Shown one piece after another: positions 1-64,000 of a DNA stretch of 64,000 bases (positions are counted from its first letter, which is position 1; the number at the start of each line of letters is the position of its first letter). The stretch covers positions 434,001 through 498,000 of the forward strand of contig JACGCN010000027.1 in the NCBI GenBank assembly GCA_014905825.1, given 5' to 3'. This DNA is from Lyophyllum atratum. Its lineage: Eukaryota > Basidiomycota > Agaricomycetes > Agaricales > Lyophyllaceae. Both the position numbers and the translations under genes were made by a program. The notes beneath the pieces were generated by a model that was not told where the DNA came from, did not search any database, and saw nothing but the letters and a program-made list of their open reading frames with translations.

Positions 1-1633
1 TATAGCGCTCAATAGAACCGTCTGCATTGCGCTTAATGCGAAACACCCAACCAGAGCCAATTGCCTTTTTATCAGAAGGCAAGTCAACGATCTCCCAAGT
101 GCCATTGCCAACCAAGGATGTCATTTCTGCATTAGCAGCATCTCTCCATTTCTCTGCATCCGGTGCCTTCATTGCCTGCTTGTATGTGCGCGGATCTGAG
201 CTAGAAGCCATTCCCGCAAACTGCACATCTTCGAAATGCTCATCCTCTGGCGCTTCCGGCTCATCCTCGTCACTACTATCGAGGATTTCGTGCAACAACC
301 CACCAGTTGCCAGGAGGCTTAACAGTGCGTTTCTCACGGCGTTGTGCAAGAGGCGGCGACACTGGTGCAGGAGGTGGAGTGCAGGAAGCGGTGTTGGATT
401 GCGAGCTGGTGGCGTTTCAGGTTCAGGTGAATGCTCGTGATGCTGGGCAGGTGCAGGAGGCGGAGGCGGCGTGATAGGACGATTTTCAGGTGCAGGAGGT
501 GCTGGAGGCAATTGATGAAGCAAAATGTCTCCCCCCCCATCATCGAGTGCAGGTAGTTGAACTGCATCCTGAATGGGAGAAGAGTGCTCATGGCGGATAT
601 GGAGATCTACAGGGGGCATAGGCAGAGGTGGAGGTGGAGGTCTAGTGGTGACAGACAGTCCAGGGAAATAGCGCTCATCAAACTCTGCTCTCTCTGAGAT
701 GATAGTCTTTTTGGTTTGTGGATTGTAAAACAACCAGCCCTTGTATCCAGGTGGATAACCAATGAAGACGCATCTCTGCGGTTCAAGAGATTTGCGCTTA
801 TCCCTTTGCACATAGACGTATGCAAGGCATCCCCAAACTCGAAGATGGCTAACATCTGGTTTGCGCCTATGCCAGCCTTGATAAGGCGTAATTGGCTGAG
901 GCGCAGTAGGGAGACGGTTTAAAACATGTATCTGAGCGCCTAGACACCATTCCCAAAATGACGGGGGCAAGCCAGATTCATTAAGCATCGCAGTAATGTC
1001 ATCAGCCAGAGTCCTGTTGGTGCGTTCTGCAACACCATGCTGGGGACGATTACGCGTGGTATGGCGGCGCTGAATACCACATTCATTGGTAAATTTAATG
1101 AATGCATTGGACATGTATTCCCCACCCTTATCCTCTTGAAGCGCCAAGATTTTCGCATCGAAATGGTTCTCTGCGTACGCTTTGAAGGTCTGGAATGCAA
1201 CCAAGGTATCGCTTTTTCGCCTAAGACCCATTGCAGCTTTAAAGCTGGTGCAGTCATCGATGAATGTAACCCAGTAACGGCTGCCTTGCTGTGAGGTAAC
1301 CGGCAGAGGACCATGGAGGTCACTGTGGATCAATTCAAGTGGCTTAGAAGCACGACTAGGTGACGAGGGGAAAGGATTTGAGCGCATTTTGCCAGCCAAG
1401 CATGGCTCACAAATTGGATCAGGCTTCTGAGACGATTTCAACACAAGCCCAGTCACCAGCTCATCCTTGATCATCTTCTTGACATGTGCATGATTGTGAT
1501 GTGCAAAGTGACGATGCCATAGGTTCAGATTAAGGGGAAGCGTCGAGGTAATGCCTGCAAACTCCGAAATTGGTTCAGTGGATCCATCCAAACATGCAGA
1601 GTTGTTGGAATTAATAGATGCACAGAACAACAT
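1..1633 (-). CDS. Copia polyprotein fragment: GAG-pre-integrase, integrase, start of reverse transcriptase (partial)
   Basis: The frame is open from the methionine codon at 1633-1631 to the left edge with no stop. It begins with a zinc-binding region (HRHFAHHNH, then CEPCLAGKMRSNPF) typical of the copia integrase N-terminus. The integrase core follows: HSDLHGP with the first catalytic Asp (near 1321), EDKGGEYMS with the second (near 1110) and QHGVAERTNR with the catalytic Glu (near 1035). A proline-rich, acidic hinge (about 650-240) leads to GWVFRIKRNADG (about 50-5), which is where copia reverse transcriptase starts. The strand-transfer residues are all present. It is separated from the protease by one in-frame TAG at 1634-1636, so it would not be made as part of a full polyprotein unless the stop is read through. 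Confidence 0.85.
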   Translation of the reverse strand, partial: MLFCASINSNNSACLDGSTEPISEFAGITSTLPLNLNLWHRHFAHHNHAHVKKMIKDELVTGLVLKSSQKPDPICEPCLAGKMRSNPFPSSPSRASKPLELIHSDLHGPLPVTSQQGSRYWVTFIDDCTSFKAAMGLRRKSDTLVAFQTFKAYAENHFDAKILALQEDKGGEYMSNAFIKFTNECGIQRRHTTRNRPQHGVAERTNRTLADDITAMLNESGLPPSFWEWCLGAQIHVLNRLPTAPQPITPYQGWHRRKPDVSHLRVWGCLAYVYVQRDKRKSLEPQRCVFIGYPPGYKGWLFYNPQTKKTIISERAEFDERYFPGLSVTTRPPPPPLPMPPVDLHIRHEHSSPIQDAVQLPALDDGGGDILLHQLPPAPPAPENRPITPPPPPAPAQHHEHSPEPETPPARNPTPLPALHLLHQCRRLLHNAVRNALLSLLATGGLLHEILDSSDEDEPEAPEDEHFEDVQFAGMASSSDPRTYKQAMKAPDAEKWRDAANAEMTSLVGNGTWEIVDLPSDKKAIGSGWVFRIKRNADGSIERY

Positions 1634-2065
1634 CTAAACCATGTGGATATGATTGCTTTTATTTCGAGTTAAGTATAGACAGGATAGAATGTTGTTTCGG
1701 AGTAAGGGGACATGCAAGACTCTGGTAAACTCTATAGCTCTGAGCTCCTTGCCATTGACTATTGGCTTGAAAACTACAGAACCAACTCCAGCTGAATAAA
1801 TAAGCGTGTTGTCTGCTAACCTGATTGGAATGCGACAGGGGGTATAGTTGCGAACCCAATTTTGGTGGGGCGTCATGTGAGTAGTGGCGCCTGTGTCTGC
1901 AATCCAATCAAAGTCAGCATGGAGCTGAAGCGGAGTAGAGAAATCAGAATGATCTGGGAGACGAGCAGTTGCATTTCCGGCAAATTCCTCCGGGGCGTCC
2001 TTGGCTGCATTAGCCTGTTCTGAGCGCTTTTTCTGGCGTGGCCTTTGTGCGTTGTCTTTTGGCAT
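1634..2065 (-). pseudogene. Copia aspartic protease fragment ending at an in-frame stop
   Basis: A 143-residue frame from the ATG at 2065 contains WIADTGATTHMT, the copia protease active-site motif (DTG), followed by the usual hydrophobic segment ending in LHVPLLRNNILS. The frame ends at a TAG at 1634-1636 and resumes directly in the same frame as the integrase region, so a single nonsense change splits protease from integrase. The N-terminus is basic and lysine-rich (MPKDNAQRPRQKKR), but the nucleocapsid knuckle expected upstream is missing. The true polyprotein start is lost. Confidence 0.8.
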
Positions 2066-2207
2066 GGGTACATTGAAGGGCGTAAGTTTGAAAACTGGAC
2101 ATGATATCTATATATACCACCCAAATTGATCACGCATTGTGAACCATCTCGATCGATGTTACAGATTCAGTAAGGACTTACTAGATTACAAATTCTTGTA
2201 AACCCTC

Positions 2208-2754
2208 ATGTCTGAAAGTGCCAAATACCCTGCCTCTACTCAGGCTGCTCGCCGACAAGCCTCAAGCAACTACTACTATCGGTATATGGACACACCTGGA
2301 GCTCTCAACACATTTTACCTTACTTCTTACTAGAAACCGCGAGGCTTGCCGGGAGAGAGCTCGAGTCGCAGCTGCAAAACGTCGCGCAGAGAAGTAAGAA
2401 AAATTCCTTTGACCGTACCGAGCTCACATACTCCTTAGGAAGCTGAAAGTCATAGCAGACACACCCTGGGAAGACGAAGCTGGCAACTCTGCCCATGTGC
2501 TCCCTCATCTGCGACATACTGCTCAGACTGAGTCGCTCAAGGCCACTAAGGAGCAGGCCACTAGGGCAAAGTATGACCAATTCATGAAGAGTCACTATGT
2601 TTTTGACTACACCTTAGCAGAGAGATCCCTCGGGTTCGTAGCTCCGTTTTACTGGCACTTGAGGCAAATCAGGCTGATATTTCATGTGCTTAGGAACTTT
2701 GAAGTTGCAGCCGAGATGTGGAACACCGCGCACCATCTCTTGCATGAGGAGTAA
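2208..2754 (+). CDS. Small basic-region orphan protein, 3 exons
   Basis: Exons 2208-2281, 2334-2393 and 2439-2754 join in frame through GT-AG introns of 52 and 45 nt to give about 149 residues. The first splice creates the segment YYYRNREACRERARVAAAKRRAEK, a strongly basic helix that looks like the DNA-contact region of a bZIP protein, though no leucine heptads follow. The rest is a mixed helical region ending HLLHEE. The ATG at 2208 is the first in frame. A comparable basic segment is encoded by the small gene at 11624-12053, so this is probably a TE-associated family. I do not recognise a named function; nuclear DNA binding is inference from composition. Confidence 0.55.
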
Positions 2755-2909
2755 AAAGGAGCAAATTGTGTTTTATATCGTAGAATAAAATATTTACCGT
2801 GACCGTCGTATGGTCTTGTTTTTCAATTTCAAATATAGACCCGATGTGAGATCAATCAGTGGGCTTTGATTGAGACAGAATAAGTGATATATGATGTGCT
2901 TACAGTTGG

Positions 2910-3993
2910 ATGAGCATAGGTAATATATTACATGTCTTTACCGGGACCCAAGGCACCGCTTGGCGAAAGAGCACCGGTCAGATGCTCTCCCTGCTGAAAG
3001 GCTTGCAGACACGTTTACACAAGGCAGAGGAAATGTATCAGATTAAGTACAAGGAAAAAGTAAACTTACTTATCAATGAGGTGCTTGGCAGGAGGAGAGG
3101 GTAGTAAGGGAAAGGGCCGTGGAGATGTCGAGGGCGAAGGCGAATACGACGATGATGGTGAGGGCGAGGGTGAGGGTGAGGGTGAAGGCGAAGGCGAGGA
3201 TGAAGGGGAAGGTGACCGTGAACGCGAGGTCATGGGTGGCAGGAAGTCGCATGCTTCATTGTTTCTCACGACGAGGCATGAGGTGGTTCGGAAGGCATGG
3301 TTAGCGGAAACAGAGGAAGTCAAGGAGGTTGTACGGCTGGCCCTGGAAGAGGAGAAGAACCAGAAGGCGGCGATGCTTGAAGGGAAAAAGGAAGGCCTGG
3401 AACGCACCCCTGAACAGCGCAAATTGTAAGTCTAAGTTTCACATTAGAGACCTGCAAAACATGTTAACAAACCCTTGATAGTGTGATTGCGCGCCAAATA
3501 ACTCTTATGGAAGCCGTCTGCGAAGAGATCCACCGACTTACAGGATGGTCGCAGGTGGGCCCGATCCGTCGCAAAAGGAGAAGATTAGATTACAGATGTC
3601 AGTTCTTTGTCGTTGTTTATATTGAAGTCTACTTACATGCAAATTCAGTGTCAGTTATGGTACCAATCAAGACAACAAAAGCCACACTATCAAGTACAAG
3701 GCAGACAAGCTTGCTTTCGACGAGTCTTACACTGGGTGGTTAAGAGAGGTTTATCGTGAGTTGACTAGTCTTTTGGCTTGGATGAAACAAAAGCCTCAAT
3801 CCTTTTATTAGCGAAGCACGGTATTCATGGACGCCGAGGTTTATCCGAGAGCAATGAGCGCATCACTGATCCATCAAATTTGTTGATCGCCTTTGACAAG
3901 AATGATGAAGAATCATCGACTCCGAACCGTACCTCATCGACTCTGGACCACACCTCCACTCACTGCGTTCTCCCGAAGATATCCACTAGGTGA
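2910..3993 (+). CDS. Multi-exon basidiomycete orphan gene, exon limits approximate
   Basis: Several open segments are compatible with one spliced gene: a helical basic part (2941-3069), a Glu/Gly-rich run (3110-3220), then TRHEVVRKAW...LALEEEKNQK (3268-3425). An intron at 3426-3481 joins RTPEQRKF to VIARQITLMEAVCEEIHRLTGW (3482-3560). Further right are YGTNQDNKSHTIKYKADKL (about 3655-3710) and KHGIHGRRGLSESNERI (about 3812-3865), ending at a stop at 3993. The order helical acidic segment, then a -TGW- segment, then a substrate-like domain is what I recall of a large basidiomycete family of unknown role often found near transposons. Splice sites between 3560 and 3650 are not settled, and the 5' end is a guess. 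It could be a pseudogene. Confidence 0.4.
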
Positions 3994-4145
3994 AAACAGG
4001 TATAAATATTGATAGAATCCGAAAATATCATGGCCTACGCCATCTGACATATAAAGCCGTGATTATGCTCGAAATATAAACGCCCAACATAGCCAGGGGG
4101 AGGAGATTTAGTCAATCACAAATTGTCACCCCATGGACATGCAGT

Positions 4146-4210
4146 CAATCCAGAAAATCTGGCTTTCGGAAATTCCCACCAGTCCATGTAGTCCATCCAA
4201 TCCGTCCAGC
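4146..4210 (+). repeat. Short dispersed repeat with CCATCCAATCC-type units
   Basis: About 50 bp here (around GAAATTCCCACCAGTCCAT and the following CCATCCAATCC units) closely resemble the reverse complement of 20575-20640, upstream of the CxC5/CxC6 transposase. In both places one frame reads SEIPTSP...NPSS. The rest of 3994-4616 holds no gene I can support. Confidence 0.5.
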
Positions 4211-4616
4211 CAATCCTGGACCCAGGTTTCTTATCCAATCTTACCTAACCGCAACGTTGTTCAACCATGTCCGTTGCTCTTCGTCTTCCCCCTACAGCGC
4301 GACCTCTTTCCGCCGTCTTCTATCCATTCAACATTGCCACAGTATGTATCCTTTTTTTTGCTTCTCTGGGTGAGTGGATCCAACTATCCAAGGACCTCGG
4401 TACAGTACTTATTCCAATTTGATCTGGCAGCAGCCCTGGCCTCGTCACTGCAGCTGGTCCTGCGCGGTATGACGCCCCGCTTTGCGCCCGATAAAGACAA
4501 CTGCTAACAAAGTGAGTCATTACATGATGAATTATTCTTCTGGACTAACCTCGCCTAGCTATGGATCCCGTTTATTTCATTTATTACAGGAGAATTGTCA
4601 TCCTCAAGATCTTCCC

Positions 4617-5126
4617 ATGTCGCAGCGTTCGAACGGCGGCTCCACGCTCACTTGCACGGACTGTGGGCGAGACAATGTCCAAAAGCTCACCTGCAACTCA
4701 GACACCAACGGCAATGCTGGGCGCCTCTACGCCAGCTGCTCGAACACGAAATCCGATGGGACGAAGTGCAGTTTTTTCCGGTGGTGTTCACCCAAGGCGA
4801 CCCCCGTTTCATCCCCAAGTCCCTCAATGAACACAACACTCCCCGTTTCCGCCGTCCTGAACGCTGCGTCGTCCGCTCTGTCCCGGCCTGGTTGTTCGAA
4901 GCCCGAGTGTGCGTTGATTCGCGTTGCTGCTGAATGCAGACGAGTCATGTGCAGGGGCCACTGCATCGCAGCTGGCGGCTGTTCTGCGAAAGGCCACGTA
5001 GCAACAAGTACCAGCGACAACGGCAACACCAGGGCTATAGCTTCGACAAGTCGGTCACCGTCTCGCTCTCTGTCACCGCCTCCACCTGGTCAAGCTGCGC
5101 CACCAACATTCAGCCATTACTGCTAG
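4617..5126 (+). CDS. GRF-like zinc-finger protein with a second cysteine/histidine cluster
   Basis: From the ATG at 4617 the frame gives 169 residues. Residues 12-46 read LTCTDCGRD...GRLYASCSNTK...KCSFFRW, matching the GRF zinc-finger plan (C-x2-C, then G-R-x-Y/F-x-x-C, then C-x-F-F-x-W). A second cluster (CSKPECALIRVAAECRRVMCR then HCIAAGGCSAKGH, about residues 81-115) resembles a Cys/His module I recall from fungal transposon-linked proteins. The tail is serine/proline-rich and ends HYC. GRF fingers bind single-stranded nucleic acid in other proteins; a role here is inference. An upstream exon ending at the acceptor near 4590 is possible. The short tail suggests the gene may be truncated. 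Confidence 0.6.
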   Translation: MSQRSNGGSTLTCTDCGRDNVQKLTCNSDTNGNAGRLYASCSNTKSDGTKCSFFRWCSPKATPVSSPSPSMNTTLPVSAVLNAASSALSRPGCSKPECALIRVAAECRRVMCRGHCIAAGGCSAKGHVATSTSDNGNTRAIASTSRSPSRSLSPPPPGQAAPPTFSHYC

Positions 5127-5439
5127 GATTCTATATCAATGCTAGTTAGTTGACAGAACATGCCATACATCCGGTTTGCCTGTGCCCAACCTTCCTAAAG
5201 CAGAAGGGACTTCTGTCAGATCATTCTGGCATCTCGGGAGGATTTGATGGTGGCATCTCGGCCTGTCAGATCCATCAGGAGAGCGGGGACACAGCCGAAA
5301 TAGGCTCAGAAATGATGGGGGGAGCGGGTGCATCAATAGACGTTGTGAGCGGGCAGACGGCGGCGCTGGTGCGTCGGGATTACCAAAATAAGAAAAAAAA
5401 CATAATGTATATTTTTTTTAAAAATACACGGGCCCTAGT
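5127..5439. other. Intergenic, 3' flank of the KDZ transposase gene
   Basis: No coding potential or recognisable terminal inverted repeat is visible. A purine-rich and poly-T stretch at about 5385-5425 (a run of A on the plus strand followed by T) may serve 3'-end formation for the minus-strand transposase. Confidence 0.4.
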
Positions 5440-8400
5440 TTACTCCTCCTCGTCGTCATACAGCCCACTGTCTCCGCATCCTAGCCCATCCGCGCCGTCG
5501 TCGGCGCGTTCGTCCTCGTCATCCTCGTCGTCCTCGTCGTCATCGTCGTCATCGTCCTCAGCAGCTGTGCCCGTGGATCCTGCGAGCGCCGAAGCGAGTC
5601 CCTCCTGCAGCTCACCCTCTCCTTCCTCGAGCGGGGCCCTGAACGCGTGACGGAAGCTGAGCGACATGCTTTCATGCAAGGTGGCTTGGCCGAGTGCGTA
5701 TGCCTGTAGGCCTTCCGCCAATTCCTTCGACGGCACGTCACGAGAGGCCGTGCGGCTTCGCCACCAAACCCCCTTCCACTGCAGGAACGCAAGTGACCGC
5801 CGCATTTCCTCCCGTAGCAGCTGAACCTCCTCAGACGCACGATTCGCGCGGGCGCGACTCTTTGCCCACTCGGAGCAAAGCAAGGCGTCGTCGTCGAGGC
5901 TGCTGGCACTGGTTGCCATTCTCCAGATCCACGAGAGCTCGCGGCGAGTTGCGCCCGTTCCGTCACGGCGCGTTCGTGCTTCCTGAAGCAGGGAGATTCC
6001 CTGGCCAGAGGTGGAGGCTTGCAGCTCTCCATCGGAGTCCTCGTCCTCATCTTCCATGCCAACATCCTCCCCCTGGTCTCTACCGCTATCGTTGCCGTCT
6101 GTACCCTCCTGAGTCTGGGGCAGGGCAGGCGCGTCATCCTCCAGGGTTCCAGGGCGACCAGGACCCCTCTGTAGACGGCTGGGGTCGGTGTATGCTCGGA
6201 TATCCCCGTCCTCCAAGGGGCGCAGCACCTGCTCCCAATCACCGGCCCCAGAAAGGAGCAGGTTTCGACTCCGCGCCGTACGGTACTTCTGCGCGTAAGC
6301 GCGGGCACGCTCGTGGACCCTGTCGATCATTGTGCGAGAGCGGGTGGAGGCTCGCTGGCCACGGATGTTGGCGTTGCGGAACTGCACCATCCGAGTCTTG
6401 AGGCGCAGGACGTGTCGAATACCCTCGAGCGCATCATAGCACTGAGCGACGCGGAGTTTGGCCTCCATCGCCGGCAGGCCTGCGATGCAAACGTTTTCCC
6501 GACGATCTTGTGGAAGTTGCGAGGGGAGCCATAGGTCAGCTTGTTCCGGGTGTTCGTTGGAGTCGGCGGGCGGCAGACCAAGGCGAGCTTGGTCATGTAG
6601 GAACTGCAGGAGGCCGGGCATGTAGACGGCGCGCAGCAGCTCCCAGTTCCTTAGTTTAGTGCGTAATGAGTTGCGTAGTTCAGCCAGGGTGGCGCCCTGG
6701 TGGGAGGTGTGGGGTTGGATGCCTGTTATCGCGAGCTTACGAACACGGCGCCTGAATATTGAATTAAGTGGGCTGGTAGCAGTATGAGGGGGGGGGAAAG
6801 CTTACTGGGAGTCTTCGAGGTCCAATCCAAGGACCAGGAAAGCGGAGGCGCTCGTTTCATGCAGAGCCGCCCCCCCAGTGGATACCCGCTCCTTCTCTTC
6901 TTCAGCAAGCTCCTTCCGAGCTTCAGCCTCGGAAATGCCTGCCGTAGCTAGTCAGCGAACGCGTGGCGTGGAGGATGGAAGCGCTACGTACAGACAATTT
7001 CGGAAACCAAGGGGCTCGGAGCCTTCCTCGGGTACGCTGTGTCTTCTTCCCAAGCGACGCAGATTGCCTGCCATGCTACGACTTTGGTAGGCGGCATCGA
7101 GGATGTGAAGCCCCGATGGCCTTCGACTTGTATGTTTCGCAGACGCACCGCAGCCTTGTACCGGCGCATCAAGGTCTTGCCTGCGTGGAATAGTTAGCGT
7201 GCAGTCAGGAAGGAAAGCCACCCCACTTACCCATTGAGCAGTATTTGAGCCAGTTCCAGAAGCCGAAGTGGTCGTCGAGGGCATCGTGCCTCGACCCCGG
7301 CCCCATGGTCTTCGTGGAGTTCCCTAGCGCATTATGCCCAGCCCATATACGCTCTGGACACTCGCCATCAGTAAGTCCGGCGCCGAGGATGTGGTTGAAG
7401 GAGAGCTGGTCGTGCGTCTCCTTGTGAGCAGGCTCATGGAGTTTCGGGATGGCCGGGATAACGCGGGAGCGGGGGCTGAGGTGGAGGCCGTCGGGCCAAT
7501 CTTCCATGCGTAGGTAGAAGTTCTTGATCCATTGGCAAGCGATGTCGTAGGATACCAGGAGAATGGCGAACGAAAAGAATCGCAGAGCGCTGGCGAAGAC
7601 AAAGTCCATGTTTGGGTATCTACAGCCCAGGCACTGGTCAGCACGGAGCAGCATGTGAGGCAAATAAACGCACCGCTCGCCCTTGATCAGATCTCCCACC
7701 CCACACGGGAGTATCATCTCGCCTCTTGAGCAGGAAACGGCAGCGACTCCCGTGTATCGCAGGCCTTTCGAAAACTTCGTGTTGGCCTTGGACAGGGCCG
7801 CGAACCCGACGCAGGTGCTGATCTGTGGTACAGTCAGAGTGAAGTGCAGCGAGGAGAAGCGTGGTAACTCACGTCTCCTTGAGAAGCCTTACTCAGAACA
7901 TATTTCTCGTATGGCTCACGGCGGACCATGTATGAAAGACCCGTGCCTAGCCCTGGATCCTGAGAATAGGAAGAAACCAGCTGCTGCTTGAGGCGGAAGT
8001 TCGCATCCATTGCGACCATCGTTGCGTAGAGGAATCTGTCAAATTCGTCAGGTTTCTGCTCGCATACAAAGGGTAAGTCAACGCACGCGGTCTCCTTTGG
8101 CGCCTTCTCCCAGCCTTCGGGAAGGTTCTTGCCTGGGTGAGGACAGGTCAGGCAAGGCACCGCCAGCTCCCCCTCCTCCGTGCCCGCCGCGCCAGACGGA
8201 TCATGCCCCCTACCACCCCGCTTCAGCATAACGAGGTGCCGCCACTGAAGGCACATCCTCTGCAGCGGGCGATACCTTGACTTTGGGACGCAGAGGCCAG
8301 TATTGTCGGTGAGCTTCTCGAGCGTGCGGTAGAAGTCGTACGTGGAGGCCTTGGTAGTGAGCCCAAGTAGGTGTAGCTGGCGGAGAAGCTGGAAGGAAGC

Positions 8401-9311
8401 GCACGTCTTGACGGTGAGTTGACTTGCGGGAAAGAGGCCACGGCGCAGGAGTTGAATATGACGCGGGAGCGGGCGGCACCCGCAATACTGCAGTGCGACG
8501 TCATGGATCCCGTTCGTGTGCAAGACGCGAAATTGGACGTGGCAGGGTTCGGGGTTCGGGCACTGCATGCTGCTGTGATTGAGCTGGACCTTCAGACCGA
8601 GGTCTTTGAGGGATGTCTTGACGAAATGCGTGCCTGTCCAGCGCTAAAGCGGTTGGGTCAGCGAGCCCTCGGTAAAACCTAGATGAAACGGCGTACCTCT
8701 ACCCGGTGGAAAGGTGCCCGGCGATGACGCTTGCAGCAACAACTAGGGCAAATGAGGTCGGCTCCAAAGCAGTCCATGCATCGAACCTCGGCGTCAGCGG
8801 GGTTCAACGTCTTGCGGGCTACACAGTCAACGCAGTGAGGCTGACTTCGTGCGTCTCCACGCCCTTCCCAGCGTATGAGCTCGTCAAGATAACTCTCGCG
8901 ATGTCGTTCCTTCCAGAAAACAGTCGGGCGCGTCTGTCAAAGCATAAGCTCAAGGTGCATAAATGACTGGGAGTGTAAGTTACTCACAGCAATCTTGGTA
9001 CGCTTTTTCTTCTTAGGCTGCACCTTGTGAGTAGGGGGGTCCTCCATGACAGGTGCGTCGAGTGCTTCGTCGTACCAGTCCCCGTTAGGATCCAACGCGA
9101 GCTCCATGTCATCTTCAGGCTCCCAACGCGAGCCCACTAGCCAAGAGGTACGGCCGCGCTGAGGGGACCGCTGGCTCTCCACGACGCGGGATGAGTTTCC
9201 GACTCTTCTGGATTGAGCATCGCGTGAATGGATGATTTCAAAGTCATCCTCCAGCACTACACGGTCGTGGTAAGCGGCCTTCGAGAGGTCAGGACGTTTT
9301 CGTTTCAGCAT
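5440..9311 (-). CDS. KDZ transposase with CxC2 cysteine cluster, 8 exons, apparently intact (1167 aa)
   Basis: Exons (minus) 9311-8988, 8933-8697, 8643-7873, 7822-7674, 7619-7231, 7180-6992, 6938-6806 and 6751-5440 all join in frame through GT-AG introns: 3504 nt with one terminal stop. A basic N-terminus (KKKKR) precedes the cysteine cluster (CVDCVARK, CMDCFGADLICPSCCCKRH, then CPNPEPCHVQ and QYCGCRPLP). The RNase-H-fold core holds AMDANFRLK (about residue 410), SYDIACQW (about 517) and ECPERIWAGHNALGNSTK (about 585-600); I take the two Asp and the Glu as the catalytic set. Then follow DDHFGFWNWLKY and a helical region with REEMRRSLAFLQWKGVWW. The C-terminus is poly-acidic. KDZ enzymes cut and paste DNA in the nucleus. 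Intron 4 (7673-7620) is 54 nt with no stop, so it also reads through in frame. It is high in G+C. Exon limits are by eye but every phase agrees. Confidence 0.9.
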
Positions 9312-9564
9312 AGACGGTGGCACTTGGAAGTTCCTGTCACCTGACGCACGTGACTGTTTTCGGTTACACTTTTGCAACCCGTTTTGGTTGCTCACCACTT
9401 GCAACTCACCGCGCCGGTCGCGTCTCTCATCGTGCCTGGTAAGTCAAGGAGGTCGCGTCGCGCCCCAACTGAGACTTGAGCCCGGGACTCTATTGGGGCT
9501 GGCCGCGGCCCACCACTCCTTTTAGCTCCATGTGCTGATGCCCTCTTACCTTGCCAGGTTCATC
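9312..9564. promoter_or_regulatory. Divergent promoter region between transposase and dioxygenase
   Basis: 253 bp separate the two start codons, which point away from each other, so both promoters must lie here or overlap the genes. I see no clear TATA box; the region is GC-rich. Shared control of the two genes is inference from geometry. Confidence 0.4.
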
Positions 9565-10763
9565 ATGTCTACGTTACAAGGTACAGGTCGCCAGGTGAGT
9601 TGGCAACAGGTTCGACCCCACCGCACCTCACAGTTGTCTCGTTGCAGACACGCTCAGGAGCCACTTACGCCGCGTGGGAGGGCATCCTGCCTACTGACAC
9701 ATTCTTCTCGTTCGAAGACGCTCTCCTTCAGAGCATCTACGACGAACGGGACGAGCTCGAACACCTATTCTCTGACTCTCCTCTTTCATCAGCGCCAACC
9801 TCTCGAGCCGCATCACCAGCACCTGCTGACTTGCCCTCCTCCTCAGCACCAACACCTCGTGACGCACCACCCGCCCATCTCTCCCCACCACCGCCCCTGT
9901 CCTCAGCAGCCCCAAGCACTGGCAAATCCGCATGCAAGAAGCGCAGAGAGAAAAACCAGGGACATCAGCGGCGGAAGCGCCAGCGCCAGGCTGACGCAGG
10001 CGATGGCACGGTCAACACGGTGAGGCCGGGTGTGCGCTCGAAATTCGTGGGCTCATCAGCGCCTGTGCGAACCAACGTCCAGCCTGAGGGCCTCCGCGTT
10101 GCCTCGAGCGGCTTCATCGGCGTAAAGTCCACTAGGCCACCCCGGGTACTTAGCCTTTCACAGCTGCTCAAACTCGCAAACCTCCGCCGCGTTCCTTGGC
10201 TCGGAAAGGCGCCGAAGCCCCTTCTGGATCGCACCGAGCGTGTCGTTGGGCTTCTCGCTGGGTATGCAAAGTGTATGGACCAGCTCTGCGCCCACGACCC
10301 CGACCTGAAGCGTAACTGGCCACGCAGCGTGTTCGCGGCTGCCGTATTCAACCTGGGCCCGCAGACGGTCTGCTACCGCCATAAGGACTTCGCGAACTTA
10401 CCGTACGGGTGGTGCGCCATCACAGCCCTGGGCTCCTTCGACCCGCAGCTCGGCGGCCACATAGTCCTCTGGCAACTCGGACTCGTAGTCGAGTTTCCCC
10501 CTGGATCCACGATACTCATCCCATCAGCGGTAATCGAGCACTCTAATGCACCCGTCCGGGCCCACGAGACTCGGTACTCTTTTACACAGTACAGCGCAGG
10601 TGGCTTGTTTCGGTGGGCAGAGCACGGGATGAAGTCTGATAAGGAGTTTTTCCAAGGTTTATCGGAGGAGGACTTCAACCACGCCGCTACGAAGTCTGAG
10701 CAACGCTGGGTGCATGGACTCTCTCTTTTCTCGACCCTCGCGGAATTGAAGACATTTACGTAG
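9565..10763 (+). CDS. Fungal TET/JBP-family 2OG-Fe(II) dioxygenase, 2 exons, apparently intact (381 aa)
   Basis: Exon 1 is 9565-9594 (MSTLQGTGRQ). A 53-nt GT-AG intron follows and exon 2 is 9648-10763. Residues 1-150 are low-complexity Ser/Pro/Ala with a basic patch (KKRREKN...RRKRQRQ) that could carry nuclear localisation. The double-stranded beta-helix core contains HKDFANLPYGWCAIT, with H255 and D257 as the iron-binding HxD. GGHIVLWQLGLVVEFPPGS follows, then IEHSN with the distal iron ligand H308, and ETRYSFTQYSAGGLFRW with R319 as the 2-oxoglutarate-binding arginine. All key residues are present. TET/JBP enzymes oxidise the methyl group of 5-methylcytosine or thymine in DNA; fungal members occur next to KDZ transposons. 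Which base this one acts on cannot be read from sequence. Confidence 0.9.
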
Positions 10764-10861
10764 CACTAGTAAAGTAGAAGTAGCCCACACTTGAAATATA
10801 GACCGTGTTTTTCGTCGCTCATTGCACTTGTGAGTAAGAGATATATATTCCTGTAATAGGG

Positions 10862-10892
10862 TAGTGATTTTCATTTCAAATGAAAATCACTA
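10862..10892. repeat. 31-bp near-perfect inverted repeat (hairpin)
   Basis: TAGTGATTTTCATTT is followed by one C and its exact reverse complement: two 15-bp arms around a single base. It lies 100 bp past the dioxygenase stop. Related motifs recur at 11425-11550, 12192 and 12322. Confidence 0.85.
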
Positions 10893-11424
10893 TGTTAAAT
10901 CTATTCACATTTCTATACACTATCCACCGTGAAGTCAGAGGATATATTGCAGCAAACGTATGATTGAAGCACCTACATCAATTTGAGATACTTCGGGGGA
11001 GGTACGGAGGAAGTCGAGAAACAGGCCGTTTCGAATATCTGTTATCCATGCATGTATATCTACCTACATATACGAGCCTTTGAACTAAGTCAGTCCTACC
11101 GTGTATTATTCTTGCGTCTTATTCAAAGTTGCTTACATTGCTTGCTAAACCTATATTCCGTAGCCCAGCAACCCAGCGGGACGGCACTCGAACTCCTACG
11201 CAGTATAGAACGCTATGTACTTTCCGTGATGATGTTCATTATCTGAAGCTTTCTAGATCGGGGAAAAGCAAAATTACTGTATTGGGCAATTTATTCATCA
11301 AAGATCGATCAACCGTTTCGAGTCTTGTCGTGAATTTCCACTTATGAACATAATGCCTGTGCCTGATTACTCATTGATCAAACCAATCCTCATGAAAGTT
11401 CCTGATCTGATAGTCTCGCCCGTC

Positions 11425-11550
11425 GTGACTTTCATGAAGGTGGTGAAAGTCATCATATCACTACATATATTGTTGAATCATCATATTCCCATGTGCGTTC
11501 TAAGACGTCGTGATTTTCATCCAGGTACTGAAAGTCATCATATTACTGCG
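11425..11550. repeat. Two hairpins with GTGACTTTCAT / ATGAAAGTCA arms
   Basis: The first hairpin, near 11427-11460, has CGTGACTTTCAT, a short loop and GGTGAAAGTCATCATATCAC. About 82 bp further on a second copy has CGTGATTTTCAT...ACTGAAAGTCATCATATTAC. The sequence 10893-11623 otherwise holds no gene I can support. Confidence 0.7.
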
Positions 11551-11623
11551 TCATACACGTAACGCACAAGGTGGTTACATAGCGAACAACGGCGTAGCGA
11601 AAAAGGGGGCCTTGGGCAGCCGT

Positions 11624-12053
11624 CTACTCTTGCGAAGCTTCTAGCCTCGCCATTTCCTCCGCCTCTTCCTCAGCAGTAGCATCCTCCTCCCTCTCCGCCT
11701 TCTGTCGACGCCTACTTACCCTTTCAGCAATGACAATTATTTTATGAGAGAAACGGTATCACCTATATTCCGACGCATTCTCGCGGAGAACTCGGCGGTT
11801 GCGCTGACGATAACGAGCCGCGTTGATGTTGTGCTGAGCTCTAGCGGCGTCGCGTTCTTCGTCCGTCATCTGGGTCTTCCGGGACGCTGCGCGCTCACGG
11901 TTGCGTTTCTGCAGCCAAGCTTGGTTACTGTAAGAATGTCAAGGGGAACGCTGGCAGAATGTAGGGAGGTACGTACGCTGCATAGTAGGCCTTGGACTTG
12001 GCCCGCGTACTGAGGTCCTTGCGCTCGATCTCCGTTGACAAGTGGTGTCCCAT
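11624..12053 (-). CDS. Small basic-region orphan protein, 3 exons (112 aa)
   Basis: Exons 12053-11977, 11927-11763 and 11720-11624 give 339 nt in frame. The sequence is MGHHLSTEIERKDLSTRAKSKAYYA..., then NQAWLQKRNRERAASRKTQ and ARAQHNINAARYRQRNRRELREN, ending in a glutamate-rich coiled-coil-like tail. The NRERAA-RYRQRNRR pattern resembles a bZIP basic region without a zipper and parallels the gene at 2208-2754. The last intron's acceptor (GAAAG) is weak, so the third exon is less certain. The interval 12054-12594 upstream has two copies of the GTGACTTT motif but no gene. Confidence 0.5.
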
Positions 12054-12594
12054 ACCGTCTTGGAGCGGGGGGGTGTTCGCAAGGTAGGCGGTCGTGTCTT
12101 GACGGTGCGCATGTAATATGTAAATATCACCACGATCTGGAGAGTCCCAGGAGAGCGGAGGACTACTGCTTTACGCGATGCCCTGAAAAAAAACGTGGTG
12201 ACTTTCGAGTTCTGGAAGCACTTACCCGTGCACTGCCGAACAGTATAGTATTGAGTCCAGGCTAACGACCGTGCGACGTACTGGGCCCAATATCACTTCC
12301 CTGCATTTGCTCCAGAGAGTTAGGCCGTGGTGACTTTTCAGACAGCCACGAAACTCACCATGTCCTGCATTTTCTTCAGGGAGGGTTAGACCCGGCGTTC
12401 ACATTGGCTTGGCTTCTTATGGGGGCATTATATGTTTTAGTGGCCAACGTGGCTGAGATGCATTGTGTATGTTTGTAAACGTAGCGCGTAAAGACAGGGG
12501 TGACATGTATGTAGGCAAAGACGCCGCGAATCCCTGAGGGCTGATCCCATTAGTGTGTGAGTAATATAATGATGAAATTACTTACAGAAGGGCC

Positions 12595-13761
12595 CTACTT
12601 GCCCAAAAATACACACTCAACTTGGTGGGAAAGGGTCTGCATCGAAGGGGACGGCGGCACCGCCGTGGAAGAGGTGAGGTCGGACTCTGAGGAAAGCTCA
12701 TCCTCGCTGTCTGAGAAGTCAGACGCGGGCACTCGAGGGGGAACGGGCAGGGGGGGCGGCTGGCTAATGACTACCGTATTCTGTCCCTTTCCCTCGATGA
12801 CCTCCAGATAGCCGTCCCGGAAGGCGTCCCGGTAGCAGTCGTATGCCCGGTCGAAGCTTACGAAGGATTCGTAAACGGGCTTGACGACGTCCTTAATCCA
12901 GGGCGTGATTTGCGTCCTAATGACAGCTGTCAGTAGATAGATCAGGACTAAGGAAGTAGCCGGCCGCGTACCACGTTACAAAAATCCCCACTTTGCGACC
13001 CTTCGCGATCACATAATACTTCTTCGGCGCCATCCCACGGAGGTCCTGAAACGTCGAAGGGTCCGGGAACCGGATCTCGTCAAGGGCAGTGTGCCTCTGA
13101 GGCATGGGTGATACCTTTGCCTGCTTCTGAGGCGTCCGAAAAGGGGGTGGTCGTGCCTTCGCCTGCGACCTAGAAGGGGTGCTGGGGACGGAGGCTGTTC
13201 GCGAGCGCCGAGCGGTCAAAGTAGGGGCCGTAACGATGGTCGTCGTGCACGTCGTGGTGATTGTCACCCCCTGCCCATCTAATGAACAGGTAATTAGGTC
13301 GATCTGACAATAAACGTGGGCAACTTACCAGCTAGTGACAAAACGGGCTGGCGAGAGACGGTGGGCAACGGGGTCCGGACCACAGGGGACGGGGGGCAGG
13401 TAGGACGTCGATTTGAGCCAGAGGCTTGGTATCCACTGGCAGGCGATGCGGGGGGCGTCTGCGGGGGATCTATGACGAATGTTACCTAGATACGTTTGAC
13501 CAAGACTAAACGTGTACTCACCGTGCCATGCATTGGGCCGTGCGTACCGTCGCAGTAAACTAGCGGAACGTCGACGGCGTGCTGCGAGCTCGTTAGCCTG
13601 GATGATGAACTGTGGTATGTTACTTACCTGTGTGAGCAGTAGTCGCTGTGGGGGACACGGGACGGGTATACAAACGCCCTGCAGCGCAGGAGGTCAGCGA
13701 GAAATCGTGGTAGGGAGGGGAGCCTACCTCGAGAAGTGAGACGCGGTTCGAAGTTGGCCAT
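12595..13761 (-). CDS. Protein with RNase H1-type N-terminal (viroplasmin-like) domain
   Basis: The clear exons (minus) are 13278-12972 and 12916-12595, joined by a 55-nt intron inside the domain: MAPKKYYVIAKGRKVGIFVTW continues as TQITPWIKDVVKPVYESFVSFDRAYDCYRDAF. The YYV-x-KGR-x-GIF-x-xW plan with a following V-x-P-x-Y/F-x-SF core is the RNase H1 N-terminal / caulimovirus VI domain, which binds RNA-DNA hybrids or dsRNA. No catalytic RNase H domain follows. A Thr/Pro-rich linker precedes the domain and an acidic Ser/Glu tail (about 12780-12650) follows. A further exon ends at 13329; the first exons up to an ATG at 13761 are plausible but their phases do not all agree, so the 5' end is uncertain. 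Confidence 0.6.
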
Positions 13762-14098
13762 GTCACTGATTTGATCGTGTCAGCGGCTTTATATTTATAT
13801 ATGTGTGTGGCATAACAACCGCAACCCTTGACCAGCCTAGACCTAGAGCAGCAGTGGCGCCTTCAATATGGACCGTGGCACCTCATATCGACATGTCAAT
13901 CACCCTGCATCCTACTCTGCGGCGGCGGTACTACTCAAATTTTGTCGCTGGATTTCTCTCTTAAACGCCGTGCTTCTCTCGTACCATGGGCTAGCTCTGA
14001 CCAGTATCGAGGGCTTTCAACAGCTTCGGAATTCAGAACCTACAGTAAGTTATTATTCCTATCCTTTGATGTCAGGTTACTGATTCGTATACCCTAGG

Positions 14099-16524
14099 AT
14101 GGTCAACCCTGGCGCGTTCCAAGGAATGCGAAAAACATTTCTCATTTCCCAGAAGCCGAGATACTCCGTGGCCGTGGCTGAGAACCATGTCGCCGACACC
14201 CTTGCCGACATCCAGCGCTCCTTTTTCAAACGCTTCTCGCTGGACCTCCCCCCGGATCAAGACCCCACCTCAGAAGAAATGGGTGCCGTTGACGACAGCA
14301 TCCCGGACCCCGAACCTCTCGCTCCGGACGCAGATGTCCTTTCAGCTGAGGACTACACGGCAGCCATGGAACTGTTTGATCGACAACGGACCCTTCTGAT
14401 CTTTCGCAAAGGGGTGAGCTGCCACGTTTTTCCCTGCCTTTTCTCATCAAACTAATGTCGTCCGCAGCAAATTAAACGTTGGATGGCGTACCAGTACTGG
14501 AAGGACAGGGAGGAGACCGCAAAGGGCTCAGAGGTGCAAGACGCGTTCCTCACGCTCCTACAGCGACTCACCGGCAAGGGCCTACCAAAACCGCGCCGCA
14601 TCACCGCCTCCAATCACTGGCAACAGACGCAGGAGTCCAAGTTACTCGTCGATGCAGAGGTCACCCGCCGGCTCCAATTTTCCACCAAGGCGAAAGAGCG
14701 TGCTGGAATTCGTTCGAAGGTCGTCTCCGACCTTTTCAAGGCGCTCCCGGAGGCAGAAAGGGCGGAATGGGAGGACTCGTCTGTGCACCAGCATGAGCTG
14801 GCGCTAGCAGAGTGGGAGGAAAAGACGTCAGGGCCGCCTTCCACCGCTCCTGAAGACCGTCAGAAGTACGTTACACTACTTTCTACACCTTAATCTATCT
14901 AACCTGCCTTCTGACAGATATATCCAAGCCCTCATACCCTTCATGCAGCGTATCCTCACGCTGGTGACCGAGGTCACGGACATGAAGACCACGTTCTTGG
15001 CTGGAGGTCCTGAACCCGCTGACGCCGGCCGTCTGAACGTCATCAGGTACGAAGTTTCCCATAGCATCTCCCAACGAAGCCTCATCGCTGGTTCAGCGTT
15101 CATGCAGGACACTGCCCAGGCAACATCCGTATGAACTTCGGCGTGTCAGAACGCGAGGCCTACAAGAAGCAGGTCTTACCGGTCTTCGGTCAGTTTCTGA
15201 AGAAATGCTATAGTACGTTTTTCTTCTCTCATCTCTGTTCTTTTGTCTGATTCCTTGCTCCAGCTATCGAAGACTGTCGCGCTCGAGCGCTACCTGTAGA
15301 CACCGTCTCCTTGGCCGCATCTTTCGAGGAGCACGCTGCTTACGCGACCGTGGACTCCTTGGGGTCCTTAGGCGCTCCGTTCCCTCCCCTGCTCTCCCTC
15401 CCCTCTCTTGTCGACCCCCCCCCCCCGCTTCCCGAATGCCCGCTGGCCCGACGACACCGCATGCCGCCCCGTGGGATGACCCGACCGTGGCCTCAGGGCT
15501 CTTCCGCTTTCCTGAACCTGGAGCGTCACCCCCACCTCTTCGCGTGCCCCTATCGCGCCCCCAGACGCCCGCAACTCCTCAGCTTGCAAGTGACGAACTT
15601 GCCCGTGCTCTCCGCCCTTCGGCGTCTCCCATGCCCTCGGCCCCGCCCTCGCTTTGCCCGTCACCCCTGTGCTCCCCACACTCGCTGCCTGGCCACTCTC
15701 TCCGACCTTCAGTGCCTCGCACCCCGCAAGCGCGACCCGACGTCTTCTCAGGAGGCCCACCATTTACTCAGGTGCCCCCCACGACACCCCCGTCCCCACC
15801 TATGCCGTCGCCTGTCCTCAGGATTGGTACGAACACCCCAGCTCGAAAACGCCGGAACGACGATACCATGGACGGCCCCTCCAAGCGCACGAAGCCGCTG
15901 ACGGCACCATCGACCCCCACGCCCCTGCCCACGCCAGTTGCCCCCTCTTCTCCAGCCCCGGCGTCTCCACCTCACCCTCGCCCTCGCCCTCGCCCTCGCC
16001 CTCACCCTCGTGTCCCTGCTCCTCCTGTGCCGTCCGCTCCCCCACTACCCGCTCCTCCTGCTCCCCCTGCGTTGTCCACGACGACGGTCCCCCCTGGCGC
16101 TCCGAAGTGGTTTAAGCTCGCGCTGACCATGTTCAACTCGGACACAGCCCTCGGCAAAGAATGGAACGCACTCGTCTGTTCATGGGCCGCGTTTGAACTC
16201 AGGGAGAACTACGCGGGCACCGTCAAATTCCCCTGCAAGGACCGCCCGGAGTTCGTGTCGGGATGGATCAAACGAGCGCGCGCCATCAGCTACCGCCCGA
16301 TTAATAGCAGCAACGTCGAGGACACCGAGACTAGCATGACTGCATGGTGGAGCACAGTTCCTCCGGCCCAGGTAGCGTGCTCTGGGGTCAACGGCGTGCT
16401 GAGCCTGCTCGCAGGCCTCTTTATGTGGGGTGTAGCTATTTCGGACGCGCCGGCGGCGCATCGCACCGCCTGGGTAAAACTGCTCGCTGACGTCCACGTA
16501 GCCTTTTTAGATACACTTTTATAA
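14099..16524 (+). pseudogene. Large TE-associated orphan protein, 5 exons, frameshifted in a C12 run
   Basis: Exons 14099-14413, 14468-14865, 14918-15046, 15097-15212 and 15264-16524 splice in frame. The start reads MVNPGAFQGMRKTFL, then a DIQRRF-like segment, then a helical domain QIKRWMAYQYWKDRE...RAGIRSKVVSDLFKALPEAERAEWED that recalls an HMG-like fold. YIQALIPFMQRIL...TTFLAGGPEP and NFGVSEREAYKKQVLPVFGQFLKKCY follow, then a long proline-rich linker. A C-terminal domain (PKWFKLALTMFNSD...NGVLSLLAGLFMWGV, about 16100-16450) closes it. I recall this architecture as a very abundant basidiomycete family of unknown function. The frame breaks at the 12-C run 15415-15426: residues before it are in one frame and everything after is in the -1 frame. 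This may be mutation, a homopolymer sequencing error or programmed slippage. Confidence 0.6.
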
Positions 16525-16601
16525 TCTAATTTCTCCTTTTAGCTAATACTTTAATAAATCTGCATTCCCATCCTCTCACTAAATCAGTGTGCTCAGGAAG
16601 G

Positions 16602-16760
16602 TAAATTCTTATTTTCAGTGGGGAGGCGGGGCAGAGGCCGCACGAGGTGCGGGAGGGGTGGCAGCGGGGTGGGGCGGGAGTAAATTTTTATTTTCAGTAG
16701 GGAGGGCGGGGCAGAGGCCGCACGAGGTGCGGGAAGGGGGGCAGCGGGGTGGGGCGGGAC
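16602..16760 (+). repeat. Tandem duplication of a 79-80 bp G-rich unit
   Basis: Two copies, 16602-16680 and 16681-16760, each starting TAAATT.TTATTTTCAG and continuing with a G-rich stretch containing GGCAGAGGCCGCACGAGGTG. They differ at only a few positions. Confidence 0.9.
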
Positions 16761-16954
16761 GGCGCCCTACCGAGGTTTGATGCTGAGGGTGCCTGTATGA
16801 TGCGCATTTGACGCGCTGCCAATGTGCCGTGATGTGCCGAAAAGCCGTCGTGATGGCCGGCTGATGGGAAATATGACAGAGGACCAGAATAGGTCGCCAG
16901 TCAGTGGACATGCCTGATGTATCACTTAATCTGTCAACTGACAGTAAGTGATGT

Positions 16955-18308
16955 ATGCTCCTAGCCACTACAGGTGCAACATTGGTCCAGACAGCCACTA
17001 CATCCGGCTCACGCGATGCGTTCGCTCATCCTCGCTACGCCTCACAGATGCCTCCGGTGTTCACTCAACAATACGCCCAGGAACAGGTCATCGAAGAACA
17101 CAGGAGGGCTGCCGATGCTGAGCGTCTGGCCAATATTCAGCGTGCGAAGGATCACGTTATCGGTTATGGATGGGCCAAGGTACGTTCCGTTTTCCTTATC
17201 CTTGAACTGCATTGACAGGATCCTACAGAGTGGCGAGGCCCCCACCGTGTTCGAGTTTCAGGGTGGCTTCAAATACCCACATTTCGTGTTCACGCCCGAA
17301 TCACTCGCAGACCTCGACCTCTCATCCGCCGATGATGTTCCCCAATACTTCCACCTCTATAACCCTGTGATCTGTACATGGACGAAGGCGAAGCTAGGCC
17401 ATGTGGTGACATTGAAGGAGCCTGGTGACCGTATCTTTGTGAAGGGCCTTAATGTTAGCGACTGTGTAGATTTCGATACCCTTCTTGCCAACAGCTCGAA
17501 AAAGAATGGTGGCTTCCATATGCGGCATCACCTCACACAAGAACGGGCCCATGTTCGTGCAGCCTACGACAAGAAACACATATCAACGAAGCCTGCCGCT
17601 CGAACTCAGAAGGCCGCTGCCATTGAGCTTTCCTCTGATGACGAACACGATGAGTTTGCGGGGCATCGTGGAGAGGTCACGAAGCCTTTCATAGCACCTG
17701 CCCTCCGTGTCTGTGCAAAGTCTTTTGTGGCGTCTGCTCCCCGGCCTCGTGCAATCAAACGGGAGCCAGTTACGGGGACGCTAAGCTCTGATGATGAAGA
17801 ACTTCCGCTAGCCCGTTCCCTGCTCAGCTCTGATGAAGAAGAAATGCCGCTAGGCCCATTGATCCGCCCTTCCACGTCTGCCACTAGCTCCAAGCGCCGT
17901 CGCTCCCCCTCCCTATCGCCCTCCTCTAGTGGTTCATCATCACCACCTCATGGTGACAGCCTCAATGATCCCATTTTGGTTGACGGCGGCTCTGCTCCCA
18001 TTTGGCCGTCGGACTTTTACGTCGTTGATATTGTCCGAGGTTTTGCTAGGTGCGAAGCAGCTCGCCGTGCGAAGGGAGACATAAGGGACACCTTTTTCGA
18101 CCTCTTTGATACCCCTTTCGTGCGCTCTACATTCTATTACAACCGTCAGCGCTGGGAGCAAGCACCCCAGCGTGCTCGAGACAAGGCCATTGCTGCAAAA
18201 CACACAGAAGACGGCCGTTGGACTACCTTCGTTGCGTTGTTGCGCTCACACGACTCCAAGATTGCCCGAGGCAAGAAAATGACGAAGGTCAAGAAGGTGA
18301 AACTCTAG
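16955..18308 (+). CDS. KDZ-companion orphan protein, 2 exons (434 aa)
   Basis: Exon 16955-17179 ends in GYGWAK. A 49-nt intron leads to exon 17229-18308 starting SGEAPTVFEFQGGFKYPHFVFTP. The N-terminal half has a YPHFVF...LVxF-like region. The middle is acidic/serine-rich with basic patches (KRRRSPSLSPS). The C-terminus WPSDFYVVDIVRGFARCEAARRAKGD...TPFVRSTFYYNRQRWEQAPQRARDKAIAAKHTEDGRWTTFVAL is a conserved module that I recall from genes beside basidiomycete transposases. It is convergent with the CxC5/CxC6 transposase at 18451-20548, the two stops being 142 bp apart. A DNA-binding or accessory role is inference. Confidence 0.65.
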
Positions 18309-18450
18309 TACCTTCACTGTTCATTGTTGTGTATTCGTAGTGGCTAGTAATGTTCGCCCTGTCACCTATCATTATCTTCCTTTTTTGCTGTTTTTTTTTG
18401 AACTCGATAATGTATACCTACGTATTCTACATACAAGTACCTACTGTAAA

Positions 18451-20548
18451 CTATGACACTACTGGCCATGTCTGTGGCCCGTGACCCTCCTTCTCGAGCT
18501 TGTACCTAGTTGCACGATTACGCCGTACGATCATTTCATCTAAAAAGAACATGTACTTGTCACGTAGCATCTCCCTGCATATTGCGTGATATCCGCCTAG
18601 CCACACGTTCGTCTGCTCCGCGATGGACGAGTTAAAGTACCAACCCTTGTGATCCTCGGATTCCAGCTCGGGAAAGGCTGCTGGGTTGCAGTTCAATTGG
18701 CAAAACTGGTCAGTTTCGGAGTGCTTGCACTTGAAGTGGAATACGTCAACCGAGAGGCCAATGGAATCAAAGTATGGGTCATCCTTGACCATCTTGGCGA
18801 GCGTGCAATTGTTGTCGAAAAATATGTGGTCGGGCTTGATATCCTCGTGAAACGTGCGCTTGATCATTTCCTGCAGGTACTTGTCAACAAAGAAAGCAAT
18901 TAGGTTTCAATGACCACGACGTACAATAACACTCGCCACGCCCTCAGCTCCATAGAATGTCTCTCTGGCAATGATCATTCCGCATGGTGCTACAATAATC
19001 TGCTCGTTGTGTGAGCGTTTACGGCCAAATTGGGCGCGGACTTTCTTTGTCTGGACATTGCGATGTGTTTCCGATGTTGCAAGTTCCCGCTGTCCATCCC
19101 TGTCAGGCAAGTCAAACTCCTCCTCCTCTTCATTGTCCTCGGCAAGGTTGGACAGATCTGTGTCAACAGCCGTGGCATCATTCGGGTGCGCAACGCGTGC
19201 ACGTTGCAGGCGTTCCTTCAACTGGAATCGCGCCTGACCTCGCTCCCGATGTATCCTCTCGACATCCTGATGACGTGGATCAGAACATGTACGACTATCT
19301 GGTCGATTTGGTGCATTACAACCGACAATTGCACACTGGTTATTGAGTGCGGTGTGCATGGGACAGAATCGGTGTCGATTGTTCTTGAGAGGGCCATGAC
19401 AGTTGTGAACAGCACAACAAGGACAGCCAACCGTGACACCGTCAATTACGACAACCCAGACCCTTCGATCCCCATACATGCGCGTGCATCTTCGACAATG
19501 GTGACGCACTTCTGGTTGGCTGTACAACCGGAAACGGATGTTACGTTCTTGCAAAGCATTGATAAAGCGGTCCTTCTGAGCACCCGTATGTGGAATGACG
19601 AGAGTCTTCGAGCGGCGTTCAAAGTCTTCCATCAGTGAGAGAATCACGAATGCGTCCCAGACATGCTCCGTCCTCACCGTAAACCCAAATGCCCAGTCAT
19701 CAGGCGGCACTGTATTTGAAAGTGTTAGATTATACATGCGAGCACAATTGGTTGCGGATGTCCTAGAAGGTGATCAGTGGATTGGTGGGCAAGTGTAGAT
19801 GGATACTCACCACGAGACAAGCATCATGGTAATCCAGAGCTGTATGAGCTTCCGCTCCATGAACTGGTGCTCTCCGACCTGTATGATTTCCGGGATCCCA
19901 TCATAGTATGTTCTCTTGTCCTTCTCAACAGAGTAGTTATGGTGGTAATTGATGTTACAAGCTATAAGTCACATCATACAGTTTGAGGAGTTGTTGCACC
20001 ACACGCAATAGACCTTACATTCACAATACAGATGGACGGCGTAAACAGGAAGTGCTTCTTCGCCAAGGGTGTACAGAACTGCCTGTCGCTGTTCTGCTTT
20101 CTTCAAAAGCTGCCCTTTTTTATTCCGTGAACAGTCAAGATTTGAGCATGTCTGACAAGGGGGATATAGTGTGCGTGAAGCTTCATGAAGAGTATATTAG
20201 ATATAAATCTGGACAAGACACACGCGACAAACTCAAGCCGCGAGAATGGCCATGCTCAGCAAAGTCTTGTTCCCTGTTTACCCCCACACCCCAGATGGTT
20301 GATCGGAGGACCTCCCAGCAATCTTCCACACACTCCTCTGAAATCTTACAGCTGTCTTCTAGGAAAGTCTTCACTGATGGTGGTAAAATCTCGGGCGGGT
20401 CACTTGCGGGAATAACGGCGGGTTGAGTAAGAATGATGTCGTCTTTCAAGGAACGGGCCAAGGTCACGAACTGCATCACTTGGCGAAGCGTAAGGCGGGG
20501 ATGAATATCGCAAAGCCGCGACATAAACTTTATGCTGATATCTGCCAT
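18451..20548 (-). CDS. KDZ-type transposase with CxC5 and CxC6 clusters, 5 exons, apparently intact (631 aa)
   Basis: Exons (minus) 20548-20224, 20180-20019, 19961-19811, 19762-18925 and 18870-18451 join to 1896 nt with a single stop. The N-terminus MADISIKFMSRLCD is followed by the CxC5 module (LYPPCQTCSNLDCSRNKKG...AVHLYCESCNINYHHNY...WTSATNCARMYN). The CxC6 module comes next (HHCRRCTRMYGD...GCPCCAVHNC...CPMHTALNNQCAIVGCNAP). The core then shows SHNEQIIVAPCGMIIARETF, FFDNNC (D511), SVDVFHFKCKHSETDQFC (D534) and NSSIAEQTNVWLGGYH (E577), which I take as the catalytic acidic residues. The first ATG of the family-like start is used; an open frame continues upstream with a Ser/Pro repeat that is probably leader. 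Confidence 0.85.
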
Positions 20549-20574
20549 GATAGCGCAGTCGAGTGATCCGGGAC

Positions 20575-20640
20575 TGTCGGGACTGGATGGACTGGATGGA
20601 TTGGATGGACTCGTGGGAATTTCTGATACCCAGACGTCCT
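20575..20640 (-). repeat. GGATGGACT-type microsatellite related to 4146-4210
   Basis: The plus strand has ACTGGATGGACTGGATGG-type units followed by CGTGGGAATTTCTGA. The reverse complement matches the repeat at 4146-4210 over about 50 bp. It sits just upstream of the transposase start codon, in its probable 5' leader. Confidence 0.6.
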
Positions 20641-21206
20641 CAGTCAATCCACGTAGCAACATTGAAGAACTATCAATCCATGCATCGATATTCTGGCAAA
20701 GCTTAATATCCACAGGGCTCCAGATGGTCAAGGCAATCGATCTAGCGGCTGAAAGAAACGGCTTCGAGATATAATCGATGGTGGCAAGATAAGATTTATT
20801 TTTGTAATCTATGACATCATTCCCCCGCCTCCTCCCCACCACCCACCGCCTCGTCCCGCGTCGCTGCCACTGCTGTTGCCTTTGCTCCGACTGGCATCAC
20901 ATGCTGAAGACATTACTAACTTGATCAATTGCTGGGATTGCCAGAACACAAACGTGTCAGGCTACGGACTATGGTTACGAGATCGAGCATCGGTGAGGTG
21001 CGCGTCGGGGGGAACCATATATCCCCAATTGATGCCTGCAAATTAAGAGAAATATGAGCTTTGAAATGGTGATACAAGCATAAAACTGACCCGGGCTGTC
21101 CTGTCCTGAGATATAACGGATCTGGAGCGTGAAGGTTCTTGGGATTTGGAAACGACATCTAAGACACCATCTCCACTGAGCTCTCATCAGTACTTAGCAC
21201 TCGACC

Positions 21207-21638
21207 ATGACCAACCCTGCGAGCACTTACAATCTGGGACACTTGGGCTTTCAAGTGCCGAACCAGCAGAACGGTCCGGTGAGTTCTCCTGCTTTTCAGA
21301 AAATAGCAGCTCACTCACGACGCATAGGGTTATGCCTCAGTTCAGGCCCCAAATCAGGTGACTGGCCACATCCCCTACATCAATGCCAACGATGGGAGGA
21401 CACATTAGTATTGAATTGATCAGAATGACGGATGAGGAATACCTAAGTACTATCCACAGATGTATTCACATGGCTATGGTCACAGCAACGGGCTGAATAT
21501 GTCGATGCCGAATGTGAGTACAGGCGTCTCAGTCATAGCCGAGATACTTCATGTTCGTTTTACATGAACTCAAGGCATGTTGACACAACATACCCTAGCA
21601 AATGCCTCCGGTGTTATCCCCTCGAATCTCAGCAGTTG
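21207..21638 (+). pseudogene. 5' exons of an orphan Gln/Asn/Pro-rich gene, cut by a Tnp2 element
   Basis: MTNPASTYNLGHLGFQVPN (exon from 21207), GYASVQAPNQ, YYPQMYSHGYGHSNGLNMS and QMPPVLSPRISA are encoded by four short segments separated by sequences with GT...AG ends. Composition is rich in Asn, Gln, Pro and Tyr. Coding sense is lost near 21640, where the opposite-strand Tnp2 gene begins. The Tnp2 reading frame actually runs into the antisense of the last exon. The plus-strand exons at about 28019-29465 may be the continuation. No function is recognised. The interval 20843-21206 holds no gene. Confidence 0.35.
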
Positions 21639-24540
21639 AGCGGATTGCATAACAGACGATGCTTTCTAGCAGGATAAGAGGTGCTGGGCCAATATCACCC
21701 TGTCGAAGAAAGCTGTCGACGTGCCAAAGTTGGACCTGGGCAGATGAGCTGAAGGGGGATAAGCTTAGTTGAGACGGGACTAGGCTATCACGTTGCTCAT
21801 CTTCAGCTGCAATCTCAGTGGTTTTGCGACGCCGTTTCTGCCCAGAAGACTGGCCAGCAGACGGACCTGAACCAAATGTCTCGTCGCCAGCATCATTCAG
21901 AGTACCGGCTTCCACGTAATTGTTGTCTTCAGGATCAATATCCATTGCCTGAAAGAAGTCCGCCGTTAGTTCAGTGATGTTGTGAGTCGACGGTCATCTC
22001 TACTCACCTGTGCACACGCTGTTTGCTTTCGCATGCGCTGTGGCCGAGTTAGAGGTTGGGTTTGTGGCTGCATCACTAGGTGCTTCTGTCTTGCTGCAGC
22101 TGCAGCTACACGCTTCTTCACATTTGCTGCTGTGATCTCACTAGTGCCAATGTCAGGCTGCGAGTCTGTAAAGTAGTCTTCCCATATTTGAGGCACCTAG
22201 GACAAGTATGAAGGGAGACACTACATTCAAACGAGAACAATACTGACTGCCAAAGGGGCAACAACAGTTACAAAAACAAGCCATTGGTCCGCAGTGAGCG
22301 ACCCACCAGCTGGTTCACCAATTAAACTAGGTAAGCGACCGAGTTTGGCAGGCATGTTGAGCTACAGGGACCCGACGTTGAGCACACAGTTGAATAAAGA
22401 GTGCGCCAAACTTACCTCGGCTAGAATGGCATGCAGTCGCCGCAGCTCCTTGGTCTTCCGAAGAATGTTGTTCTGTACCCAGATGTGGTAGAAGTGCGCC
22501 TTGACTACACCTAAAAATTCATCGTCAAATTAGTCAGATATCAATAAGAAAGCCTGACAAGCGGCATACCAAGCAAGAGATTGTGCATTGGGTCAATCAC
22601 GATCATTCGGCAGATGTCGAAATAGGGAAGACGATAAAGCTCAGACCAGCGAGTGGCGTGGGCTTTCACAAACTCAGCACGAGCAGTCTTGGTTTTGCAC
22701 TTCAGATAATCCTCTTGTAGCCGTCGATGTTCCGAGTCGGTCCGGGCTCGAAAACCTGAAAATTGCACATCAGAGTGCAGTTATGTGAAATGACGCAATT
22801 AAGGCTTACCATTTTCGGTGAACGAAGCATCCATAGCCTTCAATTCTGTTACCCAGCACTTGGTGCAGAAGTAGGTGTGAGCATGGGAGCCGAATTCACC
22901 GAGCTTGTGTGCAGCAGGTTTGTCGCATACAACGGCTAATAGCGCAACACGGACTCGCCGGCCATTGGGATACTTGGGGGTGATGATGACGACACTGTCC
23001 CGCCATAGCCGGAGTAGCTCGTTGATGAGGATGCGCATGAAGTAATGGACTTGCTCGACGTCGGCCTCCTTGGGTCCTGGCATGATGCCGGCGAGCAGCA
23101 GGTTGGCAGTCCGATACCTACTTTTGCATCAGACAACAGAGATGACAAGAATTGCAGCATGACATACCGTAAGTGGGGCAGAAGATTAACGATGCTATAG
23201 GACATAGGGCAGGAGGTATGGGATGGTGCAATCTGACTTCGAAGGTACAAAAACCTGGAGGAGTGGTAAAGTTAGACATGCATGAGAAGAATATAAGCAA
23301 CACATACCAATCAACACTGAGAGAAACTCCAATGCGCAGTTCACCGTCTTGAAGCTGCTCGTCACTCGGTGAAAAGAAGAGGCCTCCATCTGCAGATGGG
23401 AGCTCTTGGCAGACTTTCCCGTCGAAAATATTCGTGTATTTGCCTGGAGTAGATTGTTTGAGCTTCTCCCGGAATCGTTCGATCTCGTCTTCGATGCCGG
23501 GGTTGGCGAGTAACATGGCAAGTTGTTCCTCAAGCGATTTGTATGGAAATTGAACCAATGGCTTTGGATTTTCGCGAGTGGTATGACCACGGCGTTGCTG
23601 CGCGGCCGTGGGGGTAGTCGGAAACAGACGAGCACTACAAGATGTGCAGGATGCGTCGGATTTCGTATCAGGAGGAAAGACCTCCATGCAGTTGGGACAA
23701 ACTGGAGCGATTGGAAACGTAGGCGCTGCGTTCAAAGCGGTCATTACAGAATGGAGAGTGGTGTACATGGGGGGTTCGATAGGAGCACCAGCTATGCGGA
23801 GAATGACGCCGAGGCATACGAGCACTGCATCGCAAGCTCGGAACAGGAGATGGCACTGGGTGTGTAACCAAAAGACAAGCAGATAAATAAAATAAACGGC
23901 GTGATTCGGATGGATATCAGCAGGTGTCGGAAGTTTCGTGGCTGCAGGTGGCGCGGGTGTGTATTGGAACGGGTCTGGGAGATGCTGACTCCCCTCGACG
24001 GCGGGCAGTGTGGGCGAAGGTCCATCAGGCAGAGTGACGTCTGCATTGGGGAGATCTGGGCCCTGCGCATCGTTCTGAGAGTCCTCAGGGTCAGGGAGCT
24101 CTTCGTCGTCGACATCTGAATCGTCGCGAGAGATCTGCTCAAAATCTTCCCCAGATGCAAGAATGGCGATGAGATGCTCCATTCCACGCCTCTCTGCCTC
24201 AAGAATGGCCTGCTTTCGTGCTGGGGGTAATGACTCTCCTAACGAGGGTGCTGTGGCAGCATCGTGTGGTACTGGTTCTACCTCGCTCTGAGACGTATCC
24301 GTGAACGAAAGGGCTCCATCCAATCCAATTGGAGCGCCATCCAGCAGCAGCGGGTCAAAGGAACAGTGCGGAGGGGCTGGAGGAATCGCGCGCTGTGGCG
24401 AAGGTGACAACCTTCCATGCACAGGGCTGGACTGCCGGTCGATTAGCCCTAGCACGCCGCATATCTCTCTCTCGGTGCTGCTGGAGTTCGCGCTGGGTGA
24501 CCAACCTGCCGCCACACTTCGAGCAGCTGCAGGCGACCAT
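21595..24540 (-). pseudogene. CACTA-like Tnp2 transposase (Transposase_21 type), C-terminally truncated
   Basis: From the ATG at 24540 a CSCSKCGG motif starts the protein, then the frame must shift near 24415 (or use an intron I could not place) into a long acidic region. A membrane-like stretch follows, then VCPNCMEVFPP...CTSCSARLF and KSLEEQLAMLLANPGIEDEIE. Exons then run ...-23308, 23254-23168, 23117-22810, 22755-22570, 22510-22416, 22361-22248, 22196-22008 and 21948-21595 with consistent phases. Motifs include RSQIAPSHTSCPMSYSIVN, MPGPKEADVEQ, KPAAHKLGEFGSHAHTYFCTKCW, TRWSELYRLPYF and MIVIDPMHNLLLG, all typical of basidiomycete Tnp2. The last 60 residues do not resemble the family and read into a flanking exon, so the C-terminal part is missing. 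No CACTA termini were found. Confidence 0.75.
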
Positions 24541-25426
24541 GCGTGAGGTAGATGATGATGTCAGAGGAGGGGTTAATCTATCAATTTAATTAATGCATAA
24601 AAGCGCCCTCACCATGATAACCAGGCATTCTCCTCAAGAGCGGCAAAAAAGGAGTTGGTTGGATGTTGCGAACAGGACGTGCGAAGTTTTCTTTCTGATG
24701 GGTGTGGCAAGCATAACGGGGGGATATTTAGGATATGTAGATGTACTATTGATATATATCTCAGAGTGACGTCAACACTAAATTTGGATGTTGTACAGTG
24801 GAGGCGGCGGGCGCAGCTAGCAGCTACTCGTATCTGCCCTGGCTCAGACAACTCGACACCCAAGGAGGGGCGTAGGGATTTTGTGGAGAGCACTTTTAGA
24901 GCCTGACCCATGTTCACCTTGAGAAGAAATTAATATGCAAGTTCTGATAGGGAAGATGAGGGCACAGTTCAACGTACATTTGAGTTCAGACAAGAAGCAT
25001 CCCCAGCCAGCTATATCTCGGCCTCGCCCCTGCAACCTACTCGACGTCTCGTACCTGGTTTAGTTCAAAAGACGCTGCATGTGTTGCACAGGACGTGGTT
25101 CGCGAGGGCCAGCGGATGCATGGGCTGGGTTTTCCGGGAATCTGTGTTGGTCTTGCGACCGCGTTTAGCACGTAAAAATATGTTGTCCAGCCTCGTCACT
25201 AAAATATATCAGAGTCTGCAACCATGGTGGACGAAGGAGTATCTGCTTCTGCGTTCCCGGTCCTACTCAGAAGTTGCCATTGTCGTCCTGCTAAGGCCGG
25301 GTAGTAATTAATGAGGACGCGTTGGACCACAGGTCGGTGCACATTCCTGTGGTCACCCCTATGGTTGAGTGGTTCGGTGCAACACTTCACACACTCAGAG
25401 GGGTTGGGAAGGGGGTGGGAGGGAAG
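24541..25426. other. No gene recognised
   Basis: Only short, unconvincing open frames are present. AT-rich around 24560-24780. The sequence lies between the Tnp2 gene and the non-autonomous hAT element. Confidence 0.4.
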
Positions 25427-26638
25427 TAGGCTTTCGAAGTCCGGTTGGGTCCGGTTTTCGGCCCATTTTGGCCGCAACCGCAACCGCAACCGGTTGGCAA
25501 ACTTACAGGGAACGACAACCGACAACCGAACCGTGTAGAACCGGTCGCTATCGGTCGCGCCCACTCACAGGACCGGTCTGGACCGGTTCCGACTGGACTG
25601 GGTCGCAACCGGTCGTAGTCAGTTGCGACCGGTTCTGACCGATGAGAAGGCCACGGAATTACTCAACTTACTCATACATACACTTGAAAAACAAAATTTT
25701 ATTGACTATAATACATACATGAGTAACTACATAGTGTACAAATGTCTGAATAGAACTTGAATGAATTGAAAATTACGAGCACCGCAAAGAGCGGCGGTGA
25801 GGAGGATGGGGCGTGGTTGGGTGAGATGGGCGTGGTTGGGTAAGATGGGCGTGGTTCGGCGACATGGCGGCATTCGAGCGGCATGGGCGTAGTTGGGCGA
25901 CACGCTGTCGGTCGGGGGAGTCCGAGGGACGTGGCGGTTGGGGGGACATGGCGAGGACGAGGTCGAGGGCGGGTCGTGGTGGCGTGAACGAGGCGGTGAC
26001 GTGGCAGCAGGGGGGCTGGCTGGCGAGGGCGGGTCGTGGTGGCTTGAGCGAGGTGATGATGTGGCAGCGGTCGTTTTGGTTGTGGCTGCGCTGAGCTTCG
26101 TCGGGTGACGTGGCGGGCGAACGAGAGTCTTGAGGGAATGCGGGGGAGGGCTGCGGCTCCTGGGTGGCGTCTCCAGGTCGTCAGGGGCCTAGGACAAGAG
26201 GTAGTGGTGCAAACACGCACCTACTGGCTCTCCCCCATCGTGGGTCTGCCCTGCTCGTTTCCCCAGCCATCCCATCGATGTTCATCCGTCTCGAGAGGCC
26301 GTGCAAGGTGTTACTGGGTGCGCAGTTGGTGCCCGTGTGGTGTGGACTGCGTCAGCGAACACGATGGCGGTGGTGGTGCTGGTAGTTGTAGTGGAAACGA
26401 GTCAACAACAAGTGTTGACAATGGCCTTGTTTGCTTACATGTACCATGTGACTTTTGGTCGCTTCCGACTGGTTGGGACTGGTCCTGACGGGTTGTGGCA
26501 GGCCGGCATTTCCGAGGAACCGCAACCGCCGGCTTTGGGAATCAGCCGCAACCGCAACCGCAAGTCCGGTTGTTTGCGGTTGCAGTCCGGTCTTTTTCCG
26601 GTCTTTTCCGGTTGGTGCAACCGGACCTCGAAAGCCTA
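25427..26638. mobile_element. Non-autonomous hAT-like element, copy 1 (1212 bp)
   Basis: The left end is TAGGCTTTCGAAGTCCGGTTG and the right end is the reverse complement of TAGGCTTTCGAGGTCCGGTTG, differing by one base. The element is flanked by a perfect 8-bp direct duplication GAGGGAAG (25419-25426 and 26639-26646), the size typical of the hAT superfamily. Both subterminal regions (about 200 bp each) are packed with CCGGTT / AACCGG motifs. The interior shows no transposase motif. A second copy lies at 40708-41943. Bases 26647-27099 to the right hold no gene I can support. Confidence 0.9.
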
Positions 26639-27099
26639 GAGGGAAGTGAGGTATCCTTGGGAAAGCCCAGAGGTACGGGAGGTGGATGGTTGGTGGAAGA
26701 GGTGACGGATGAGGTGGCAGGTGATCATGGCTGTGTGGGCAGTTCCGATTGGCGACATTTGTGGTGGGCGGTTAAGTGGCCAATGAGAGCGTGGGAGAAA
26801 CTCCTGTTCTTAGTACGCACCCACACACCCCTAGGGCGTCGTGAATTTGCAAATTTGGAACTGGTCGGAACACAATGATAGTCAGATAGAGATTAAAGAT
26901 ATCTACGTGAATTTAAGGGCAGGGATGCGGGTGTCTAAACTATTGTACTCACGAACCTGTACTGCAGATCCTGTATGTTTCACGGATCTCGCGTTCAATG
27001 CTGTTGTTGGCCGAGATGGAGTGGCGGGTGCGAGATCTTCTGACGCTGCCCAGGTTTCAGCCTACGTAGAAGTTAGACCTGGAGACTTCAGCTTATTAA

Positions 27100-27754
27100 G
27101 TAAATGAACTTACCGCGATCGCCGCCGCCCAAGAAAACATTGCGGCCGGCAGGCCACACTACACAATGATCAGAACATTAGTAAAAGGCTGTAAATGCGA
27201 GGGACCACATACCTGAGTAAGATTCTCATGCCACATCGCCAGTTGCAAGAACAGTGACAGGAACCCGGCTCGAGGTTGGCAAAACTCGAGTTTGCTGCGG
27301 GTCCAGTGCACCCAACTCGGTGCTGCGAGATCATCGGGAGTACCTGTGAACATGGCGAGGAGAGCCCTTGGGCTCAGTCCGTTGTCCTGAGCCGTGGCGA
27401 ACATGTCCGAGGTGCAGGCAGAGATGTGGAGCATGTAGGTAGGCGACTCGGTGAACGGAGAATCAGGATCGACAACTGGCTGCGTGATATTGGGTTTGAG
27501 TGCAGCAATGACGAGTTAGCACTACGCACCTCAACTATTGACCTCTCCACAGTGCAGAGCACCTGGTCTCTTCGAACATCGCTCAATGTTAAGTACCCTT
27601 GTAAAAAGACGTCCATCCGCCAGGCATTGAGCTCATTCGCCTGCAGCCACCTGTCAATCGGTCCCGGGAGGTTGAGTCTCTCGCGCTGATAGGTGTCGGT
27701 CGTATTTGTTGAGGGAGTTGAGTGGGAGCTAAACTTGCGACGAGTGGCAGGCAT
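27100..27754 (-). CDS. Unknown multi-exon gene or fragment
   Basis: From the ATG at 27754: MPATRRKFSSHSTPSTN, then RERLNLPGPIDRWLQANELNAWRMDVF, ending at a probable donor near 27600. After one or more introns an exon reads LLAMFTGTPDDLAAPSWVHWTRSKLEFCQPRAGFLSLFLQLAMWHENL (about 27355-27215). An intron follows, then CGLPAAMFSWAAAIA (about 27160-27110). The second part is hydrophobic and could include a membrane helix. I do not recognise the family. It lies between the Tnp2/hAT block and the plus-strand orphan exons. Confidence 0.35.
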
Positions 27755-28018
27755 GATGTTAGCAAAGGCTCAACAAGCAAACTTCAGACTGAACTCACCC
27801 ACAGCAGGGACTACATAGTGCTAGAAGGTCAACTTAGGATGGCCAGTATTGAATGTGCCAGGAGACCATAGCATAGTCAAAGTAGCCAGAGGATAGCTCG
27901 ATGGAGTGGCTCGATGTTGTGCGATGTCACTGAGCCAGGACCGGACACACATGCTTTGTCAGGAATCCCATATCACGGGTATTGACTTTTCAAGATAGTA
28001 CATACCTACGGCTTTACC

Positions 28019-29465
28019 AAGTTGATCTTGTGGAATCGGCATCGAGAGGTAGGATTTTGCTATGACTATCTTGTCTATTTAGAATAACCAGGATGTCCAC
28101 CCTCATGACTATGTAGTGGAAAACACAGTGACTGCTGATATTCCTGGACCAATTTCAAAGCCTTCCGATGTGTCATCGACTTCAAACATGGGTTCAGCCA
28201 CTTCGACTCCATCGACTCCAAAGCATAACTCCACGGCTGGAATTGCTGAACCGATCTCAGATCCTTTTGCCTCTCAGGCCGACGTGGACACTACCACAGC
28301 TACTTCAGGATCTCTATCGGGTGGTGCAGATCAATGGTCTGTTTTCGACCACGATTTCACATTGGATTTATATCAGATAGGGGATCCGGAGGTGACATCG
28401 ACAACCAGTATACCCGTGCCATCAGAAACACTCGGCAATCCGTCGCCCATCACACCCACCACAACGCACAGCACACATGCACAACCTGCCATTCCTTTCT
28501 CCACGGTCGATGGCTTCTCATTCAGCAATGAATTGTTCTTGGATTCCCTGTCTGATTATGAGACCATCACTGAGCAGCTGAACAGAGCCCACCCAGCCCA
28601 CTCAATGACCACTCTTCAACCTCCGGTCCCCCTTCCCCCTCCTATTCTGATCTATCAGAGTTCTACTATGCTACCAGCGCCGATGAACTTTTTTGGGACA
28701 CACCCAGCACCCCTTCCAAATTTGGCATCGACAAGTGAATTCCACAACTTCTTTCTCCCTGATCAGTCACTTCAGCAGGCACCACCATTTTCATTCCATA
28801 TGGACACTCCAATGTCCAACCACCATCAAATGGCCTCAACGCTACTTCATCCCATCTTCGCGGGCTTGTCCATTCCGTCTGCTCCAGCCCCTGCGCTGCT
28901 GGATCCTGCTCCTTCAAGTGTGCAATTGACTGAGCTGGATGCACTTGAACAGGCGGCAGTCGGACCTGTCGATTGCGAAGACACGGGCTTTCCTATCACC
29001 CGACCTGCGTTACCAGTGACCAAGGTTGGAGTGGAGATTGGAAGCAGACGTGGACGTGGGGGCGGATGTGGACATGGAGCTGGACGTGGACGTGGAGGTC
29101 GAGGTGGTGGTCGAGGTGGGAAGAAGAACATAGGGACGGACGGGGTAAGCTCAAGCCCTGCCTCGGCTGGCCCGGATCAGGTTCAGCCGCCCAGTCGTGG
29201 ACCGGATCACCATATCGATGCCGCAAACAATGTTGCCAATGCTACTGTGAATGCCCCAAAGACCACGTCACCTAACCCAGCTGAAGAGGACCCGATCGAC
29301 ACTGTTGGCCTCCCATTGCGTGCGAAGCGGGTTATCAAACCCGCTCAAGATCTGGATGGCATCGCAAGACCACTTCCAGGAGAGGCTGCTGCAGCACGTG
29401 CTGCTGCTGGCTCCTCAAAGCGGAAAGCTGTTGGTTCGGCCGGCGCTTCGTCCAAGAAGAAGTGA
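28019..29465 (+). CDS. Orphan protein with Ser/Thr/Pro-rich body and RG-rich segment (5' end uncertain)
   Basis: A 461-codon exon runs from an acceptor at 28082 to the stop at 29463-29465. A short upstream segment (LILWNRHRE, ending 28048) joins it in phase through a 34-nt intron. The body is low-complexity Ser/Thr/Pro. Around 29045-29125 lies an RG-rich tract (GSRRGRGGGC...GRGRGGRGGGRGGKK), then LRAKRVIKPAQDLDGIARP and a basic Ala/Lys tail (SSKRKAVGSAGASSKKK). RG and lysine-rich tails suggest nucleic-acid binding; this is inference. No in-frame ATG start exists in the long exon before residue 43, so the true N-terminus lies upstream, possibly in the exons at 21207-21638. Confidence 0.5.
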
Positions 29466-29639
29466 GTGATCTCCGTTATTCTGTAGACACGGGGCGGGCT
29501 TTTCTGCAGGGGTAAGACGACTTAGTCGTTCTAAAGTACAGTCTATATACAACATATGTTACCTTGCAGATAAACTGTTATTCAGGTCTTCAGATAACAG
29601 TTACAACGCGTGATATAACATGTTGCAGAGAACTTACGA

Positions 29640-29960
29640 GATTTCAGGGGTATGTAGATGATATATGACCTTCTACAACTGAAGACATAGTATGGTAAAA
29701 CTTCGCTACAGGTCAGAGGGAATGTGTAGATGATATATTATCTGCTACAACTGAAGGCATAGCACGTAAAAACTTTGCTATAGGTGATATATCACCGGAG
29801 GCAAGGGTTAGATGATGTATCACCTGCTACAACTGGAGATATAGCGCACCAGAACTTTGCTACAGGTGATATATCACCCATAGAGCACCCTGGAAGTTGC
29901 TACAGAGGTGATATATCACAAATATCACCAAACAGAGGTGATATATCACGGACAATAGAG
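29640..29960. repeat. Array of about 80-bp units containing the palindrome GTGATATATCAC
   Basis: At least four diverged tandem units share GATGATATAT..., CTGCTACAACTG and AACTTTGCTA..GGTGATATATCACC. The 12-bp perfect palindrome GTGATATATCAC appears near 29785, 29862, 29908 and 29936, with decayed versions at about 29650, 29735 and 29815. Confidence 0.8.
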
Positions 29961-31206
29961 GCTATACAGGGATATGTGAGATAGGCTAGCAACAAGAAAG
30001 TAATATAACACTACTTACAATGGTATGTTGGTATCATTGAGTTCAAACACGCTGGAGGCAAACATTCATGGGGAGCCGGGGAGTGGAGAAGGGCCCAAAG
30101 AGAGGTCGGTGGGAAATTCAACAAGTGTTCAGGGAGAAATGCGGAGGAGGGAAATGTTCATGGGGGACCTGGAGAACAGAGAAAGGAGTAGGTGGCAGAG
30201 AATCAGCGGGGTGGTGGGGTACATAGAAGGGCGTAGAGTCACGAGTGATGAGCTGCGAGAGCGGGGTGGGGTGCGCATCCACATAGAAGTGGCATCCATA
30301 GATGGAGATCCTGCCTTGTCTCACGGCCCTGTCCAAGCGCGCAGTGTAATGGAAATACAGCCTAATTGGGAAGGACCGGTTTTGGAAATCCTGCTGGATC
30401 GCACCGACGTGGCCAAGGATCCCAAAATAGCCGAGAGGCGCGGTATATTTCAAATGCAGCCCAATCAGGAATGAGGGAGCGCCAGCATGGAGGCCGACAC
30501 TGTAAAAATATCATGTGAAATCAACAGCAGGTGGCATGGACGGGCAATTGCCGGGAATGAGGACATGCCAAGATGTGCCGAGCCCTACAGCAGCTTTCAA
30601 GGGCGTGATATATCACGAAGGGCATGATATATCACCTTCCTTAATAGACATTGTAGACATTGATGCATCACCAAAAGTTTACGACTGTGGTCATCTGATA
30701 TATGATACACGCTGCTACGCCTGTATCCAACAGTGAGATGATAGGAACGGGCAACGATTGGGCAGGCCCATCGACCGAACAGCGAAACAAAAAATACGAA
30801 ACGCAATGGACAGGGGGACTTGCCTCATCATCGGATTTGGTGGCAGTGGGAAACGATTTGTTCTGCGGCATGACAGCTGCGACCTCATCGTCTCAGTCGG
30901 CAGAGTCGAACGATGTAGTCGTGGTAACTGGTTTTGCATGCAGTTTAACAGGAGCTGCGGTAGCAGAAGCACCGGCTGGGACGACGTAGCCCGGGTTCTC
31001 AGCAGTAGTGGCGACGTGCGATGCGTGTTTACAGGTTTGGAAGAAGGTATTGGGGTTCGGGTATCCAGTGGGGCAGGTTCAGGAGACGTGATTGGCAGGC
31101 AGGTTCGTTAAACGACACTTGAAGCAACCCTGGTTCGCGACCAGGTAAGCTCACTGCATCTCGGACAAGGACAAAAGGCGGAGCTTGCGGGAGGAGTTCT
31201 TTCCTT
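29961..31206. other. No gene recognised; further GTGATATATCAC palindromes
   Basis: Two more palindromes, CGTGATATATCACG and a one-base variant, sit at about 30603-30640. Open frames at 30025-30474 (plus) and 30118-30453 (minus) overlap each other and show no recognisable domain; neither is convincing. Confidence 0.4.
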
Positions 31207-31503
31207 CCCCCCACGTATTCCAGTTGGACTCCAGTGGATTCCACTGGATTCCACTGGAGTCCAGTGCACTCTCCCCCCAGCCAAATTAGCTGGTAGAAGC
31301 TCAGTTCACTGGATTGGACGGAAACATGCAGTCCAGTGGACTCCAGTGGACTCAAGCCAACTTCACAGTCCAGTCACAGTCCACTGGATTGATAGTGCAG
31401 TGGAAACCACTGGATTCTAACTGGATTCTGGACTCCAGTGGAAGTATGTACTGAGTTCAGTTGGACTCCACTGGACTCCAGTGAACTCCACTGGACTCCA
31501 CTG
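31207..31503. repeat. CCAGTGGA / TCCACTGGA array, left copy
   Basis: Dense short inverted and direct repeats of TCCAGTGGA and TCCACTGGA. The same motif fills 37711-38360 on the other side of the 33.2-37.6 kb KDZ module. Confidence 0.85.
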
Positions 31504-31979
31504 GCTTACAACACACAATAGATTTGAGTACAATGCACAATAGTATCACCTAAAGCCCCCTCAACAGGATTTTGCATTTTGTTCAGGCCACGGGGTGAGA
31601 TTTTTGACGAGGTTCGTGCGCGCGATGTCCGAGCACGTGACATCACGTGCCCGGTATTCGCCGGTTGACTGCGCAAATGAGGATCAACATCCACTTGCTT
31701 CTCCAACCACCACCACCATCACCACACACCCACGCCCTCCTCCCTCCCCTCCCCTCCCTCTCCACCTGCGGCAACGAAGGACGCCCGACGATGCCAGATC
31801 CCGCGACGACGCCCGGTTCATCGCCGACGCCCGCGCCCGCGAGTGCCACGTCACAGGCGCTTGGGAGCCCAACGACGACGTAGGACGAAGGGAAAGGACC
31901 AAAGGGACCCGGTAAGAGCATCCCACACCCCCTCTCTGACACCTCGGAGGGACTGACCGACCCTCCATCCACCAGCACT

Positions 31980-32960
31980 GCCGTCTCGACTCACAGCAGC
32001 CACATCGACACCCACCACCTCCGTCTGACCCCACCACCGCCGTCTCGACCCACCACCGCTGTTTCGAGCCCAACCGCCACGTCCACCACTGCCGTTTCCC
32101 ACCCACCACCGCCGTCTGCCGCCCAGCACCGCCGTCTCGACCCACCACTGCCGTCTCGACCCGCCACCGCCGTTTCGACCCACAGCAGCCACGTCACCAC
32201 CGCCGTTTCGACCCACAGCAGCCACGTCAACACCCGCCGCCCACCACCACCATCTCGCACCCCACCCACGCCGTCTCGCACCCACCACCGCCGTCGTTTC
32301 GACCCACACCACCGCCGTCTGACGCCCACCACCGCCGTTTCGACCCACACCAGCCACGTCACCACCGCCGTCTCGCACCCACCACCGCCGTCTGCTGCCC
32401 ACCACCGCCGTTTCCACCCACCACCGCCGTTTCCACCCACAGCAGCCACGTCACCACCGCCGTTTCCACCCACACCAGCCACGTCGACACCCACCACCGC
32501 CGTCTCGACCCACAGCAGCCGTCTCGACCCACAGCAGCCACGTCAACACCCGCCGCCCACCACCATCATCTCGCACCCCACCCACGCCGTTTCCACCCAC
32601 ACCAGCCACGTCGACACCCACCACCGCCGTCTGACGCCCACCACCGCCGTTTCGACCCACAGCAGCCACGTCGACACCCATCACCGCCGTTGCACGCCCA
32701 GCCGCCACGTCGACACCCACCACCGCCGTTGCACGCCCAGCCGCCACGTCCACCCCCGCCGTTTCGAGCCCACCACCACCATTTCCCACGCACGGCAGCC
32801 ACGTCACCCACCACCGCCGTTACCCACGCCGTCTGACGCCCACCACCGCCGTTGCCCACCCGCAGCGCCCACATCGACACCCACCCCCGCCGTTCCGCAC
32901 CCAGACACCACGCCGCTGTCCTTTCCCACGTACAGCGGCGGCTTCGATGCCCACCCCCTG
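31980..32960. repeat. Minisatellite of about 1 kb with CCACCACCGCCGT units
   Basis: Irregular tandem units of roughly 18-40 bp built from CCCACCACCGCCGTTTCGA and CACAGCAGCCACGTC. It creates long antisense Gly/Val/Trp-rich frames that are not genes. The flanks 31504-31979 and 32961-33218 hold no recognised gene. Confidence 0.85.
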
Positions 32961-33218
32961 CCGTCCTAGCTGATGTATTAGTAGTCATATCTTAGTTCAG
33001 TAGTTAATGCTAGTACTAGTAATTAGTCCGTGAACTCATGTAAGACATAGTGTAAACCTTTGAGTCTCGTTTTTTTGAAGTGGACTGACCGTCCATCGTG
33101 TGAAGTGTTTGTAAGTATTACCATATCTGGGTTGTCAGTTTTCGAGCGACAGATTGCCTCTTGTTCTGCAACTACAACCACTGATTGCATCCTCTGCCCA
33201 CCACTTCAGACTTGTGCT

Positions 33219-35287
33219 ATGCCATCCACTACCAGATCCACTACTAAAGCTGCTGCTGCTTCTGTTCCTTCTACCAGAGCCAGGAAGAGGCAGGGATCTG
33301 TTGCTGATCAGACTGCCAGGAAGAGATTGAGATCTGGTTCTAAGAGGGCATCTAAGGAAGATCAAGAGGAGGAGGGGGAAGGAGAGGAGGAAGAGGAGGA
33401 GGGGGAAGGGAGGGGAGGGGGAAGGGGGAGGGGGAGGGGGAAGGGGAAGGGGAAGGGGAAGGGGAGGGGGAGGGGGAGGGGGAGGGGGAGGAGGAAGGGG
33501 AGGAGGAAGAGGAGGAGGAGGAGGAGGAGGAGATGGTGGTTGATAAGCCAGGGAAAGGGGGGAGGGGAGGGAAGAAAGGTCTTTCAAAGGAGGCAAGATC
33601 TACGTATTGCTGCTATTTATAGGGGTTCAAGTATGTACTGAAATAATTAAAGTACCATGAAACTTCTGGCTAAAGGTAACGATACGATCGCACCCCCTCG
33701 TCGGAGAGTTTTTGTGTCTCTTGTAGCTTCTGCTCCTGCGAGCACCTCTGCTGCTCCTGCGAGCGCTGCTCCCGTTCTGGCGAGCACCTCTGCTCCTCCT
33801 GCGAGCGCTGCTCCCGTTCTGGCGAGCACCTCTGCTGCTCCCGTACGGGCCGTAAGCACCTCTACTGCTGCTGTGAGCATGTCTGCTGCTCCTACGAGCA
33901 CCTTTGCTACTCCCGTGAGAGCTGCTCCTTTGAGTGTGTCTGCTGTTCCTATGAGTGCCTTTGCTACTCCTGTGAGAGCCGCTTCTCCTCCTGTGAGCAG
34001 CCCCTTTGCTGCTCCTGTGAGCAGCCCCTTTGCTGCTCCTGTGAGAGCAGCCCCTGCTCCTGTGAGCATGTCTGCCGCTCCGCTTGAACTAGACATTACT
34101 ATGGATAGCCCACCGCTTCCACAGGGTGCCTCTCGGGCTATCGGAGGTCTCTTCCGAGGTCGAGCTGCTGGAAACTATTACAATCCAGTCGACGATGAGG
34201 ATATTCATTCTTCGCCTGTTACCAGCAAAGTCAAAGGCAATGTTCTTATTTATTCATCGTCAACCGACCCGTCCCAGCTGCATCCGAAGAATATGCGGCC
34301 AACTATGAAAGTTCCTGTTATTATCAATACCCACTTGGCACCCGTTTTACAGTCAATTGCTGTGCTATTTCCTCCAATTACCAGTGAGTTGTCAGTAATC
34401 TATATTGATGTAAATTCTAAAATAAATGTTTTCAGCACATTCAATTCTTGTCTATGATACTTTGGACGATATCTGGGAGTTGAAAGGTTCCTACAATCAG
34501 GCCGTGGACACTAACGATGAGATTATGTTCACCGAGGTCAACAGCAAGCCAGCTCTTCGTATTCTTTGCGTAAGTGTCACGTGATATTCTAAACATTCCA
34601 AGATATTGAATACCCAACTTATAGAGTTCCTATAATCCTTCCATTCCTATACCGACAATTCCTGCTTTTGGTTCCCACTCCCTCATGTCTGCTTCTCTTC
34701 CACCTAGTTCTCATTCCGGGGCACACTCGCGCTCACAGTCTATATCTACCACTGGTGCTGTTGAAACTGGTGGCCTGGACGAAGCCACTACTCGTAAATC
34801 ATTCAGCTCCTATGAGTCCAATCTCATATCAACTCTCGAGATTCCACTTGCCCTTACACGCCAGTTGCCTGCAAAGACTCTCTCTGAGCAGTATCGCCGC
34901 TATCTTGCTATCACTGCTGCGCTCAACAAGATGAAGACTGTCAAATCGTGGCCTGGAAAACCACCAACCGAGAAGGAAGTCATTGAGCTCGTTATTGGAA
35001 AGAGTCAATGGTCGAAGGTCTGGCGTCCAACTTTTCAGCGCGTTACGCAGTATCATTCCGATATGGCCACGTGGCTCAACGGTGATACCACGATCGATGC
35101 AGAAACGCTTTGGGGAGTTGATCTTCTCGACTACAAATTGAAGCATTTGCAGGAATGGCTGGATAATCGTGGAGGGCTTTCAAAGGGAAAGGGAAAGGCG
35201 GAGGAGCAGTCAGTCACAGAAAGTCCGTCCAAAGCTTCGCCTGAGAAGAAGAAGAAGAAGAAGAAGGAGAAGAAGTCTGCAAAGTAA
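33219..35287 (+). CDS. KDZ-companion orphan protein, at least 4 exons
   Basis: A first exon starts MPSTTRSTTKAAAASVPSTRARKRQ at 33219 and runs into a Glu/Gly/Arg polypurine tract where the correct frame cannot be followed. The next (from about 33657) has tandem Ala/Pro/Ser repeats and then RAIGGLFRGRAAGNYYNPVDDED...MKVPVIINTHLAP, ending at 34383. Exon 34436-34569 encodes HSILVYDTLDDIWELKGSYNQ...EIMFTEVNSKPALRILC, a segment I recall from many basidiomycete TE companions. Exon 34625-35287 has a helical region (LISTLEIPLALTRQLPAKT...KSQWSKVWRPTFQRVTQY...WLNGD) and a lysine-rich tail (KKKKKKKEKKSAK). It lies 152 bp upstream of a CxC5/CxC6 transposase on the same strand, parallel to the pair at 16955-20548. 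Function unknown. Confidence 0.55.
33365..33545 (+). repeat. Pure purine tract (GGGGAA / GGAGGA)n
   Basis: About 180 bp consisting almost only of G and A on the plus strand, with GGGGAGGGGGAGG-type runs. It is part of the first exon of the companion gene and scrambles its frame. Confidence 0.9.
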
Positions 35288-35439
35288 GTCGGTGCAATTT
35301 CTTAAGTGCTAGATCACTGTGTATGATTTTGTTGAATTTGTAACTGGACTGGTTTCACATGTTCTATGTCTCAATATGATTTCAATCATTTTGATACTAA
35401 CTGCTATTATTTCCTTGCAGCTATTTTGTGCAGCTCTGG

Positions 35440-37608
35440 ATGCTTACTATGTCACCTCTACTTTGGCTACTTATCTGGCTTGCATTTCTGCCCTGTGCTG
35501 CAGCTTCTGGTGCAACTACACCGTTTCCGGATATTCCTTTTGCAGCCTTCAGTGACTTCGTCCTGACAACATTTAATCCTGACATCTCACTGGCAACTGT
35601 TCTACTGGTCTTGTTTTCTCTCGTGGAAAATCCAGACTTACTCAACTTGCACGCACGTCAGAAACATCCTAACCAACAAAATGAAAACCGTATAGTTGCT
35701 TCCGGTTGGTTGAAATCTTTGAGCCGTGCATTAGGTAATCGGCTTGGTGTTGAAACTGGTCTTTTAATGTTGTTCAAAGAAAACCAAATGCTGTCTGACT
35801 CTTGGGATACTGATCTGACTATGAAGCTTGATGGCTTCTCAGAGCTTCTTGGGCTTACACCTTATAAGCAAGGAGTCTTCTCTCGAAAACTTAGAAAAGT
35901 TTCTCAGAAGTCTATTGAGCCTGTACATGTCATTTGTCCTATTGACATGACTTGTATGATACCGTCATGCAAGTCCCGGCATATCTCGGTTGCCACTCGT
36001 CAACGGGATATTCCATTTGTGACTCTGCTCAAAGGAATATCTATTATCAAACATGTTCCTGTGCTAACAGGAGAATGTAACAAATGTCATTCACTGTATT
36101 CTGGTGATCATCAAACTTATTCTGATGGCGGTACTCGGAGAGAGAAAATTCTCAATTCTGCTAACTACATTCAAATTGGAAGCAATCTTTGGGTGGACCA
36201 GGTTTTTTCTGATGCACTGCTGAATGCGATGTATTCTTTTCATGCATCTGCCAATACCTATACACAATTTTGGAACAATAGCTTTGGGTCTATTGATTCC
36301 AAAAACAAATTCAAGATTAGTCGAAAACAAATCTGGCAAGCCTTCGTGCAGCATTCTATCAGGGTTGTGGCTTCATCTTCAAATACCACATTTGAAACTA
36401 TCCCTAATATTGCTATTGATGATCTTACTCAACATGCTTTTGCTGTACTTGGCAAAGGTGGTGAAATTCCTGGTGCAAGAGAACATACTTGTTCCGATTG
36501 TACTAAGCCGTTCAAAGAACATGTTGGAGACACGGAACCCATTGCTGGTACCAAGCCTGTCAATATGTTGACATTAGATGGTGTTGTCATGGGACCCCAG
36601 ATTTGTGCTTTTGAGGACTGCACGAATGATCTTGTAAATGCTCGTGGTGGTGCACTTTGTGCAATACATGAAGTTTTGCTAGGGAGCAAATGCCGTATGG
36701 CTGGCTGCCAACGTAACAAAGTTGGTGAAACACAAGCTTGTAATGAACATCTAGACATCTGGAGAAAAAGTGTTCAAGACCGGAGCAAAGCTACTATTAA
36801 TGGTATTCGGCGTATTCTTCAACGCCCTGGTGAACGTCAAGAATGGCAGCAGCTTCCTGAAACTGCTATTCAACGACCCCATGATGAAGAAGATCCTGAA
36901 GCTGCTCGTTTTCCACGGCGAAAGAACTACTTTTCACCTAATCGCTCTTACTGTGTTGAAACTGCATGCGCACCATGTGGAGTTGTTCTTGCATGGACAA
37001 AATTTGCTAAATCCGAATCTCCTACCAATATTCTCAATTGGCTGAAAGATCTATTTCCAACTAAAGATGATCGCCCATCTTATGTCTGTATTGATAAAGC
37101 ATGTCAAGTGTTCAAAACAGCGGTTGGAAATAGAACATGGGATGATTGGAAAGAAACAACTCGGTTTATTGTTGACGCTTATCATTATGGCAATCACAAG
37201 GCCACAGATAAAATCTGTCGGACTTGGTGTAATCCAGCACCAACCGACGGCAGTACTCCAAATCTTGTGGGTGAAAAAATTGATGAAGATGGAAATCTTA
37301 TTCAATTTAGAGAATTCAACACTCAAGTGTGTGAGCAACTCAATGCTTGGCTTGGTGGTTATGAAACTATCTTGAAGCGGATGACATCCCAAAATTTCAA
37401 CTGGTTCATACATACCATGTTGATTTATCATGTAAAGCATGTTCTTTCCAAGGCATCATCTATTCCAGATGAAAATTCATCAGATGATGAAAGCAGTGAA
37501 GATGAGGAATCTAGTTCAAGTAGTAGTAGTGATGATACTAGTGATGATGATGAGAGTGAAAGTGGGGATACAGATAGTAGTGACAAAGATATGGATGTTG
37601 ATATGTAG
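35440..37608 (+). CDS. Divergent KDZ-type transposase with CxC5/CxC6-like clusters, nearly intronless (722 aa)
   Basis: An uninterrupted frame from the ATG at 35440 to the stop at 37608. Cysteine pairs occur at MTCMIPSCKSRH, GECNKCHSLY and CSDCTKPF, then a CxC6-like block (ICAFEDCTNDL...LCAIHEVLLGSKCRMAGCQRNK...ACNEH). The core has NRSYCVETACAPCGVVLAWTKF, YVCIDKACQ (D552), FIVDAYHYGNHKATDKICRTWCNPAP (D579) and NTQVCEQLNAWLGGYE (E632). This parallels D511, D534 and E577 of the protein at 18451-20548. The C-terminus is a Ser/Asp/Glu-rich tail. An acceptor-like TTGCAG just before 35421 suggests one upstream exon, and the hydrophobic first 25 residues may not be the true N-terminus. The codon use is much more AT-rich than in the other transposases. 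Confidence 0.8.
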   Translation: MLTMSPLLWLLIWLAFLPCAAASGATTPFPDIPFAAFSDFVLTTFNPDISLATVLLVLFSLVENPDLLNLHARQKHPNQQNENRIVASGWLKSLSRALGNRLGVETGLLMLFKENQMLSDSWDTDLTMKLDGFSELLGLTPYKQGVFSRKLRKVSQKSIEPVHVICPIDMTCMIPSCKSRHISVATRQRDIPFVTLLKGISIIKHVPVLTGECNKCHSLYSGDHQTYSDGGTRREKILNSANYIQIGSNLWVDQVFSDALLNAMYSFHASANTYTQFWNNSFGSIDSKNKFKISRKQIWQAFVQHSIRVVASSSNTTFETIPNIAIDDLTQHAFAVLGKGGEIPGAREHTCSDCTKPFKEHVGDTEPIAGTKPVNMLTLDGVVMGPQICAFEDCTNDLVNARGGALCAIHEVLLGSKCRMAGCQRNKVGETQACNEHLDIWRKSVQDRSKATINGIRRILQRPGERQEWQQLPETAIQRPHDEEDPEAARFPRRKNYFSPNRSYCVETACAPCGVVLAWTKFAKSESPTNILNWLKDLFPTKDDRPSYVCIDKACQVFKTAVGNRTWDDWKETTRFIVDAYHYGNHKATDKICRTWCNPAPTDGSTPNLVGEKIDEDGNLIQFREFNTQVCEQLNAWLGGYETILKRMTSQNFNWFIHTMLIYHVKHVLSKASSIPDENSSDDESSEDEESSSSSSSDDTSDDDESESGDTDSSDKDMDVDM

Positions 37609-37710
37609 TCTGAATAACAAACCTATTTATTCATTATAAGGCTATGAGAGTACAAAGTTCCACTTTAAAACCTGACCAATGCAGCAAGGTATAAATAATA
37701 GAGTACAGTA

Positions 37711-38360
37711 TAGTCCAGTGGAGTCCAGTGAAATCCAGTAATGTCCGTTTGTATAGTAGTCATGCAGTAGTGGAAGTCAGCTACAGGAGAGTCCAGTGGA
37801 TTCCAGTGGGAGTCCACTCATCCAGTCCACTCTAACAACAAGGTACAGTGAAGTCTGCAGCAAAGTCCAGTGGAGTCCACTGGACTCCACATGCGAGCAC
37901 GTGCGAGTTGATTTTAACAACAAGATCCAGTGGAATCCACTTTAACAGTAAAGTCCAGTGGAGTCCAGTGGACTCCACTTGGATACAACAAGGTCCAATA
38001 AAGTCCACTTTAACAGCAAAGTCTGGTGGAGTCCACTGGACTCCACTTGGATACAAAAAGTCCACTTTAACAGCAAAGTCCGGTGGAGTCCACTGGACTC
38101 CACTTGGATGACAACAAGGTCCAGTAAAGTCCACTTTAACAGCAAAGTCCAGTGGAGTCCACTGGACGCCACTTGGGTTGACTTTCGCACCTAACTTAGA
38201 GTAGTCCTACAGCAATGCAGTGGAGTCCAGTGGAGTCCAGTGGATTGAGTGTAGTAGATTCTAGAGTTTGAGAGTGAAATGTAGTAGAAACCAGTGGAGT
38301 CCACTGGAGTCCACTGGAGTCTGGTGGATTCCACTGGAGTCCACCTGGATTCTGTGGGGG
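37711..38360. repeat. CCAGTGGA / TCCACTGGA array, right copy
   Basis: Repeated CAAAGTCCAGTGGAGTCCAC and TCCACTTTAACAGCAAAGTC units form tandem blocks of roughly 65-70 bp (about 37840-38170), followed by simple GTCCACTGGAGTCC runs to about 38350. Confidence 0.85.
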
Positions 38361-38906
38361 GTGGTAAAGTACTGTTGCGGGAGGGTGCTTTATGAGTGTC
38401 GTTTGAGGAGGAAGGATTCCATGAGGAAGAGTTCGCATTTCTTGAAGGGCCGGAGAGAGCTTGGCGTTTACGGGATCTGGACTCTGCGGCATGGGACCCA
38501 ACGGCGTCGCGTACCCTCTTGTTCTCAACTCGATGTTTCAAGTCGCAGTTGCGGACAGCGTTGACGAAGTCTTTCAAGTCCTTGATTGTGTTGACCTTGT
38601 CCTGGATACACAGACGATCGAGCTCTTTCTCGATTCCGGATTCAATACGGTGACGCAGTGCGTTGTTGTCGAGGAAGAATGCCGCGCCTTTCAACATGAA
38701 GTTGATCTTGAGGACACCCTGGTGCCAGTCCTAAAAACTTCCGGGGGGGTACCAGCGCAGACGCTGTAAGTTGGCGACGAATTTTCCGCTCCCAATCGTC
38801 TTCCAAATAGTTGTCACAAACCAGGTCCATGAATTTAGGGAAGGTGAGAGCGTTCAGTGTTTCCCGATTGTTCTCGATCCAGTCCAAAATCCGCGCGTCC
38901 TTAAAG
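38191..38906 (-). pseudogene. Gag-like gene, 3' half (split by the gypsy insertion)
   Basis: Directly abutting the gypsy element, the frame reads FKDARILDWIENNRETLNALTFPKFMDLVCDNYLEDDWERKIRRQL, the central part of the basidiomycete gag-like family (Retrotrans_gag type). Near 38735 the frame shifts, a Trp codon appears to have become TAG, and the protein resumes as KINFMLKGAAFFLDNNALRHRIESGIEKELDRL...IKDLKDFVNAVRNCD (about 38710-38560). It then loses meaning inside the CCAGTGGA array. The missing N-terminal half is at 51986-52554, beyond the gypsy element. Confidence 0.75.
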
Positions 38907-38911
38907 CCACC

Positions 38912-39274
38912 TGTTAGGGCAACACTACAACCAAAGGCTGCAAGCAGGCTCCCACAAGAATTACTCTACTAGAAGAAAAGAGAAGCAAGGTTATTCGTAT
39001 AGTCTTAAGGTCGGACACTAGGTTATAGTGGAAATCCTAAGAGAACTCGAATGAGGACTCTAGGCATAATATTAGAGTTTATATACCTGCTAACTACTGT
39101 CCATGCTTTAGCCATGAGGCGCTGTGCATGATGTCATATACATAAGTCTGAGTCAGCTATATTAAATGCACAGTCGTGACGGTGCTTGTCCATGAGGCAG
39201 ATAAGATGTGTGATTAGATAACAAAAGTAGATAAGATAAAAGAAAAGATAACATCTAAAAACCATCTCCTGACA
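38912..39274 (-). repeat. Gypsy 3' LTR (363 bp)
   Basis: Nearly identical to 51610-51980, with about three substitutions and a net 8-bp indel around the CAGTCGTG...TGTCCATG segment. Begins TG and ends CA. A purine tract (AGAGAGGGAGTGA on the minus strand, 39275-39287) sits immediately inside, as expected for plus-strand priming. Confidence 0.95.
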
Positions 39275-39571
39275 TCACTCCCTCTCTAGGTCTCGACTTC
39301 CAGGCGAGAGTCTTCTTCTTTCAACAGGTGGTGCAAAGTGAACGGCTCGATTGCGTTTCAGCGGAATATAAACGGCTGGTGGTGGAGTTAAGTGGACAGG
39401 GGCTGTTTCATCCTGTGAATGCGTGTCGGTTTCGATTTCAAATGGTGCGAAGAATATGGGTGGGCATGGTTGTGATTCCTGATCAACTGTGCGAAATGTG
39501 AGGATAACGAATGTGATCCCGGGTACAAGGACCAGGAATAGAAGACCGATGAAGAGTGCTGAGAGTGCCAT
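39275..39571 (-). CDS. Small single-pass membrane protein frame downstream of gypsy pol (98 aa)
   Basis: From the ATG at 39571, just after the pol stop region (39604-39606), the frame starts MALSALFIGLLFLVLVPGITFVILTF, a clear hydrophobic segment of about 20 residues suitable as a transmembrane helix or signal anchor. A hydrophilic Pro/Thr-rich tail (HSQDETAPVHLTPPPAVYIP) ends RRRLSPGSRDLERE. The frame ends inside the polypurine tract at the LTR edge. It is not part of the normal gag-pol set. It could be a chance frame, a cargo gene or a much reduced envelope-like product; there is no envelope signature. Position and composition are seen; function is unknown. Confidence 0.45.
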   Translation of the reverse strand: MALSALFIGLLFLVLVPGITFVILTFRTVDQESQPCPPIFFAPFEIETDTHSQDETAPVHLTPPPAVYIPLKRNRAVHFAPPVERRRLSPGSRDLERE

Positions 39572-39603
39572 GAGGTGATGGGTGTTTGTTGTTTCTCGGA
39601 GTT

Positions 39604-40699
39604 TTAAATATCGTCTTCAACCTGGAGGCACGAGTATATGTCATGCGGAGTTGTGGTTACGTTTTCATATCGTCGGAACTTAAACATGTTGTTGAAGTCC
39701 TCGATTGAAATCGATCGAATTCGGCGGGGTGCAGAGGGATGTTTTTTTATGAAACTCTTCGATCACAATTTTCGTACGGTCAGAATATTCCAATTCTTGC
39801 CATAGATTGTAATCATCTGTGTATCCTTCCCATTTCACTAAGTACTCGAGTTTGCCTCGTCTGACTCGTGAACCAAAAATCTCCTCAATAACATACTCCT
39901 GTTCGCTGTCAACTTCGACTGGAGGTGGTGGTGTAATTTCCTGTCCTTGAATAGGTGGTTTGTATAGACGGATTCGAGACGCGTTGATTACTGGATGTAT
40001 ACGTATAGATTTCGGAAGTTTTAATTTAACCGCATTTGGTGATATGATCTCCAGGATCTCGTAAGGTCCGATTCATTTCTCCACAAGTTCCTTGGAAGGT
40101 CGTTTCAAGTCAAGGTCACGTGTTTCTAACCAGACCTTCTGACCGACTTTGTACTCCGGGGCATCTCCTCGTGTATGATCTGCGTAGCGTTTCATCTCGT
40201 CTCGTGCTTTAATTAATGCCGCCTGGGCCTCCTCATGTATTTTCTTCATTCGCTCAGCAAAGTCTGTGGCTCTTTCGTTTTTGGATTTTCTCCTGGGTTC
40301 TGTACCCATTCGAGGATGTTGACCCGTGTTGAAATAGAAAGGTGTAGTCTGAGTTCCTGAATGCACAGAGTTGTTGTGTGCAAACTCGGCTAATGCAAGC
40401 CATTCTGGCCAGTCCTCCTGTCTATGGTCGACAAAGAGTCTCAGGTACTGTTCAACCTCCTGGTTTACGTGTTCCGTTTGTCCATCCGTTTGTGGGTGAT
40501 ACGCAGTGGATAATTTAGTTTTGATGCCCAATAGTTTATTCAGCTCCTTCATCATCGTGGATGCAAACTGCGGGCCTCGATCGGATATAATATCGTCTGG
40601 TAAACCATGCAGTTTCCATACGTGATCTCGGTATAATTTAGCCAAGCCTGTGGTAGAAGTTTCTCCAGTCATGGGAATAATATGAATGCCTTTTCCTGC
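39604..40699 (-). pseudogene. Gypsy pol, 3' part: integrase core and chromodomain
   Basis: After the non-autonomous hAT insertion the frame reads RLSRKRH, shifts by one base near 40680, then continues MTGETSTTGLAKLYRDHVWKLHGL. IISDRGPQFAS carries the second catalytic Asp of integrase and HPQTDGQTEHVNQEVEQYL the Glu. A TGA at about 40070 (probably a former CGA Arg codon in EK-R-IGPYEI) interrupts it. A chromodomain follows (EYVIEEIFGSRVRRGKLEYLVKWEGYTDDYNLWQE, about 39895-39790), which in chromoviruses directs integration to heterochromatin marks. A 7-T run at 39742-39748 adds another frameshift; the restored tail would end at 39604. Confidence 0.85.
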
Positions 40700-40707
40700 T
40701 CAATCGA

Positions 40708-41943
40708 TAGGCTTTCGAAGTCCGGTTGGGTCCGGTTCTCGGCCCATTTTGGCTGCAACCGCGACCGGAACCGGTTGGCAAACTTACTGCGGAAGTACAA
40801 CCGACGACCGAACCCGCAGGACCGGTCGGTATCGGTCGCACCCACTTGCAGGACCGGTCTGGACCGGTTCCGACTGGACTGAGTTGCAACCGGTCACCCG
40901 TCAGTTGCGACCGGTCCTGACCGACGACGAGCCCATGAAATCATTCAAAAATGTATACTCATAGCACACCACAGGTCTACTTGAGAATGAATGACAGATA
41001 TATTAACAGGTAATTACTACAGGGTTTGTAAACTAGGTGAATGGAAATCGAATTAGCGAGTGGTGGCGGTGTCGGCGACGGGGCAGCAGTCATGTGCGGG
41101 CGGCGTCAAGCGTCGTCGAATGACGTGGTGGTCGAGTGAGGTGGCAGTCGGGGGGACATGGCGGGGATGTGCGCGAGTTGGCGAGTTGAATGACGTCGTG
41201 GCCGAGCGACGTGGCAGTCGAAGGGATATGGAGTTGGTGCGTGCAACTTGTGATGGAGCGTTGTCGGATGACATCGTGGTCGAGTGAGGTGGCAGTCGGG
41301 GGGACATGTCGGGGGTGCGCGCGAGTTGTGGTGGCCTGAACGACGTGACACGCAGCCTTTGACAGGGTGCTGGCGTCGTTTGGTGGTGGGCTGTGCTTGG
41401 CTTCGTTGAGTGACGTGGCGCGCGACGCGGGGCTTCAGAGCGTGCAGGTGAATCCTGGGTGCCGTCTCCAGGTTGCCAGGGGTCAGTGCGGAGTAATAAT
41501 GAGTGCGAACACCCACCTAGCGGCTCTCCCCCAGCTGGGGTCTGCCCTGATCGCTTCCCCATCGCTTCCTTCGGTATCCGCCCGTATGAGGCCGCCTCAG
41601 AGGCCGTGCGACGTGTTTCAGGTGTGCATTTGTCGGTCTTGCTCAGCGGACTGCGTCAGGCGACGCAAGAGCGGTGGTGGTGGTAGTGGTAGTGGTAGGA
41701 CGAAGTCAACAACGAGCACCAGTAACGGCCTCGTTTGTTTATGTCAACCGTGTGACTTTTTTTCGGTTTCAACCGGTCAGGACCAGTCCTGACCGGTTGT
41801 GGCAGGCCGGTGATTTCCGAGCAACCGCAACCGCTGGCCCCGGAAATCTGCCACAACCGCAACCGCAAGTCCGGTTGTTTGCGGTTGCAGTCCGGTCTTT
41901 TTCCGGTCTTTTCCGGTTGGTGCAACCGGACCTCGAAAGCCTA
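40708..41943. mobile_element. Non-autonomous hAT-like element, copy 2 (1236 bp), inside gypsy integrase
   Basis: Same ends as the copy at 25427-26638: TAGGCTTTCGAAGTCCGG on the left and the inverse of TAGGCTTTCGAGGTCCGG on the right. The perfect 8-bp duplication is TCAATCGA (40700-40707 and 41944-41951). It interrupts the gypsy integrase directly after LMVVD. Interior sequence is related to copy 1 but clearly diverged, with the same CCGGTT-rich subtermini and no transposase. Confidence 0.95.
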
Positions 41944-41951
41944 TCAATCGA

Positions 41952-42619
41952 CAACCATCAAGATTGCATCATATCCTTGTGCTTGTGGTAATCCCACAAT
42001 GAAGTCTACCGATATAGCTTTCCAGGGATCAGTTGGTGTTTCATTGGGAATGAGTTTGCCTGCAGGTGGTTGCGGGAAATTTTTATATCTCTGGCATGTG
42101 TCACAGCCTTTGACATAACTGAATACGAACTTGGACATTCCAGGCCACCAATAATTGCGTGTCACGAGTTCTAGGGTTTTGAACCTGCCAGGATGTCCTG
42201 CTATCGGTGAGTCGTGATGGACTTTAACAATCTCCCTTCTGAGCTGATCATCCTTCGGAACATAAACCTTTCCTCGGAATAGTATTAATCCCTGCTCTTC
42301 GGACCATTCTTCCAATCGTAACCTCCTCGTTGGTGATCTCTTCAACTCCTCCACTGCTTTCATCACAGAGTCATGTTTTTTTTGATTTTCGGACTCGTGT
42401 CAACAATGCTTCCTCTGATGCTTCGATTAACACATGACCTTGTTGCAATGCTTTGATCGAAAAGAACTCTGGTTTGAGCAGTGTGACCTCATCGTTGTCA
42501 TTCTCTACTCCCTCTCTATGATCTGGCCTCCTGGACATAGCGTCTGCTTTCCCCATTGAAACTCCCGGTTTATGCAATAGTTCGAGATTGAATCTCGATA
42601 AATATAATGCCCATCGTGC
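41952..42619 (-). pseudogene. Gypsy pol, middle part: RNase H end and integrase zinc finger
   Basis: Following a TGA at 42620 the frame continues QARWALYLSRFNLELLHKPGVSMGKADAMSRRPDH, the C-terminal end of the RNase H region. At 42376-42383 an 8-T run (one base too many) shifts the frame. Integrase then begins with the HHCC finger (HHDSPIAGHPGRF...CDTCQRY) and reaches AISVDFIVGLPQ, the first catalytic Asp, before the hAT insertion at LMVVD. Confidence 0.85.
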
Positions 42620-44880
42620 TTGTCACCTATTCAACTTCTTTGAAGTCATAAAATATTGGAGATTCCTATGATCCGACCAGATCTTGACCTTATGTGATGC
42701 TCCTTCAAGATGATGTCGCCATGCTTCCAGTGCACGTATTATGCCAAGCATTTCTTTGTCATGAACATCGTAATTCCGTTCTATGTCACTGAGTGATTTC
42801 GAATAAAAAGCACAAGGTCTCCATTTGTCATCGTCACATTTCATAGATAATATTGCTCCTGTGGCAAAGTCAGATGCATCTGATTCTACTCTCAGCGGTT
42901 TTTGTGGATCCGCCGTCACCAAGATCGGTTTAGACATGAAACGCGCTTTGAGATCCTCGAATGCTTCCATCTGCTTTTCCGTCCATTCCCACTTTTGCTC
43001 CTTTCGCAATAGATTATTTAAAGGAGTTGCAATTTTGGAAAATCCTTCGATAAACCGGCGATAAAAGTTGGCGAACCCCAAGAATTTCCTAACATCCTTG
43101 ACGGATTTCGGAATGGGCCATGAGGTAATCGCATCGGTTTTCCCAGTATCCATCTTCACTTCTCCTCCTCCGAGTATCAGGCCCAAAAATTCAACCGATG
43201 TACTGCTGAATAAGCATTTCTCCGGTTTTAAAAATAGATCGTTGTCCATCAAGATCTGTAAGACCTGTTCTGTGATCTGCTCGTTCTCCTCCAGGGTATT
43301 GGTAAATATAAGTATATCGTCTATATAAACTACTACGTGTCCTTGGTAAATAAGTTCTTTAAGTAAACTATTCATCATGGTTTGGAATGTAGCCGGAGAA
43401 TTGCAAAGTCCGAAAAACATAACTAAAGGTTCGAAGGCTCCTCTGTGCGTAGTGAAGGCTGCTTTCCATTCATGTCCTTCTTTGATCCGTACATTATTGT
43501 AACCCCAACGAAGATCTAGCTTCGTAAAATATTTTGATTTTCTGGCTTTGTCAATGAGTTCGGATATCATAGGTAATGGATAATGGTTCCTGATTGTCCA
43601 TGCATTCAGATAACGATAATCTTGTACCATGCGTTTCTTTCCATCCTTCTTGGGAACAAAGAAGACTGCGCTTGTTTGTGGAGACTTGCTCTCACGAATA
43701 TATCCCTTCGATAATTGATCCGTTAGGAAATCGTCAACTTCTTTCTGTTTGATTGGAGAAAGTGGGATATTCCGGGCCTTTTTCGGTTCAAAGTCCGGTT
43801 TCGTTTCGATCTCGTGATCCCATTTCTTCCTTTCTGGCAAAGCTTTCTTCTCGAAGACTTTCATCCATCGTCTGAGCCATCTGGATATCAACTTCTCAAC
43901 TTCTTCTGCAGCTGCTCTGATGTGTGAGGCATCTGCATCGTGGCTTTCCTCTGTTTCGACTTTGATAGCAAAAATTTCATCTACGAGTTCATCGAGATCC
44001 TTGTGATATTCAACTTCCTCCAAGATTGCATCTTCATTCTCTGTCATCAATCCTCCTTTGTACGTATGTGCTTCTTCATCCTCTACGTCTTCTACAGAAG
44101 CTTTATATGTCCATTTGGACGCAAGTGCTTTCCGCTTCTTTTCTTTCTTCACCTTCCGAATAGAGACATTGCATTCTTGTGGACAACGTGTCATTTGTAT
44201 GTCCCCAGTTTGCCAGTCTATTTCCGGATTGTGCTTCTTGAACCATGGTAGCCCGATGATCACTTTGGTCTTTCCCAAGTCTGTGACTTCGAAAACAGCA
44301 CGTTCTTTGTGGCCTCTGTAGCTGACCATCAAAGTTACTTCATCGGTGATTGATCCACCAATGTTAGGTGTGCCGTCTACATTAAAAACACGAATGGGAT
44401 TCGATAAAGAACGTGTTTTCCAAGCCAGCTCGGTTACATATTTTCGGTCTATAAATAAACCAGTGGCTCCAGTGTCACCAAGTGCTTTTGTGTGAACTGT
44501 GTCGTGTGTGTCGAGCGTGGTGAGGGAGATGGGAATAATAAGTTCCCTTTCGGGATTAAGGGTTCGGACGAAATGTCGTTCTCCTGCTTGCGGCCCAGTG
44601 ATATCAAGTGATTCATTTGTTTCGGGAATTAAGCACTGCTCCTGGCAGCCAAGCTGATTTTCATCAGACCCCCGATCAGTTGTACGTAAAGTATCGGTGC
44701 TACTGTTCGTGACTACTGAAATATCGGAATCATTGTCTACATTGTCTACTGGTAACCTACTATACCTATTCGAAGAAACAAGTGGGGGAGTGTTCACTTG
44801 TTTCCGTCTGGAAAATCCTTCGTAACTACTTTCTCTTTCATATAGTTCATGATATCGTCGTATGTCATATTGCGTACATC
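42620..44880 (-). pseudogene. Gypsy pol, 5' part: protease, reverse transcriptase, RNase H
   Basis: The pol-derived frame begins right after the large hAT insertion (RCTQYDIRRYHELYERE). The protease shows ALGDTGATGLFID. Reverse transcriptase has FFVPKKDGKKRMVQDYRYLNAWT, FTKLDLRWGYNNVRI, FFGLCNSPATFQTMMN and the catalytic YIDD (VVVYIDDILIF). RNase H shows RVESDASDFATGAIL, YDVHDKEMLGI and IWSDHRNLQYF. It ends at a TGA (42620-42622) where the family has Arg (KKLNR-R-QARW), consistent with CGA to TGA. In gag-pol geometry pol is in the -1 frame relative to gag. The open frame extends upstream into hAT terminal sequence, but that extension is not pol. Confidence 0.9.
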
Positions 44881-47800
44881 TAGTGTTTTGAAGTCCGGTT
44901 GAGTCCGGTTTTTTGCCCTTTTTGGCAGCAACCGGACCCCGACCGGTCGTAGGCCTTACCACACAGCGAACGACCGCCAACTGAACCGTCACCAACCGGT
45001 CGACATCAGTTGAGCAGCGGTTGGGGACTGGTTTCAACCGGTCACGACTGGACCCAGTTGTGACCGGTTGAAAGTCGGTCGCAGTCGGTTGCGACTGATC
45101 GAACCACCCGATTTGAGCCATGTAAGGCCGGGATTCACTCAGAATGCTAACAAACTACAGCTACGGCCATTACATTAGTTTATGTACATGAATCATCAGT
45201 TCTCGAGTAGCCTAGACAGAAACCTAGTGAGGACAACACGGATATAGCATGAGTAAGTGGGACTTACACACATGATCCGCAATGGACATCGTGATGAGCC
45301 AGATTGGCGGGGGGTGACAATGGTAGACGACAGAAAACGGAGGTGGTGAGCATCAGGTTTGAGGAAGGGGGCCGAGAAGCTGAGAAATCCGATGAGAAGT
45401 TTCAAATTGAAGGGGCCTAGGTACTCACTGTGTGTTTCATGGCCAAGGTAGAGCGAAGAGGTATTCCTGTCCATAATTCTTGAATGGTATTAGCCTACAT
45501 TTCGCAGGAGGACTAAGAAAAAACTCACAGTTCACCAAGCAACAAGTTGCCAACAATGCAGAGTCAACATTAAACGTCCTAGCCCTCGAAGCACTAGTCC
45601 TGCGGTTACAAGGCTGTTCCTTTGTGACTTGAGGGTATTCCATAGGCCAGACGAAGTGTAGATGTGTCAAACGAAATGGAGACAAGACTGAAGGCCTGCA
45701 CGATGCACGACGTCGAGAGACAAGAGCTGTTTGCTGTCGTACTGCCACGATGAGGGTGTAGCCAATCATGACCAAATAACACGCCCAGAGGTATCATCAG
45801 AGGAAGGCTTGAAGAAAGGATCGCGAAATGTATTGTAGTGAGGGTAGTGGATGCAAAAAAACAATAGTATGTACTCGTAGGAGGATTGGGACATTGTACT
45901 AGGTCTCCTCATCCCACTCTTTCAGCTCCTCATCCGCAGCAAAAATATCCTCAAACTCCATGACTGACGCGTCGGGCTGCACGTTGTCCGAGTTCGCCTT
46001 CGCAAAATCGAGCTGCTGAGGACGCCACGAGGCTTGCATAAGCTGCAGCTCCTCGAAGACTTTCGCTCCAAGTCTTGCGCGATGATCTGTAGCGGTGAGC
46101 TTGGCTTGTGAGAAGACTCGTTCACATGGAACGGACGACGCTTGGCATGGGAGAACGTCGAGGGCGATTCGTGCGAGCGTGGGGTAGACTTTGGTATGTA
46201 CCTATAGACAATAAATCAGCCTAGCAAAACGGGATATCAATAAGCATTAGGCACATACCGACCACCAATAAACAAGATCTGTCTCTCGAGTCACATCAGC
46301 CGGCACTTCCTGCAAATAACGCCGCAACTCTGCCTGCCACTCCTCGTCAACTTCTTGCGATAAGAGCGTAAGCCGATGTTGATCAAATGCGGACAGGAAC
46401 GAATCTTGGCGGTCTGGATCGGGCGCGGCGGGTGAAGATGTTCCACTGGTGGAAGCGGTTGGCTGGGCTCGGGGGCGAGTTCTCCAGTACTGAGCCATCT
46501 AATTGCATGACTAAGACACCTTGCGACGAGCATGATGGTATGAATATAAGCTTACCACCTTTTCGACGACCTGCCGGGCCTCATCTTGCCAGTCCTTGGC
46601 ATTCAGATTTCCTGCCGCGATCTCATCCGCCTGCTCGTCTTCTCCACCCCATGCAAGTTTGATGTACTGGAGCTTGTAATATGGGTGCAAGACTGGAGCG
46701 GACCGTAGCATCTTAGTATCATAAAAGTGAAGCGTGTACAAGACTTACCGAGTGCGAGAACGTACACGTCTTTCTCATCGAACTTGAAGTAATACTTTCG
46801 TAACTTCGCGAGACCATCACTAAGTGCTGTGTGGTAGATGTTGAATCGTGGGTCTTTGAGTTTCCCTTCCCATACGGTTTGGAGGTCCTCGAGTGCAGGG
46901 AGTGCGCGATATAATGTTGGTTGCTGGTCGGCCGAGAAGTGGTGAAGGACACGATTTGAATCCTAGCGACGATCTGTCAGTCATGCAATATGAAAACAGT
47001 AAACCCGAACGTACCGCAAGGATCACCTTTGCATCAATCACGCGGTCCCAATCTGTCTCGAAAAGGGCAAAAGCCGACCAAGGAATCTTCTTGGAAATGC
47101 GTCCGTCACGGCGCAACGTGGTGATGGGACCGTAAAGCTGATCTGCGCTTGAGATAAATAGGTTGATAGCCTGCGTCGTGCGATGCGTCAGAATGGAGAA
47201 ATGATGTGATAGTATGCACTCGTACCGCACGAAGTTTGTGAGCTCGATCAAGCATGTTGAATGCTGATCCCCAGCGCGTGTTGTTGTGCAAGGTGATCTT
47301 GAGGGCTGGCTTGATGCCGCATTCAAGCTGGAGTTTCTCGAAGTATTGGATCCGCTGACCAGATGACTGTATCTGAATACATTGTCGGATTATTGATACA
47401 GTGTTCGGGGATAGATGAGTGACGATACATGCCTTGATCGCGAGGGTGCGAATTGTCGCAACCACGTCGAGATTGCCGCCCAGGACTCGATTGCCAGGCT
47501 CCGAGGGGTCATACTCCCAGATCGCGCTTGTTGTTTCGATGGCAGCAAGCTTCGTGATGTGGTCCATCACATCCACGTTCGCTAAGTTCACGACGTGCTC
47601 CAGGCATCCAAGTTGATTTTTTGCAGCGGACCATACGGGCAGCTTCCGAGCTTCGTGTTGTGATTCGACGGTATCACAAAAGGTGTCGTTCGACGATGTA
47701 TTGTCGAGGGTGAGCGTGTACAACTTCGTTTCGGTGTCAGATGCTGTCGGCAGAACCAAGGTGTCAAATAAACCTTACCTTGGTATGTGTCCGCGACGTA

Positions 47801-50007
47801 ATACCTACGCGATCACAAAGGCCGATGAAATACCGACCAATGTTGCTGCCAGCGTGTGTACCATGGATGAGCCGGAAACCGACCACCTCGGCGCGAAACG
47901 TCCATTTCCCTGTTTTACTCGATACATCAATCCAATGCGCAGTCATACCTAGGTAACCGTGCTTTGTTGTATCAGCCGACCAACCATCGGCTGTGCAAGA
48001 TACCTTGCCCGGTGCGCTCTATCAACATAGGTAAGCACCATCTGTGATGCAGTACAAATTTTGACTTACCTCGATATCCTTCTTCAATTGGTTGAGCCTT
48101 TCGACAAATGAGTTGTGAATATGATTCCTGACGTCATGTGAGCTCGGTAAATCGGCTTTCGTGGCTGTCGGCCGCATGGACACCAGAACATTTCGGAAGG
48201 AGACCTTATCTGCGAGCATCAGGGCCTGGGTACAGTCAATCAGGACGTTCCATCAGACTTTTCCAGACGCTCACCTGATTGTCGATGGCCACATGCTTGG
48301 CAACAGCGTCTCTCACCCCCTGCCTGGTAAACTCAGCCGGCGCCGCCACTCTCTTGAAGTCCAACCTCTTTTGTCCATCCTCAACCTGCTTACTTCTCGC
48401 CCTCGCGACATCAGCAGGAATACAACGAGCAGCCAGAGCAATCTTCGGAACCGCAGCATTGCAGCGCTTTTCGTACTCTTCAAAGTGATGTCCAGCAATA
48501 TGGCCGCGACACGTCGTATTCGAGCCTGTGAGGAAACACCGCCGCAACGTTTTCTTGGGCCGCCTGTGCTCCAGCTCTGCCTTCTCGGTGTCAGCTCTGT
48601 TTCGTAAGGTGAGTCTTGTCAGTCCTGTTCTCGTTGCGACGGACTCACTTGCAAACCATGCACCACCTACCCTTCAGCAGGACACCGGTCTCTTCTGACG
48701 TGTACGTAGACACCACGATATCAGTGAATATCGTGAGGAGGTCCCGTGTCTGGTCTTTCTTCATTGGAACCAGCTCAGGAATGCCTTCCGCCTGCCGCTC
48801 ATCGAGGTCCTGATATGGCATGATACGTGGTAAGTGAATTCCTTAATATTTTCGTAGCTCGTTTGCAACTCACATCTTCTGCTGCATCGCTCTCAGGCTC
48901 ATCGCCGGACTCTCTCCGCTCCTCCTCCTCCTCCTCCTCCTCCTCCTCGTCATCATCCTTGTCGCCATCATCAAGCACACCGGCACCATCAGTTTCGTTT
49001 TCCCCCTCGTCATCATCTTCCGGGTCGACCACGACTTTCTTCACCGACTTCCCCTTGCCCTTCTTTCCTACCGACCTCGACTTCTCAACCTCAGGTGAAC
49101 TCGGCACCTCACCCTTCTTGGCCTTCTTCCTCGCACTCCTTCGAGGTGCCTCATCCTCGTCATCGCCAGTCTCGTGATCGCTGGCCACGCGCTTCCTTCC
49201 ATTGCGGCCCGTGCTCGTGATGGCAGCCTTCGCTTTGGAACCAGTAGGTTTCCGTTTTGGCTTTGTCTTGGCTGCTAGCTGATTGACACGCGATCGGGTA
49301 GTCTTAGCCACCATGTCACTGCAAGAGGAGGGATCGGATGATGATGTGTGGGTGTCTCGGTACGAGTTATGGCTCCTCTATTCTTTAGAGCTCGTATTTA
49401 TTTATTCTGCCTCGATGCTGGAATGGGCTGCAGGCCATCCTCGTGTCCATATCACCCTGAGAGAGTTGAATTACAGCCTCCCTCGTGTCTCGTATATTTC
49501 ATTTACCTTGTAGCATGGTTCCTGCTGTTCGGGTGTAGTGTAGAGTTGCTCATAGATTAGTGTAAGTGCATGATGATAGGTAGAGGTATTTTCGTTGTGC
49601 TACGGTGCTATTGGGTGTGGACCTCATGATACGAGGTCCACTGAGATTTCTCCCTCGCACCAGACAGGATGTGCTACTGTCGCACTCCCTGTTCGGAGCT
49701 TGCGCTAGTGTAGCACATGTTGTCTTGGGGGCTCGTTTCATGCCTGTCAAGCTGATTGGCGGCTGTGAGGTGTGGCCTTCATGTGTCCGTGTCGGCCTTG
49801 GAATCTGCCTCAAGTACAACTGCTAGTCCGGTTGCAACCGGTTGTGACGGGTTATGACCGGTCGTGGTAAGCATACCATTTCGGGCAACCGCAACCGCAA
49901 AAATCAGGCAGGGGCCCCAACTGCAACCGGAAGTCCAGTTGCTTCCGGTTGTGGTCCAGTTTATTTGCGGTTGTTTTCCGGTTGTCCAACTGGACCTCGA
50001 AACACTA
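44881..50007 (-). mobile_element. Full-length hAT transposon (5127 bp) inserted at the gypsy gag-pol junction
   Basis: Ends are TAGTGTTTTGAAGTCCGGTTG (left) and the inverse of TAGTGTTTCGAGGTCCAGTTG (right). The perfect 8-bp target duplication is CGTACATC (44873-44880 and 50008-50015). Subterminal regions of about 200 bp are rich in CCGGTT/AACCGG. The terminal sequence is related to that of the 1.2-kb elements (TAGGCTTTCGA.GTCCGG). The element carries a multi-exon transposase gene on the minus strand. A copy lacking 229 internal bp is at 58131-63028. Confidence 0.95.
45899..49314 (-). CDS. hAT-family transposase, multi-exon, apparently complete
   Basis: Starts MVAKTTRSRVNQLAAKTK at 49314, followed by a Lys-rich and then Asp/Glu-rich nuclear-type N-terminus. 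After an intron come DLDERQAEGIPELVPMKKD and a zinc-finger-like WCMVCK...CRGHIAGHHFEEYEKRC (BED-like). Further exons hold VSCTADGWSAD (first catalytic Asp), YTLTLDNTSSNDT (second), LGCLEHVVNLA, NNTRWGSAFNMLDRAH (the conserved TRW motif) and WRDEL-type helices. The C-terminal dimerisation domain is YWWSVHTKVYPTLARIALDVLPCQASSVPCERVFSQAKLT, ending FAADEELKEWDEET at a TAG at 45899-45901. I found no frame break when joining exons by eye, but not every splice site was proved. This is the best candidate here for an active transposase source. Confidence 0.8.
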
Positions 50008-50015
50008 CGTACATC

Positions 50016-51089
50016 AAGCCTAGATCGACAGTCGCAAGCCATGTGGCCTGGTTTCTTGCATTTGTAGCAAAGAAATTCCTTCTTCCTGCCAGCGTCAATA
50101 TCCATGGCATTAGGGTCTCGGCCTGGTCTAGGATTAGCCGGGGCAACATGGTTATGGGTATGTGATTGTTGCGCCTGGTTCCTCCAATTCCAGTTCCGAT
50201 TGCCTTGCGTCTGTGGTGCTGTTGCCACAGTTCCTGTTCCAGCTGTATTCGGCTTCTTTGCCGCATGTGCCTTCAACCCTTGATAGAGCTGCTTTTCGGC
50301 TTTGGTTCTACGCCAAGTCCGATCGGCTGTCATTGCTCTGGTATACCATTTCTTGATTGTGACTGGGGGTGCTTCCGCATTCGAGAGTTTATCCCTGAGC
50401 CCATCATTGATTGATCGCTTAAACTCTTCGACAAGTGGAATACCGTGAAATCCCAAGTTCCGTGCTGCCTGTTTGAATTTCTGCACGTGTTGCTCCATCG
50501 TGTCAGATCCCTGTTCTATGGTGCGTAACTGCATGATCTTTGTGCTTTGCACATTTGGATCTCCGAAGTCTTCCTGAAACAGAACCCAAAATTCATCCAT
50601 GTCACTGCAAGGAAGTGGTTCGTTGTTTGCATGAGCTTCATTCATTTCTTCGATCAGATATAGTTTGCATGAATTCTCAAAGGCTTTGGCATCTTCCATT
50701 TTTCCTGAGAAGAATGGTGGTGATGCAAATTTAGGTCCTTTGGTCGAGGTATGAGTAGGGCCAATAGGAGGTGTTGGTAATGGACGGGGAGGGGAACACC
50801 GTGGCGGAGATTGCCGTTGAATCAGGAATGGGATCGGAGAAACATGAGCTCGTGGAGGCAGCGGAAATGAAGTCGGCGGAGTTGATGGTAGAAACGGGGG
50901 CATGCTTTGCTGGGCAGCCCATTCCTGTTGTCTCCTTGTCTCCTGCTGTTGCTCATAGAGCTGGAGCTGCTCGTTAGCTGGTTCTAACTCCTGGTTTCGG
51001 TTGAATAAAGCTTCAAACATTTGAGCAGCCTCCTGAGGCAGTCCTTCAAGGAATGACCTCTGTGATGCGGGTTCGTTCCAGGGATCCAT
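50016..51089 (-). CDS. Gypsy Gag (capsid and zinc knuckle), 3' end separated from pol by the hAT
   Basis: From the ATG at 51089: MDPWNEPASQRSFLEGLPQE, a Gln-rich coiled-coil segment, a proline-rich stretch, then the capsid-like domain (PPFFSGKMEDAKAFENSCKLYL...MDEFWVLFQEDFGDPN...EQHVQKFKQAARNLGF). Near the end is a CX2CX4HX4C nucleocapsid knuckle, CYKCKKPGHMACDC. The frame reaches SRLDV at the hAT target site. Without the hAT it would end about 30 codons further, overlapping pol in the -1 frame. The 520-bp interval to the LTR (51090-51609) is leader. Confidence 0.9.
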
Positions 51090-51609
51090 TGGAAGTGGTG
51101 ATAAGGGTGTCGTGGGATTGGAAGATGGAGATGATGTGGAGAGGAAGGTGATAACGGAAGGGTTTCGGTATGTATGGAACGTGATGGAAACTCGATAGTA
51201 CCTTGGTCCGGGCGCACGACCCCGAGGTAGACCTTAGGTATGAAACAATAGAAATGTGCTGTAAGCAAGCCGCAAGGCAGTACTCCTTTTTGCTGTAAGA
51301 ACCTACCCGGGTCTGCTCTTCACGTACCCGGCCTAGGCGAAGTGGCTTCTCCGAAGGTCTACCAGCTTCCTTATAGCTACTCTCGGACTAGTCGGACTCA
51401 ACATTACTCAAACGAGCGCTTGTCTTACTCACTGGGAGTACTAAGAAAGGCACACAACTACTAATGGAAACCAGTAGCGGGCAGTGCATGATGCGGGTGG
51501 AGTAGTGATGAGGATAGGGGAAAAAGATTTGTTAGTGTGTGAGACGGTAATGAGAATCGTACCGAGAACGCGAAACGTGGGAGAGTGCGAAAGTGGATTC
51601 GAGTTCTTC

Positions 51610-51980
51610 TGTTAGGGCAACACTACAACCAAAGGCTGCAAGCAGGCTCCCACAAGAATTACTCTACTAGAAGAAAAGAGAAGCAAGGTTATTCGTATAG
51701 TCTTAAGGTCGCACACTAGGTTACAGTGAAAATCCTAAGAGAACTCGAATGAGGACTCTAGGCATAATATTAGAGTTTATATACCTGCTAACTACTGTCC
51801 ATGCTTTAGCCATGAGGCGCTGTGCATGATGTCATATACATAAGTCTGAGTCAGCTATATTAAATGCACAGTCGTGCATGGTAACGGTGCATTGTCCATG
51901 AGGCAGATAAGATGTGTGATTAGATAACAAAAGTAGATAAGATAAAAGAAAAGATAACATCTAAAAACCATCTCCTGACA
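51610..51980 (-). repeat. Gypsy 5' LTR (371 bp)
   Basis: Partner of 38912-39274, with the same termini and very few differences, implying recent insertion. In the element's own orientation this LTR drives gag. Confidence 0.95.
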
Positions 51981-51985
51981 CCACC

Positions 51986-52554
51986 CATGATCTTACGGAC
52001 CTGATCAGCAGGTTTGATCTCTTTCTGCTCGAAGAAATCACAAGACGCGCAGCCGAATAGGTGTATGACCTCAGGTGTGAGGTCACCCGGTGTAAGCAGT
52101 GGACACTTGTTGGGGTGTGCATGTTCGATGGTAGCGAATGAGGATGAATTAGCAAAGCATTGATGAACAATGGTCAAGAGGGTCAAGAGTTGAGCGATGA
52201 CAAAGTAGATGATGAGCCGGAAGAACGATGGGACGAAGGAGTTGAAAGACGGGATTGGTTGGACTGTTTGTTGGAAGCAATGGCAGTAGTAGCTGATGCA
52301 GGTGGAGAAATTGGAGGTGGTGTGGGCGGTAGTGGAGGAGTTGATAATGGTGTGGAGGGAGGGCTGGGGATGGGCGACGGAGGCTGTGTTGGCAAGCCTT
52401 GCGGTGTAGCTACTGAGCCTCTGAGTGCACGACTCCGCATGGCAAGGGGGGTTGGTGTTGACAGTGGGCGAACCAGCATGACTCTGATGAGTGACGTGTC
52501 AGCAAACGATGACGGTAACAAAAAAAGAGAAAATGGCGGGAGCGATTTGGGCAA
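51986..52554 (-). pseudogene. Gag-like gene, 5' half (split by the gypsy insertion)
   Basis: A Ser/Pro-rich N-terminal region (RSRALRGSVATPQGLPTQPPSP, from about 52440) ends at a TGA near 52185. In another frame the capsid part follows: NKCPLLTPGDLTPEVIHLFGCASCDFFEQKEIKPADQVRKIMGG, which ends at the CCACC duplication and continues as FKDARILDWIENN at 38906 on the far side of the gypsy element. A frameshift or an unplaced intron near 52180 separates the two parts. The family is the basidiomycete gag-like gene. Confidence 0.7.
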
Positions 52555-53069
52555 TTCATGAAGGGACGGGAGTATATGTTAACGGGAGGTAAACGGAGGC
52601 AAAACACGGTGAAACAGGTGGATATATGCGGTTACTGAGTCAGGTACAGGGGTACTGATCAGTGGCAGTGATGTTGGAAATAACCAACAACGGTCGATCA
52701 TCGTTCAAAAAAAAGTGGAAGCCCCCTTGGAAAGGGGCACACTAGCTTAAGGGAACATACCGAAAGAACGGGAATGACAGATATTGATTAGAGAGACAAG
52801 TGGGGTATGAGAAGATTGGGGGGGAAGTAAGTGGTAGGGAACAATATGTAGGAGGGATCGAGTATATATATGGAAAGCATGTGTTTACATAATCCCAGAA
52901 TTACAAGTGCAACAGGTTTTGAGGGAGGTTTGGGTATTAAATCAACTGGATGTCGTAGCGAGTGTTGTGGGACAAGAATAGGACCAATATTACGTTGCCT
53001 TCAGCAAAGCCGGAATTTCATCCAAGACATGAGCCTACATATTGACTGAAATTTGCAAGGCCCAGAACT

Positions 53070-53265
53070 TAGTGTTTAAAAGTCCAGTCACCGTGACTGA
53101 AAATGACTGGACTGTAACTGAACTGTGACTGGTAATGACCGGACTTCCAGTCCTGTCATCCTGGAATGACTGGTGCACCAGTCCAGTTATTTTCATAATC
53201 TGGAATTCTGCGTAACTCGAAATAACCGGTCGTGACCGGTTTGTGACCGGTCATTTCTATACGTA
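53070..53265. repeat. Decayed hAT terminal fragment
   Basis: Begins TAGTGTTTAAAAGTCCAGTCA, close to the TAGTGTTTTGAAGTCCGGTTG end of the large hAT, and continues with GACTGG, GACCGGT and CCAGTC repeats. No partner end is visible nearby. The rest of 52608-54318 has no gene I can support; a frame at 53930-54120 (STLDGVATDGPNFVQGI) is not recognised. Confidence 0.5.
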
Positions 53266-54925
53266 CTATATACCTGATTATAGTCCCCTTATAGGGCTTC
53301 AAAATGACCCTTGGGTCAAATGAATCGGATGAGAACTGAATGTGCTATGGCCAAAACAATTTCGGAACACCGAGTATGAGTGCAAACTGTACTAAGCATC
53401 TTAATCAGCTCATATCTCAGTCAGATCTTTTTGGATTCTCACGACCCAGGGCTCATCCAAAAGGTGGAAGCATGGCTCGATACTGATAGGGGTGAAGTAA
53501 AAAAGAGAATTAAATAAAATAAAAATAAATATGCAAAAAAGGAAAGATCTGTTTGGTGTTGTATGAATCTAATGCTTGACGGCGGTACCGCACAGTATCT
53601 TTGACCACCACCACAGCTCCGCTGCATCTTCCTACAGGTAAGTTTCCATGTATTGTTTCTGTTCATACGCCTTCCAAACGTACTGATTTCCTTTTTCGCT
53701 CCCTCGCAGTCACATTGATTTTCCCCTACACGCACCTTCTCGCCAAGGCAACAACGCGGTGCCCTCCTCCCTTTGCACAAGGATGTGAGACGGCGGGGGA
53801 CGGCTGATGGACTCGCACGAAATTATGATCGCGACACTCAGTGGTGGGAAGGAGCAGCCTAGGGCAGACCCCAGTTTGGGGAGAGCCGCACAGTGTGTAT
53901 CTTACCCACTTGTCCTGCACACTGACCTGCCAGCCTCAGGCACCAGCTTTCCAGATCCGCTCTGCGTCCACCCTCGACGGTGTTGCTACCGACGGCCCGA
54001 ACTTCGTCCAAGGCATCCGATTTGCCTCTCTACTTCAGACAATATATCCCTGCTGCTCGTCACTTTTGGCGCTTGGTTGCACCGCGTCGAAACCGAACAT
54101 GTCGCATGAGAGGTTTTCTTTTGGTACAAGCAGGACTTAGGATGGCTACCTTGCTTCGAATTCGAATTCGAATCGACGCGAACCTGTACGGCGGGCGAAC
54201 ACATGAGTGATTTTAGTACGGATGCTGCCCTGCCCTGCCCACATTGTTCGCGATGTACTAAACTAGTAAGAGACAATTAACACTCTATTAGCAATCTATT
54301 ATACTCTGTTTCTTGAAGTCAGTCTTCCCATCCCCTTTGGCAGGGCACGTTGGGTCGCTTCGTGTTTCGGCCCCGACAATTCACTTGGCCACAATCCCGG
54401 CACCTGTTTGTACAATTGGTGACCTTCTGACTACCAGGACACGTAAGTTGCGCGCATTTTCGGCATGTGCGACATTGACGTTTCTTGACAGCTGCTTCCG
54501 GAATTGAATTTGCAGCGCGTTTCCGCGCAAGGTCGAAGATGGACTGCTGGAGTGGCGAGTGGGCCGTGACTGGGGGTGGTGTAGTGCTGGATAATGATGT
54601 TGGTGATGCTGCACCTGATGGTAGATTATGTGTTGAATGGGATTGGGGTTCTTGGATGGGACGGAATCCGCTGGGCACAACAAGTGGTGCTTGGGAGCTT
54701 TGAGGAACGGGGGGTGCCTGGAGTAGCCGCTGAGGGTTACGAAGGGTCTGCTTGAGAGGAACGCGAATGTCGGCTGTCATTGCCATAGTTTGCTTGATGT
54801 TGGTATTGCGCTTCCAATCGCCATTGTAATACACCTTAAGCTGTTCTGCCAGCTGGTATACCATGAGCACGGATGCAATGAGAAGCATATAAGACAACAA
54901 CAGACCTTGTAAGAAATCTTAGCCT

Positions 54926-55333
54926 CACTGCTGGCGTCATCGAGAGTTTGGCAATAAACACGGTTTAACAAACGTGTTTTCTTACTTAAAAATAAATATT
55001 TTGACAAACACCTAACAGATTTCTTGAGAAACTGTCGGAAAACATGTAACCTGTTTTTTGTAGGTTTGCTGCCAATAAAATAACCTTTTTCTTATTGTGT
55101 TTCCCGACGAACAGGCATTCCTTTGTTTCAGACAAAGGAATGCGTGTTTGTCAAAAAAACACAACAGGAAATCTTTTTCCTGTTTTGGTACAAACCTCCA
55201 GAAAACACGTTACGTGTTTTCTGACTGGTTATTGACAAACCTTCTAAATGTTTGTCAAAAAATTCTTTTATAAGTACGAAAGCGTGTTAGCTAAACCGTG
55301 TTTGTTCCCCAATTTGCCATACCGCCAGCAGTG
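54926..55333. mobile_element. 408-bp AT-rich MITE with 3-bp target duplication
   Basis: Ends are CACTGCTGGCG and its exact inverse, with imperfect inverted homology continuing inward through GGCAA...AAACACGGTTTA. Flanked by CCT on both sides (54923-54925, 55334-55336). Removing the element and one CCT restores the host frame exactly (NADVK-AKISYKLAEQ). Very AT-rich inside, with many GTTTGTCAAAA motifs and no coding capacity. A 3-bp duplication would suit PIF/Harbinger, but the sequence is not the usual TWA. Confidence 0.85.
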
Positions 55334-58130
55334 CCTTGACGTCTGCATTGCTGTTCCAGAGCTGGACGGCGTGATCACTATTAGTTCCCAACATGGATTC
55401 ATTGAACCCCGTATCACCCGACATCAACTCTCGAAACAGATCACGTTCCTCATTACTGTGAACAGGTAGGACCGGTTTCCGAGTACCTTGCATGGACGCG
55501 AGAAAGCCGTGAGCTTGTTTGGTATGTAAGCCTGCAATGAAGGCGCCCATTCCTGATTTCGAGCGAATGTCATCCGGAATGGGAAGAACACCAGTGACTT
55601 CTTCCGTTTGCTGATATAGATTTCCGTTGACCCAGTTGGTGATCATGCGAGGTTGATCGAGCTTATGCTGGACAAGGCAGAGCATTTCTTGAAGCTCGTT
55701 TGTCACCCATATGCTGAAGTGGCCGGTGAACCGTTTACCTGTGGTATTATATGTTCCAACCTTGCAGACTTCGTGTAAGAAAACGAAAAATAGCTTTTAG
55801 GATTGTGATCACATACCAGCAGGTTATGGCGTAAAATAAAATCCAGCAAGCAACATTGTACATGGCGCACAGAAACACCGGATGTGGGAAGGCGAGAACG
55901 AAGATGAGTGTGTACACCTCCTTCCGTCATGTTGGTTCCCCTCATGCAACGATACAGAGGCAAGCCCGTCTTGGAATCTACCCCAACTTGATAGTAGAGA
56001 GGAATGCCGGGTGGGTCCGAGACATAGCCCTTGCGAACGAGCTCGAGAATATTCTTTGCAACACCCCAAGCAGCAGTATTGAACAATGGAAGCCCCGATT
56101 TTGCATCCTTCAACGGTCCATAGGTCTGGAATACCGTCGCTACCAGGGGATAAAGCTCCTCTGCTGGAGGAATGATCCGCTTGCATCGACACCATAGCCA
56201 GCATGCGTTCCTAGCCAGTATGTCGTCCCAGGTCTTTGGTGGGTTCTGAGCTTGCGCCCATGCAATGATGCGGGACTTATCAGCTCGGTCTGGTATGAAG
56301 ATGGTGTCTCGCAATGCGACTGCGAAGTCTCGAAGGAGCCCGTGGGCGGCAGAGATGTAAAACATATTGAAGACGTGAAAGGGATCTTTCAGGGACCGAC
56401 TTCGGATGTGGGAAATCCATAGCGATTCGACCTCGCGGAAGACAGCCTCACCCTCAACTTGACTGGCAGGGTCAGGTACATGATCCTTGATGGCAAGACC
56501 TGAACGTTGGAGCACATCCTGAGATTGGAGAGTCTCAAAGAGCATGTTCCCGATTCTGGTGCTCTCCGCCTCTTCGGACACGCCAGTCGTGGATGATTGT
56601 GGATCCATGCCAGGTTCGGGCTCTGCAAATAGCAGAGGGGTAGCTTCCTGTGCACGGTTGGAGGGGAAATCGGGCATGGGAAGAGAAGAGGAAGTGGTAG
56701 CAGCCTGACGAAGATGACTGCGCAAGCAAATGATGTCAAATGGCGGTGTACCATGTTCTTCGAGTGATTTCTTGTGGGAGGTGCCATTGGCGATAATGGC
56801 AGCTGGGACCAAGATTTCGCGGATGGTGATCACGCATCGAGAGCTCGTAACATTGATTCCGGCAAATGTGGGATCCGTCGCATGTGGAGAGATAGTGCCA
56901 CGCGCTAGCAGTCTTGTTTTATCGGTGTTGAAGAGGAGAATGGAGGCGCCGATTTTGATCTCCTGTGGAAGAGGTGTCGGTAGAGGCATTTGCGCAAGCA
57001 CATTATATATCTCGAGGGATGCATACACATCCAATGCGGCATATTGGACCTGTGCAGAACTCAGCTCATCATCCTCCCATGCAGTACTGATACGTTCGGA
57101 AACGTCCTTATTGAGCCGTTTCTCAAGAACAGCAGCACAGAGATCCGCCAATCCGGCACGAGCAGACTTTACTATGAAGCGCTCTTTCGCAAACATCCCC
57201 AGATTGACACCACCGACAAATGGTACACTCGCGCGAGAGGCCTCTTGTAGGTATTTCAAATCGGCAGTTACAGCACATCCAACTTTGCGGATTTTGGGAT
57301 TTGCCAGGACTTGCTTCAAAAGCAGAGGAAGCTCATGTCCTGCCAGCATGCGCCCAATCTACCAAAAAACTATGAGCAATGGAAGGAAGAGCATAGGAGG
57401 AACAGTATTTACTTGCAAAATATAGATATTAGATCCATGTGCTACCTGCAATATTGCGGTTTGACCTCGTCCCATGACGTAGCCGCGATCTGAAAGCTCG
57501 ACATTCCACTCTGCATCGAGGCCAATAACAAGTTCAGTGGACGAGTCGTCATCTGGCAGAAGTTCAAGAATCGTGCGCATGGCATCATCAATGGCTATAG
57601 AAGAGTTCTTGACAGAGACATTGAAGGTGTCCGGAATGCGAAGAGGTGGAAGATGGGAATGCTTCTCAATTGGAATGAGGTCCCTCTGTAAAGAAGGAAA
57701 ACATTTCTCGAGAAAGTTCTTGTCGTTCATCGTATCGGTATAGAATATGAGAGGCTGGTCGTGGCCATAGAGGTCGAGAGAGTGGCGCATCCGTTGTAGA
57801 GCAAGCACAAATTGTGAGTGCGACTTCGTCGCTACAAGGTTACAAACACGGATTTCTCCTTTCTCGTTCGTAACCGTCAACAAGGCTGTGAAGATCTGTA
57901 CGCCGTTGACTTTAGCAACATGTTTTGTGAGCTGTAAACAATTTGCAAGTAAGCGTCCATTCTAATGGAGAAAATCCAAAACCCGACCTTGAAACTGTGA
58001 TCAATGGCGCAAATTTTTGCGGTAAGCATTGCTGTATGTTGGTTAAACTGGTCTCGATGCTCTTCAATGAACTGATCATATATGTCTCGCAGCCATTGAG
58101 CACTCGGGACAAATCCATGGAAGCCGTCTG

Positions 58131-61100
58131 TAGTGTTTCGAGGTCCAGTTGGACAACCGGAAAACAACCGCAAATAAACTGGACCACAACCGGAAGCAAC
58201 TGGACTTCCGGTTGCAGTTGGGGCCCCTGCCTGATTTTTGCGGTTGCGGTTGCCCGAAATGGTATGCTTACCACGACCGGTCATAACCCGTCACAACCGG
58301 TTGCAACCGGACTAGCAGTTGTACTTGAGGCAGATTCCAAGGCCGACACGGACACATGAAGGCCACACCTCACAGCCGCCAATCAGCTTGACAGGCATGA
58401 AACGAGCCCCCAAGACAACATGTGCTACACTAGCGCAAGCTCCGAACAGGGAGTGCGACAGTAGCACATCCTGTCTGGTGCGAGGGAGAAATCTCAGTGG
58501 ACCTCGTATCATGAGGTCCACACCCAATAGCACCGTAGCACAACGAAAATACCTCTACCTATCATCATGCACTTACACTAATCTATGAGCAACTCTACAC
58601 TACACCCGAACAGCAGGAACCACGCTACAAGGTAAATGAAATATACGAGACACGAGGGAGGCTGTAATTCAACTCTCTCAGGGTGATATGGACACGAGGA
58701 TGGCCTGCAGCCCATTCCAGCATCGAGGCAGAATAAATAAATACGAGCTCTAAAGAATAGAGGAGCCATAACTCGTACCGAGACACCCACACATCATCAT
58801 CCGATCCCTCCTCTTGCAGTGACATGGTGGCTAAGACTACCCGATCGCGTGTCAATCAGCTAGCAGCCAAGACAAAGCCAAAACGGAAACCTACTGGTTC
58901 CAAAGCGAAGGCTGCCATCACGAGCACGGGCCGCAATGGAAGGAAGCGCGTGGCCAGCGATCACGAGACTGGCGATGACGAGGATGAGGCACCTCGAAGG
59001 AGTGCGAGGAAGAAGGCCAAGAAGGGTGAGGTGCCGAGTTCACCTGAGGTTGAGAAGTCGAGGTCGGTAGGAAAGAAGGGCAAGGGGAAGTCGGTGAAGA
59101 AAGTCGTGGTCGACCCGGAAGATGATGACGAGGGGGAAAACGAAACTGATGGTGCCGGTGTGCTTGATGATGGCGACAAGGATGATGACGAGGAGGAGGA
59201 GGAGGAGGAGGAGGAGGAGCGGAGAGAGTCCGGCGATGAGCCTGAGAGCGATGCAGCAGAAGATGTGAGTTGCAAACGAGCTACGAAAATATTAAGGAAT
59301 TCACTTACCACGTATCATGCCATATCAGGACCTCGATGAGCGGCAGGCGGAAGGCATTCCTGAGCTGGTTCCAATGAAGAAAGACCAGACACGGGACCTC
59401 CTCACGATATTCACTGATATCGTGGTGTCTACGTACACGTCAGAAGAGACCGGTGTCCTGCTGAAGGGTAGGTGGTGCATGGTTTGCAAGTGAGTCCGTC
59501 GCAACGAGAACAGGACTGACAAGACTCACCTTACGAAACAGAGCTGACACCGAGAAGGCAGAGCTGGAGCACAGGCGGCCCAAGAAAACGTTGCGGCGGT
59601 GTTTCCTCACAGGCTCGAATACGACGTGTCGCGGCCATATTGCTGGACATCACTTTGAAGAGTACGAAAAGCGCTGCAATGCTGCGGTTCCGAAGATTGC
59701 TCTGGCTGCTCGTTGTATTCCTGCTGATGTCGCGAGGGCGAGAAGTAAGCAGGTTGAGGATGGACAAAAGAGGTTGGACTTCAAGAGAGTGGCGGCGCCG
59801 GCTGAGTTTACCAGGCAGGGGGTGAGAGACGCTGTTGCCAAGCATGTGGCCATCGACAATCAGGTGAGCGTCTGGAAAAGTCTGATGGAACGTCCTGATT
59901 GACTGTACCCAGGCCCTGATGCTCGCAGATAAGGTCTCCTTCCGAAATGTTCTGGTGTCCATGCGGCCGACAGCCACGAAAGCCGATTTACCGAGCTCAC
60001 ATGACGTCAGGAATCATATTCACAACTCATTTGTCGAAAGGCTCAACCAATTGAAGAAGGATATCGAGGTAAGTCAAAATTTGTACTGCATCACAGATGG
60101 TGCTTACCTATGTTGATAGAGCGCACCGGGCAAGGTATCTTGCACAGCCGATGGTTGGTCGGCTGATACAACAAAGCACGGTTACCTAGGTATGACTGCG
60201 CATTGGATTGATGTATCGAGTAAAACAGGGAAATGGCCGTTTCGCGCCGAGGTGGTCGGTTTCCGGCTCATCCATGGTACACACGCTGGCAGCAACATTG
60301 GTCGGTATTTCATCGGCCTTTGTGATCGCGTAGGTATTACGTCGCGGACACATACCAAGGTAAGGTTTATTTGACACCTTGGTTCTGCCGACAGCATCTG
60401 ACACCGAAACGAAGTTGTACACGCTCACCCTCGACAATACATCGTCGAACGACACCTTTTGTGATACCGTCGAATCACAACACGAAGCTCGGAAGCTGCC
60501 CGTATGGTCCGCTGCAAAAAATCAACTTGGATGCCTGGAGCACGTCGTGAACTTAGCGAACGTGGATGTGATGGACCACATCACGAAGCTTGCCGCCATC
60601 GAAACAACAAGCGCGATCTGGGAGTATGACCCCTCGGAGCCTGGCAATCGAGTCCTGGGCGGCAATCTCGACGTGGTTGCGACAATTCGCACCCTTGCGA
60701 TCAAGGCATGTATCGTCACTCATCTATCCCCGAACACTGTATCAATAATCCGACAATGTATTCAGATACAGTCATCTGGTCAGCGGATCCAATACTTCGA
60801 GAAACTCCAGCTTGAATGCGGCATCAAGCCAGCCCTCAAGATCACCTTGCACAACAACTGGGACCGCGTGATTGATGCAAAGGTGATCCTTGCGGTACGT
60901 TCGGGTTTACTGTTTTCATATTGCATGACTGACAGATCGTCGCTAGGATTCAAATCGTGTCCTTCACCACTTCTCGGCCGACCAGCAACCAACATTATAT
61001 CGCGCACTCCCTGCACTCGAGGACCTCCAAACCGTATGGGAAGGGAAACTCAAAGACCCACGATTCAACATCTACCACACAGCACTTAGTGATGGTCTCG

Positions 61101-63028
61101 CGAAGTTACGAAAGTATTACTTCAAGTTCGATGAGAAAGACGTGTACGTTCTCGCACTCGGTAAGTCTTGTACACGTTTCGCTTTTATGATACTAAGATG
61201 CTACGGTCCGCTCCAGTCTTGCACCCATATTACAAGCTCCAGTACATCAAACTTGCATGGGGTGGAGAAGACGAGCAGGCGGATGAGATCGCGGCAGGAA
61301 ATCTGAATGCCAAGGACTGGCAAGATGAGGCCCGGCAGGTCGTCGAAAAGGTGGTAAGCTTATATTCATACCATCATGCTCGTCGCAAGGTGTCTTAGTC
61401 ATGCAATTAGATGGCTCAGTACTGGAGAACTTGCCCCCGAGCCCAGCCAACCGCTTCCACCAGTGGAACATCTTCACCCGCCGCGCCCGATCCAGACCGC
61501 CAAGATTCGTTCCTGTCCGCATTTGATCAACATCGGCTTACGCTCTTATCGCAAGAAGTTGACGAGGAGTGGCAGGCAGAGTTGCGGCGTTATTTGCAGG
61601 AAGTGCCGGCTGATGTGACTCGAGAGACAGATCTTGTTTATTGGTGGTCGGTATGTGCCTAATGCTTATTGATATCCCGTTTTGCTAGGCTGATTTATTG
61701 TCTATAGGTACATACCAAAGTCTACCCCACGCTCGCACGAATCGCCCTCGACGTTCTCCCATGCCAAGCGTCGTCCGTTCCATGTGAACGAGTTTTCTCA
61801 CAAGCCAAGCTCACCGCTACAGATCATCGCGCAAGACTTGGAGCGAAAGTCTTCGAGGAGCTGCAGCTTATGCAAGCCTCGTGGCGTCCTCAGCAGCTCG
61901 ATTTTGCGAAGGCGAACTCGGACAACGTGCAGCCCGACGTGTCAGTCATGGAGTTTGAGGATATTTTTGCTGCGGATGAGGAGCTGAAAGAGTGGGATGA
62001 GGAGACCTAGTACAATGTCCCAATCCTCCTACGAGTACATACTATTGTTTTTTTGCATCCACTACCCTCACTACAATACATTTCGCGATCCTTTCTTCAA
62101 GCCTTCCTCTGATGATACCTCTGGGCGTGTTATTTGGTCATGATTGGCTACACCCTCATCGTGGCAGTACGACAGCAAACAGCTCTTGTCTCTCGACGTC
62201 GTGCATCGTGCAGGCCTTCAGTCTTGTCTCCATTTCGTTTGACACATCTACACTTCGTCTGGCCTATGGAATACCCTCAAGTCACAAAGGAACAGCCTTG
62301 TAACCGCAGGACTAGTGTTTCGAGGGCTAGGACGTTTAATGTTGACTCTGCATTGTTGGCAACTTGTTGCTTGGTGAACTGTGAGTTTTTTCTTAGTCCT
62401 CCTGCGAAATGTAGGCTAATACCATTCAAGAATTATGGACAGGAATACCTCTTCGCTCTACCTTGGCCATGAAACACACAGTGAGTACCTAGGCCCCTTC
62501 AATTTGAAACTTCTCATCGGATTTCTCAGCTTCTCGGCCCCCTTCCTCAAACCTGATGCTCACCACCTCCGTTTTCTGTCGTCTACCATTGTCACCCCCC
62601 GCCAATCTGGCTCATCACGATGTCCATTGCGGATCATGTGTGTAAGTCCCACTTACTCATGCTATATCCGTGTTGTCCTCACTAGGTTTCTGTCTAGGCT
62701 ACTCGAGAACTGATGATTCATGTACATAAACTAATGTAATGGCCGTAGCTGTAGTTTGTTAGCATTCTGAGTGAATCCCGGCCTTACATGGCTCAAATCG
62801 GGTGGTTCGATCAGTCGCAACCGACTGCGACCGACTTTCAACCGGTCACAACTGGGTCCAGTCGTGACCGGTTGAAACCAGTCCCCAACCGCTGCTCAAC
62901 TGATGTCGACCGGTTGGTGACGGTTCAGTTGGCGGTCGTTCGCTGTGTGGTAAGGCCTACGACCGGTCGGGGTCCGGTTGCTGCCAAAAAGGGCAAAAAA
63001 CCGGACTCAACCGGACTTCAAAACACTA
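58131..63028 (+). mobile_element. hAT transposon, second copy, 4898 bp, with a 229-bp internal deletion
   Basis: Same termini as 44881-50007 in the opposite orientation, with the perfect 8-bp duplication GCCGTCTG (58123-58130 and 63029-63036). It is almost identical to the other copy along its length apart from one 229-bp deletion after 60857. It splits the exonuclease gene between residues 322 and 323 (SSDG / FHGF). Confidence 0.95.
58824..62010 (+). pseudogene. hAT transposase copy lacking 58 residues around the TRW motif
   Basis: Same exon plan as the gene at 45899-49314, from MVAKTTRSRV to DEELKEWDEET. The deletion joins LKITLHNN directly to WDRVIDAKV. It removes 174 coding nt (the segment starting TRWGSAFNML and ending LFETD) together with one 55-nt intron, so the spliced frame is kept. 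The TRW motif is conserved in hAT enzymes, so the product is probably inactive. Its mobility would then have depended on another copy, unless the deletion happened after insertion. Confidence 0.85.
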
Positions 63029-64000
63029 GCCGTCTGAGGAGCGATCATCGAAAGCTAAGAATGCCTTGAATTTTGTGGAGTCGGGCTGCCTAAATGGCGA
63101 CTGTTGGCGAGTTGCGAGTGTGTGGAGATACTGAAGGTGGATGCGATCATAGTTCTGGAGGTGTTGAACTCGTAAAGCATTTGAAAACTGTTTGGCGCCC
63201 ATGCCATGTTGGAAACATGACCGCATGAATGCCAGGGCGTCGAGCGCCATGCCACTCCGGAACGTCAGTCGAGCTGGAAATTGGGCAGAAAGGTTGCGAG
63301 GGAGAGCTGCTAGAACTCGGGGATCCCAGCTCCGAAATGTGACGCTGTTTGGCTTGACGCAGCGTGGACAGCGGTACCGGTAACCCAATATCCAAAATGA
63401 TTTGTTAATATCAATAACATGACGTGGGCGAGAAATATGTGTGTGATGCCATAGCCGTTCTGTGCACCCAGGATTAGGGCATGAGATACCGTCAGGAAGG
63501 AGGGCCATTGGATCCCACAGAAAGATATCACAATCATAAAGTCGCTGTGGTGAAACAAGCAAATCTTGTAGTAGGAAATAATTTGACGGGCGTGGAAACC
63601 AGAACGTCTTATGGTCCCAATAAAGCGAGGGCACCTTGTCAGGCCCGCAATGCCTCGACTGCTTGACGCATGCATCAAATCTCTCCTTCAACCAAGCCGG
63701 AAGGGGACGGGGAGGCTGGAATCTTGGAGGAGCATGATCCCCTCCATTATCAGCTGCGCCCTGTTCCTCGATGTCGTCATCATCATCCCCTTCCTCATCA
63801 TCGCCGCCAATGCCATCTTCCAGCAGCTGTGCTTCGTCATCTTCACTATCATCATTACCCAGATCTTCGATGATTTGAGATGGGTCCGCCTCGGGAGCAA
63901 GAGCATGCTCAGCGTCAGGTAATCCGGTACTAGTAGGCGCCGAAGGTCGTGCTGCGTCAGCTGCGTCCGTGTCGGCGATAGGTACATGCGACATCCAATT

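What the first reader, a model, noticed from the sequence alone, without database searches (positions are those of the whole stretch)
5440..10763. Head-to-head KDZ transposase and TET/JBP dioxygenase, both apparently intact
The transposase splices to 1168 codons over eight exons without a break. The dioxygenase keeps all four cofactor residues (H255, D257, H308, R319). In a window full of dead elements, two adjacent intact frames suggest current or recent selection. Linkage of TET/JBP genes to KDZ elements is established for basidiomycetes. What the oxygenase does for the element (removing host cytosine methylation from its own DNA, or marking its ends) is open. The 253-bp shared promoter implies co-expression.
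Basis: partly seen in the sequence, partly recalled or inferred. Interest (0 to 1): 0.8.

Follow-up and report, generated by a model that had tools for sequence, protein, structure and literature searches.

The report
Mushroom transposon carrying a damaged DNA-demethylase gene
This is a complete 11.9-kb mushroom jumping gene that carries, besides its transposase, a gene for a TET-like enzyme thought to strip silencing marks from DNA; in this copy that enzyme gene has lost about a fifth of its coding sequence, so it is probably dead, while close copies elsewhere in the genome still have the missing part.

The parts
5104..5110 (.). left copy of the 7-bp target-site duplication CAACATT
   Evidence: Identical to 16977-16983; single copy in the empty site on C61
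5111..16976 (.). complete KDZ (Kyakuja-type) DNA transposon, 11,866 bp
   Evidence: Homology borders in C71 (both ends) and C119 (right end); TSD, TIR and empty site
5111..5180 (+). left imperfect terminal inverted repeat, starts CA
   Evidence: Aligns with the reverse complement of the right end better than 1000 of 1000 single-base shuffles, in both the window and the C71 copy; the 329-bp left end is 92% identical to C71
16907..16976 (-). right imperfect terminal inverted repeat, ends TG
   Evidence: three right ends found in the genome: C72, C119, C71
16977..16983 (.). right copy of the 7-bp target-site duplication CAACATT
5440..9311 (-). KDZ transposase, exons 9311-8988, 8933-8697, 8643-7873, 7822-7674, 7619-7231, 7180-6992, 6938-6806, 6751-5440; 1167 aa
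   Evidence: Pfam KDZ and CxC2; conserved acidic residues such as D400, D519, E583 kept
9312..9564 (.). 253-bp intergenic region between the two start codons
   Evidence: promoter function not tested
9565..10763 (+). TET-like 2OG-Fe(II) dioxygenase gene, internally deleted copy, exons 9565-9594 and 9648-10763, 381 aa
   Evidence: full-length relatives
10262..10263 (.). deletion junction: 346 bp (49-bp intron plus 99 codons, measured against C119) absent here; the block is present in C119, C71 and C66
11644..12170 (-). possible small basic protein, an exon conserved in C71
   Evidence: 83% aa identity of the frame 11762-11938 to C71; no Pfam hit over cut-off for 11925-12170; model tentative
12598..13324 (-). 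possible protein with an RNase H1 N-terminal (Cauli_VI-like) segment, at least two exons
   Evidence: 70-76% aa identity to C71; Pfam 0.0027, below cut-off; model tentative
14099..16521 (+). gene D: conserved partner protein with an HMG-box-like domain; first exons 14099-14413, 14468-14865, 14918-15046, 15097-15212

Best explanation
The feature is one complete insertion of a KDZ (Kyakuja-type) cut-and-paste DNA transposon in the mushroom Lyophyllum atratum. The transposase acts at the CA..TG ends and makes a 7-bp target duplication (ends, duplication and empty site are shown; catalysis is inferred). The element family also carries a TET-like dioxygenase and an HMG-box-like protein. The most likely role of the full-length dioxygenase is to oxidise 5-methylcytosine on the element's own DNA and so relieve host silencing (inferred from fold, pocket residues and selection). 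In the window copy the dioxygenase has lost 99 residues ahead of the HxD motif, with one strand and several helices of the predicted fold. It is most likely inactive, so this copy would depend on full-length enzyme made by other copies (inferred).
Against: No expression, methylation or enzyme data. Pfam Tet_JBP is below cut-off (C119 protein 18.0 bits against 34.9). Sequence searches of the PDB with the family profile and two members find no TET. The residue at R+8 that contacts the base in TET2, NgTet1 and CcTet (PMC11040006, passages) is Ala or Ser in 44 of 45. The register that puts Asn at D+3 is not the one hhalign prefers. The deletion could be an assembly error; reads were not available. 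CpG transitions make up 9 of the 26 polarised changes between the window and C119 copies, so the copies may still become methylated. 41 of 63 dioxygenase loci have no KDZ match within 6 kb, and linked loci include near-identical copies, so they are not independent events.
Confidence: 0.66

Rival explanations
1. The dioxygenase acts on another base or modification (6mA, thymine, or a hypermodification) or marks element ends, rather than removing 5mC.
For: TET-fold enzymes differ in substrate: CcTet also acts on 6mA and CMD1 glycerylates 5mC (PMC11040006, passages). This family lacks CcTet's D337 and the R+8 base contact.
Against: Asn at D+3 (44 of 45) is what TET2 has at N1387, described in PMC11040006 as H-bonding 5mC N4 and clashing with 6mA; but the register around HxD is ambiguous by one residue.
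Confidence: 0.22
2. The shortened window dioxygenase is a working or regulatory isoform: the loss was in frame and the rest is unchanged.
For: Frame kept; Fe and 2OG residues kept; only 1 nonsynonymous change against C119 in the 381 shared codons.
Against: The lost block has 6 of the 15 invariant columns and is covered by all 45 homologues aligned; in the model it spans one strand and several helices. The copy is too young (30 substitutions from C119 over the whole shared element) for its conservation to be informative, and an in-frame loss has a 1-in-3 chance.
Confidence: 0.05
3. The pair is a host gene pair, or a chance neighbourhood of two dead elements.
For: A stand-alone dioxygenase with a full ORF exists at C66, without a KDZ match within 15 kb.
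Against: Shared unit in three genomic copies, TSDs and an empty site; linkage in other mushrooms.
Confidence: 0.02

Closest known systems
TET+ Kyakuja DNA transposons of Agaricomycetes (Kojima 2025, PMC12730594; parts 1-4 of 7 of the text and the figure legends read)
   Same: KDZ transposase, a TET-like gene inside the element, 7-bp TSD, 5'-CA..TG-3' termini.
   Different: Has imperfect ~70-bp TIRs, whereas Kyakuja-1_LB and -2_LB are reported without TIRs. The dioxygenase lacks the CcTet Asp337 equivalent that the paper gives as conserved in AG-type enzymes of Kyakuja. It carries an HMG-box-like partner, which I did not see mentioned in the parts read.
CcTet of Coprinopsis cinerea (PDB 7vpn, 7w5p, 8jkk)
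   Different: 13% identity. CcTet G331 and D337 correspond to Asn and Cys in 44 of 45 each (ungapped register). No hit in sequence searches of the PDB, whereas two canonical TET domains of the same genome hit CcTet at 7.8e-10 and 1e-16.
Human TET2 and NgTet1
   Different: 12-14% identity; His at R+8 replaced by Ala or Ser in 44 of 45; not transposon-borne (recalled).
Zisupton transposons
   Same: Same KDZ transposase group.
   Different: Zisupton makes 8-bp TSDs (PMC12730594); here 7 bp.

Membership tests
KDZ transposase (Pfam PF18758) | KDZ catalytic domain over cut-off with CxC2 cluster | tested here: met
   KDZ 189 bits (cut-off 26.6), profile 1-217 of 217; CxC2 130.7 bits (cut-off 27)
KDZ transposase (Pfam PF18758) | conserved acidic residues | tested here: met
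   D400 118 of 118, D519 111 of 112, E583 118 of 118 among the 120 listed homologues with a letter at the column; which of them are catalytic was not tested
Kyakuja lineage | 7-bp TSD | tested here: met
   CAACATT (window) and CCGTGAG (C71); empty site
Kyakuja lineage | CA..TG termini | tested here: met
Kyakuja lineage | no TIRs (as reported for two Laccaria families) | tested here: not met
   Imperfect TIRs, 0 of 1000 shuffles reach the score. The paper reports this for two families and I do not take it as defining the lineage
Kyakuja lineage | phylogenetic position of the transposase | not tested
   Reference sequences (Data S1 of PMC12730594) not available here
TET/JBP dioxygenase | Pfam Tet_JBP over cut-off | tested here: not met
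   18.0 bits against 34.9 for the C119 protein, 13.8 for C66, 12.5 for the window copy; 9 of 45 family members reach E 0.01, best 9.5e-07; 2 of 120 listed homologues carry PF12851. The profile is not sensitive to this branch, so membership rests on fold
TET/JBP dioxygenase | fold closer to TETs than to other 2OG oxygenases | tested here: met
TET/JBP dioxygenase | Fe(II) triad and 2OG arginine | tested here: met
   45 of 45 each
TET/JBP dioxygenase | oxidation of 5mC | not testable with these tools
   Needs an assay
AG-type TET (Kojima 2025) | Asp at the CcTet D337 position | tested here: not met
   Cys in 44 of 45 in the ungapped register; Ala for P0002 in the register shifted by one
PE-type TET (Kojima 2025) | HxE instead of HxD | tested here: not met
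   HxD in 45 of 45
PU-type TET (Kojima 2025) | PU conserved residues (Figure 7) | not tested
   The figure is not held; the type is reported from Pucciniomycetes only
HMG-box protein (gene D) | HMG-box fold | tested here: inconclusive

The most novel reading that the evidence does not exclude
KDZ transposons of mushrooms carry a lineage of TET-fold dioxygenases separate from the three transposon-borne types named in 2025 (PU, AG, PE): HxD like TET, an Asn where TET2 has N1387, and neither CcTet's G331 nor its D337. It is nearly invisible to Pfam and co-travels with an HMG-box-like partner, forming a three-gene transposition and anti-silencing module.
Probability: 0.45. Interest if true: 0.66.

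Novelty: new variant of a known kind. Interest (0 to 1): 0.52.

Why it matters
If transposons carry their own erasers of DNA methylation, the arms race between silencing and mobile DNA has a direct enzymatic weapon. This genome offers a natural comparison: nearly identical copies with and without the dioxygenase core, one complete insertion and its empty site, and many related loci where 5mC can be mapped. The family also shows that a standard profile misses a branch of TET-fold enzymes, so counts of TETs in mushrooms may be too low, and it names a conserved HMG-box-like partner as a testable part of the module.

Tried and rejected
Rejected: an intact window dioxygenase; an element limited to 5440-10763; an intron explaining the whole 346 bp (only 49 bp of it is intron-like; the rest is conserved coding); chance neighbourhood (empty site).

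Led nowhere or weak: sequence search of the PDB with the dioxygenase family; searching papers for TET2 residue names (0 papers); a first paper search with general terms (20 of 7,012 listed, none on this subject by title); profile comparison with a canonical TET of the same genome (probability 4.5, E 0.009, register ambiguous by one). Pfam on two gene D homologues gave nothing at E 0.5, and Foldseek on gene D gave nothing under E 0.001. Iyer et al. 2014 is not held; what I know of it is through PMC12730594. The supplement of PMC12730594 (family list and sequences) could not be read, so whether its AG set contains relatives of this enzyme is open. With its N-terminal 319 aa as query, gene D was found in this genome only in the three element copies, so it is not shown to be a general KDZ companion here. 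The head-to-head layout is not general. Three right ends and two left ends of this family were found, so no swarm of short derivatives showed up with these queries. The 2 AF2 jobs went to the full-length dioxygenase family and gene D; the shortened window protein was not folded.
Full report
1. Observation. The KDZ gene reads on the minus strand from 9311 to 5440 in eight exons with GT-AG introns, giving 1167 aa and a stop. Residues 1-687 of the spliced protein match Pfam KDZ (1.2e-55, full profile) and CxC2 (3.1e-38). Several acidic positions conserved across the 120 listed homologues, among them D400, D519 and E583, are kept. The C71 copy has the same exon structure with no stop inside and a stop one codon further on. 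The dioxygenase starts at 9565, 253 bp from the KDZ start, has one short intron and ends at 10763. Its 381 aa include H255, D257, H308 and R319.

2. The dioxygenase of the window is not intact. The genome search found three other copies of this gene that match at the DNA level: C119 (99.5-99.7% identical to the window over the shared stretches), C71 and C66. All three have an extra block where the window jumps at 10262/10263. Against C119 the window lacks 346 bp: a 49-bp intron and 297 coding bases, that is 99 codons, so the frame stays open by a 1-in-3 chance. The other copies encode 480 aa (C119), 486 aa (C71, with a 1-bp difference that changes the last residues) and 459 aa (C66). In an alignment of 45 family members (chosen by me from the 120 listed of 434 found), 45 of 45 cover at least 86% of the block, and 6 of the 15 invariant columns lie in it (the script began the block one residue early, one search has it right). 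In the AF2 model of P0002, the public model of the C66 protein (mean pLDDT 92.2), the block is residues 141-239. It contains helix 145-164, strand 181-187, helices 204-213 and 216-232 and the start of helix 234-250. In CcTet the DNA-gripping loops also lie ahead of HxD (PMC11040006, passages); that the block includes their equivalents is inference. I conclude that the window protein is most likely inactive. Reads were not available, so an assembly error is not excluded.

3. The mobile unit. The C71 copy matches the window from 5111 to 16976, and the C119 copy shares the same right border. The window element starts CAGCC and ends AGGTG. It is flanked by CAACATT on both sides; the C71 copy is flanked by CCGTGAG on both sides. 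The two 70-bp ends are imperfect inverted repeats, scoring above 1000 of 1000 single-base shuffles in both copies. A search with the joined flanks found C61:837084-837583, 97% identical over all 500 bp, with one CAACATT and no element. The 11,866-bp unit therefore moved as one piece. Its left flank (4473-5126) encodes a GRF zinc-ribbon-like segment just below Pfam cut-off. Window and C119 copies differ by 30 substitutions, so movement was recent. C119 lacks everything left of window position 6143.

4. Selection. Between window and C71, dN/dS is 0.096 for KDZ (1164 codons), 0.104 for the N-part of gene D (319 codons) and 0.359 for its C-part (340 codons). For the dioxygenase it is 0.18 (C119-C71), 0.189 (C119-C66) and 0.191 (C71-C66). 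Both genes have been maintained over the history of the family. This says nothing about the window copy after its deletion.

5. Linkage. In this genome I clustered exon matches into 65 KDZ loci and 63 dioxygenase loci (query P0002). 22 of 63 dioxygenase loci lie within 6 kb of a KDZ locus, against about 1.2% expected at random positions: 18 tandem and 4 head-to-head (C72, C119, C71, C111). 41 of 63 do not. Counts are lower bounds by the tool's own statement, and near-identical copies are counted apart. Of 18 loci found with Pfam Tet_JBP, 0 are within 6 kb and 4 within 15 kb. For other fungi I used species, contig length and locus tags as names of place. Of 13 such pairs with ordered tags 12 lie within five genes; the 13th is 1,774 tags apart and is probably a chance match of lengths. 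13 of 35 gene D rows share a contig with a KDZ, and 6 of 35 with a dioxygenase. All three together occur on three contigs of Gymnopilus dilepis (within four tags), and on one contig each of Pholiota conissans (30 kb) and Galerina (267 kb, so closeness is not shown there).

8. Known or new. TET-carrying Kyakuja elements with 7-bp TSDs and CA..TG ends are published (PMC12730594, parts 1-4 of 7 and figure legends read). New here, as far as the listings and the parts read show: this element and its empty site, inverted repeats at its ends, a dioxygenase that fits neither the AG hallmark (Asp337) nor PE (HxE), and the HMG-box-like partner. The paper's supplement was not readable here, so the claim of a separate type is a proposal. 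The word Lyophyllum does not occur in its main text.

9. Mechanism in steps. Transposition of the whole unit: shown. Transposase chemistry: inferred from family. Expression of both genes: not tested. Oxidation of 5mC at the element: inferred. CpG is not depleted in the element (observed/expected 0.96; 4-kb bins of the window range 0.65-1.01), which fits protection, youth or coding constraint alike. Trans-complementation of the window copy by full-length enzyme: inferred.

Noticed in passing
C66:800364-801628 (L015, reverse strand): A stand-alone full-length dioxygenase ORF (459 aa) with no KDZ match within 15 kb and no right element end of this family found on that contig; dN/dS against C119 0.189. 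Could be a relict or a gene kept for its own sake.
   Followed up: partly
window 15415-15426: A poly-C run of 12 in gene D, 11 in C119, and a different sequence without a run in C71: slippage, sequencing error or an intron region.
   Followed up: partly
C46:630085, C130:257188, C63:138365: Three canonical TET domains, one of them (C46) tested against the PDB and hitting CcTet at 1e-16, each 9.9-13.5 kb head-to-head from a weak KDZ match (26-27 bits): possibly a second, AG-type element family in this genome.
   Followed up: no
window vs C119 element copies: Of 26 polarised substitutions (30 in all, 4 not polarised), 9 are transitions at CpG (7 of 15 on the C119 side, 2 of 11 on the window side), which hints at methylation-driven decay despite the dioxygenase gene.
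   Followed up: partly
element ends, window 5111-5439 and 16770-16976: The ends outside the gene models are 92% and 88% identical to C71 while 1-kb bins of the alignment are 72-87%: ends look constrained or converted.
   Followed up: no
window 4473-5126 and 16984 onwards: The element interrupts a frame with a GRF-zinc-ribbon-like segment; the empty site on C61 has a related frame running across the site.
   Followed up: partly
Gymnopilus dilepis P0162: A gene D homologue with helix-turn-helix and recombinase-type Pfam domains inside it, an apparent nested insertion or misprediction (domain names recalled from accession numbers).
   Followed up: no
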